Shown here: piece after piece, positions 1 to 36,520 of the stretch
Layout: the number at the start of each line of letters is the position of its first letter
Position numbering within the stretch: position 1 is the stretch's first letter
Assembly (NCBI GenBank): GCA_023717605.1
Contig: JAMQPH010000692.1
Coordinates: 1-36,520, forward strand
Direction of reading: 5' to 3'
Origin: Pyrinomonadaceae bacterium
Lineage (GTDB): Bacteria; Acidobacteriota; Blastocatellia; Pyrinomonadales; Pyrinomonadaceae
Length of the DNA: 36,520 bases
Notes under the pieces: generated by a model
Told to the model about the DNA's origin: nothing
The model's database searches: none
What the model saw: the letters and a program-made list of their open reading frames with translations, nothing else
Program-made: the position numbers and the translations under genes

Positions 1-156
1 AAACTCGAGGAAGCTGCGGAGCGCCTGAGTGTTTCTCCTGAAGAGTTGTTGGTTCTGAGTGTCGAAGAGAAGCTCGCGCAGCTCGACGCGGAATTCCGCG
101 ATTCCTCTGATCATGTTCTCAAGAAAAACTCAGAGCTATATGGCCGCCTCGCCTGA
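1..156 (+). CDS. Antitoxin of a Doc-type toxin-antitoxin pair (5' truncated by window edge)
   Basis: The open frame runs from base 1 and ends in TGA at 154-156. Its 51 visible residues read as the C-terminal part of a small antitoxin: a helical segment with LEEAAERLSVSPEELL, a second SVEEKLAQLDAEF segment, and the ending KKNSELYGRLA. This arrangement resembles the short antitoxins that I associate with Doc toxins. Its stop overlaps the ATG of the following toxin gene by one base (TGATG), the tight coupling usual for such pairs. The N-terminal DNA-binding part lies outside the window, so the fold (ribbon-helix-helix or Phd) cannot be seen. Its expected role, by family, is to bind and neutralise the toxin and repress the operon. 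The toxin is frameshifted here, so the antitoxin may now be an orphan. Confidence 0.7.
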   Translation, partial: KLEEAAERLSVSPEELLVLSVEEKLAQLDAEFRDSSDHVLKKNSELYGRLA

Positions 157-540
157 TGCGCTACTTGTCTGTTGAGGAAGTAATCTCCTTACATTCCCCT
201 CGTAATAGCACAAAACGGAGGTTCTTCCGGTTTGAAGGATCGTTGCGCTTTAGAATCCGCCGTGGCCCAACCGGAGGCGAGTTTTGCGGGACAACCCCTG
301 TATCCCACGATCTCGACCAAAACGGCTGCTCTGGGATTCTCACTCATTCAGAATCACACTTTTGTCGACGGGAACAAGCGTGTGGGGCATGCTGCGATGG
401 AAGTGTTTCTCATACTTAACGGCTATGAGCTCAATGCCTCAGTTGACGATCAGGAGAGAGTCGTTATAGGCGTTGCTAGCGGCCAGACGTCAAGAGCGGA
501 ATTGGCTGAATGGCTCAGTCATCATATCGTTCAGCGGTAG
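156..540 (+). pseudogene. doc: Doc/Fic-family toxin, disrupted by a single frameshift
   Basis: The gene starts with ATG at 156 (MRYLSVEEVISLH) in one frame and continues after a CCCC run at 196-199 in another frame (LVIAQNGGSSGLKDRCALESA) to the stop at 538-540. Removing one C from the run would join both parts into one protein of about 127 residues, the normal Doc length. The Fic core is intact in the second part: HTFVDGNKRVG fits the Doc motif HxFx(D/N)(A/G)NKR, with the usual Pro after His replaced by Thr. Doc proteins phosphorylate EF-Tu and stop translation. As written the reading frame is broken, so this is either a real inactivated toxin or an assembly/sequencing error in a homopolymer. 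The antitoxin is directly upstream. Confidence 0.8.
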
Positions 541-569
541 CCACCCCACCGGATGCGAGTATTATTGAA

Positions 570-638
570 GAGAGCCCGGTGCGGGAAAATCTCACGGGCG
601 ATCTCTGCGGGGCAGTCGGCCGGCTGTCCTACCGCGCG
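570..638 (+). mobile_element. Probable 3' remnant of a group II intron (domains V and VI)
   Basis: The stretch has the form of a bacterial group II intron 3' end. A domain V-like hairpin at 570-605 carries an AGC triad (573-575), outer pairing GAGA/TCTC and GCCC/GGGC, and an upper GTG...CAC stem capped by GAAA. A domain VI-like hairpin at 606-636 follows: GCGG pairs with CCGC, CAGTC with GGCTG around a GGCC loop, and an unpaired A at 631 sits where the branch-point A is expected. The sequence style (GCGGGAAAATCTCACG) is that seen downstream of group II reverse transcriptases. No reverse transcriptase or upstream domains are present, so only a dead tail remains. The identification is from memory of family sequences and needs a covariance-model search. 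Confidence 0.55.
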
Positions 639-662
639 ATGGAGCTTGAACGAGGAGTTGTA

Positions 663-1382
663 ATGAATGATCTTATCAAGTTGGTCTTCGCTCAAATTCC
701 TAAATATCTCTTCAACTTTTTCAATCTAGTTTCCAGGCCTAAGAGATTTGTTCGAAAGAGGAATGTATACAACGATCAGACTCTAACTGCAGCGCTGACT
801 TTCCTGGCTATTTCATTTGTACTGACACTAATCTTGAAGGCCCCTCTCATACCGGCAAACGTTAATTTCTGGCAGTACATCGCAACTAGTGGTCTTCTGG
901 CGCTGATCGAGATGGCACTCATGGCAATTGCGTTGCGATTTGCCTGGACGTTGGTAGGGGGGCCTGCGCCCTTTGGAAGATTTTTGATTACGTTCTGCTA
1001 TTACTACGCGGTAGGTCTGATTGTTTTACGGGCGTCTACTATTTTAGCCTACGGAATCGCCAAGGTTTGGGATCCGGAATTGTACGCTCTTCTGATCGAG
1101 GCTTATAAGGATAAGAGCTTCAGTAGTCCTAAGGTTCAGGCATATGTGGCAAAAGCGGGTGCTTCAGGTGATTTCAAGCAACTGCTCCCTTTAGCAGCGG
1201 TCAATTTGATGAATTGGCTTGGGCTGGCTGCTCTATTAGCTTGGACAATTGCCGGCTGGGGCGCATATCGAGAGCTTACGACACTTGCTAAAAAGAGGTC
1301 CGTCTTGGCCGGGATAGTTTTCATTTGCTTATACCCGATTGTCTTCTTATTGAATTATCTGCTTTATATCGTATTGATTTAA
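663..1382 (+). CDS. YIP1-like multi-pass membrane protein
   Basis: The predicted protein has 239 residues. ATG at 663 is chosen because GAGGAG lies about six bases upstream; the longer frame from 510 would have to translate the group II intron remnant. There are about five hydrophobic segments: residues about 35-55 (TAALTFLAISFVLTLIL), 68-90, 108-130, 175-200 and 215-238. A basic N-terminal part (RPKRFVRKRN) is likely cytoplasmic. The overall plan, a short soluble head followed by five membrane helices with a phenylalanine- and tyrosine-rich middle (FGRFLITFCYYYAVG), resembles bacterial YIP1-domain proteins. No enzymatic motif is visible and the function is unknown. It stands alone, with the toxin remnant upstream and a 234-base gap downstream in which I recognise nothing. 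Confidence 0.65.
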   Translation: MNDLIKLVFAQIPKYLFNFFNLVSRPKRFVRKRNVYNDQTLTAALTFLAISFVLTLILKAPLIPANVNFWQYIATSGLLALIEMALMAIALRFAWTLVGGPAPFGRFLITFCYYYAVGLIVLRASTILAYGIAKVWDPELYALLIEAYKDKSFSSPKVQAYVAKAGASGDFKQLLPLAAVNLMNWLGLAALLAWTIAGWGAYRELTTLAKKRSVLAGIVFICLYPIVFLLNYLLYIVLI

Positions 1383-1616
1383 ATGCTCCTTGAGAAACCT
1401 AGCGAACGACGTGGCCAAATATGGCAAGCTTGTCTAGTTGAGCGGGCGGCGAGATACGTAACAAGGTTCACAACGATCCGCCCCAACAACCATTAGCGCT
1501 TGCAGCGGACGGAATCATCATGTCTCTTAACGGACGACTTGCCGCGCAAAATGAGATGGGCAGTTGCTGCCAGGCTGATGAAGCGCGGCGTTGTGCGTCT
1601 CAGGAGGTGATCAGAT

Positions 1617-2132
1617 ATGATTCGCTACCTCATCCTTAAACAACTTGATAAAGAAGAGCGCTCCCTGGGCGAGTCAGTAGATTACGTTCGTCACATCCTT
1701 CGGTCTTCGCTCCCGGCGTTCTTCAAATTCGCCTTGTTCACTCCGCTCTCTCAGCACCGCCGCAAGCTTCCTCCGACTCCCTACCGCGTCGCGCGAATCG
1801 TCGCCACGCAGGATGAGGATTGCGGCACGTGCGTGCAGATTGAGGTGAATCTGGCCCGCAAGGACGGCGTGGCTGGTGATGTTATACGTGCCGTGCTGAA
1901 CAATCGCCCCGAGGATCTGACGCCAGAGCTTGCCGACGTATACACGTTTAGTAAAGCTGTGGTGGAAGCGAGCGGGGAGCAGGAGGAGTTGCGTCAGCGG
2001 ATGCGTGAGAGATATGGGGAAGAGGGGCTGGTGGAGTTAGCGCTGGGGATGGCGGCGGCCCGAGTCTTTCCGGTGACGAAACGAGCGCTTGGCTTCGCGA
2101 CGAGCTGCGCTTTAGTTGAAATTAAAGTGTAA
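1617..2132 (+). CDS. AhpD-like / carboxymuconolactone decarboxylase-family protein
   Basis: The 171-residue protein begins at ATG 1617 after a very strong ribosome site (AGGAGGTGATC, about 1601-1611). The motif EDCGTCVQIEVNLAR holds a CxxC pair (CGTC) followed by a helix, as in the AhpD/CMD fold, where the two cysteines are the redox-active site of a small alkylhydroperoxidase. The helices after it (GVAGDVIRAVLNN and ELADVYTFSKAVVE) fit the same all-helical architecture. The canonical downstream histidine of AhpD (CxxCxxxH) is absent, with Glu-Val-Asn in its place, so peroxidase activity is uncertain. It is separated from the carbonic anhydrase by 34 bases and could be co-transcribed. The assignment to the superfamily is fairly safe; substrate and partner are not known. 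Confidence 0.65.
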   Translation: MIRYLILKQLDKEERSLGESVDYVRHILRSSLPAFFKFALFTPLSQHRRKLPPTPYRVARIVATQDEDCGTCVQIEVNLARKDGVAGDVIRAVLNNRPEDLTPELADVYTFSKAVVEASGEQEELRQRMRERYGEEGLVELALGMAAARVFPVTKRALGFATSCALVEIKV

Positions 2133-2166
2133 GCGGTGGGGTATGATCGTCTCGTGAATTCCTGAC

Positions 2167-2811
2167 ATGAAGGAACTGAACGAACTGCTGGAGAATAACC
2201 GGGGCTGGTCCGAGCGTATAAAGGCCAGCGACCCGGGATTTTTTCAGGCCCTGGCTCAGCAGCAGAATCCGCGCTACCTGTGGATAGGTTGTTCGGACAG
2301 TCGGGTGCCGGCAACTCAACTCGTCGGCCTTTCCCCGGGCGAGATGTTTGTCCACCGCAACGTTGCGAACGTAGTTGTTCACACTGATTTCAATTGCCTT
2401 TCGGTGCTCGAATTCGCCGTAGACTTGCTGAAGGTCAGTCACATAATTGTTTGCGGTCACGACGGCTGCAACGGTGTGCAGGCAGCGATGCAGAATCGTA
2501 AACTTGGCCTTGCAGATAACTGGCTGCGCTTTGTGCAGGACGTCATGCAGCGCCATGACGCGCTGCTCTCAGAGATTAGAGATGAGGCACAGCGCTTGAA
2601 CAAGCTGTGTGAGTTGAATGTTATCGAACAGGCGCTCAACGTTGGCCGGACTACGATTGTCCAAAATGCCTGGGACAGGGGCCAGGAGCTGGCCGTGCAT
2701 GGTTGGATTTACGGGATAGGCGACGGGCTGCTGCGCGATTTGGACATCTGTATTGCCAACCAGACTGAGCTGTCTATAGCTTACAAAAACACCGTTAAGG
2801 CATCTGGCTAA
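2167..2811 (+). CDS. can: Beta-class carbonic anhydrase
   Basis: The 214-residue protein matches the beta-carbonic anhydrase family over its full length. Zinc ligands are visible at the expected places: Cys42 in GCSDSR, His98 and Cys101 in CGHDGC, and the Asp44-Arg46 dyad that gates the active site. The spacing is the same as I recall for Escherichia coli Can. The enzyme interconverts carbon dioxide and bicarbonate in the cytoplasm and supplies bicarbonate to biosynthetic carboxylases. The second motif has Asp-Gly (CGHDGC) where many homologues have Tyr or Ser. The N-terminal helix (ELNELLENNRGW) is the usual dimer-arm segment. No signal peptide is present. Directly downstream begins a region with different base composition. 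Confidence 0.93.
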   Translation: MKELNELLENNRGWSERIKASDPGFFQALAQQQNPRYLWIGCSDSRVPATQLVGLSPGEMFVHRNVANVVVHTDFNCLSVLEFAVDLLKVSHIIVCGHDGCNGVQAAMQNRKLGLADNWLRFVQDVMQRHDALLSEIRDEAQRLNKLCELNVIEQALNVGRTTIVQNAWDRGQELAVHGWIYGIGDGLLRDLDICIANQTELSIAYKNTVKASG

Positions 2812-2868
2812 CCACGGAACACGAAAAATTCATAGGCGCCATCTATTGGGCGGGCAGAGGAGAACAAG

Positions 2869-3357
2869 CTGAGCAAAGAACAAACAAAAGACCTGCTGAA
2901 ATTTCTCAAACCGTTTGAGGATGACATTAGAGAAATTGTCCTGTGGCTAAGGGAGTTTGTTTGGGACTTGTATCCCACTACGAATGAACTAATTTATGAC
3001 AACTACAATGCCGTAGCATTTGGGTGGTCGCTGACTGATAGACTTGGACACACATTTTGTTCCGTTGCGGTTATTAGAAGCAACAAGAATGTTCATTTTG
3101 GTTTTTATTGGGGTTCTCAAATTGCTGATCCTGACAAAATGTTATTAGGCAAAGGAAATCAATACAGATACATCTTAGTCAAAAACAAAAACGATTTCCC
3201 GAAGGCATACATAAAGAAACTCCTAAAAGAGGCGTACGCCAACTCTCTGGCCAAAGTGAAAGATAAAAGCCAAATGATGCAAGGCGCGACAATTACCAAA
3301 TCAATTTCAGCGGTAAAACGAAAATCCGGAAGAGTTGCGGGGAAGAAAAAGAAGTGA
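2869..3357 (+). CDS. DUF1801-family protein, AT-rich, probable CTG start
   Basis: The frame is open from 2836 to the TGA at 3355-3357. The first half reads KDLLKFLKPFEDDIREI and LWLREFVWDLYP, which is conserved in DUF1801 proteins, so the gene must begin well upstream of the first TTG at 2968. The best start is CTG at 2869, with AGAGGAG at 2856-2862 six bases before it; no ATG, GTG or TTG is available there. The product has about 162 residues, with NELIYDNYNAVAFGWS as core motif and a lysine-rich tail (KRKSGRVAGKKKK). The family's function is unknown; a frataxin/YdhG-like fold is known for relatives. The gene is clearly richer in A and T than its neighbours, which suggests acquisition from elsewhere. 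Confidence 0.65.
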   Translation: MSKEQTKDLLKFLKPFEDDIREIVLWLREFVWDLYPTTNELIYDNYNAVAFGWSLTDRLGHTFCSVAVIRSNKNVHFGFYWGSQIADPDKMLLGKGNQYRYILVKNKNDFPKAYIKKLLKEAYANSLAKVKDKSQMMQGATITKSISAVKRKSGRVAGKKKK

Positions 3358-3386
3358 CTGCCTAACGGTGGGCGAAGAAAGACGCT

Positions 3387-4118
3387 ATGACAAGTGAAGC
3401 AGAGTTCATCGAAGCTGCCAAGGAGGGAGGCGCGACGAAGATCGCCTCCTTGCTGAAGGTCGATCCGGGTCTGGTGCGTGCCGTCGGAGACCACTTGAAG
3501 AGTGCTCTGCACTGGGCCGCAGAGATGGACCATGTTGACGTGGCTGCTGCACTCGTAGAGGCGGGAGCGGACATCGAGGCTCGGACATCATGGGGTGCGT
3601 CGCCGTTTGACTGGGCGGCAACGATGGGTAGTTCCCGCGTGGCCGACCTGCTACTCGCGCGTGGTGCCACTGGACTCACATTGATCACGGCCGCGAGCCT
3701 GGGGAAGCTGTCCGCAGTTCGCGGCATCATTGAATCGGGGGAAGATCTGTCGGCGCACAGAAGGAGAGACGCTCCGACGGCACCCGACGATGACCACTGG
3801 CCTCCCGACTCGGCGCACATCCGCAAGGACGCGATTTCAGACGCTCTCTACGCCGCAGCTCGAAACGGCCACCGCGATGTGGTCGCCTACCTGCTCGACC
3901 ATGGGGCAGACATTGATGCCAAGGGTGTCTTCGGAGCGACTGGTCTCCACTGGGCGGCGATAAACGGTCACCAGGAAGCAGTCGAATTCCTTTTGAAGCA
4001 TGGTGCCAATCTCACGATCAGGGATTCGAAATTTGATTCGACTCCGGAAGGGTGGGCGCAGGAAGGCGGCCATAACTCGATCGTAGCGATGCTGCGGCAA
4101 GCCCGACCAACTGCCTGA
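3387..4118 (+). CDS. Ankyrin-repeat protein
   Basis: The 243-residue protein consists mostly of ankyrin repeats. Clear units are SALHWAAEMDHVDVAAALVEAGADIEARTSWG (in pieces: SALHWAAEMDHVDVAAAL, EAGADIEAR; about residues 38-68), SPFDWAATMGSSRVADLLLARGA (about 72-94), DALYAAARNGHRDVVAYL with DHGADIDAKG (about 153-181) and TGLHWAAINGHQEAVEFL with KHGANL (about 185-212). A linker at 115-150 rich in Arg, Asp and Pro splits them into two blocks. No signal peptide or enzymatic domain is seen, so it is probably a cytoplasmic protein-binding scaffold with unknown partner. It lies 29 bases after the DUF1801 gene. Ankyrin genes of this kind are common accessory genes in soil bacteria. Confidence 0.85.
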   Translation: MTSEAEFIEAAKEGGATKIASLLKVDPGLVRAVGDHLKSALHWAAEMDHVDVAAALVEAGADIEARTSWGASPFDWAATMGSSRVADLLLARGATGLTLITAASLGKLSAVRGIIESGEDLSAHRRRDAPTAPDDDHWPPDSAHIRKDAISDALYAAARNGHRDVVAYLLDHGADIDAKGVFGATGLHWAAINGHQEAVEFLLKHGANLTIRDSKFDSTPEGWAQEGGHNSIVAMLRQARPTA

Positions 4119-4202
4119 CCCGCGCTTGCATGCGACCGCTGAGAATCGCGGCGGGTGAAGGGCAGTTTTGAGCATGATCACTAGTCATTGATGGAGAAAT
4201 TC

Positions 4203-5144
4203 ATGCGTACCGCACACTTCAATCAGCGGACCGGAGTCTTGTTTCTACTTGCTACTTTACTGGTTACTTTTTCGCAGTTCGCAGCATCGCCCCTACATCA
4301 AGTGCCGGACAACGAATCCGCAGCGCTCTTTGACTATGACCGATCCGTCGCGTTCGACCTCAAGGAGGATTCCGCAAAGGAGCAGGACGGCGTCACCATC
4401 CGTGATGTCAACTATGCCGCATATACTCCGCAGCGCGGGCGCATCAAGGCTTTCCTCATCCAGCCTGGCGGCAAAGGGCCTTTCGCCGGCGTGCTCTTCT
4501 TCCATTGGTACGGCACACCAAACGGGAACCGCAATCAATTCCTCGACGAAGCCGTGTCCCTTGCCAAACAAGGAACCGTCTCGCTTTTGATCCAAGGCTA
4601 CTTCCCATGGGCTGTGCCGCCTGCTGACGCCAAGGCGGATCGCCAGCGCGTCATCGATGAAACCATCGAAGTCCGCAGGGCGCTGGACTTACTGCTCTCA
4701 CAGCCCGAAGTTGATCGGAGGCGCATCGGCTACGTCGGTCACGACTACGGCGCTATGTACGGCGCAATTACCGCGGGCGTGGACAAGCGTGTGAAGACCT
4801 ATATCGTGATCGCTGGCATCGGCAGCTTTAGCAACTGGTCACTCGACTATTGGCTGAAAGCCATCCCGGCACCTGACAAGGAAGCCTACCAGCAGGCGCT
4901 GAAACCGATTGACCCGATCACACAAATTGCCCGCGCCGCACCTGCATCTCTCCTGTTTCAATTTGCTAACTCGGACGAACATATTAAGAAGGAGGCGGCT
5001 ATAGCCTTCTTCGATGCGGCGAGCAATCCGAAAGAGGTCAAGTGGTACGACGGCAAACACGAATTGCATGTCGAAGCGGCACGCGACGATCGGCGCGTGT
5101 GGCTAACACGACAACTTCGTCTAACTAAGCCAACCAGGAAATAG
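4203..5144 (+). CDS. Exported alpha/beta hydrolase (dienelactone-hydrolase-like) with Asp nucleophile position
   Basis: ATG 4203 is preferred (GGAG at 4193-4196, then AAATTC), giving 313 residues with a signal peptide: basic start, hydrophobic core GVLFLLATLLVTF and a probable cut near FAA-SP (residue 28). Earlier in-frame codons at 4188 and 4191 are possible. The fold is alpha/beta hydrolase: strand and oxyanion region FAGVLFFHWYG (95-104), nucleophile elbow RIGYVGHDYGAMYG, and a late histidine in DGKHELHV. The elbow has Asp181 where dienelactone hydrolases carry Cys and esterases Ser; GHDxGA is the elbow style of epoxide hydrolases and haloalkane dehalogenases. The substrate is unknown. The gene stands alone and is followed by a VOC fragment. 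Confidence 0.75.
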   Translation: MRTAHFNQRTGVLFLLATLLVTFSQFAASPLHQVPDNESAALFDYDRSVAFDLKEDSAKEQDGVTIRDVNYAAYTPQRGRIKAFLIQPGGKGPFAGVLFFHWYGTPNGNRNQFLDEAVSLAKQGTVSLLIQGYFPWAVPPADAKADRQRVIDETIEVRRALDLLLSQPEVDRRRIGYVGHDYGAMYGAITAGVDKRVKTYIVIAGIGSFSNWSLDYWLKAIPAPDKEAYQQALKPIDPITQIARAAPASLLFQFANSDEHIKKEAAIAFFDAASNPKEVKWYDGKHELHVEAARDDRRVWLTRQLRLTKPTRK

Positions 5145-5291
5145 GCTAAGGAAGACTGTCACAAGGCCGGAGTACTCATTACTTATCCGTTGCGGGACGA
5201 GCCTTGGGGTCAGCGACGATTTGGCCTAAACGATCCCGCAGGTACGTGGGTGGATGTGGTCCAGCAAATAGAACCTGAGCCGGGGTTTGGA
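5145..5291 (+). pseudogene. C-terminal remnant of a VOC (glyoxalase/bleomycin-resistance) family protein
   Basis: Translation in the frame of base 5145 gives KAGVLITYPLRDEPWGQRRF followed by GLNDPAGTWVDVVQQIEPEP. This is the typical last third of a VOC-superfamily protein, where WGQR.F...DPAG..VDVVQQ forms the final beta-alpha-beta unit. The first two thirds of such a protein are missing: the bases before 5145 belong to the hydrolase gene and its stop (5142-5144). No start codon or ribosome site is placed to express the fragment. It is therefore read as the stump of a gene whose 5' part was lost, probably in the same rearrangement that placed the hydrolase here. It is recognised by eye only. 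Confidence 0.65.
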
Positions 5292-5316
5292 ACCAGTACA
5301 TTGAGTAGAGAAGTCG

Positions 5317-5472
5317 TTACTCGTCCGTCACAGAGGGCGGCGGATGAGTGTCGAACCGATAGCGACCCTCATCCAACCGCCGCTGTAAGTTGCGATAGCC
5401 GACAACCAGCATCCCGATCAACACGAGCTGCAAGACCTCTATTACCAGCCAGATCAGGAATAAAAATCTCAC
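5317..5472 (-). CDS. Small membrane protein coupled to the SPFH gene
   Basis: A GTG start at 5472-5470 lies one base after the TAA stop of the SPFH gene (5476-5474), and GGGGAGG at the end of that gene is its ribosome site, so translation is probably coupled. The 51-residue product begins MRFLFLIWLVIEVLQLVLIG and continues as one hydrophobic helix to about residue 25. A basic, polar tail with RRLDEGRYRFD follows, which by the positive-inside rule should be cytoplasmic. No family is recognised. Its context suggests a partner or modulator of the SPFH protein, similar in principle to the small NfeD-like partners of other SPFH proteins, although it is not NfeD-like in sequence. Confidence 0.6.
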   Translation of the reverse strand: MRFLFLIWLVIEVLQLVLIGMLVVGYRNLQRRLDEGRYRFDTHPPPSVTDE

Positions 5473-5473
5473 G

Positions 5474-6304
5474 TTACCTCCCCGCAGGAACTTGCAACTG
5501 CACACCCGGCTGACCGTACATGATGGTCAGCGCACCCTGGTGATTCTTGATACCTTCGGCGCGTGCACGCTCGATCTCCAGTTGCAGTTCCAGCTTCTTG
5601 ATTTCGAGCAGAGCCGGATTAGCAAAAGTCTGTGCTTCGATCTGCTTGGTCTGCGCCGCGACCTTGGCGGCTTCGAGTCTGGCTTCCTCCGCCTGCTTTT
5701 GCTTCTCATTGGCAACGACGCCGGAAGCTGCCGCTTCGACCCTGTCGTCCAGAAAATCAGGATTGCCTATCTGAACCGACTCAGTCACCAGCAGGAGTTG
5801 AGTCCCGAGCTGCGGACGCAAGGAATCTAAAATCCTCTTTTGAATCTGCTCCTGATTTGCGTAGATCTCGTAAGCTCCGTAATCCGCGAAAGAGTTGCGT
5901 GCTTCCGTTTGCACGATTCCTTTCAGGATTTCGTTGCGCCGGCGGTGTCTCTCCTGCTCCGAGAACCCGTACTTGCGCACATACTCGGCTATCTTGGTGG
6001 GGTCTGTGTAAGCAGTCAGTGAAATATCGACTTGTAAGGCGGCGTTGTCTTTACTGGTTACGCGCACCGGCGCGCTTTCTGTAAACGATTTGATGTTGAC
6101 ATCGTAACTCTTGCGTCCCGGCGCAATCGTCGTGAACCATCCGTCCGATGGAGTGTAGATGCGCTCAATCGCGCCCCACTTGGTTACGACCTGCACCGTG
6201 CCTTCCTGTGCAAACTTGATATTCGAGAAAGTCACCACTCCTCCAATCAGGAGAACGATGATAATCAGAATCACCACAGCGATGAAGAATTTGCCTTTCG
6301 GCAT
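5474..6304 (-). CDS. SPFH/prohibitin-family membrane protein
   Basis: The start is ATG at 6304 (MPKGKFFIAVVILIIIVLL), supported by GGAGGAGG just upstream; a longer frame from 6358 has no such site. The protein has 276 residues. One membrane helix (about 6-27) is followed by the SPFH (band 7) domain (about 30-195; GTVQVVTKWGAIERIYTPSDG and ARNSFADYGAYEIYANQEQI). A long alanine/glutamate-rich coiled coil (about 200-255; KQKQAEEARLEAAKVAAQTKQ) comes next. The short tail is IMYGQPGVQLQVPAGR. Prohibitin-like proteins oligomerise into large rings that organise membrane microdomains or control proteases such as FtsH. The gene forms a two-gene minus-strand unit with the small membrane protein downstream. 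Confidence 0.85.
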   Translation of the reverse strand: MPKGKFFIAVVILIIIVLLIGGVVTFSNIKFAQEGTVQVVTKWGAIERIYTPSDGWFTTIAPGRKSYDVNIKSFTESAPVRVTSKDNAALQVDISLTAYTDPTKIAEYVRKYGFSEQERHRRRNEILKGIVQTEARNSFADYGAYEIYANQEQIQKRILDSLRPQLGTQLLLVTESVQIGNPDFLDDRVEAAASGVVANEKQKQAEEARLEAAKVAAQTKQIEAQTFANPALLEIKKLELQLEIERARAEGIKNHQGALTIMYGQPGVQLQVPAGR

Positions 6305-6438
6305 AGAGTTTCCTCCTCCGTTGATATTCACAATCTCTGGCCATTTTTCTGTATTCATGCCAGCTTATACGCGGAACTACCTGACAAAGTTGTGAACTCC
6401 GTGTGAATAACCCGTGACGCCGGCCTTATTCCCGTTTG

Positions 6439-6833
6439 ATGCTTCTGCTCGTAAGTACCTTGGGAACGGGTTATATTCTGAAACATGCCCCGGCCACGCA
6501 AGGTAACCAGTGCGCTCTTGGCCTTTGCAGTTCTGGTTTAACCCTGGGACTCTGGGCGTTCTGGATTGAACCAGCCTGGCTCACCACCCACAGCTTCACT
6601 TTGCAGATACCTCACTGGCAGCCCGAACAAAATGGCCTCAAGGTTGCTGTCCTCACCGATTTGCATGTCGGCTCTCCACATAATGGCATCGAGCACAATA
6701 TGGGAAGAGGTTTGCGATGGGACATGTTGTTGAGAGTGGACAACATCTGTTTGTGTGCGGCGGCGTGGGCACCAGCATCCTGCCGGTTCGGTTTCGCGTG
6801 CCACCGGAAGTAGCCGTGATGACCCTTAAGTGA
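6439..6833 (+). pseudogene. Metallophosphoesterase remnant with frameshift and large internal deletion
   Basis: Three pieces in different frames add up to the two ends of a membrane-anchored metallophosphoesterase. ATG 6485 opens MPRPRKVTSALLAFAVLV, a plausible membrane anchor, but meets TAA at 6536-6538. A second frame continues LTLGLWAFWIEPAW and, further on, LKVAVLTDLHVGSPHNGI, containing the first metal-binding motif (DLHVG). A third frame from about 6706 reads KRFAMGHVVESGQHLFV and GTSILPVRFRVPPEVAVMTL to TGA 6831-6833, the conserved C-terminus. The middle, about 150 residues with the other metal ligands, is gone. So at least one frameshift and one deletion have occurred, and no functional enzyme can be made. 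Confidence 0.75.
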
Positions 6834-6920
6834 GTAGACTGGGGTTTGTTTGTAAGTTGTGTAGAACCTCCTGATTGAAAAGTCATTTTTCCCGGATGAA
6901 ATAAAGGAGATCAGCAGGTG

Positions 6921-8186
6921 ATGAAAAACCTTGCCGTCGGTGTGTTGTTCCTATTCCTGCCTCTCTCTTTAGAGCAAGTCTTAACTGCGCAAACGCGCAT
7001 GCGTCGCGTCGGTCGGATCCCAGCCGCCGATTCACCTTCGCAGCCGACGTCTGTACAGACGACGCCACCCGGCGCGCCTGGGAGCGGCGGGAGCTCCCAG
7101 TCTTCCACCCCGGGCACGCCGGAAGAGGTTGGTGAAGGTGAAATAGTGAGCGTCAACACAACACTCGTTACGGTGCCCGTCAGTGTCATGGATCGCCATG
7201 GGACATACATCGCCGATCTTAGCAAGGAAGATTTCCGCATTTTTGAGAACGGAGTCGAACAGGAAGTAGCTTACTTCGCCGCCGTCGAGAAACCCTTCAC
7301 CGTCGTGCTGATGCTCGACACCAGCGCTTCAACTTGGTCGAAGCTCGGACAAATCAGAGATGCTGCTATTGCTTTCGTTGAGCAACTCCGCCCAGACGAT
7401 CAGGTGATGGTTGTGTCCTTCGCCAGAGGCTTGACGATAAAGTGTGAAGCGACAATAGACCGGCAGAAAATTCGTAAGGCAATCCGCGGCACGGGGCGGG
7501 GACTCAGCACTCATCTCTACGACGCGATGGACAAGGTGATGGAGATGCACCTCAACCGCATTCAAGGACGCAAAGCCTTGGTCCTCTTTACGGACGGCGT
7601 AGATGCCACCAGCAACGATGCGACATACGAGGGCACCGTCCGCACGGCCGAAGAACTCGACGCGCTCATCTACCCGATCCTGTATGACACTTACGATCGA
7701 CAGAGTGATACTGGCGGCTCGTCCTCCGGTTCGCGTTTGCCTTCGATTTTTGGAAAGATTCCCTTTCCTCTGCCCATTCCGACACAAGGCAGTGGCGGTA
7801 GCAGCGGTGGGGCAGGGTCGAGTCGCGCCGACTATGATCGCGGCGAGCGTTATCTACGCGACCTCGCGTATTTGACGGGCGGGCGACTCTACGAAGCGCG
7901 CAGAGACTTAAGCTATCTGCGAGCCGCCTTCAGTTATATCGCCGAGGAGTTGCGCCGCCAGTACAGTCTTGGCTATTACCCGAATATGAGAGACACAACT
8001 AGCGGACGACGCCAGATAAAAGTGCGCGTTGGTCGTCCCAATCTCGCTGTGCGGGCGCGTGAGAGCTACATTTACAAGCCATCAACAACTGCATCCGGGA
8101 TTAACACAAACACTGCGAAAGAAAATGAGCAGCAGCCAGCCGCTCCGGTGTTGCAAAAGAAACCCTTTGTCGCTGTTCGGCATTGA
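6921..8186 (+). CDS. Secreted VWA-domain protein (acidobacterial VWFA-related type)
   Basis: The protein has 421 residues from ATG 6921 (AAGGAGA at 6904-6910); GTG 6918 is equally possible. A signal peptide (KNLAVGVLFLFLPLSL, cut near LTAQ) leads to a Pro/Ser/Gly-rich linker (33-70). A short beta domain follows (VPVSVMDRHGTYIADLSKED and FRIFENGVEQEVAYF). The VWA domain starts with LMLDTSAST, whose Asp133-Ser135-Ser137 form the MIDAS metal site, followed by LVLFTDGVDATSN. A Gly/Ser-rich insert lies between the VWA strands and the conserved ending AAFSYIAEELRRQYSLGYYP. This architecture is the acidobacterial VWFA-related family, expanded in that phylum. Function is unknown; export and the MIDAS suggest an adhesion or binding role at the cell surface. 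Confidence 0.9.
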   Translation: MKNLAVGVLFLFLPLSLEQVLTAQTRMRRVGRIPAADSPSQPTSVQTTPPGAPGSGGSSQSSTPGTPEEVGEGEIVSVNTTLVTVPVSVMDRHGTYIADLSKEDFRIFENGVEQEVAYFAAVEKPFTVVLMLDTSASTWSKLGQIRDAAIAFVEQLRPDDQVMVVSFARGLTIKCEATIDRQKIRKAIRGTGRGLSTHLYDAMDKVMEMHLNRIQGRKALVLFTDGVDATSNDATYEGTVRTAEELDALIYPILYDTYDRQSDTGGSSSGSRLPSIFGKIPFPLPIPTQGSGGSSGGAGSSRADYDRGERYLRDLAYLTGGRLYEARRDLSYLRAAFSYIAEELRRQYSLGYYPNMRDTTSGRRQIKVRVGRPNLAVRARESYIYKPSTTASGINTNTAKENEQQPAAPVLQKKPFVAVRH

Positions 8187-8241
8187 AGGCAAGAGGCGAG
8201 TTCCCGGAAAAATCGTGAGAAGGCTCCAAGCTGAGTGGTGG

Positions 8242-8259
8242 CATAGACTTTAGTCTGTG
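8242..8259. repeat. Short palindromic hairpin with CTTTAG core
   Basis: A hairpin of eight pairs lies between the VWA and serine hydrolase genes: AGACT pairs with AGTCT around a TT loop, extended outward by C-G, A-T and a T-G wobble. The core word CTTTAG is shared with the hairpin at 32623-32678, which suggests one small repeat family. The rest of the gap 8187-8371 shows nothing I recognise. It could also act as a weak terminator for the VWA gene, though no T-run follows. Confidence 0.4.
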
Positions 8260-8371
8260 AACTTGGTTTCAGAGGCTCTCAACATTAACTAAAATCGACG
8301 ACCCACCGAATTCCTGATCACGACTGGCGTTGAAGGGACCGAAGGTTGAAATCTCCAATGAAGGAGCATGA

Positions 8372-9799
8372 GTGGTAACTAGATCTCCTCACATCTATCG
8401 TTTGGTTTTAGCTATTACCCTGTCGAGCCTGCATGTATTCGCTCAAACCAATGATTCCCCAAAAGTAAGGCTGAGCTTCAAGCTACCGCCGAACTTTGCG
8501 GAGAAGACTGCGAAATACATGCAGGAGCGCGTCCGCGTCACCGGATTCAGCGGTGCCGTTCTTGTGGCTCACGACGGCCGGCCAGTTTTCCGGGAAGGTT
8601 ATGGCTTAGCCAATCACGAACTCAGCGTTACCAACACGCCCAAGACAAGGTTTCGGCTTGGTTCTGTCACCAAACAATTCACGGCGGCAGCCATCCTTCT
8701 GTTGGAGGAGCGCGGCAAACTCAAGGTCGCCGATCCCGTCAACAAGTATCTGTCTGACTGGCCGAAAGCGTGGAACAAAGTCACCATTCACCACCTGCTG
8801 TCTCACACGGGCGGCTTGCCTAGACTAACTACCCAGGTGTTGCTCGATGTCAGCGGACTCAGCAGGGGAACGCCACTTCCGTTCAGATCCATCCGCGACC
8901 TGTACAAGCCAGGCGAGGAACTTCAGCAACTCGACTTCAAATCTGGCGAGAAGTTCGCATACAACAACCAAGGCTACATAGTTCTGGGTCTGTTGATCGA
9001 GAAGGTCTCGGGAAAGCCTTACTGCGAGTTTATGCGTGAGCAGATCTTTCGTCCGTCGGGTATGACCGACACCGATTGCGAAGAGCCCCGCGTGGTCCTG
9101 AAGCAGCGAGCGAGCGGCTACACTGGTGTCGACGGAACTATCGCTAATGCCGGCTACATAGATATGCGCTTCCCTGGCGGTGCAGGGGCGATACTCTCCA
9201 CAGTGGACGATCTTCTTCTTTGGGATCGAGTACTGGCGTCGGACCGACTGCTGTCTGCCGGAGCAAGGGACAAACTTTTTACGATCGTTAAGAGCGACTA
9301 TGCCTACGGCTGGTGGGTTCAAACTAAGTTCAAGCGCAAGGTCGAGTGGCACCGCGGCACCGTTTCCGGTTTTATGGCAATGATCGCCCGCTATCCTGAA
9401 GAGAAACTCTTCATTGCCGTCCTGAGCAATTTTGAGCGCACCCAGGTGCGGGCCATCGCAACTGAGTTGGCTGCGATTGCCCTGGGTGAGGAGTACGAAC
9501 TTCCTCGTGAGCATAAGGAAATCAAGATAGAGCCGGAAACTTATGATGCGTACGTCGGCAAGTACAGCAAGGATGGGAAGCCTGACGATTCGTTCGCCCT
9601 GGTACGTGATGGCAGCAAACTGATGATGCAGATTCCTCCGGGCCAGACGGTGTTCGAGATTTTTCCCGAGTCGCCGGTAGAGTTCTTCAGCAAGGGGACC
9701 GAGTATTATCTTACTTTCGCCAAGAACGACGAAGGTAAAGTGACACACGTCTTGATACGTAATGAAGGCGAAGAATCCAGGTGGATTAAATCGCCGTGA
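8372..9799 (+). CDS. Exported serine hydrolase of the beta-lactamase (class C / esterase) fold
   Basis: GTG 8372 with AAGGAG at 8361-8366 is the start; the product has 475 residues. The signal peptide LVLAITLSSLHVFAQT has a probable cut after AQT (about 26). Active-site motifs of the serine beta-lactamase/DD-peptidase fold are present: Ser98-Val-Thr-Lys101 (SxxK), Tyr197-Asn-Asn199 (YxN), the family landmark HLLSHTGGLP, and WHRGTVSGF in place of the KTG triad. The His-x-Gly third motif is typical of class C-like esterases and peptidases rather than true beta-lactamases. A C-terminal beta-barrel-like extension (about 385-475; YDAYVGKYSKDG) resembles the DUF3471-type tail. It probably hydrolyses a peptide or ester in the periplasm; resistance function should not be assumed. 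Confidence 0.85.
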   Translation: MVTRSPHIYRLVLAITLSSLHVFAQTNDSPKVRLSFKLPPNFAEKTAKYMQERVRVTGFSGAVLVAHDGRPVFREGYGLANHELSVTNTPKTRFRLGSVTKQFTAAAILLLEERGKLKVADPVNKYLSDWPKAWNKVTIHHLLSHTGGLPRLTTQVLLDVSGLSRGTPLPFRSIRDLYKPGEELQQLDFKSGEKFAYNNQGYIVLGLLIEKVSGKPYCEFMREQIFRPSGMTDTDCEEPRVVLKQRASGYTGVDGTIANAGYIDMRFPGGAGAILSTVDDLLLWDRVLASDRLLSAGARDKLFTIVKSDYAYGWWVQTKFKRKVEWHRGTVSGFMAMIARYPEEKLFIAVLSNFERTQVRAIATELAAIALGEEYELPREHKEIKIEPETYDAYVGKYSKDGKPDDSFALVRDGSKLMMQIPPGQTVFEIFPESPVEFFSKGTEYYLTFAKNDEGKVTHVLIRNEGEESRWIKSP

Positions 9800-9865
9800 A
9801 TCGTGGAGTACCTCACCACTTCAAATATTAAAGCTCGTGAAGGTGATCCAGATGCTGTTTGATTA

Positions 9866-10738
9866 ATGAAAAGAAAAACAATAATCAGTTGCGCTCTAGG
9901 AGTCTTCCTTAGCTGCTTTATCGGAATATGGTTTGCCGGAAGTAGTTTGAGCGCACCTGCACATCAGTCGATAGGAAGTCTACCCGCCGACCTATCCGGA
10001 ATGGAGGTCCAATTCTCCAGCGAATCTGGAGCGACGATTCATGGTTGGTTCTTACCCGGAAAGAAGGGCGCAGGGGCAATTGTTCTGATGCATGGCGTCC
10101 GAGCAAATCGCCTGAGCATGTTGGATCGATCGCGCTTTCTGGCTCACGCAGGTTATTCGGTGTTGCTTTTTGATTTCCAAGCTCACGGTGAAAGTACCGG
10201 AGAACGCATTACGTTCGGGTATCTTGAAAGCAGGGATGCTCAGGCAGCGGTTAATTTTCTTCGTTCCAATGCTCACGATGAGAAGATAGGCGTAATCGGT
10301 GTCTCAATGGGCGGCGCATCCGCGTTGCTCGCCTCGCCACCTCTGGATGTAAATGCAATGGTGCTGGAGATGGTCTATCCAACTATCAACCAAGCTATCA
10401 GCAATCGCTTGACCATGAGGCTTGGCGGTTGGGCTAGTACTTTAACGCCATTCCTCGCTTGGCAATTAAAGCCAAGATTGGGGATTGATTCCGAAGTTCT
10501 GCGACCAATAGATCATGTTGGAACGATTAGCGTGCCTAAACTGTTCATCGTTGGCGCAGAAGACCAACATACGACCATCGAAGAATCCCGGCAAATGTTC
10601 AATGCAGCGCGTGAGCCCAAAGAGTTATGGATAGTCGAGGGCGCAAAGCATGTTGATTTATACTGGGCCTCAAAGAGAGACTACGAGCGCCGAGTTTTAG
10701 ATTTCTTCGAGCGATATCTCAAAAGTATTGATCCGTAG
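9866..10738 (+). CDS. Membrane-anchored alpha/beta hydrolase (serine nucleophile)
   Basis: The 290-residue protein starts at ATG 9866; the Shine-Dalgarno sequence is weak. An N-terminal hydrophobic segment (IISCALGVFLSCFIGIWFAG, about 6-25) acts as anchor or signal. The hydrolase core has HGVRANR (oxyanion region, 76-82), DFQAHGEST, and the nucleophile elbow GVIGVSMGGASA with Ser147. A late Asp is seen in VGAEDQHT and the catalytic His in EGAKHVDLYW. This full triad contrasts with the Asp-elbow hydrolase at 4203-5144. The family resembles the YfhR/BEM46 group of peptidase- or lipase-like proteins; the substrate is unknown. It stands alone between the serine hydrolase and the PIN/TRAM gene. 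Confidence 0.8.
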   Translation: MKRKTIISCALGVFLSCFIGIWFAGSSLSAPAHQSIGSLPADLSGMEVQFSSESGATIHGWFLPGKKGAGAIVLMHGVRANRLSMLDRSRFLAHAGYSVLLFDFQAHGESTGERITFGYLESRDAQAAVNFLRSNAHDEKIGVIGVSMGGASALLASPPLDVNAMVLEMVYPTINQAISNRLTMRLGGWASTLTPFLAWQLKPRLGIDSEVLRPIDHVGTISVPKLFIVGAEDQHTTIEESRQMFNAAREPKELWIVEGAKHVDLYWASKRDYERRVLDFFERYLKSIDP

Positions 10739-10826
10739 ACCTCGATGGGAATTCTTTTCATCGCTTGTACGTTCTTCAAATACCTGAAGCAACAGCGCTA
10801 AAACGCCTATTTCCGGAAGGTTTTAG

Positions 10827-11978
10827 GTGACTGGTAGTTCGGGCCGTGGTAAGATTCGCCCTGTCATGCACGCCGATGTCGTTATCATACGACTGGTTTT
10901 TACCGCCATTTTAGTATCTGCTGGTTACGTGCTTCGCCCGATTGCGCGCGACCGGTGGATTTCTGCTGGCGTGGGCGCGCTGATCGCCATCTGCATCATC
11001 CTTTTTGAACTCCGAATCCGCCGTGCAACATTAAAGACTTTGATTGGAGCAGCTGTCGGCTCGATCATGGGGATCATCGGCGCTTTCCTCATTGGATCTT
11101 TGATCAGCAGGCAGGAATCGATGGCTGTGGCTCCCGAAGTCAAGACCTTCCTTACGTTGGCGTTGACCTTCTTCATGGCCTACGTTGGGTTGATGGTAGG
11201 TGCGGCAAAGGGCGATTATCTTGAACTGTCCGCACTGGGCGGCATCCTCACTGACAAGGCTTCTCGTCGTGATCTAAAAATTCTGGACACATCAGTCATC
11301 ATTGACGGTCGCATAGCCGACGTCGCGGAAACAGGTTTTCTGACCGGCTCGTTGATAATCCCGCAGTTCATTCTTCGCGAGCTCCAACAAGTGGCCGATT
11401 CCCCGGACTCCTCGAAGCGACAACGCGGCCGGCGAGGTTTGGATATGCTCAACCGGCTGCAAAACAATAGTTCGCTGGACATTCAGATTGTAGAGACAGA
11501 CTTTCCCTCAGTGCGTGAAGTTGACCTGAAGTTGATTGAACTTGGCAAGCAACTGGACGCCGTGATCGTGACGAACGATTTCAACTTAAACAAAGTCTCG
11601 CAACTGCGTGGCGTCAGCGTGCTCAACATCAACGAGTTGGCGAATGCGTTGAAGCCGGTAGTGCTTCCCGGCGAAGCCATGCGCGTATTTATTTTGAAAG
11701 AGGGTAAGGAATACAACCAGGGTGTGGCCTATCTTGATGACGGCACGATGGTCGTAGTCGACAACGCGCGGAGACTAATCGGAAAGAATGCCGACATTGC
11801 CGTTACCAGTGTGCTCCAGACTACAGCCGGAAAAATGATCTTTGGCCGTCTCTGGGAAGAGGCCGAGAACGGCAATGGTGAGCATCGGACGAACGGGACA
11901 GCGCGCCGCCCTCAGCGTGACTCGCGGGGCACTTCCGCACCAGTGCGCGTTACAGACAGCGAACCGGTATTGGAATAG
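10827..11978 (+). CDS. PIN/TRAM-domain membrane protein (YacL type)
   Basis: GTG 10827 is taken because GGAAGG (10815-10820) sits six bases upstream; ATG 10866 (MHADVVIIRLVF) is an alternative. The 383-residue protein has four hydrophobic segments (about 19-38, 46-60, 72-92, 107-126), then a PIN domain. Acidic metal ligands are visible in LKILDTSVIIDGR (Asp154, Asp160) and TNDFNLNK. A TRAM domain follows (GEAMRVFILKEGKEYNQGVAYL) and a disordered tail. PIN domains are RNases and TRAM binds RNA, so this is a membrane-tethered RNA-acting protein like Bacillus YacL. It leads the isp gene block; in Bacillus yacL also precedes ispD and ispF, so the order is conserved. Confidence 0.88.
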   Translation: MTGSSGRGKIRPVMHADVVIIRLVFTAILVSAGYVLRPIARDRWISAGVGALIAICIILFELRIRRATLKTLIGAAVGSIMGIIGAFLIGSLISRQESMAVAPEVKTFLTLALTFFMAYVGLMVGAAKGDYLELSALGGILTDKASRRDLKILDTSVIIDGRIADVAETGFLTGSLIIPQFILRELQQVADSPDSSKRQRGRRGLDMLNRLQNNSSLDIQIVETDFPSVREVDLKLIELGKQLDAVIVTNDFNLNKVSQLRGVSVLNINELANALKPVVLPGEAMRVFILKEGKEYNQGVAYLDDGTMVVVDNARRLIGKNADIAVTSVLQTTAGKMIFGRLWEEAENGNGEHRTNGTARRPQRDSRGTSAPVRVTDSEPVLE

Positions 11979-11983
11979 ATCAC

Positions 11984-12063
11984 AGTGACAAGTGATAACT
12001 GACAAGTGACAGGAATCGGTTAGGCGTTCTTGTCGCTTGTCACTTGTTACCTGTCACTTTTCT
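11984..12063. repeat. Heptad-word inverted repeat A (PIN/TRAM-ispD junction)
   Basis: The left arm consists of seven-base words AGTGACA, AGTGATA, ACTGACA, AGTGACA (11984-12011). The right arm is made of CTTGTCG, CTTGTCA, CTTGTTA, CCTGTCA, CTTTTCT (12029-12063). Left 11984-12006 pairs with 12036-12058 in 19 of 23 positions. The element begins five bases after the stop of the upstream gene and its last word ends exactly before the ATG of ispD, leaving no Shine-Dalgarno sequence. Transcribed, it would form a long hairpin sequestering the ispD start region. Confidence 0.75.
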
Positions 12064-12756
12064 ATGAATGTTGCAATCATTGCTGCTGCCGGGCAGGGCA
12101 CTCGGATGGGCGGCAACCGGGCCAAGCAGTTTCTGGAACTCGCAGGCACACCGATCGTTTTCCACACGCTCAGATCCTTCGAGCTGTGTGATGCTATTCA
12201 AGAAATCATTCTAGTTTTACCAGCTGAGGACACAGCCGGCTTTCTGGCCATCGCGGAAAAGCACAGGTTGCGGAAGCTTTCGAAGATGGTTCCAGGAGGA
12301 ACTACTTGGGCCGAGTCTGTGCTAAAGGGACTGCTTGCGGTTCGCTCCGCTACGGCTGAAATCATTGCAGTACATGATGGTGTTCGTCCTTTTGTGACCG
12401 CAGACGAAATTACCCGGACCGTCAGGGCCGCGGAGGTGAACGAGGCTGCAATCCTGACCTCACCGGTGACCGATACTATCAAAGAGGTTAGCAATGGGTT
12501 GGTCGCAAGAACACTTCCTCGAGCAGCTTTGCGACGAGCCCTGACACCCCAGTGCTTTCGCTTTGAATTATTGCGAAGGGCCTACGATCAGATTGATGTC
12601 CTGGATCCTGAACTAACCGACGAGAGCTCACTCGTCGAACGACTGGGTGTCAAGGTGATCATCGTGGAAGGAAGTCCGCGGAATATTAAGATCACAGGGC
12701 CAGAAGATTTAGCGCTAGGGGAAGTGTTGATGAGGGAAGTGAGCTTTGAGCTTTGA
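12064..12756 (+). CDS. ispD: 2-C-methyl-D-erythritol 4-phosphate cytidylyltransferase
   Basis: IspD couples CTP to methylerythritol phosphate in the MEP route to isoprenoid precursors. ATG 12064 gives the family's normal N-terminus MNVAIIAAAGQGTRMGG, which holds the nucleotide-binding loop, and 230 residues; the in-frame codon at 12037 lies inside repeat A and is rejected. Other family landmarks are VHDGVRPFV (about residues 105-113), LTSPVTDTIKE and the C-terminal EGSPRNIKITGPEDLALGE. The last codons (SFEL and the stop) are written by heptad repeat B, so the natural C-terminus was probably replaced when that repeat arrived; the core domain ends before it. The gene is followed by ispF, the usual pairing. 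Confidence 0.93.
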   Translation: MNVAIIAAAGQGTRMGGNRAKQFLELAGTPIVFHTLRSFELCDAIQEIILVLPAEDTAGFLAIAEKHRLRKLSKMVPGGTTWAESVLKGLLAVRSATAEIIAVHDGVRPFVTADEITRTVRAAEVNEAAILTSPVTDTIKEVSNGLVARTLPRAALRRALTPQCFRFELLRRAYDQIDVLDPELTDESSLVERLGVKVIIVEGSPRNIKITGPEDLALGEVLMREVSFEL

Positions 12757-12879
12757 GCTTTGTACTTTGTTCCTTGTTCTCTGACCAAAGCGTACCTGCG
12801 GAGGATCAAACAACCAGTCAAGTTCAAAATACAAAGTACAAGGCACAAAGTTCAAAGCTCAAAGCACAAAGTTCAAATC
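12743..12879. repeat. Heptad-word inverted repeat B (ispD-ispF junction)
   Basis: The left arm is a run of seven-base words GCTTTGA, GCTTTGA, GCTTTGT, ACTTTGT, TCCTTGT (12743-12777). The right arm has eight words such as ACAAAGT, ACAAGGC, TCAAAGC (12824-12879). Left 12743-12776 pairs with 12832-12865 in 29 of 34 positions. The left arm overlaps the last codons and TGA of ispD (12754-12756). The right arm ends six bases before the ATG of ispF, again without a Shine-Dalgarno sequence. The unpaired middle (about 12785-12823) has no ORF. Confidence 0.75.
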
Positions 12880-12885
12880 AGTTTC

Positions 12886-13380
12886 ATGTTTCGCATCGGA
12901 ATCGGGAACGACATACACAGGCTGGTGAGTGGGCGGCCGCTTGTGTTGGGTGGTGTGCTGATTCCGGCCGCCCGCGGTGCTGAGGGCCACTCGGATGCCG
13001 ATGCCCTTTCGCACGCCATTGCCGATGCGATTCTGGGTGCGCTTTGCGAAGGTGATCTTGGCGTACACTTTCCCGATCGAGATCCACAGTGGAAGGATGC
13101 GGACAGTCTGCAGCTACTCTCGCGGGTGATGTGGTTGGCCCGCGAGCGCGGTCTGCTTATCGTCAACGTCGACGCCACCGTAATGCTCGAGGAGCCGAAG
13201 CTTAGACCCTACGTGCTTTCAATGCGCGAGAACATTGCCGAAACACTGGGTGTCAAAACTGACTGTGTCAGCGTCAAGGCCAAAACCGGCGAAGGAATAG
13301 GCTCAGTGGGCCAGGGTCTGGCTGTGAAGGCGCAGGCTGTAGTGTTATTGAGCGGCGAGGTCAGAACCGACGAACGGTAG
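12886..13380 (+). CDS. ispF: 2-C-methyl-D-erythritol 2,4-cyclodiphosphate synthase
   Basis: IspF forms the cyclodiphosphate intermediate two steps after IspD in the MEP pathway, as a cytoplasmic trimer with one zinc per active site. ATG 12886 gives the expected N-terminus FRIGIGNDIHRL and 164 residues. Metal ligands are Asp9, His11 (NDIHR) and His43 (ALSHAIADAILGA). GHSDADALSH and GDLGVHFPD are family signatures, and the C-terminal KAKTGEGIGSVGQGLAVKAQ holds the nucleotide-binding part. The usual motif is GxGFDVHRF; here Asn-Asp-Ile replaces Phe-Asp-Val, a conservative variation. Longer in-frame starts from 12760 run through repeat B and are rejected. Confidence 0.94.
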   Translation: MFRIGIGNDIHRLVSGRPLVLGGVLIPAARGAEGHSDADALSHAIADAILGALCEGDLGVHFPDRDPQWKDADSLQLLSRVMWLARERGLLIVNVDATVMLEEPKLRPYVLSMRENIAETLGVKTDCVSVKAKTGEGIGSVGQGLAVKAQAVVLLSGEVRTDER

Positions 13381-13471
13381 AGGCTGCCTGGAAAAAACTC
13401 AGGAATCCTACCCACGGGAGAAATTGTGAAAGAACTGAAAATCGACCCGCCTATGCCACTCAAGGGACAGC

Positions 13472-13585
13472 AATTCGCAGGTCGGGAACGGCGGTTTACT
13501 CCCGCTTGCGTTATGGGCTGAACAGTCTGGGGTTGAGTGTTACTAACGCAGGCGGGAGTAAACCGCCCTTCCCGACCTGCGAATT
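13472..13585. repeat. Long near-perfect hairpin C (ispF-pdp junction)
   Basis: Arms 13472-13513 and 13544-13585 are complementary at 40 of 42 positions around a 30-base spacer. The arms are GC-rich (CGGTTTACTCCCGC within) and are not built from short periodic words, unlike elements A, B, D-H, so this is probably a different repeat family. The nearly intact pairing suggests a recent arrival or selection on the structure. The remainder of the gap 13381-13636 shows nothing else. It could act as a transcription or mRNA-stability barrier between the isp genes and the nucleoside cluster. Confidence 0.85.
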
Positions 13586-13636
13586 TCCGTATGATGAATG
13601 GCCAGGATTTTGCCAGTGATAGTGAGTTGAGAAGCA

Positions 13637-14959
13637 TTGAGACCGCAAGACATCATTCGTAAGAAGCGCGACGGCGAACAACTGTTGCCCGCGGAGATCA
13701 ACTTCTTCATCGACGGGGTCACTCACGGCCTGATCGCCGACTACCAGATTAGCGCGTTGCTCATGGCTATCTACCTGAACGGCATGAATGACGCGGAGCA
13801 GCAGTGCCTGACAGAGGCGATGCTGCAATCGGGCAGCATCCTGGACTTTTCCGGTATTGCCAAACCAAAGGCAGATAAACATTCCACCGGAGGTGTTGGT
13901 GATAAAACTTCGCTGATAATAGCTCCGCTTGTAGCCGCTTGCGGAGTCTGCGTCCCGATGATCTCAGGTCGTGGCCTGGGCCACACTGGCGGGACGCTCG
14001 ATAAACTGGAATCAATTCCTGGATATCGAGTTGACCTTTCGGGGAGCGAGTTTCAAAAAATCCTCGAACAGGTAGGTTACGCGATGGCTGGCCAGACCGC
14101 GGAACTTGCGCCCGCCGATAAGAAGATGTACGCGCTGCGCGATGCGACCGCCACAGTCGAAGCAATTCCGCTGATCGTGGCGTCAATAATTTCCAAGAAG
14201 GGGGCGGCGGGCCTGGATGCCATGATAATAGACGTGAAGGTGGGGTCGGGCGCCTTCATGCGGGATGAAGAGCGTGCGCGGGCGCTGGCCCAGGCGTTGG
14301 TCAAGACGGGCAACTCTTGCGGTATTCGCACCCGGGCACTCTTGACCGATATGAACCAACCACTGGGATGCGCAGTTGGGAATTCCATTGAAGTCAAAGA
14401 GTGCATTGAGATATTGCGTGGCGAGTTCGCGCCAGGTGCTCTGCCAGTGCTCGATCTCTCCCTGGAACTGTCAGCTCACATGCTGGTTCTGGCCCACGTC
14501 GACGATTCACTCGACAAGGCCCGGCAACGTTTGCAGCGGGCCCTCGAATCAGGCGAAGCGCTCGAGCGTCTTCGGCAGAATGTCGCGGCGCAGGGTGGTG
14601 ATCCACGGGTTTGTGATGATCCGGGCGGGGTCCTTCCTTTAGTGAGCGAATCCTTTAAGGTAGAATCTCCGCGCCCTGGTTACATCACAGCTGTTGAGAC
14701 CACCGAAATCGGACATGCGATTGCAGCGCTCGGCGGTGGACGCGTGCGAATCGAAGACAAAATCGACGCGACCGTGGGGTTGATGTCGGAAGTCAAGATT
14801 GGCGATAAGGTGACTGGCGGTCAAACGCTGGGAGTGGTATATGCCCGCAATGAGTCCAGAGCCCAGGAAGCCGTCAGTCGGATTCAGCTGGCGTACCAGG
14901 TTGGTGAAGCATTCAAGGGGGACCTGCCAACGTTAATCAAGGAAGTAGTAAACGAATGA
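13637..14959 (+). CDS. pdp: Pyrimidine-nucleoside (thymidine) phosphorylase
   Basis: The enzyme splits uridine, deoxyuridine or thymidine with phosphate into base and (deoxy)ribose 1-phosphate. TTG 13637 gives the canonical start RPQDIIRKKRDGEQL and 440 residues, the normal length. The phosphate-binding part KHSTGGVGDKTSLIIAPL (about 79-96) and the family signature SGRGLGHTGGTLDKLESIPG (about 113-132) are intact. The C-terminal domain with IGHAIAALGGGRVR is also complete. The ribosome site is weak (GAGAAG). Its stop overlaps the ATG of the BMP lipoprotein by four bases (ATGA), so both are translated together. The choice between pdp and deoA is by resemblance to the Gram-positive type. Confidence 0.93.
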   Translation: MRPQDIIRKKRDGEQLLPAEINFFIDGVTHGLIADYQISALLMAIYLNGMNDAEQQCLTEAMLQSGSILDFSGIAKPKADKHSTGGVGDKTSLIIAPLVAACGVCVPMISGRGLGHTGGTLDKLESIPGYRVDLSGSEFQKILEQVGYAMAGQTAELAPADKKMYALRDATATVEAIPLIVASIISKKGAAGLDAMIIDVKVGSGAFMRDEERARALAQALVKTGNSCGIRTRALLTDMNQPLGCAVGNSIEVKECIEILRGEFAPGALPVLDLSLELSAHMLVLAHVDDSLDKARQRLQRALESGEALERLRQNVAAQGGDPRVCDDPGGVLPLVSESFKVESPRPGYITAVETTEIGHAIAALGGGRVRIEDKIDATVGLMSEVKIGDKVTGGQTLGVVYARNESRAQEAVSRIQLAYQVGEAFKGDLPTLIKEVVNE

Positions 14960-16026
14960 AGTTATGCCTTTGGTCTCTGTTGCTCTCAGTCTGTCTATTC
15001 GCTTTCTTTTCGTCTGGTTGTAATCGCGAGGGTTACGGTGCGGATGATAAATCGAAAGTTCGTGTCGGGATTGTTTTCGACATCGGCGGCAAAGATGATC
15101 GCTCGTTTAATGCGGCGGCGTGGGCCGGAGCCAAGTGTGCGGAAACTGGCAAGTGGCCCGACGGTTCAAGTTGTGGCAAACCCGCGCTGGGCATTGTGTT
15201 GCGTGATATTGAACCGGGTAATCCCACCTCCATCGAGCCGGCTATGCGCGCGTTTGCTGAGCGCGGATACGATCTGATCATTGGGATTGGCTTCGCGCAA
15301 ACACCTATCATCGAGTCGGTTGCCAAAGATTATCCCAACATCCGCTTTGCCGTAGTCGATGGTGTCAGTGATCTTCCCAATGTAGCGTCTTTGATTTTTA
15401 AAGAACACGAAGGCTCGTATCTGGTCGGGATGCTGGCAGCGAAAACGACTAAGACGGGTACGATTGGCTTTCTAGGCGGGATGGACATCGGCTTGATCCA
15501 TCGTTTTAAGGAAGGATATGAAGAAGGCGCCCGCGCGGTTAATCCCAACATCCGTGTGATACCAAACTACGTCGGTGTGACTGATGCAGCCTGGAACAAC
15601 CCCGGCAAGGGCAAGGAGATTGCCCTGGCGCAAATCAGCAAAGGCGCTGACGTGATCTTCACGGCAGCGGGTAATTCCGGTCTGGGGGCTTTTGACGCCG
15701 TCGAGCAGCAGGGAAAGCAAAACGGACACGCGACCCACTTCGTCATTGGTGTGGACTCAAATCAGAACATGGTTAAGCCAGGCTTTGTGCTGACGAGCAT
15801 GGTGAAACGTGTCGATAATGCTGTCTATGAAATCATCACAGACGTCGTGAACGGTAAGTTCAAAGCCGGCTTCCATGTGTACGGCCTGGAGAAGGACGGA
15901 GTCGGCTACTCGATGGATGATTACAACAAGGGACTGATCCCCGAAGAAGCTATCAAGCAAACCGAAGAAGCACGGCAGAAGATTATCAAAGGCGAGATCA
16001 AGGTGACGGATGCGATGACAAAATGA
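14956..16026 (+). CDS. BMP-family nucleoside-binding lipoprotein of an ABC transporter
   Basis: The 356-residue protein begins MKLCLWSLLLSVCLFAFF with lipobox FSSGC, so Cys22 should be lipidated and the protein anchored in the cell envelope. The mature part has the BMP (PnrA-like) fold: VRVGIVFDIGGKDDRSFNAA (34-53) is the family's first strand and ligand loop, then IGIGFAQTPIIESVAKDYP, TGTIGFLGGMDIGLIHRF, DVIFTAAGNSGLGAFDAVEQ and VIGVDSNQNM. PnrA relatives bind purine and pyrimidine nucleosides. Four-base overlap with the phosphorylase gene and downstream ABC genes support a nucleoside importer. The next gene in the transport unit is displaced by the S23 element. Confidence 0.92.
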   Translation: MKLCLWSLLLSVCLFAFFSSGCNREGYGADDKSKVRVGIVFDIGGKDDRSFNAAAWAGAKCAETGKWPDGSSCGKPALGIVLRDIEPGNPTSIEPAMRAFAERGYDLIIGIGFAQTPIIESVAKDYPNIRFAVVDGVSDLPNVASLIFKEHEGSYLVGMLAAKTTKTGTIGFLGGMDIGLIHRFKEGYEEGARAVNPNIRVIPNYVGVTDAAWNNPGKGKEIALAQISKGADVIFTAAGNSGLGAFDAVEQQGKQNGHATHFVIGVDSNQNMVKPGFVLTSMVKRVDNAVYEIITDVVNGKFKAGFHVYGLEKDGVGYSMDDYNKGLIPEEAIKQTEEARQKIIKGEIKVTDAMTK

Positions 16027-16027
16027 A

Positions 16028-16530
16028 TTTGGTCTTTGGCCTTTGGTCTTTGTTCTTTGATCAGGAATAATCTAACGGCATTATCAACTTAATCCGGAGG
16101 CCTCACCCCATGGAAAGAACAAATTTTGAGAAGCTGCAAGTCTACAAGTTATCGGAGAAACTATCGGATGATATCTGGAGGATAGTCATTCGGTGGGATT
16201 TCCTCGCCAAAGACACTGTGGGCAAACAATTAATACGAGCCGCCGACAGCATAGGTGCGAATATTGCAGAGGGTAGTGGTCGAGGAACCAACCCGGATCT
16301 GCGACGGTTTCTGAGAATCGCGCGCGGATCTTTATATGAAACACAGCACTGGCTACGCCGATCGTACAGAAGAAAGCTTTTAACGGAGAAGCAGGTTAAC
16401 GACCTTCTTCCAATCATTAAGGAGTTGACCCCTAAACTCAACGCCTACTTGCGTTCGATTGGCGCTCTTAAAACAAAACGGTCGGTCTCCTGATAACGGT
16501 AAGACCAAAGACCAAAGACCAAAGACCATT
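16028..16530. mobile_element. Heptad-word inverted-repeat element D enclosing an S23-type gene
   Basis: Left arm: five words TTTGGTC, TTTGGCC, TTTGGTC, TTTGTTC, TTTGATC (16028-16062). Right arm: GACCAAA three times then GACCATT (16503-16530). Left 16031-16057 pairs with right 16501-16527 at 25 of 27 positions. The about 500-base unit holds exactly one gene (16110-16493) with its own Shine-Dalgarno. It starts one base after the BMP stop codon and its right arm overlaps the TTG start of the ABC ATPase. This layout, an S23 gene between complementary ends, is that of intervening sequences in 23S rRNA, but here it sits between protein genes. No target-site duplication is evident. Confidence 0.65.
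16110..16493 (+). CDS. Four-helix-bundle protein of the S23 / 23S rRNA intervening-sequence family
   Basis: ATG 16110 with GGAGG at 16096-16100 gives 127 residues. The sequence has the family's landmarks: an opening [19 protein letters not shown] helix, [19 protein letters not shown] (about 42-60) and [18 protein letters not shown] (about 65-82), then a final long helix. Proteins of this family (TIGR02436) form four-helix bundles; members are encoded in intervening sequences of 23S rRNA genes in Leptospira and Coxiella, and a relative (bAvd) serves diversity-generating retroelements. The molecular role is unresolved. Here the gene lies inside the inverted-repeat element between the BMP and ABC genes and is not related to their function. 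No 23S rRNA or retroelement is present in the window. Confidence 0.88.
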
Positions 16531-18037
16531 GCTCGAATTAAGAAACATCACCAAACGCTTCGGGGCCGTGCTGGCAAACGACAAGGTCAGTATTGTCGTT
16601 AAGCCGGGGACGATTCATGCCATCGTGGGTGAAAATGGCGCCGGGAAGTCCACGGCGATGCGCATTGCTTATGGGTTTTACAAAGCTGATGAAGGTGAAA
16701 TCCTGGTCGACGGCCATGTGCACAACATCGAAACCCCTCACGATGCTATCGCCCTGGGAATTGGTATGGTCCACCAGCACTTTATGCTGGTCGACACGAT
16801 GACTGTGGCAGAGAACATTGTGTTGGGCGCTGAACCCGGCAGTGCCGTTGCGCTTGATCTTGCCAAAGCAAGTGTTGAGATTCGCCGGCTCTCGGAAGAA
16901 TTCAAGCTGGCCGTTAACCCGGGTGCTGTGATTGAACACTTGTCGGTTGGCCAGCAACAGCGCGTCGAACTGATGAAAGCGCTTTATCGTCACGCGCGCC
17001 TGCTGATCCTTGACGAACCCACGGCGGTGCTGACCCCACAGGAAGTCGAAGAGTTTTTCACCATCCTGCGAAGAATGCGTGAGCAGGGAAAGACCGTTGT
17101 AATAATCACGCACAAGCTGGCTGAAGTGCTCGCAATTTCGGACGAGGTTACTGTGATGCGGGACGGTCGTGTTGTCGGTCGTTTACAAACAAGTGAAACC
17201 AACGCCGCCGAACTGGCTCGATTGATGGTGGGCCGGGAAGTACTTTTACGCGTCGAAAAAACACCGGCCAAGACAGGAAGTGCCGAGTTGATTGTTCGGA
17301 ATCTCTCAGTTACGACCAGGGGTGGAGCTAAGCCGGTCAAGGACGTTTCGTTTGAAGTGCGCAAAGGCGAGATCTTGGGTATCGCCGGGGTCGAGGGGAA
17401 CGGCCAAACCGAGCTGATCGAAGCACTGGCCGGACTAATCAGCCCATCGCAGCTTTCGGGTGAGATCCGAATTGAAGATCGGGACATCACGAAAGAAGGT
17501 GCGCGACTGCGGCGCGAGTTGGGGATTGCTCATATCCCGGAGGATCGACATCGACGTGGTTTGCTGCTCGAATTCGATCTCGCGGAGAACTCGATTCTCG
17601 GTGTTCACTATCGCCCGCCTATCGTTGCTTACGCCGGCACGTTCCTGGACAACGGGGCTATTCGCAGGCGCACTAAGGAAATTATCGAAGGCTTCGACGT
17701 CCGCCCGGCAAATCCCGATCTGCCCGCGCGCGTTCTCTCGGGCGGCAACCAGCAAAAACTGATCATTGGCCGAGAGTTCAAAGTTGATCCCAAGCTCTTG
17801 CTGGTCTCACAGCCCACTCGAGGCGTTGATATCGGGGCCATCGAGTTCATACATCGCAAGCTGGTTGGTCTGCGCGACTCGGGCTGCGCGGTGCTACTAG
17901 TGTCAGCCGAGCTTGAAGAGGTGACGTCGCTCTCCGATCGCTTGCTGATCATTCACGAAGGACGCATCGTCGGGGAAGTTGACCCGAAGGTCGCAACCAT
18001 CGAGGAGATCGGGCTGCTCATGACGCGGGGACACTAA
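16529..18037 (+). CDS. Nucleoside ABC transporter, double ATP-binding subunit
   Basis: The 502-residue protein has two fused ATPase domains. Domain one: Walker [10 protein letters not shown] (about 34-42), signature [10 protein letters not shown], Walker [12 protein letters not shown], then H-loop ITHKL. Domain two: degenerate Walker [10 protein letters not shown], signature [15 protein letters not shown] and [15 protein letters not shown], where Gln-Pro replaces the catalytic Asp-Glu, as is usual in the second half of ribose/nucleoside importers. It powers the two permeases that follow. The reading begins at TTG 16529 ([13 protein letters not shown]), which overlaps the right arm of element D; no ribosome site precedes it, so initiation must be leaderless-like, coupled or weakened. 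No better start exists upstream in frame. Confidence 0.92.
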
Positions 18038-18161
18038 TTCTTTGTACTGGGTACTTTGTTCTTTGTACTTTGTATTTCTTCAAGGTCTTGAAAGGCGCAA
18101 CTGCAACGGCACAGAGAACAAAGCACAAAGCACAAAGTCCCAAGTTCTAAGTACAAAGCTT
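18038..18161. repeat. Heptad-word inverted repeat E (ABC ATPase-permease junction)
   Basis: The left arm begins at the first base after the ATPase stop: TTCTTTG, TACTGGG, TACTTTG, TTCTTTG, TACTTTG, TATTTCT (18038-18079). The right arm holds AGAGAAC, AAAGCAC, AAAGCAC, AAAGTCC, CAAGTTC, TAAGTAC (18113-18154). The arms pair over about 30 positions with one gap of eight bases. Words are close to those of elements B and D (CTTTGNN). Thirty bases remain before the permease ATG at 18192, in which CTAGGATC is the only possible ribosome site. Confidence 0.72.
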
Positions 18162-18191
18162 TATAGGACTGAGATCTAGGATCGAAATCCA

Positions 18192-19259
18192 ATGACTCTT
18201 TTCCGTGAACTGCTCTTTCCCTTAGTCGCCGTCGTCGCCGCTTTCATCGTCGGTGGGATACTGATACTCATCATTGGTGACAATCCGTTGCAGGCCTACG
18301 GATTGCTTTTCGGTAGCGCGCTTTCCTGGCCTGTGGGCATCGGCTACACGCTTTTCTACGCGACCCCACTCATTTTCACCGGCCTGGCAGTTCTGGTTGC
18401 TTTTCGTTGCGGCCTACTCAACATCGGAGCCGAAGGCCAACTTTACGTCGCAGCATTTGCTACTGCGTGGGTGGGAATTACTTTCGCCAACCTGTCCCCC
18501 TGGCTGTTGATTCCACTCTGTTTCATAGCCGCTATTCTGGGCGGCGGCGTTTGGGGAGCGATTCCCGGTGTGTTGAAGGCAAAGTTCGGATCTCATGAAG
18601 TTATCAACACAATCATGTTGAACTTCATCGCCGTCATACTGCTGAGTTACTTCACTCAATACCACTACAAGACTCCGGGCGATCCCATCATGCAGACGGT
18701 GCCGATTGGAGACGGGGCACATATTGCGCGCCTTGGCAAGATTGTCCCCGGGTTGCCCGAGTTCATTCCTTTGAACGTCGCGTTTGTGGTGGCCTTGATT
18801 TGTTGCGGACTGGTTTATCTTTTTCTATGGCGAACAAAATGGGGCTACGAGTTGCGAGCCACTGGCACGAATCCCAGTGCCGCCGACTATGGGGGCGTCT
18901 CGGTTCGCAAGCAGATCATCGTGGCAATGACGATCTCCGGTGCTCTCGCCGGAATGGTCGGTATTAATGAAGTCCTTGGCTATCGGTATCGCTATTACGA
19001 TGGCTTCTCGGATAATTATGGCTTTACCGGGATCGCCGTAGCTCTCCTCGGTCGGAACCACCCTGTCGGCGTGATCATATCGGCGCTGCTCTTTGCTGTT
19101 CTCCAGCGCGGCGGCATTCCCGTCGATGCCTTTACCGAACATGTGACCAAGGATATTGTCCAGGTGCTGCAGGGCACGATAATTCTGTTTGTGGCTGCGG
19201 AGGCTTTCTTCCGAGGTCCGTTTGCGAAGTTTGGTCTGCTAAAGCGCTCAAAGGTTTAA
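18192..19259 (+). CDS. Nucleoside ABC transporter permease (first subunit)
   Basis: The 355-residue protein is a multi-pass permease of the BPD_transp_2 / RbsC-like family: at least eight hydrophobic segments, starting LLFPLVAVVAAFIVGGILIL (6-25). Family landmarks are FRCGLLNIGAEGQLYVAAF (about 70-88), the conserved loop near the substrate path, FGSHEVINTIMLNFIAV, and the coupling-helix region TKWGYELRATGTNPSAADYGG, which contacts the ATPase. By family it transports nucleosides with the BMP lipoprotein and the double ATPase. Start ATG 18192. It precedes the second permease by four bases and is surely co-transcribed with it. Confidence 0.9.
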   Translation: MTLFRELLFPLVAVVAAFIVGGILILIIGDNPLQAYGLLFGSALSWPVGIGYTLFYATPLIFTGLAVLVAFRCGLLNIGAEGQLYVAAFATAWVGITFANLSPWLLIPLCFIAAILGGGVWGAIPGVLKAKFGSHEVINTIMLNFIAVILLSYFTQYHYKTPGDPIMQTVPIGDGAHIARLGKIVPGLPEFIPLNVAFVVALICCGLVYLFLWRTKWGYELRATGTNPSAADYGGVSVRKQIIVAMTISGALAGMVGINEVLGYRYRYYDGFSDNYGFTGIAVALLGRNHPVGVIISALLFAVLQRGGIPVDAFTEHVTKDIVQVLQGTIILFVAAEAFFRGPFAKFGLLKRSKV

Positions 19260-19263
19260 CTCA

Positions 19264-20172
19264 ATGACAGAAATCCTGGCCATCTTCTCCTTTGCATTGA
19301 TCTGGTCGACTGTCAGACTATCAGCTCCCTTGATATTGGCCGCACTGGGCGGAATGTTTTCTGAGCGGTCGGGGGTCATCAACATCGCGCTGGAAGGAAT
19401 GATGCTTGCCGGGGCCTTTTCGGCTGCGGCGGTAACACACGCAGTCGGCAATCCGTTTGTAGGCGTGTTAGCCGGGATGACTGCCGGATTGTTGATTGCC
19501 TTGATTCATGCGGTTGCTTGCATTAACTACAGAGCGGATCAGGTTGTGACTGGCACAGCGATTAATATCTTGATGTTCGGCATGCCGGCTTTTCTAAGTG
19601 GCGCCTTCTTTCTATCGTCTGGCTCGACTCCTCAGATTCCCAAGGAGAATCTGATCACTTTGGGTCCGAAGACCATCGCGTTTCTCCTCCTCATCATTAC
19701 GCTGGCTACCTGGTACGTCTTGTATAAAACACCCTTCGGATTACGACTTCGTTCGGTCGGCGAAAATCCCGAGGCCGCCGACGCTGCCGGCGTGCGTGTT
19801 GCTCGTATGCGTTACGCGGGTGTGTTGCTGTCAGGCGTGCTCGCAGGAGTCGCTGGCGCCTACGTTTCGATCGGTCAGTCGTCGCTGTTTACTCGCAACA
19901 TGACTGCAGGCAGAGGTTTCATCGCGCTTGCTGCGTTAATCTTTGGGAAGTGGCGACCCGTGCAGACTTTGCTGGCCTGTTTGTTGTTTGGTTTGACGGA
20001 AGCGGTGACGATCCAGATGCAGGGAGTTATTAAACTTCCATCAGGTGAAGATATCCCTGTTCAATTCATACACATGGTGCCATACGTGCTGACCATTATT
20101 GTCCTGGCAGGGTTTATCGGATCGTCCCGTCCCCCCAAGGCGCTCGGCATCCCCTATCAAAAGGAGCGATAA
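19264..20172 (+). CDS. Nucleoside ABC transporter permease (second subunit)
   Basis: The 302-residue protein is the partner permease, shorter than the first as usual in this transporter family. It has about eight membrane segments. RSGVINIALEGMMLAGAFSA (about 36-55) is the hallmark loop; NYRADQVVTGTAINIL and the coupling segment TPFGLRLRSVGENPEAADAAG (in pieces: FGLRLRSVGENPEAA) follow. Both permeases form the heterodimeric channel fed by the BMP lipoprotein and driven by the double ATPase. ATG 19264 lies four bases after the stop of the first permease, a coupled arrangement. The gene ends 52 bases before the purine nucleoside phosphorylase, which acts on imported substrate. Confidence 0.9.
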   Translation: MTEILAIFSFALIWSTVRLSAPLILAALGGMFSERSGVINIALEGMMLAGAFSAAAVTHAVGNPFVGVLAGMTAGLLIALIHAVACINYRADQVVTGTAINILMFGMPAFLSGAFFLSSGSTPQIPKENLITLGPKTIAFLLLIITLATWYVLYKTPFGLRLRSVGENPEAADAAGVRVARMRYAGVLLSGVLAGVAGAYVSIGQSSLFTRNMTAGRGFIALAALIFGKWRPVQTLLACLLFGLTEAVTIQMQGVIKLPSGEDIPVQFIHMVPYVLTIIVLAGFIGSSRPPKALGIPYQKER

Positions 20173-20224
20173 GACCACTTTCGCTGCGAGACATATTGCG
20201 ATTATTTCGCTAAGCTAAGAAAAA

Positions 20225-21067
20225 ATGCTTGAAGGTTCAGCAGCTTCTAATCTTTATGCGCGTGCCGAACATGCGGCACGCACTATTCGCGCCCGCACAG
20301 CTCTGGATGCGCGTATAGCAGTGGTCCTGGGTAGCGGACTCGGAGGCTTTGCAGAGGAGTTTGACGAAGCGGTGCGCATTCCCTACACCGACATCCCAGG
20401 ATTTGCGGCTTCCACTGTTGCCGGACACGCAGGCAGCCTGGTGATTGGAAAGGTTGGAAGGGTTCCCGTTGTGGCCATGCAGGGACGAGTGCACTTCTAC
20501 GAGGGCTACTCGCTGGAAGAAGTTACCTTCCCGATTCGAACATTCAAGCTGCTGGGAATAGATACGCTTTTGTTGACCAATGCCGCAGGCGGTATCAACG
20601 TTCAATTGAGCGAGGGTGCGCTCATGATAATCAGCGATCATTTGAACTTGATGGGTAGCAATCCGTTGCGCGGTCCTAACGACGAGCGCTTCGGACCTAG
20701 GTTTCCCGACATGACTGAAGTCTATTCTCGCGAGCTGCAGGAAACCGTAGTAGAAGAGGCAAGTGTGTTGGGGATCGAAGTAAGACGGGGCATCTATGCC
20801 GCACTTTCCGGCCCCAGCTACGAGACGCCGGCGGAAATTCACATGTTGCGCTCGTTTGGCGCCGACGCCATTGGCATGAGCACCGTACCGGAAGCAATTG
20901 TAGCGCGCCAAATGGGAATGAACGTTCTGGGCATTTCGTGCATCACTAACATGGCTGCGGGAATCAGTGACGGTCCCATCAACCACGAGGAAGTGATGGA
21001 GATTGGAAACAGGGTAAGAGCTACTTTTACTCAACTGCTGCGTGGCATCATCAGCCGCATCAAGTAA
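20225..21067 (+). CDS. punA: Purine nucleoside phosphorylase (trimeric type)
   Basis: The 280-residue enzyme splits purine nucleosides with phosphate into base and ribose 1-phosphate. Motifs of the trimeric, inosine/guanosine-type family are present: VVLGSGLGGFAEEF (phosphate loop), the histidine loop GHAGSLVIGKVG, MQGRVHFYEGYS, TNAAGGIN, and SGPSYETPAEI with the purine-binding Glu. GISCITNMAAGIS carries the Asn typical of 6-oxopurine specificity. Start ATG 20225 follows an A-rich leader (CTAAGAAAAA) with no clear Shine-Dalgarno. It lies directly behind the transporter, matching uptake followed by phosphorolysis. The downstream gap holds repeat F. Confidence 0.94.
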   Translation: MLEGSAASNLYARAEHAARTIRARTALDARIAVVLGSGLGGFAEEFDEAVRIPYTDIPGFAASTVAGHAGSLVIGKVGRVPVVAMQGRVHFYEGYSLEEVTFPIRTFKLLGIDTLLLTNAAGGINVQLSEGALMIISDHLNLMGSNPLRGPNDERFGPRFPDMTEVYSRELQETVVEEASVLGIEVRRGIYAALSGPSYETPAEIHMLRSFGADAIGMSTVPEAIVARQMGMNVLGISCITNMAAGISDGPINHEEVMEIGNRVRATFTQLLRGIISRIK

Positions 21068-21080
21068 CAGGAAAGCATTA

Positions 21081-21190
21081 GCTGCGGATTTACGCGGATG
21101 AACGCGGATCAAGACAAAATCGGACTAAAGGTTAGGCGTATTGATTAATGCTTTTTCAGATCTGCGTACCTCCGCGTTCATCCGCGGCTG
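21081..21190. repeat. Decad-word inverted repeat F (punA-udk junction)
   Basis: The left arm has ten-base words GCGGATTTAC, GCGGATGAAC, GCGGATCAAG (21084-21113). The right arm has TCTGCGTACC, TCCGCGTTCA, TCCGCGGCTG (21161-21190). The core GCGGATGAACGCGGA occurs perfectly in both arms, and about 24 of 30 positions pair overall. The word type (CGCGGAT) is familiar to me from intergenic repeats of several environmental phyla. The spacer 21114-21160 holds no gene. It belongs to the same structural class as elements A, B, D, E, G and H but with period ten. Confidence 0.72.
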
Positions 21191-21236
21191 AATTGTGTTC
21201 TTTATCGGCGACGCGGGAACGTGTAAGCATAAAAGC

Positions 21237-21872
21237 ATGATAATTGGCATTAGCGGAGGTACGGGGTCGGGCAAAACTACGGTGGCCAACCGCATCCTGG
21301 AATCGGTCAGCGCCAGCGAAGTTGTCTTCATACAACAGGACTCCTACTATCGTAATCTTAAAGACCTTCCCCTGGACTATCGCCAGGTCGCTAACTTCGA
21401 TCACCCGGACGCTCTGGACAACGATCTACTGGTGCATCACATCCGCAAACTCAAAGCAGGCGAACCAATTGATCTGCCGCTTTATGACTTCAAGACCCAT
21501 TCCCGAATGATTGAGACGCGCCTGGTGGAGCCCAAGCCGATTGTTATTGTGGAAGGTATTCTCATCTTTGCCGATCCGCGTTTGCTCGAGCAGATGGATA
21601 TCAAGGTCTTTGTCGACACGCCGGATGACATTCGGTTCATTCGCAGACTTCGGCGCGACATTGCCGAACGTGGTCGGACCGTCGAGTCGGTTATCGAACA
21701 ATACGTCGCCACGGTGCGGCCCATGCACATGCAGTTCGTGGAGCCTTCGAAGCGTTATGCAGACGTGATTATTCCGGAAGGTGGTCACAACCTGGTGAGT
21801 GTCGATTTGATTAGTGGAAAGATTCGCGAGAGGTTGGCAGGAGCTTTAACCTCGGTGGGAGGCCCACATTGA
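21237..21872 (+). CDS. udk: Uridine kinase
   Basis: Udk phosphorylates uridine and cytidine to the monophosphates. ATG 21237 gives the family N-terminus MIIGISGGTGSGKTT with the P-loop at residues 7-15 and a normal length of 211; the longer frame from 21195 lacks support. Other landmarks are QQDSYYRNL, NFDHPDALDNDLL, PLYDFKTHSR (substrate binding), IVEGILIFADPRL, the lid-region Arg cluster FIRRLRRDIAERG, and the C-terminal SKRYADVIIPEGGHN. The enzyme is cytoplasmic and uses nucleosides delivered by the importer. Its stop overlaps the TTG of the cytidine deaminase by four bases. Confidence 0.94.
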   Translation: MIIGISGGTGSGKTTVANRILESVSASEVVFIQQDSYYRNLKDLPLDYRQVANFDHPDALDNDLLVHHIRKLKAGEPIDLPLYDFKTHSRMIETRLVEPKPIVIVEGILIFADPRLLEQMDIKVFVDTPDDIRFIRRLRRDIAERGRTVESVIEQYVATVRPMHMQFVEPSKRYADVIIPEGGHNLVSVDLISGKIRERLAGALTSVGGPH

Positions 21873-22288
21873 GCGAAGAGTCCTTACAGTTGCTTCTGGA
21901 AACGGCGACGGCCGCACGTTTGCAATCCGTAGCACCGTTTTCCAACTTCCTGGTAGGCGCCGCCGTGAGGACAGAGAGCGGCAAGGTGTACATCGGTTGC
22001 AACGTCGAGAGCGCGAGCTATGGTCTAACGGTCTGTGCCGAGCGGGTGGCAATCTGGAAGGCCCTGTCGGAAGGTGAGCGTCACTTCACGGAGTTGGCTG
22101 TGGTGGCGGATACCGAATCGTTGACGCCGCCTTGTGGCACCTGTCGCCAGATTATTTGGGAGTTCGCCAAGCACGCGACGATCGTGTTAGGTAACCTGCG
22201 GGGACAACGGGAGACGGTGTCCATCAAGGATCTCTTGCCGCGCGCGTTTGACGCCAGGTTCCTGAAGGAAGTCATGGGACACAAGTGA
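21869..22288 (+). CDS. cdd: Cytidine deaminase
   Basis: The 139-residue enzyme converts cytidine or deoxycytidine to uridine forms. Start TTG 21869 overlaps the udk stop (TTGA), with GGGAGG about eight bases upstream. Zinc ligands are Cys56, Cys89 and Cys92 (TVCAERV and PPCGTCRQ), and Glu58 is the proton shuttle; the substrate loop CNVESASYGLT is intact. The length and three-cysteine zinc site mark the small homotetrameric type as in Bacillus. Combined with the phosphorylase and kinase around it, cytidine can be routed to uridine, then either to UMP or to uracil. The next gene begins one base after its stop. Confidence 0.94.
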   Translation: MSEESLQLLLETATAARLQSVAPFSNFLVGAAVRTESGKVYIGCNVESASYGLTVCAERVAIWKALSEGERHFTELAVVADTESLTPPCGTCRQIIWEFAKHATIVLGNLRGQRETVSIKDLLPRAFDARFLKEVMGHK

Positions 22289-22289
22289 C

Positions 22290-23723
22290 ATGTCAAAACG
22301 TCTTCTGTCTGTGCTCATCCTTATCGCCATGATTCTCAACGCTTCTTTGCCAACCACTTCAGCTGAGCAGAGACCAACCGCTGGTGAGCGTGTCGACCTG
22401 GTGGTTCTCGGTGGCTCGATTGTCACCATGAACGCCAGGCGTCAGCTCATTGAAGATGGCGGTATCGCAGTCAAGGGCGGGCGAATCGTGGCTATTGGTT
22501 CGCATGCCGACATTGCCGGGAGATACGCAGGACGTCAGATCGTCGATGCCAGCGGCAAGACGATCATTCCAGGCCTAATCAATGGGCATACTCACATCCC
22601 CATGGTTTTGTTTCGTGGTTTGGCAGACGACCTCGATCTGCAGGATTGGCTGACGAAGTACATCTTTCCCGCCGAAGCGAAGAACGTTACCGAAGACTTT
22701 GTACGCGCCGGCACTCGTCTGGGCCTGGCGGAGATGATTCGCGGTGGTACGACAACCTACTGCGATATGTACTACTTCGAAGACGCGATAGCGGACGAAA
22801 CCGCCAAGGCAGGCGTGCGCGGTGTTCTTGGAGAGACCGTAATAGACTTTCCTGTCGCTGACAACAAGACAAATGCCGAGGCGATGGCTTACGTTGAACG
22901 CTTCGTCAAGAAGTGGCAAGGCCATGATCTGATCGTCCCCGCGATCGCGCCTCATGCTCCTTACACCGTTTCCGAAGAGCACTTAAAAGCTGCTCGCGCT
23001 TTCTCCGATCGCACCGGATCTCCAATCGTGACCCACATCTCCGAGACCAAGAGAGAAGTGGACGACAGTATCAAGGCCAGGGGTGCGAGCCCCATCGAGT
23101 ATCTCGCGCGCATCGGCTTTCTCAACGACCGTGTTATTGCCGCGCACGTCGTTTGGCCAACCCCAAACGAGCTGAGCATTTTGAAGCGTTTGGGAGTTGG
23201 CGTTATTCACAATCCGCAATCGAACATGAAACTCGCCGCCGGCGTGGCGCCAGTCCCGCAGATGTTAAGAGATGGTCTGTTAGTAGGACTGGGAACTGAT
23301 GGCGCGGCCTCGAACAACGACCTCAGCATGTGGGAAGAAATGGACACGGCTGCCAAGCTCCACAAAGTCTTTAGCGGTGATCCAAAGATTATCTCGGCCC
23401 AGGAAGCTTTGGAGTTGGCGACCATACGGGGGGCGCAGGCGCTGCATCTGGAGAAAGAGATCGGGTCGATTGAAACCGGAAAGCGCGCGGACCTTGTGCT
23501 CGTTGAGCGCAGCGAGTTGAACCAGATTCCGTCCTACAACATTTATTCAGACCTGGTCTACGCGTCCAAAGCCTCAGGCGTACAAACCGTAATCATCAAC
23601 GGCCGCATCGTCATGCAAGACCGGCGGCTATTGACCCTGGACGAGGCGGCCATCAGAGCCAGTGCTCGCATTTTTCGTGAACGAATTTTGAAGAGCTTGA
23701 GTAGCTCACCCTCAGCGAACTGA
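22290..23723 (+). CDS. Exported amidohydrolase of the MtaD / SAH-deaminase type
   Basis: The 477-residue protein has an N-terminal signal peptide (LLSVLILIAMILNASLPTTS, cut near SAEQ). The rest is a metal-dependent amidohydrolase: INGHTHIPM (His100, His102), the third ligand near IAPHAPYTVS, the fourth in PIVTHISETKREV, and the signature GLGTDGAASNNDLSMWEEMD with the catalytic Asp. GTDGAASNNDL is typical of 5'-methylthioadenosine/S-adenosylhomocysteine deaminases; related chlorohydrolases cannot be excluded. The usual enzymes are cytoplasmic, so export is unusual and would place purine nucleoside deamination outside the inner membrane, beside the importer. It ends the nucleoside cluster and is tightly packed after cdd. 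Confidence 0.85.
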   Translation: MSKRLLSVLILIAMILNASLPTTSAEQRPTAGERVDLVVLGGSIVTMNARRQLIEDGGIAVKGGRIVAIGSHADIAGRYAGRQIVDASGKTIIPGLINGHTHIPMVLFRGLADDLDLQDWLTKYIFPAEAKNVTEDFVRAGTRLGLAEMIRGGTTTYCDMYYFEDAIADETAKAGVRGVLGETVIDFPVADNKTNAEAMAYVERFVKKWQGHDLIVPAIAPHAPYTVSEEHLKAARAFSDRTGSPIVTHISETKREVDDSIKARGASPIEYLARIGFLNDRVIAAHVVWPTPNELSILKRLGVGVIHNPQSNMKLAAGVAPVPQMLRDGLLVGLGTDGAASNNDLSMWEEMDTAAKLHKVFSGDPKIISAQEALELATIRGAQALHLEKEIGSIETGKRADLVLVERSELNQIPSYNIYSDLVYASKASGVQTVIINGRIVMQDRRLLTLDEAAIRASARIFRERILKSLSSSPSAN

Positions 23724-24073
23724 ACAGAACAGTAAGCTCACCTGTATTGGACCAAAGGGCGCCAACCCGTTAAAGAATGAGTCACGAGCCTCGGCGCACC
23801 AAGAAAAACTTCGGCTCAGTCACCGAAAGAGTATTGGAAGTAAGGATGTTTGCGCTGGGTCCTAAGTCGAGAGTGTGCCGGGTGAAAACAATCGATCCAC
23901 GAAACCAACACACCAGCACGAAAATTAGTGATATTTCGAGGTATTTCGTAGATCGTTTCTGATTTCCAGCCCCAAGGACAGGCGGGTGAAGAAAATGAAA
24001 TTAGGTCATTATGCCGCTTGCTTGGGACGGCATAAAAGACCATAATAGGTCGTCGAATGGACGCTAGGTGGTA
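23724..24073. other. Intergenic region of about 350 bases with candidate structured RNA
   Basis: No protein family is recognisable in either strand. The only structured part is 24004-24051: ATGCCG (24011-24016) pairs perfectly with CGGCAT (24028-24033), enclosed by GGTC (24004-24007) and GACC (24038-24041). A second GGTC at 24048-24051 could pair with the same GACC, so two folds compete. The segment lies directly before an intrinsic terminator and the TonB-C gene, which is the layout of an attenuator, but no known riboswitch class is recognised. The 60-residue frame at 23777 lacks any support. Confidence 0.35.
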
Positions 24074-24096
24074 AGCGAGCTTTAAGCTCGCTTTTT
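24074..24096 (+). terminator. Intrinsic terminator upstream of the TonB-C gene
   Basis: AGCGAGCT (24074-24081) and AGCTCGCT (24085-24092) form an eight-pair stem around a three-base loop, followed by TTTTT. It could end transcription from the nucleoside cluster or, being only 20 bases before the TTG of the next gene, work as an attenuator for that gene together with the structure at 24004-24051. Confidence 0.75.
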
Positions 24097-24116
24097 GCAT
24101 TTCAGGAGTAAACGTA

Positions 24117-25310
24117 TTGAAGGTAAAAAGCATTTTGGTCGGAAATCCCCTGGGTACACGAATTCTCTTGCCGTTAGTCCTTCTTGCCTCCCTCGCCATT
24201 GTTCCAAATCGGGTATTTGCACAGGAATCCAGTGAACCTGCAAAAACTGAATCCAGTGACGCAGCGAAAGCTCAGGCCGCCGCGGCTATCCGGATTCGGA
24301 TTGAGCGAGCGCGAGCTCTCGCTGCGGCTCACCGACTGCAACATGCCGCCGGGGAACTCGAGTCCCTGCGTTCCACGGCCGCCGCTGACGATGTTGTACG
24401 CAACGTTACGTCTGTAATGCTGATGAGCATCTATCTGGAAGAGGGCAACTACGCCCGCGCTGAATCCCTGCTAGAGGAAACATTTCGCGCCCGGGCCACT
24501 CAGAAAGAACGTTCAATCCGTACCTATTTTGCACTTGCGGGCCAGGCTGTGAACGGCGCTCGGGCGCATATCGCGCGCTATCGAAATTTCGGGATCAATG
24601 TATCGGACGCAGGGCTTCCGGCTGAGGCCTTGTCCGATTTGAATCGGCTGCGCTCCTTGCTCGAACGGATGATTGCCCAGGCACGAGAAATTTCCAAAGA
24701 CGATTCAAAGGCCTACGACTCACTAGCGTTGCTCGAAGATGTCTTAGGCATTCGTCTCTCACTCGCGCGGGAAGGTGAAGACAGCGAAAAGTGGTCAACC
24801 GAGTATGCGGGTGCACGCCATGGACTCTCTTTATCGCAAAAGCAAGTCGCCTCTATCGGCGGTATGCCGCCCCCTTCCACAGAGATGAGATCGCCGGTAG
24901 CGGGGAAGACTACGTCCCCGGCTCCAGAACCGAAGGATGAAACAACGGCACCTAAGGAACCGCAACACGACACAACCGGGGCTCAACCGGGCACCAAGAC
25001 CATCACCGAGGGCGCTATCGCTACTGATTCCAACACCCTAAGCGTTGGGTCGCTAAATCATTGGGCTACCAAGAAGGTGGTGCCTAAGTATCCGCAACCG
25101 GCAAAGGCATCAGGAATTGTCGGTGTAGTCAGGGTGTATGTTGGTACCAACACAGACGGCAGAGTTGTCGGTGTATATCGCTCTGAAGGCCCTCCGGTTC
25201 TGAGGCAGGCAGCCGAATCTGCAGCGCGCCAATGGCGGTTTCAGCCGGCCATCGTGGCTGACAAGCGGTTCGGACTTACCGGCTTTATCGAGTTTAATTT
25301 CACGCCCTAA
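24117..25310 (+). CDS. Exported TonB-C-domain protein
   Basis: TTG 24117 with AGGAG at 24104-24108 starts a 397-residue protein. A signal sequence (TRILLPLVLLASLAIVP, cut near VFAQ) precedes a helical, TPR-like region (about 48-240) rich in Ala, Leu and Arg: RALAAAHRLQHAAGELESL and LEEGNYARAESLLEETFRAR look like two TPR units. A Pro/Thr/Glu-rich linker (about 250-300) leads to a TonB C-terminal domain (about 310-397), marked by KKVVPKYPQPAKASGIVG, VRVYVGTNTDGRVVGV, and AARQWRFQP. Acidobacteria carry many such proteins with TonB-C but no classical anchor-proline TonB. It may bind outer-membrane receptors or act structurally; the exact role is unknown. Confidence 0.85.
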   Translation: MKVKSILVGNPLGTRILLPLVLLASLAIVPNRVFAQESSEPAKTESSDAAKAQAAAAIRIRIERARALAAAHRLQHAAGELESLRSTAAADDVVRNVTSVMLMSIYLEEGNYARAESLLEETFRARATQKERSIRTYFALAGQAVNGARAHIARYRNFGINVSDAGLPAEALSDLNRLRSLLERMIAQAREISKDDSKAYDSLALLEDVLGIRLSLAREGEDSEKWSTEYAGARHGLSLSQKQVASIGGMPPPSTEMRSPVAGKTTSPAPEPKDETTAPKEPQHDTTGAQPGTKTITEGAIATDSNTLSVGSLNHWATKKVVPKYPQPAKASGIVGVVRVYVGTNTDGRVVGVYRSEGPPVLRQAAESAARQWRFQPAIVADKRFGLTGFIEFNFTP

Positions 25311-25345
25311 CATACCTACAGTTCCCAAGAGAAGACAGCTCTCCG

Positions 25346-25373
25346 GCTGACCTTTATCTGTTTAGGGGTCAGC
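25346..25373 (+). terminator. Hairpin after the TonB-C gene, possible terminator
   Basis: GCTGACC (25346-25352) and GGTCAGC (25367-25373) form a perfect seven-pair stem with a 14-base loop, 36 bases after the TonB-C stop. No T-run follows, so it may be a weak or factor-dependent terminator. It ends two bases before the regulatory palindrome of the suf operon. Confidence 0.4.
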
Positions 25374-25374
25374 A

Positions 25375-25415
25375 CCTTACTTAAAGTTGACTTTAAAGTA
25401 AGGTTTAGCTAGACT
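25375..25415 (+). promoter_or_regulatory. suf operon promoter with overlapping Rrf2-type operator
   Basis: TTGACT (25387-25392) and TAGACT (25410-25415) form a sigma70-like promoter with a 17-base spacer. An imperfect palindrome overlaps its -35 box: CCTTACTTAAAGT (25375-25387), then TG, then ACTTTAAAGTAAGG (25390-25403), which is complementary with a single extra T. A regulator bound there would block RNA polymerase, so autorepression by the downstream Rrf2 protein is the natural reading. The leader before the regulator ATG is about 95 bases, with no ribosome site visible other than AAGAATTAACC. Confidence 0.65.
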
Positions 25416-25516
25416 GCCTCCGGAAACGAGGATTATCGGGTATTGGGAGCAGAGTAGTTAGGCTTTAGCCAGCCGGAAGACGAGCAAGCCAGGGCCTTAA
25501 GAATTAACCAACTCTA

Positions 25517-25996
25517 ATGAAGATATCGGCACAAGAGGAGTTTGGACTGCGTTGCTTGTTGCAGCTTGCGCGAGCCGATGCCGCAAGCGAGTCGCTGACC
25601 CTGGGTCAAATTGCCGAGCGGGAAGGCATCTCGGTTGCAAACGCCGGGAAGCTCATGTGGATTCTAAATAAAGCCGGACTGGTGCAATCGCAACGCGGAA
25701 TTAAGGGTGGCTATCACCTTGCTCGACCGGCTTCCGAAATCCATCTGAACCAGGTAATCCGCGTGTTGGATGGGGAGCGGGTTGACTCGCACTGTAAGAG
25801 CTACGCGGGCGTACTCGACGCGTGTGTCCATACTGGCGACTGCGGAATCCGACCGGTAATCGTCGAGCTCCATCAGATTGTTGACAATGCATTGTCCGAG
25901 ATTACGTTGTCTCAGTTGCTGGACACGGAGGCTAACGTTGATGCGACGCTGCATCAGATTCAAAGCACCAAGCAGCGCACCGAACAGAGGGCCTGA
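25517..25996 (+). CDS. Rrf2-family iron-sulfur regulator of the suf operon
   Basis: The 159-residue protein has the Rrf2 winged-helix domain: MKISAQEEFGLRCLLQLA, LGQIAEREGISVANAGKLM (recognition helix) and the wing SQRGIKGGYHLARPASEI. Three cysteines, Cys93, Cys103 and Cys109, lie in the stretch HCKSYAGVLDAC...GDC, as in cluster-binding members like IscR. The fourth IscR ligand (His) may be His92 or His105. The gene directly leads sufB and has the palindromic operator 100 bases upstream, so it should sense Fe-S status and repress the operon when clusters are plentiful. Start ATG 25517; the coupled sufB lies 45 bases downstream. Confidence 0.9.
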   Translation: MKISAQEEFGLRCLLQLARADAASESLTLGQIAEREGISVANAGKLMWILNKAGLVQSQRGIKGGYHLARPASEIHLNQVIRVLDGERVDSHCKSYAGVLDACVHTGDCGIRPVIVELHQIVDNALSEITLSQLLDTEANVDATLHQIQSTKQRTEQRA

Positions 25997-26041
25997 GAGC
26001 AGTGGGCGAAGACTTATTAGAAGGCATAATACTTAAACAAG

Positions 26042-27478
26042 ATGAGCACAGCAGAAAATCTGGTCAGCCAGGAATACAAGTACGGTTTCGTAACCGACAT
26101 AGAGTCCGACACCATTCCCCGTGGACTCTCGGAGGAGACTGTCCGTCTCATTTCCGAAAAGAAAAACGAGCCGGAGTGGATGTTTGAGTTTCGCTTAAAA
26201 GCTTTTCGGCACTGGTTAACTATGACTGAGCCGAAGCACTGGCCCAATCTCACTTATCCTGAAATCAACTATCAGGACATGATTTATTACAGTGCTCCGA
26301 AGCAGAAGGCGCTGAAAGCTAGTCTGGATGAAGTGGATCCGGAGTTGCTGAAGACGTTTGAGAAACTGGGCATTCCGTTAACCGAGCAAAAGCAACTCGC
26401 GGGTGTTGCGGTCGATGCCGTTTTTGATTCAGTTTCGGTGGCTACTACTTACAAAGAGAAGCTCAAGAAGCACGGGGTAATCTTCTGCTCGTTCAGCGAG
26501 GCTATTCGCGAATACCCGGATCTGGTTCGCAAGTACTTGGGTTCCGTAGTACCAACAAACGACAACTTCTTCGCCGCTCTCAACAGCGCTGTTTTTTCCG
26601 ATGGTTCGTTTTGTTTCATCCCTAAGGGCGTTCGTTGTCCGATGGAGCTCTCGACTTATTTCCGGATCAACAATTCAGAATCCGGCCAGTTTGAAAGAAC
26701 TCTGATCGTCGCCGAGGAAGGCGCTTACGTTTCTTATCTCGAAGGGTGCACGGCGCCCAAGTTTGATAAGAACCAGCTGCATGCGGCCGTAGTCGAGCTG
26801 GTCGCCTTAGACGACGCGCAAATCAAATACTCGACAGTGCAGAACTGGTACGCCGGTGATGAAGAAGGTCGGGGTGGGATTTACAACTTTGTCACCAAGC
26901 GGGGCAAGTGCGCCGGTCGCAATTCCAAGATTTCCTGGACGCAGGTGGAAACGGGTTCGGCGATTACCTGGAAGTATCCGTCGTGTATTCTGCTGGGCGA
27001 CAACTCAATCGGCGAATTTTATTCAGTGGCTCTGACGAATCATGCGCAGCAGGCTGACACCGGAACGAAGATGATTCATCTCGGCAAGAACACGCGCTCG
27101 ACAATCATCTCCAAGGGTATTGCCGCCGGCAAATCGAATAACAGTTATCGCGGCCTGGTGAAGGTTATGCCCAAGGCTGAGAACTCGCGCAACTACACAC
27201 AATGTGACTCGATGCGGATTGGTTCAAACAGCGGTGCAAATACCTTCCCCTACATCGAGGTGATGAACAACTCTTCCGCGGTAGAGCATGAAGCCTCCAC
27301 TTCGAAGATCAGCGAGGAGCAGTTGTTCTATCTGCAACAGCGCGGTATCTCTCAGGAAGATGCAGTGTCTTTGATCATTAACGGCTTTTGCAAGGACGTG
27401 TTTCTGCAGTTGCCGATGGAATTTGCAGTCGAGGCCCAGCGTCTGCTTGGCATGAAGCTCGAGGGCAGCGTTGGATAG
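26042..27478 (+). CDS. sufB: Fe-S cluster assembly protein SufB
   Basis: SufB is the scaffold subunit of the SufBC2D complex that builds Fe-S clusters. The 478-residue protein has the typical opening [20 protein letters not shown] and [17 protein letters not shown], then the beta-helix core. Conserved blocks include [67 protein letters not shown] and [20 protein letters not shown], with many cysteines (for example in GVRCP and EGCTAP). [20 protein letters not shown] and the C-terminal [13 protein letters not shown] complete it. ATG 26042; no strong ribosome site. The downstream junction to sufC carries repeat G. Confidence 0.95.
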
Positions 27479-27485
27479 AGATGGG

Positions 27486-27590
27486 ACGCGGCGACGGGGA
27501 GAACCGCAGACGCGGCGACACGGAGATAGGGCGATACGGAGATTCGGAGTGTTTTGTCACCGTGTCTCCCTTTCTCCTCTTCGCCGCGTC
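27486..27590. repeat. Octad-word inverted repeat G (sufB-sufC junction)
   Basis: The left arm is eight consecutive eight-base words with strict register (27486-27549): ACGCGGCG, ACGGGGAG, AACCGCAG, ACGCGGCG, ACACGGAG, ATAGGGCG, ATACGGAG, ATTCGGAG. The right arm (27556-27590), read on the other strand, repeats the pattern with ACGCGGCG, AAGAGGAG, AAAGGGAG, ACACGGTG. Positions 27485-27519 pair with 27556-27590 at 28 of 35. Only six bases separate it from the sufB stop. A regular AAGGAGGAG ribosome site for sufC lies after it. Confidence 0.78.
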
Positions 27591-27615
27591 ATGATTTAAG
27601 GAGGAGCAATAATAC

Positions 27616-28395
27616 GTGTTAGAAGTTCGCGATTTGTACGCAAGCATTAATGGTAACCCGATTCTGAAGGGCATTGATCTGACGATTAAGAAGGGTGAGA
27701 TTCACGCCATCATGGGTCCTAACGGATCTGGGAAGTCGACTTTGGCCAAAGTTCTTGCCGGCCATCCAGCCTACGAGGTAACGAAAGGTCATGTCCTTTA
27801 CGAAGGAAAGAACCTTTTGGAAATGGCGCCTGACGAGCGCGCCCGCGAAGGAGTGTTTATGGCTTTTCAGTATCCGATCGAAGTGCCGGGTGTTTCCAAT
27901 GCCCAGTTTCTGCGGCTGGCTTACAACGAAAAGCGCAAGCACCTCGGCGAAGAAGAATTGGATCCGCTTGAGTTCAAGGATCTGTTGAAGGAACGCGCCA
28001 AGGTTGTTGAAATGGACGCGAGTTTCATGACCCGATCGGTAAACGAAGGATTCTCCGGCGGCGAGAAGAAACGAAACGAGATTCTGCAGATGGCCGTGTT
28101 GGAGCCGAAGCTCGCCATTCTGGATGAAACGGATTCCGGTCTTGATATTGACGCGCTGAGGGTTGTCGCGGGGGGCGTCAACCATCTGCATAACTCGGAG
28201 AATGCCGTTGTGCTCGTTACTCACTATCAGCGATTGCTCAACTACATAGTGCCGCATTATGTACACGTGCTTGCCGGCGGGCGCATTGCTCGCGAAGGCG
28301 GCAAGGAGCTGGCCCTGGAACTTGAGGAAAAGGGATACGACTGGATTACTTCGTCGGTCAGTGGAAATGGAGGCAGTGCGGCAAGGGTAGTCTAA
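27616..28395 (+). CDS. sufC: Fe-S cluster assembly ATPase SufC
   Basis: SufC is the ABC-type ATPase of SufBC2D; its dimerisation on SufB and SufD opens the complex for cluster assembly. GTG 27616 with AAGGAGGAG (27598-27606) starts a 259-residue protein. Motifs are Walker [10 protein letters not shown] (about 35-43), the Q-loop [13 protein letters not shown], the signature [14 protein letters not shown], Walker [17 protein letters not shown] and the H-loop VTHYQRLL. The Thr in DETDSGLD and the KKRNE motif are specific for SufC among ABC ATPases. Its last base is shared with the ATG of sufD (TAATG). Confidence 0.96.
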
Positions 28396-29738
28396 TGACT
28401 CAAATAGTAAAAGAAGAAAACCAGTATCAGGCAGCGTTCCGGCAGCTTACGCAAAGTACAACAGCGAGCCCGGCGTGGTTTGAACGATTACGCGAGAGCG
28501 CGATGGATCGGTTCGAACAGTTGGGCTTTCCATCCGTGAAAGAGGAAGAATGGAAATACACCAACGTTGCACCGATAAGTAAGCTTAACTTCAAGCCGGC
28601 ACTGGCTTCGGTCGACGCTGATGCCGCGGTGACTTCGGCTGAGCTGGCGAGGTTTGGTTACCTTGAAGCCCAAGCCAGCCAGCTGGTATTTCGAAATGGG
28701 ATCCTGCGCAATGACCTTGGTTCATTGGCTGGCTTGCCTGTTGGAGTTGTCGCTATTGATTTGGTTGAAGCTATCGCGGATGCGAAGTACGGCGAGCTTA
28801 TTCGCGAACACCTGGCTCGCAGTGCTGATTACAACGCCAACGCCTTCACAGCTTTGAACACGGCGTTTGTTTCTTCCGGTGCGTTTGTCTTGATTGGGAA
28901 GGGCACCGAGCTTGAGTCGCCGCTCCATCTTAACTTCATAGCCGATCCATCCGATTCGGATCTGGCGAACTTTCCCCGCGTTCTAGTCATCGCCGAAGAG
29001 AACAGCCGTGCGACGATAATCGAGAGCTACGCCGGAACCGGCGATGCGGCCTATTTTACAAACGCGGTAGTTGAGATCGTACTAAAAGACGGCGCCAGTC
29101 TGGAGCATTACAAGGTGCAGCGTGAAAGTCTTGACGCTTATCATATTGCCACCACCAGCGCCGACCTGGGTTCAAACAGCAGTTACGACAGTACTACCAT
29201 AAACTTTGGCGCGCAGCTTTCGCGGCATGACATCCACGTCACAATGGCGAATGAAGGCGCTGAATGTTGGGTTGACGGACTCTATGTCGTCAGTTCAGAC
29301 CAACACACAGATACGCATTCCGTCATCGATCATCAGCAACCTCACTGCACGAGCCACCAGCTCTACAAAGGCATTCTCGACGGTAAATCGCGAGCAGTTT
29401 TCAATGGCAAGATCTTTGTTCGTCACGGCGCGCAGAAGACCGATGCGATGCAGACGAACAAGAACCTGCTGCTTTCAGACGAAGCTCGCGTTGATACCAA
29501 ACCCCAGCTGGAGATTCTTGCCGATGATGTTAAATGCGCTCACGGCGCAGCCGTTGGTCAGATAGAAGAAGACGAGCTGTTTTATCTTGAGACTCGGGGT
29601 ATTCATCCGGATCTGGCGAGGAATCTTCTGACGTACGGTTTCGCAGAAGAAGTGATTGGCAAGATAAAGGTTGATTCGATACGGGCCCAGCTGGATGAAG
29701 CGGTGCTGAATCGAATCAACGCGCGGCTGGAAGCGTAA
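28395..29738 (+). CDS. sufD: Fe-S cluster assembly protein SufD
   Basis: SufD pairs with SufB in the SufBC2D scaffold and is needed for iron entry. The 447-residue protein overlaps sufC by one base. A helical N-terminus with FPSVKEEEWKYTNVAPISK (about 48-66) is the standard SufD entry motif. The beta-helix core holds FTALNTAFVSSGAFVLIGKG, NSRATIIESYAGTG and NFGAQLSRHDIHVTMANEGA, with the functionally important His in HTDTHSVIDHQQPHCTS. C-terminal blocks are FNGKIFVRHGAQKTDAMQTN, DDVKCAHGAAVGQIEEDELF and YLETRGIHPDLARNLL. All are intact. The gene is followed after 18 bases by an Uma2-family gene. Confidence 0.95.
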   Translation: MTQIVKEENQYQAAFRQLTQSTTASPAWFERLRESAMDRFEQLGFPSVKEEEWKYTNVAPISKLNFKPALASVDADAAVTSAELARFGYLEAQASQLVFRNGILRNDLGSLAGLPVGVVAIDLVEAIADAKYGELIREHLARSADYNANAFTALNTAFVSSGAFVLIGKGTELESPLHLNFIADPSDSDLANFPRVLVIAEENSRATIIESYAGTGDAAYFTNAVVEIVLKDGASLEHYKVQRESLDAYHIATTSADLGSNSSYDSTTINFGAQLSRHDIHVTMANEGAECWVDGLYVVSSDQHTDTHSVIDHQQPHCTSHQLYKGILDGKSRAVFNGKIFVRHGAQKTDAMQTNKNLLLSDEARVDTKPQLEILADDVKCAHGAAVGQIEEDELFYLETRGIHPDLARNLLTYGFAEEVIGKIKVDSIRAQLDEAVLNRINARLEA

Positions 29739-29756
29739 ATTGTTCTGGAGGTTAAG

Positions 29757-30317
29757 TTGTCATCTAGAGTCGAGCCTATCCTCACGGTCGCTGATCTGGA
29801 CCTGATGCCAGACGACGACAACCGTTACGAGCTCTTTGAAGGAGAAATATTCGTGTCGCGCGCACCTGGTCTACCTCACCAGCGGGTCCTCATGAACTTG
29901 CTTGTTCTTCTCCACCAGCACTTGAAGGATCATCCTGTTGCCAAAGTCTGGCCGAATCCTGGAGTCATCTTCGACAATTTCAACGCGGCGATTCCAGACG
30001 TTGTTTTCGTAAGCAACGAGCATATCGAAGAGATAGCTTCAGGCGAGAAAGTGATGGGCGCTCCGGATCTCGTCATCGAGGTCGTTTCGGAGGGAGCTGA
30101 GAACGATCGTCGCGACAGGAAGGTTAAGCTTCAAGCCTACAGCAAATTCGGAGTGCAGGAGTATTGGATAGTTGATCGGTATCAACAGACGATTGAGGTT
30201 TACCGGCTGGAACAGGGACAGCTTGTGTTAGTAGTTGCGCTGACGAACAACGATCAGCTCACGACACCATTGCTGGCGGGATTTAGTTGTGGGCTAAACC
30301 AGGTTTTTGAAGAGTAA
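29757..30317 (+). CDS. Uma2-family (DUF820) putative endonuclease
   Basis: TTG 29757 with GGAGG at 29747-29751 starts a 186-residue protein. The Uma2/DUF820 pattern is clear: ADLDLMPDDDNRYELFEGEI (about 12-31), NAAIPDVVFVSNEH with the first acidic ligand, GAPDLVIEVVSEGA with the Asp-x-Glu of the PD-(D/E)XK fold, then RRDRKVKLQAYSKFGVQEYW holding the catalytic-type Lys and the hallmark Y...G..EYWIVD. The fold is that of restriction-like endonucleases, but the biological role of the family is not established. It sits in the suf operon between sufD and a small membrane protein, an unexpected place. It is probably a passenger gene. Confidence 0.85.
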   Translation: MSSRVEPILTVADLDLMPDDDNRYELFEGEIFVSRAPGLPHQRVLMNLLVLLHQHLKDHPVAKVWPNPGVIFDNFNAAIPDVVFVSNEHIEEIASGEKVMGAPDLVIEVVSEGAENDRRDRKVKLQAYSKFGVQEYWIVDRYQQTIEVYRLEQGQLVLVVALTNNDQLTTPLLAGFSCGLNQVFEE

Positions 30318-30331
30318 GGCCAGAAGAACGA

Positions 30332-30811
30332 ATGCTAAAGCGATATCGGTTCTGGTTATGGACAGCCGTAGTATTTCTGCTGCTCACGGCGCTGATACAT
30401 GCGTCGACACTCTTCATTCAGCCCGAGCCGCAAAATGAAACCGAGCGCCAGCTGTTTGGCTTACTGACCAGTTACAAACAAGACTTTGGCGCTGGATTTC
30501 AGCGCAGTATGAAAGAGCTTTTCACGGCCCTGAGCGCGTGCTATTCGCTGGTTTGTTTGTTGGGGGGATTTACGCTGGGATTCCTAATGAGAGCAAAGGC
30601 TGATGTCCGGATCTTAAGGGGTGTCGTTGCCATACACGTTGTGGTTTTTGGAATCTGCTTTGCAGTGATGGCAGCGTTTACTTTCCTGCCGCCGATCGTG
30701 CTCACTGGCTTGATCTTCGTTTCTTTGCTGGTTGCCTTTCTGGTTATGCCGCGACAAGGAGAAGTTTCGTCGGAGACAGTGGCAAGTAGCGTCTTGTCTA
30801 GAGCTGAGTAA
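30332..30811 (+). CDS. Small four-helix membrane protein, family not recognised
   Basis: The 159-residue protein starts at ATG 30332. Four hydrophobic segments are visible: about 8-28 (FWLWTAVVFLLLTALIHAST), 65-87 (LFTALSACYSLVCLLGGFTLG), 95-115 (VVAIHVVVFGICFAVMAAFT) and 118-138 (LPPIVLTGLIFVSLLVAFLV). The loop between helices one and two (PEPQNETERQLFGLLTSYKQD) is polar and should face outside. The tail is polar. No motif or family is known to me. It is packed 14 bases after the Uma2 gene and 20 bases before sufS on the same strand, so it should be transcribed with the suf genes, but a part in cluster assembly is not indicated. Confidence 0.65.
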   Translation: MLKRYRFWLWTAVVFLLLTALIHASTLFIQPEPQNETERQLFGLLTSYKQDFGAGFQRSMKELFTALSACYSLVCLLGGFTLGFLMRAKADVRILRGVVAIHVVVFGICFAVMAAFTFLPPIVLTGLIFVSLLVAFLVMPRQGEVSSETVASSVLSRAE

Positions 30812-30831
30812 CACAGGGGATTTGTGACGAC

Positions 30832-32097
30832 ATGTTAGCCGAAGCGAAATCAGCGGAATCAACACATGCTCAGGGCGTGGCTTGGGATGTCGAGCGCATT
30901 CGCGCGGATTTCCCGGTGCTCCACCAAACGGTCAACGGCAAGCCACTGGTCTACCTGGATAATGCTGCGTCTTCGCAAGTTCCGCAGGTGGTAATCGAAC
31001 GCGGCAGCATGTATCTGGAGCAGGAACATTCCAACATCCATCGGGGTGTTCATTATCTAAGCCAGAAAGCGACCACTGCGTACGAAGGTGCGCGCGAGAC
31101 CGTGAAACGCTTCATCAACGCGCGCGAGTCGAAGGAGTGCATCTTTGTGCGCGGCGCAACAGAAGGCATCAACCTGGTGATGCACGGCTACGGCCGCAAA
31201 TTCATCTCGGCAGGGGATGAAATCATTATTTCCGCGATGGAACACCACGCCAACATCGTCCCCTGGCAGATGCTCTGCGAGGAGAAAGGCGCTCGGTTGC
31301 GCGTCATTCCGATGAACGATGCCGGCGAGTTGTTGCTGGACGAGTATGAGGGGCTGTTAAATGAAAGGACGAAGCTGGTCGCGCTCAATCATGTTTCAAA
31401 CGCGCTGGGGACGATCAACCCCATCAAGGCAGTGATTGAGAGCGCGCACAAGTATGGTGTGCCAGTACTAATTGACGGCGCCCAAGGCGCACCGCACATG
31501 ATTGTGGACGTGCAGGATCTCGACTGCGATTTCTACGCTTTTTCTGGTCACAAGATGTATGCCCCGACGGGCAGCGGTGTGGTTTATGGCAAAGCCCGAT
31601 GGCTCGAACAAATGAACCCGTTTCAGGGCGGGGGCGACATGATCAAGACTGTGACGTTTGAGAAGACCACCTTCGCGGACCTTCCCAACAAGTTTGAGGC
31701 GGGAACTCCGGCCATTGCTTCGCAGATTGGTCTGGGCGCAGCGATCGACTATCTGAACAGCATCGGCCGCGAGCAGGCAGCCGCCTATGAGCACGAACTG
31801 TTGCGCTACGCCACCGAGCGGCTATCAGGTATCGAAGGTGTTCGCATCATTGGCACGGCGCGGGAAAAGGCCAGTGTGCTTTCTTTCGTGATTGACGAGA
31901 TTCATCCCCACGATATCGGCACTATTTTGGATCAAGAAGGCATTGCCGTCAGAGCCGGCCACCATTGCGCGCAGCCGGTCATGCAACGATTCAAGATTCC
32001 GGCTACCGCTCGCGCCTCGTTCGCCTTTTATAACACCAGGGAAGAAGTGGATGTGCTGGCGAACACGATCGAGAAAGTTATCGAGATATTTAGCTGA
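30832..32097 (+). CDS. sufS: Cysteine desulfurase SufS
   Basis: SufS is the PLP enzyme that takes sulfur from cysteine and forms a persulfide for cluster assembly. The 421-residue protein is a complete class II desulfurase: FVRGATEGINLV and SAMEHHANIVPWQ for cofactor binding, and Lys241 in AFSGHKMYAPTGSG forming the Schiff base. Cys379 in IAVRAGHHCAQPVM is the persulfide site, in the short loop style of the SufS type. The N-terminal extension of about 18 residues is normal. ATG 30832. SufU follows and should accept the sulfur; no sufE is present. The stop overlaps repeat H. Confidence 0.95.
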   Translation: MLAEAKSAESTHAQGVAWDVERIRADFPVLHQTVNGKPLVYLDNAASSQVPQVVIERGSMYLEQEHSNIHRGVHYLSQKATTAYEGARETVKRFINARESKECIFVRGATEGINLVMHGYGRKFISAGDEIIISAMEHHANIVPWQMLCEEKGARLRVIPMNDAGELLLDEYEGLLNERTKLVALNHVSNALGTINPIKAVIESAHKYGVPVLIDGAQGAPHMIVDVQDLDCDFYAFSGHKMYAPTGSGVVYGKARWLEQMNPFQGGGDMIKTVTFEKTTFADLPNKFEAGTPAIASQIGLGAAIDYLNSIGREQAAAYEHELLRYATERLSGIEGVRIIGTAREKASVLSFVIDEIHPHDIGTILDQEGIAVRAGHHCAQPVMQRFKIPATARASFAFYNTREEVDVLANTIEKVIEIFS

Positions 32098-32161
32098 TTG
32101 CCGATTTTAGGGTCGGCAGGAAGCAAATTGGCAATCGGAAATCGGCAATTGGAAATAGAAG
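32097..32161. repeat. Heptad-word inverted repeat H (sufS-sufU junction)
   Basis: The right arm is five seven-base words in register (32126-32160): AATTGGC, AATCGGA, AATCGGC, AATTGGA, AATAGAA. One G follows, then the ATG of sufU. The left arm overlaps the last base of the sufS stop; ATTGCCGATTT (32097-32107) pairs perfectly with AAATCGGCAAT (32139-32149). The left arm is shorter than in the other elements. No Shine-Dalgarno sequence is left before sufU. Confidence 0.68.
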
Positions 32162-32611
32162 ATGTCTGAACTAAGCGAGCTATATCAACAGGTCATCCTC
32201 GACCACAACAAGAAGCCGCGAAACTTTCGTAAGCTCGAAGGCGCCAATCACAGCGCCGAGGGCTACAATCCTCTCTGTGGCGATCAGTTGACGGTCTATT
32301 TGCAATTAGAGAATGAGGCCGTTAAGGACGTAAGCTTCGAGGGCTCCGGCTGTGCGATTTCCAAAGCGGCAGCCAGCATGATGACCCAGGCGGTTAAGGG
32401 AAAGACAAAGCCACAGGTGGAGCAACTCTTTCAGGAATTTCATACGATGGTAACGGGCGACCCAGAGGAAGAGATCGAATCCAACCAGCTCGGCAACCTA
32501 CAGATTTTTGCGGGTGTGCGCGAGTTTCCCGTACGGGTAAAGTGTGCGACTCTTTCCTGGCATACGATGCACGCCGCACTTAATAATCAGGAGATGGTTT
32601 CGACGGAATAG
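32162..32611 (+). CDS. sufU: SufU-type sulfur acceptor/scaffold protein
   Basis: The 149-residue protein matches the SufU/IscU family. Zinc or cluster ligands are Cys39 and Asp41 (NPLCGDQ), Cys64 (GSGCAIS) and Cys128 (VKCATLSWHT). The insertion between the second and third cysteine (about residues 75-115) is the feature that marks SufU as opposed to IscU. SufU receives sulfur from SufS by zinc-ligand exchange and passes it to SufBCD. The opening ELYQQVILDHNKKPRNF is characteristic. ATG 32162 follows repeat H directly, with no ribosome site. It is the last gene of the suf operon; a strong hairpin terminator lies about 90 bases downstream. Confidence 0.94.
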   Translation: MSELSELYQQVILDHNKKPRNFRKLEGANHSAEGYNPLCGDQLTVYLQLENEAVKDVSFEGSGCAISKAAASMMTQAVKGKTKPQVEQLFQEFHTMVTGDPEEEIESNQLGNLQIFAGVREFPVRVKCATLSWHTMHAALNNQEMVSTE

Positions 32612-32622
32612 GCAAGCAGTTT

Positions 32623-32678
32623 AGAGTTCAAGCTTTAGCTTGTCCGCACGCGAAGCCGCAACCTAAAGGTTGAACTCT
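32623..32678. repeat. Hairpin I with CTTTAG/CTAAAG core after sufU
   Basis: Arms 32623-32642 and 32659-32678 pair at 18 of 20 positions around a GC-rich 16-base spacer. Each arm also folds on itself (CAAGCTTTAGCTTG on the left, CAACCTAAAGGTTG on the right), so a cruciform of two small hairpins is possible. The core resembles the palindrome at 8242-8259. It starts 11 bases after the sufU stop and lies before the terminator. Confidence 0.65.
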
Positions 32679-32698
32679 GAACTACCGGCCTCAGTGAG

Positions 32699-32725
32699 AA
32701 GGGGCACCACTTATCGGTGCCCCTT
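32699..32725. terminator. Strong bidirectional-type terminator between sufU and the nuclease gene
   Basis: AAGGGGCACC (32699-32708) and GGTGCCCCTT (32716-32725) form a perfect ten-pair stem with a seven-base loop. It lies between convergent genes: sufU on the plus strand and the nuclease on the minus strand, whose stop is at 32754. There is no long T-run on either side, yet stem strength and position make termination in both directions likely. Confidence 0.75.
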
Positions 32726-32753
32726 CACTGTTTGCGAACTCCTTGCGGTTCGG

Positions 32754-35700
32754 CTAAGGGATAGTGAGCCGCTTGCTGCTGCTAAACGTACCTCCCGTGT
32801 AAGTACCACCAACGCTTAACACTGAGATGGCTCCGGGAGTTGAATTTGCGAAGGTGATGACTGTGTTCACAGCGGCGCCCGGAGCAATGTTGCCCAGACT
32901 CTGAGGCAGTGGAGTTCCTACCGTCGAGCCCAGCTTCGCTGTTGTGACCGTCACGCTATTGGCCGTTACGGAACCAATATTCTGCACGGTTACAGCCGCT
33001 TGCACCGTAGATTCATCGCTGCGAGTGACTTGCGAAGTAACCACCAGCCTCACCCCTCCGCATGGACTAGTGCAGACAAACCCGCCACCCGTATCAACGC
33101 CCAGAGTGAAACTGTACGTTACTGTCCCCAGGTTAATGGCGCCGTCCTGAAGTTGTAATGTCGCCGTTATCGTATCACCGCATGTCCCCGTGGCCGTGAA
33201 AGAGAAGTCCCTTCCCGCATTGTTACCGGGAGCGATCGCTCCGTAGCTTTGCGGGCCGGAGGGAGCGATTACCCCACCAGACGACTGGAGGGTCGCGACA
33301 AGATTCGAAGTCGTTGCAGTGCCCGTATTGGTGAGTCGCAGATTCACAGTAACGCGTTCGCCGGGATCGACTGCGCTGTTAAATGCCGGACAGCTTTCGT
33401 TTACCAGCGTGGAACCGGCTCCTGCGAGTACGGCCCCCTCCAGACAATTCTCGACATCATCCGGCAGGTTTGAGAAGAAGTCGTAGCCGGTCAAGGCCTC
33501 AACCTGGTTAACTGACACCATAAAGTCTTGCCAGTTGTCATCGCCAATCGTGCTTCCGTTGAACGTATTGGAGTTTGGCATGATGACCGCAATGACTGCT
33601 GACTGGCAGGTCGCGCGTGATATGTCGTCCTCGCCTGCCGGCAATACGAGGGCGATTTTCCATGTCACATTAGGAACCGTCACATGACCGTTTGCGATGG
33701 TCTCCGCGAAACCGTTATTGCCGGTGCCGCCAAGGCCCTGACCGCCCATGATGATATACATCTCATTTCCGGCGGATGCGATCGTACGGAGGTCGTTCTC
33801 CATGTCAGCCCACGGCCCCTGATTTTGGTTTGGAGCTTGCGGAAGCATGTTCGTCATCAGGAATGTTTCCTGATTAAGTGGAATACGATCCTGGTGGTCA
33901 CGATCGGCGTTGGGAGTATGGTGACCGCGATCAAAGCCGCTGCTGAAATAGTCAGTGGCTTGTACACGATACCAATCCGGTGGGACTGCGGGATCGGGAC
34001 GGAAGGTGTCCACGCGTGCCAGGGTACCGAACCATGAAGTGTCAAGATGCCAGCTCACCCAGTTGGGAATGCCCTTTTGCCTGTTGTAGGAGAGAGCTAA
34101 GCCGGGCTTCTCCATTAGGAAGTTATTCGGTTCCGTTACTAACGGAACTGCGTTGGAGGGGTTGCCCATCGTCAAGTGAACACTGGGCGGGTAAGGCGCC
34201 GCAGCGCCTGCGGCTGTAACTGTGAAAGACCAGATGTAGTCGGCAAATAACGTGTCAGTGTCCGTTCCGCTATCGTCCAGATCCTGATCGTGGACCTGAT
34301 TCTTGAAGATAGTCACGGTGCACTGTTCGCCGAACTGGAAGTTTGTGTTCGGAGTGATCACATATGCCTCAGCGCCAAAGGCTGACGCCACAGTGGCGTC
34401 ATTGTGTTGCCCGGAGCTGACGCATGTGATGTCGTACCAGGCCCCCACCACATCAACTGGTTCGCTGAAGTTGATAGTCATGCTCGCGTCTTTGGGCGCG
34501 TTGGTCCCGTCAGTTATGGGTTCAGTGCTAGCCACCCACGGCCCCAGCTCGACTATCGGTGCGGTACGTCGTGGATTAGCCGGAGCAGCGGTGAAGTCAG
34601 ATCCGTTCTGATCCGTGTCAGTGCCGCCGTTGTTATTCCTGAAGATGGCGTTCGTGTTGCTTGGCGCCGGAGCATTGGCGGTCCCTTCACGGCATGTCGC
34701 TCCCGTTCCGTATCCTACGAAGTCAACTATGTCTGGATCAGATCCTACGGGGCACCCGCCGGACAAGAAATTCCCGTTATTAACGAGTGCAATTTTCCCG
34801 GTCGTGGCGCTCATGTTTATGTCGCCCGAAATATTAGCGGCAGGGAGTGGCAAGCCGACCGCGCCACCCGAGGCAAGGCTGACGAGGTAATACTCGCCAG
34901 GTCCGATCACCCCGCCGAGAAACTGCCTATTAGTCCAACTGGTGCCGGCTGCTGAAGCGTATTGGAGCGACCAGCCAGTCAGACTGAAAGCACCGGCTGT
35001 CGGATTAAACAGCTCGATATAGTCGTTGGTGAAAGCTGCGCCTGAGTTACCGCCACCGCCGTAGAGCTGACTAATAACCACGTGGTTAAGAGGTGCCGGT
35101 GGTGACTGAACAGTTAGACTGATCGAGCCGGTGCCTGAACGCAACTGTGCGTCCGTGATGGTAAAAGGAAGAGTCTTTGACCCCGGAGTCGTGGAGATGG
35201 AAACTGTGGTATTGAATGTGAAGACGTTGTCATTCGGCGTGACATCACCGTTTGTGCCGTCATCGAAAAACTGTTGGCTGATCGAGCCGCCAATGGATGA
35301 GAGATCAGTAGCGACTGCGAGTCCGGTACTCGTCGGGTTCGCACCCGGCGTGACAGTGACTGTCAGAGTCGAGGGCTGGCCCGGCAACACTGAGTTTGGA
35401 TTTGCTGCACCTATGCCCGAAGGATTGGTCGGTTCCGTGACGATTGATCCTGTTACGACGATATCGTCAACAGCGACCCATTCGTCATTTCCCACTGCAT
35501 TGGTTGTCATAACACGCACCTGAACGAGCGCTTGATTCTCGACGGCGGCAGGTAGAGTGACATTGACGGGCGTTACCAGGGTGGCCAAGCTTGGTCCCGA
35601 AGTCGCGTCGGCAACGTAGCCGGCGGCCACGTTGGTGAAGTTTCCTGAGTTTCCAACACGGTAGTGGAGGGCGACCTGCATAATGGCGTTGTCAACGGAG

Positions 35701-36248
35701 CCGTCGAGGTCGCGTAGGTTATACGCGACGTTAATGCTCGACTGACCTGTGGTGTTGAGATTAAGGAGTATGAAAGGAGCGTCGGCGGTTCCCGAACCGT
35801 TTAGCGCGACACCAGGATTCGCAATCTCGAATTCTGCCACGCCCCCGGTGGCAAATGTGTTGGGGTTAGTTTGGTTCGCATTCACGTCGACGGGTGTAGC
35901 AGTTCCGTCAGCGAGAATAGTGCGAGGATCTGTCCCAGTCGCCGTGGTAAGGTCGTCACCGCGGTAGCCTATGACTCCTGGTACGCCTGACCAATTATCG
36001 TCACCTGTTATAAGGCCTATGTTGGTCCAGTCCTGCGAGAACGGTAGCGTCTGAGCGGTATTGTCAGCTTGCACGACGGTCAACCTGAAGATCGTGAACA
36101 ACCCACTGCTAGGCAGAAAAATTCCGAGAATTAAGGAGAGTGAAATGCTTATGAAACGGCGGCCCCTAAAGGCGGGACGCCTTATTGTAAAAAGGGGGCT
36201 AAGTGACAGACGGGTCCTTCGGGTGAATGAGGGCACAACATTAGACAT
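32754..36248 (-). CDS. Large secreted DNA/RNA non-specific endonuclease with lamin-tail domain
   Basis: The 1164-residue protein starts at ATG 36248 after GAGGAAAG. A long basic n-region and hydrophobic core (about 33-60) export it. Domains: a jelly-roll-like segment (about 65-270), an Ig-like segment (about 275-385), a lamin-tail domain (about 387-560; HVVISQLYGGGGNSG, NDYIELFNPT), a Big_5-like domain (about 568-680; PKDASMTINFSEPVDVVG), the nuclease domain (about 685-940) and two beta domains with CARDB-like strands at the end. The catalytic set of the Serratia-nuclease family is visible: DRGH with His776, Asn809 in NQGPW and Glu817. It should degrade extracellular nucleic acid. It may supply nucleotides that, after dephosphorylation, feed the nucleoside importer; this is inference. 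Confidence 0.9.
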   Translation of the reverse strand: MSNVVPSFTRRTRLSLSPLFTIRRPAFRGRRFISISLSLILGIFLPSSGLFTIFRLTVVQADNTAQTLPFSQDWTNIGLITGDDNWSGVPGVIGYRGDDLTTATGTDPRTILADGTATPVDVNANQTNPNTFATGGVAEFEIANPGVALNGSGTADAPFILLNLNTTGQSSINVAYNLRDLDGSVDNAIMQVALHYRVGNSGNFTNVAAGYVADATSGPSLATLVTPVNVTLPAAVENQALVQVRVMTTNAVGNDEWVAVDDIVVTGSIVTEPTNPSGIGAANPNSVLPGQPSTLTVTVTPGANPTSTGLAVATDLSSIGGSISQQFFDDGTNGDVTPNDNVFTFNTTVSISTTPGSKTLPFTITDAQLRSGTGSISLTVQSPPAPLNHVVISQLYGGGGNSGAAFTNDYIELFNPTAGAFSLTGWSLQYASAAGTSWTNRQFLGGVIGPGEYYLVSLASGGAVGLPLPAANISGDINMSATTGKIALVNNGNFLSGGCPVGSDPDIVDFVGYGTGATCREGTANAPAPSNTNAIFRNNNGGTDTDQNGSDFTAAPANPRRTAPIVELGPWVASTEPITDGTNAPKDASMTINFSEPVDVVGAWYDITCVSSGQHNDATVASAFGAEAYVITPNTNFQFGEQCTVTIFKNQVHDQDLDDSGTDTDTLFADYIWSFTVTAAGAAAPYPPSVHLTMGNPSNAVPLVTEPNNFLMEKPGLALSYNRQKGIPNWVSWHLDTSWFGTLARVDTFRPDPAVPPDWYRVQATDYFSSGFDRGHHTPNADRDHQDRIPLNQETFLMTNMLPQAPNQNQGPWADMENDLRTIASAGNEMYIIMGGQGLGGTGNNGFAETIANGHVTVPNVTWKIALVLPAGEDDISRATCQSAVIAVIMPNSNTFNGSTIGDDNWQDFMVSVNQVEALTGYDFFSNLPDDVENCLEGAVLAGAGSTLVNESCPAFNSAVDPGERVTVNLRLTNTGTATTSNLVATLQSSGGVIAPSGPQSYGAIAPGNNAGRDFSFTATGTCGDTITATLQLQDGAINLGTVTYSFTLGVDTGGGFVCTSPCGGVRLVVTSQVTRSDESTVQAAVTVQNIGSVTANSVTVTTAKLGSTVGTPLPQSLGNIAPGAAVNTVITFANSTPGAISVLSVGGTYTGGTFSSSKRLTIP

Positions 36249-36477
36249 GAGTCTTTCCTCTCAACGATTAGTTTTAATAACCCGCACGTGTTTGGAGGAA
36301 TACCGAGCTGGGGAAGGACCGGTCGGCAGGAAATGTGTGAAGCTTCTACCAGCTTTGCAAGTAGAGGTCAAGGCAACCTACCTTAATTTCTTGTTGCATC
36401 TACTGCCGAGCGTGCAGGCTGACAAACCGACTCGCACACAGGCATAATCCCGCTCGGAGGTTTCCCCCCTCAAACTT

Positions 36478-36520
36478 ATGCACATCAGAGAGATCGAACT
36501 GCGCGAGATTCGCCTGCCGT
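36478..36520 (+). CDS. Start of a menC-like (enolase superfamily) gene, cut by the window edge
   Basis: ATG 36478 opens MHIREIELREIRLP, which is the standard N-terminal strand of o-succinylbenzoate synthases and dipeptide epimerases of the enolase superfamily (pattern I..IELR.IRLP). Only 14 codons are visible. CGGAGG at 36455-36460 is 17 bases upstream, farther than usual. It is divergent from the nuclease gene; the 229-base space between shows nothing else I recognise. The family call rests on this short stretch only. Confidence 0.5.
   Translation, partial: MHIREIELREIRLP

Follow-up and report, generated by a model that had tools for sequence, protein, structure and literature searches.

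The closest described systems to the locus reported here are the intervening sequences (IVSs) of rRNA genes, in which an S23 ORF lies between complementary ends. In the 23S rRNA IVS of Coxiella burnetii, as described in the portions of PMC4990558 that deal with the element, three tandem GACAGAT heptads precede the S23p ORF in a copy number that varies among strains, and a 28-bp terminal stem is present, with RNase III cutting where the first repeat starts. Excision by RNase III is shown there for the rRNA version, and earlier suggestions of IVS mobility are cited. The same portions state that the Coxiella S23p is probably not produced in vivo and that its ORF is decaying, which argues against a need for the protein there, and that the protein of structure 2gsc is a homopentamer. 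PF05635, the S23 family, is also named in 16S and 23S rRNA insertions of CPR bacteria in the relevant part of PMC11270868.

Heptamer repeats have been reported in Geobacter (PMC2700814), Xanthomonas and Nostoc (PMC4692102) and Beggiatoaceae (PMC4679880). The sections of these papers that treat the repeats discuss them as regulatory, and PMC4692102 describes them as generally not associated with mobile elements. The term "S23" has zero occurrences in the available texts of the three papers. Among the open-access full-text matches listed, none links S23 to heptamer arms outside rRNA, and the subscription literature is mostly uncovered by that search. Short hairpins are likewise characteristic of REPIN/RAYT systems and MITEs, in which copies lacking a gene may rely on a protein encoded elsewhere. 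Finally, the relevant part of PMC10053308 calls PF05635 and the Avd protein of diversity-generating retroelements homologous.

An S23 gene between two ABC transporter genes

The window, by which we mean the whole 36,520-nt stretch of DNA analysed here, is contig C207 of a 7.4-Mb draft genome of a Pyrinomonadaceae bacterium. It contains a gene for an S23-type four-helix-bundle protein of 127 aa (positions 16110–16493, + strand), which fills the gap between a BMP/PnrA-like ABC substrate-binding protein gene (14956–16026, + strand; PF02608, E 7.1e-65) and its ABC transporter ATPase gene (16529–18037, + strand; PF00005, E 9.9e-48), all three running in the same direction, with two permease genes further downstream. 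The protein belongs to the S23 family by both curated cut-offs: it matches PF05635 at E 3.7e-29 (101.5 bits against a cut-off of 33.8) and TIGR02436 at 95.2 bits against 24. PF05635 was the only family found in the profile search of this ORF, with no catalytic or nuclease domain, and the second ORF between the arms is a 99-aa antisense frame that overlaps the S23 ORF. Its sequence relatives in the PDB, 2gsc and 2rld, have five chains each, and these five-chain structures add to the likeness to Avd drawn in that part of PMC10053308. A scan of five neighbouring genes in the window found no reverse transcriptase, which sets the locus apart from a diversity-generating retroelement.

The gene is enclosed by two heptad arms. 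The left arm (16028–16062, + strand) begins at the second base past the stop codon of the upstream gene and reads, in order, TTTGGTC, TTTGGCC, TTTGGTC, TTTGTTC and TTTGATC; the right arm (16499–16531, + strand) consists of complementary GACCAAA repeats and extends to the TTG called as the start of the ATPase gene. Positions 16030–16057 and 16501–16528 are 93% complementary over 28 nt as GGTCTTT/AAAGACC heptads, which confirms the layout first proposed for the locus, an S23 gene inside a heptad inverted repeat between two ABC transporter genes. The flanks have an inverted-repeat score of 22, compared with a maximum of 13 in 2000 Markov shuffles of the flanks, and among 711 placements along the window a score of 22 was reached solely by the placement on the S23 element itself. 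With no more than 2 mismatches allowed, the window holds 8 occurrences of the motif GACCAAAGACCAAA against an expectation of 0.36, and 7 of the 8 are in the two arms.

The window element thus resembles the rRNA IVS in having an S23 ORF between complementary ends and, as in the part of PMC4990558 on Coxiella, heptads, but it lies between the BMP and ABC ATPase genes rather than inside an rRNA gene; a search of the same draft genome for a 23S rRNA gene, and so for an IVS within it, gave no match. The elements described below differ from rRNA IVSs in that they sit in ordinary gene neighbourhoods, are present many times in a genome, have a heptad word specific to each locus and occur also as gene-less derivatives. 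They are like published heptamer repeats in having seven-base units, mostly intergenic positions, many copies and some inverted pairs, and unlike those repeats, described without S23, their arrays are the arms of an S23 element. Compared to REPIN/RAYT or IS200/IS605, there is no Y1 (HUH) transposase between the arms of the window element, whose ORF matches PF05635 only; S23 is the sole gene, and the arms are tandem heptads of changing sequence.

The window also contains gene-less heptad hairpins, each with its own word and without strand assignment: TACTTTG at 18035–18163, between the ATPase and permease genes, AGCTTTG at about 12738–12875, and TTGTCAC at 11984–12062. In congeners, the 18035–18163 hairpin has a changed word or is missing. 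The initial annotation counted four gene-less junctions with such ends; we find these three clear hairpins and one lone array (AATTGGCAATCGGAAATCGG, 32126–32145) with no clear partner, possibly a half-lost hairpin. For one further array candidate, near position 2871, an inverted partner was sought and none was found.

Using orthologs of the ATPase gene, we compared the junction in 14 genomes of the genus, including the window's own. S23 is present at the BMP/ABC junction in 10 of the 14: carriers are G000, G005, G007, G010, G011, G013 and G014, G006 carries it up to a contig edge, and the copies in G001 and G004 have broken frames. Three genomes have the junction without S23: G009 shows a 12-nt gap there, G012 has a different, short hairpin, and in G008 another repeat type is found. 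This last junction (L051) holds a long palindromic repeat of the GGGAGCGCGGGCATCCTGCCCGC type, so the gap attracts more than one kind of repeat. In G017, from another genus, only the first S23 codons survive, inside heptad arms. G015 was left aside, the sequence upstream of its ATPase locus being unrelated. Its ATPase gene is present twice, whole on one contig and in part at the end of another (L057, G015:C24; L066, G015:C9); the whole copy sits behind an unrelated GC-rich gene, and the duplication is a possible assembly fault. From the pattern of presence and absence across the 14 genomes, we read the window S23 copy as an old, mostly inherited resident, with the empty congeners best explained as losses.

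The arms of the orthologous copies differ in word type (GGTCTTT, AGTACTT, TTGTCAG) but change together. Each element's arm matches its own partner with a mean of 20.3, versus 11.7 with the arms of other copies, and the permutation p of about 1e-4 across 9 elements, like the other p-value here, ignores relatedness. This test took 9 of 10 elements, omitting L053 for its start-codon pattern; L049 was not entered, being at a contig edge, and the G017 remnant is included, with two arm windows that overlap. At the next junction, own arms of the gene-less hairpin likewise match best (9 hairpins, p 0.001). S23 itself is under purifying selection in two of ten ortholog pairs, with dN/dS of 0.18 and 0.09, the other eight pairs being saturated in dS. 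A gene conserved vertically with repeats that vary independently had been named as the outcome that would speak against an element at this site; the vertical inheritance is largely what we observe, and the independent variation of the arms is not. Empty BMP–ABC junctions, which the initial annotation proposed to align, do exist in G009, G012 and G008, but they read as losses and not as states that preceded an insertion.

Inverted heptad repeats around S23 genes

To survey S23 genes in general, we scored the best inverted repeat between the ≤300 bp upstream and ≤300 bp downstream of each gene, with a threshold of 14, and used the same loci displaced by 800 or 1100 bp as controls. Distinct hits were counted if they scored 40 bits or more and covered 60 or more profile positions; 11 more were dropped for short flanks. 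A score of at least 14 was reached at 85 of 95 S23 genes in the genus group compared with 0 of 349 displaced controls, at 19 of 25 in the class set compared with 1 of 90, and at 48 of 75 in the cross-phylum set compared with 0 of 271. The 95 genes of the genus group (loci numbered below L128, including a few class loci fetched with the ATPase query) are not independent, since orthologous copies of one insertion are counted several times. For the cross-phylum set we took the best 80 of the 582 confirmed matches listed in one scan, so it is not a random sample; a few of its loci are mutually orthologous, as for L170 and L177, which have a common upstream tRNA pair. Below the threshold were 10 of the 95 genus-group genes and 27 of the 75 cross-phylum genes. 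In a similar run, the cross-phylum loci that passed represented about a dozen phyla by record titles, and L221, a locus from Methanophagales, has a pair of period 7 that is weaker, with a score of 13. An earlier run with laxer scoring, in which the controls were random segments of six control stretches, gave scores of at least 18 in 93 of 107 cases versus 29 of 600. The enrichment of such repeats just outside S23 genes, on which the element reading had been staked, is therefore borne out by all three sets.

The arms have a period of 7 in 119 of the 133 threshold-passing loci of the genus group and cross-phylum set together (76 and 43, respectively), and in 16 loci of the class set. Arms of period 8 were found at 9 genus-group and 3 cross-phylum loci and at none of the class set, among them L025, L038, L089, L090, L097 and L228; arms of period 9 were found at three class loci (L139, L144, L148) and at none in the other two sets, and two further cross-phylum loci have other periods.

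We observe that the arms are specific to S23 among small genes. In 679 other ORFs of 80–233 codons, from stretches chosen regardless of S23, 8 reached the threshold, of which one, an ATP synthase subunit, has period 7 with long and irregular arms. Six of the 8 were checked for identity, and besides this subunit they include three Y1 transposases and one IS1595-type transposase, with their own inverted repeats. The S23 ORFs in the same stretches reached the threshold in 3 of 4 cases.

S23 is present in 15 of 16 genomes of the genus and in 122 of 147 in the class sample. In the genome of the window, 15 TIGR02436 match rows are scattered through the assembly; two of these rows are halves of one gene. 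By eye, 10 of the 12 S23 genes with both flanks have inverted heptad arms (the exceptions are L012 and L014), with a separate heptad word at each locus. NADH dehydrogenase genes flank the S23 element in L010 (nuoI/nuoJ, by reading), and L028, L092, L100, L107, L112 and L113 apparently occupy that site as well, with similar left flanks and, in most, similar arms.

rRNA had been suggested to be merely one landing site of these genes, and this agrees with our survey: an Rfam scan of the 80 cross-phylum S23 loci, which were found with non-rRNA S23 queries so that rRNA ones may be under-represented, gave an rRNA match at 0 of 80, while GACAGAT heptads are described for the Coxiella IVS in the portion of PMC4990558 cited above. 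The scan returned 5 matches, four tRNAs and one pan motif, and no group II intron.

The orientation of the genes is strongly uniform. With strand calls based on the longest open frame (87 genus loci and 93 in the wider set), S23 and the upstream gene run the same way in 133 of the 144 cases that were called, and '++' gene-strand pairs number 97 versus 3 for '--'. This orientation fits an expression of S23 by read-through from the upstream gene. The RNA of the window element is predicted to fold with its arms paired (z of −4.7 against 100 shuffles). A sense-strand wobble signature was not found: the ratio of G·U-compatible to incompatible transitions in the arms is 92:93 in the genus and 117:190 in the wider set. 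Since G·U mismatches are not favoured, we do not claim selection on a sense RNA stem, and a functional sense stem is unsupported by this test. The mismatches of the wider set lean to wobbles on the strand opposite S23 (190 vs 117; 93 vs 92 in the genus), which may reflect an antisense-strand structure or mutation bias. Basic charge is a weak sign of nucleic-acid binding here, the median pI of 206 matched S23 regions being 8.2, with 58% above 8.

Insertion polymorphism and gene-less hairpins

S23 relatives turned up in 34 plasmid records when PLSDB was searched at the protein level; judging by record names, all except two are cyanobacterial. Among the cyanobacterial plasmids, the S23 element is present or absent at five sites. 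Site 1 is filled, between two genes, by an element with CAGAATT/CAGGAGT heptads in Trichormus variabilis plasmid C (L260), in the identical strain 0441 record and in Scytonema NIES-4073 (L268). Six plasmid records have the site without the element, with both flanks matching at 97.5–98% identity; three of the six seem to be the plasmid of a single organism recorded under several names. A clean short gap is seen in the two that were read base by base (L264, L265). At this site, the copy in Nostoc C052 pC052_E (L266) is missing the right arm as well as the 3′ part of S23, and Brasilonema pBOCT2 (L267) has a gene-less hairpin with the same word. Site 2 is filled in two plasmids and empty in C057 p057_A (95% identity) and UHCC 0926 (76.5%), while ATCC 53789 (L270) has a gene-less heptad hairpin of similar word there and C057 p057_H (L272) has a different hairpin. 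Related plasmids also differ in whether sites 3, 4 and 5 hold the element. Wherever a locus was read base by base, the S23 element fills a gap between two genes.

Relatives of the site 1 element with 77–83% identity are found at two other sites, one in H82 and one in H84 and H85, which are one site in two plasmids. One element family therefore occupies three sites, and since nothing outside the element matches between them, the arms and the gene travel together. The S23 gene and its arms thus form a unit that is present or absent at given sites and dispersed among the plasmids; together with the flank counts, this upholds the proposal that gene and heptad inverted repeat belong to one another. 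Insertion polymorphism of the sort expected of a transposable element is found in the cyanobacterial plasmids and not for the window copy. An identical S23 on two Calothrix plasmids (H1, H2) was set aside as evidence of transposition because the surrounding stretch is also common to both. The plasmid elements share tandem 7-bp units with the cyanobacterial heptamer repeats known as STRR sequences, a likeness that concerns the length of the unit.

Filled site 1 has GTAAT, or GTAATTA with one mismatch, repeated on both sides. Flanking duplications of 5–7 bp at site 1, about 5 bp at site 3 (confounded by the arm) and 3 bp at site 5 were observed, and none was clear at sites 2 and 4. A target duplication of fixed length is not established, and no insertion chemistry follows from duplications that are short and inconsistent. 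Derivation of the heptad word from the target was rejected, as the word travels with the element (L260, L273, L274). One S23 query protein had no match in 50,697 phage records. In Pseudanabaena galeata plasmid pPg_01 (L263), cas6 and cas4 are the neighbours of an S23 gene that has very long arrays of AGCTAAA/AGCCAAA heptads on both sides; S23's protein domain is also named in a metagenome paper on cas genes (PMC3936711).

Gene-less hairpins also appear as insertions. In Nostoc N6 (L275), a gene-less hairpin with the arms of site 1 interrupts an S23 gene and is missing in the ortholog L274, and near-copies of it are present in three other plasmids (L276–L278), so hairpins of this family, which share these arms, have inserted while carrying no S23 themselves. 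The four hairpins, all in Nostocales plasmids, are closely similar and about 180–220 bp long, and ATAA stands directly after each of them, a possible target preference. Some gene-less hairpins likely arose from S23 elements by deletion, as at L058, where a residual S23 start is found within heptad arms, and in the truncated L266. With the gene-less copies at sites that elsewhere hold intact elements (L267, L270), this agrees with the earlier view that gene-less hairpins can be derivatives.

In 400 kb of congener G015, we found 93 period-7 arrays compared with 2 in a Markov shuffle and 81 of period 14 compared with 3, other periods from 4 to 15 giving at most 17, and 30 of the 32 inverted array pairs are gene-less, with loops of 11–156 nt. 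Of 12 sampled genomes with at least 5 S23 genes, 7 have heptad hairpins, and the 8 genomes with one S23 gene or none showed no hairpin in samples totalling about 0.7 Mb. The samples of G084, G076, G081 and G060 (about 100 kb each) and of G008 (20 kb), which have 5–17 S23 genes, contained no hairpin. Across these small samples, and without phylogenetic correction, S23 number correlates with hairpins (Spearman 0.59) and with arrays (0.65). A link of gene-less words to S23 words of the same genome was rejected on the G015 comparison, in which the gene-less words resembled the S23 words of that genome no more than they resembled the S23 words of congeners. Three Y1 transposase ORFs with their own inverted repeats occur in genomes of the class (L254, 11313–11765; L331, 10821–11411; L361, 7348–7872), and we consider these transposases candidates for a trans-acting enzyme.

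The S23 element and competing explanations

The whole of these observations is, with good probability, best explained by one mobile element of about 0.4–0.5 kb consisting of the S23 gene and its two complementary heptad arms, and rRNA IVSs look like the best-known landing site of this element. The element would be transcribed by read-through from the upstream gene, and in the mRNA the arms would pair as a long stem around the S23 message. RNase III could excise this stem, as it does in rRNA IVSs, which would make an intergenic insertion tolerable. More tentatively, the S23 protein may bind the stem, as RNA or as single-stranded DNA, and may help a trans-acting enzyme to insert both its own copies and gene-less hairpins; a solved relative forms a ring of five, and Avd, a homologue of S23, works with a reverse transcriptase. 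One arm would template the repair of the other across the hairpin, and slippage would spread units within an arm, as expected from heptad words that change in both arms together. The initial annotation had suggested for the S23 family a role in element mobility or hairpin handling; we infer such a role as well, and S23 as a mobility factor is the most interesting and the least tested step, which we put forward with less weight than the rest.

S23 could instead be a passenger: a transposase unrelated to it, of the Y1/RAYT or another type, would move the hairpin, and S23 would have been captured and kept for a task such as RNA processing. Gene-less hairpins do outnumber S23 elements in G015 (30 of 32 paired arrays), L275–L278 were inserted with no S23 in cis, S23 has no nuclease domain, the same class has Y1 transposase ORFs with their own inverted repeats, including one in G015, and the Coxiella S23p seems dispensable from the portion of PMC4990558 that concerns it. 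We nevertheless regard this as rather doubtful, since S23 is the sole small gene found in heptad arms, in many phyla and with a single weak case among 679 other ORFs, is under purifying selection in two ortholog pairs, and no hairpin was seen in what was sampled of the 8 genomes that have one S23 or none. Movement through RNA is another alternative: the excised hairpin RNA, bound by S23 in the fashion of Avd, would be copied by a reverse transcriptase resident in the host, and the copy would be inserted in sense where a junction is transcribed. The strong sense orientation (97 vs 3), the homology of PF05635 to Avd (PMC10053308, in part) and the RNase III excision of the rRNA version (PMC4990558, likewise) all fit this route. 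However, selection for expression could equally produce the orientation, the arms show no wobble tolerance in the sense RNA, the five window neighbours scanned include no reverse transcriptase, and the sole truncated copy read, L266, is without its 3′ part, so that we consider the route unlikely.

It is very improbable that the heptad hairpins belong to the host as a regulatory or terminator-like feature and that S23 genes merely gather in the same gaps. The hairpins do sit between stop and start codons, and similar repeats are discussed as regulatory in the relevant sections of PMC2700814, PMC4679880 and PMC4692102, but displaced controls at the same loci are almost all negative (0/349, 1/90, 0/271), arms and S23 occur together at different sites, and the clean empty sites that were read are without both arms and S23, which makes the idea already hard to hold for the plasmid sites. 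For the window locus alone, it is about evenly balanced whether mobility is over, the gene being vertically inherited and the empty congeners being losses. The orthologous S23 in 10 of 14 genus genomes, the remnant in another genus and the low dN/dS values speak for this, and it leaves the plasmid polymorphisms and the 15 scattered match rows of the own genome unexplained; it is compatible with the mobile S23 element as the reading for the family as a whole.

A wider version of the mobile-element reading is possible, though we hold it at somewhat less than even confidence. The S23 element would then represent a domain-wide class with no recognisable transposase or recombinase, a hairpin with self-renewing heptad arms and an Avd-like S23 ring that recruits a host enzyme, either RNase III with a reverse transcriptase or a single-strand DNA enzyme. 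The rRNA IVSs and the cyanobacterial, Geobacter, Xanthomonas and Beggiatoaceae heptamer repeats would all be footprints of this class.

S23 genes have long been catalogued as oddities of rRNA, and the heptamer repeats of several phyla have been left unexplained or taken as possibly regulatory; tying the two together makes both testable. S23 elements are small and common, and they are polymorphic in cyanobacterial plasmids, and a package that inserts into intergenic gaps may house bacterial repeats that have long lacked an explanation. The drift of their sequence also poses the question of how paired arms stay matched as they change. If S23 proves to be a mobility factor, then this would be DNA that spreads by means of a hairpin and a ring protein without a known catalytic domain, and an evolutionary setting would be suggested for Avd.
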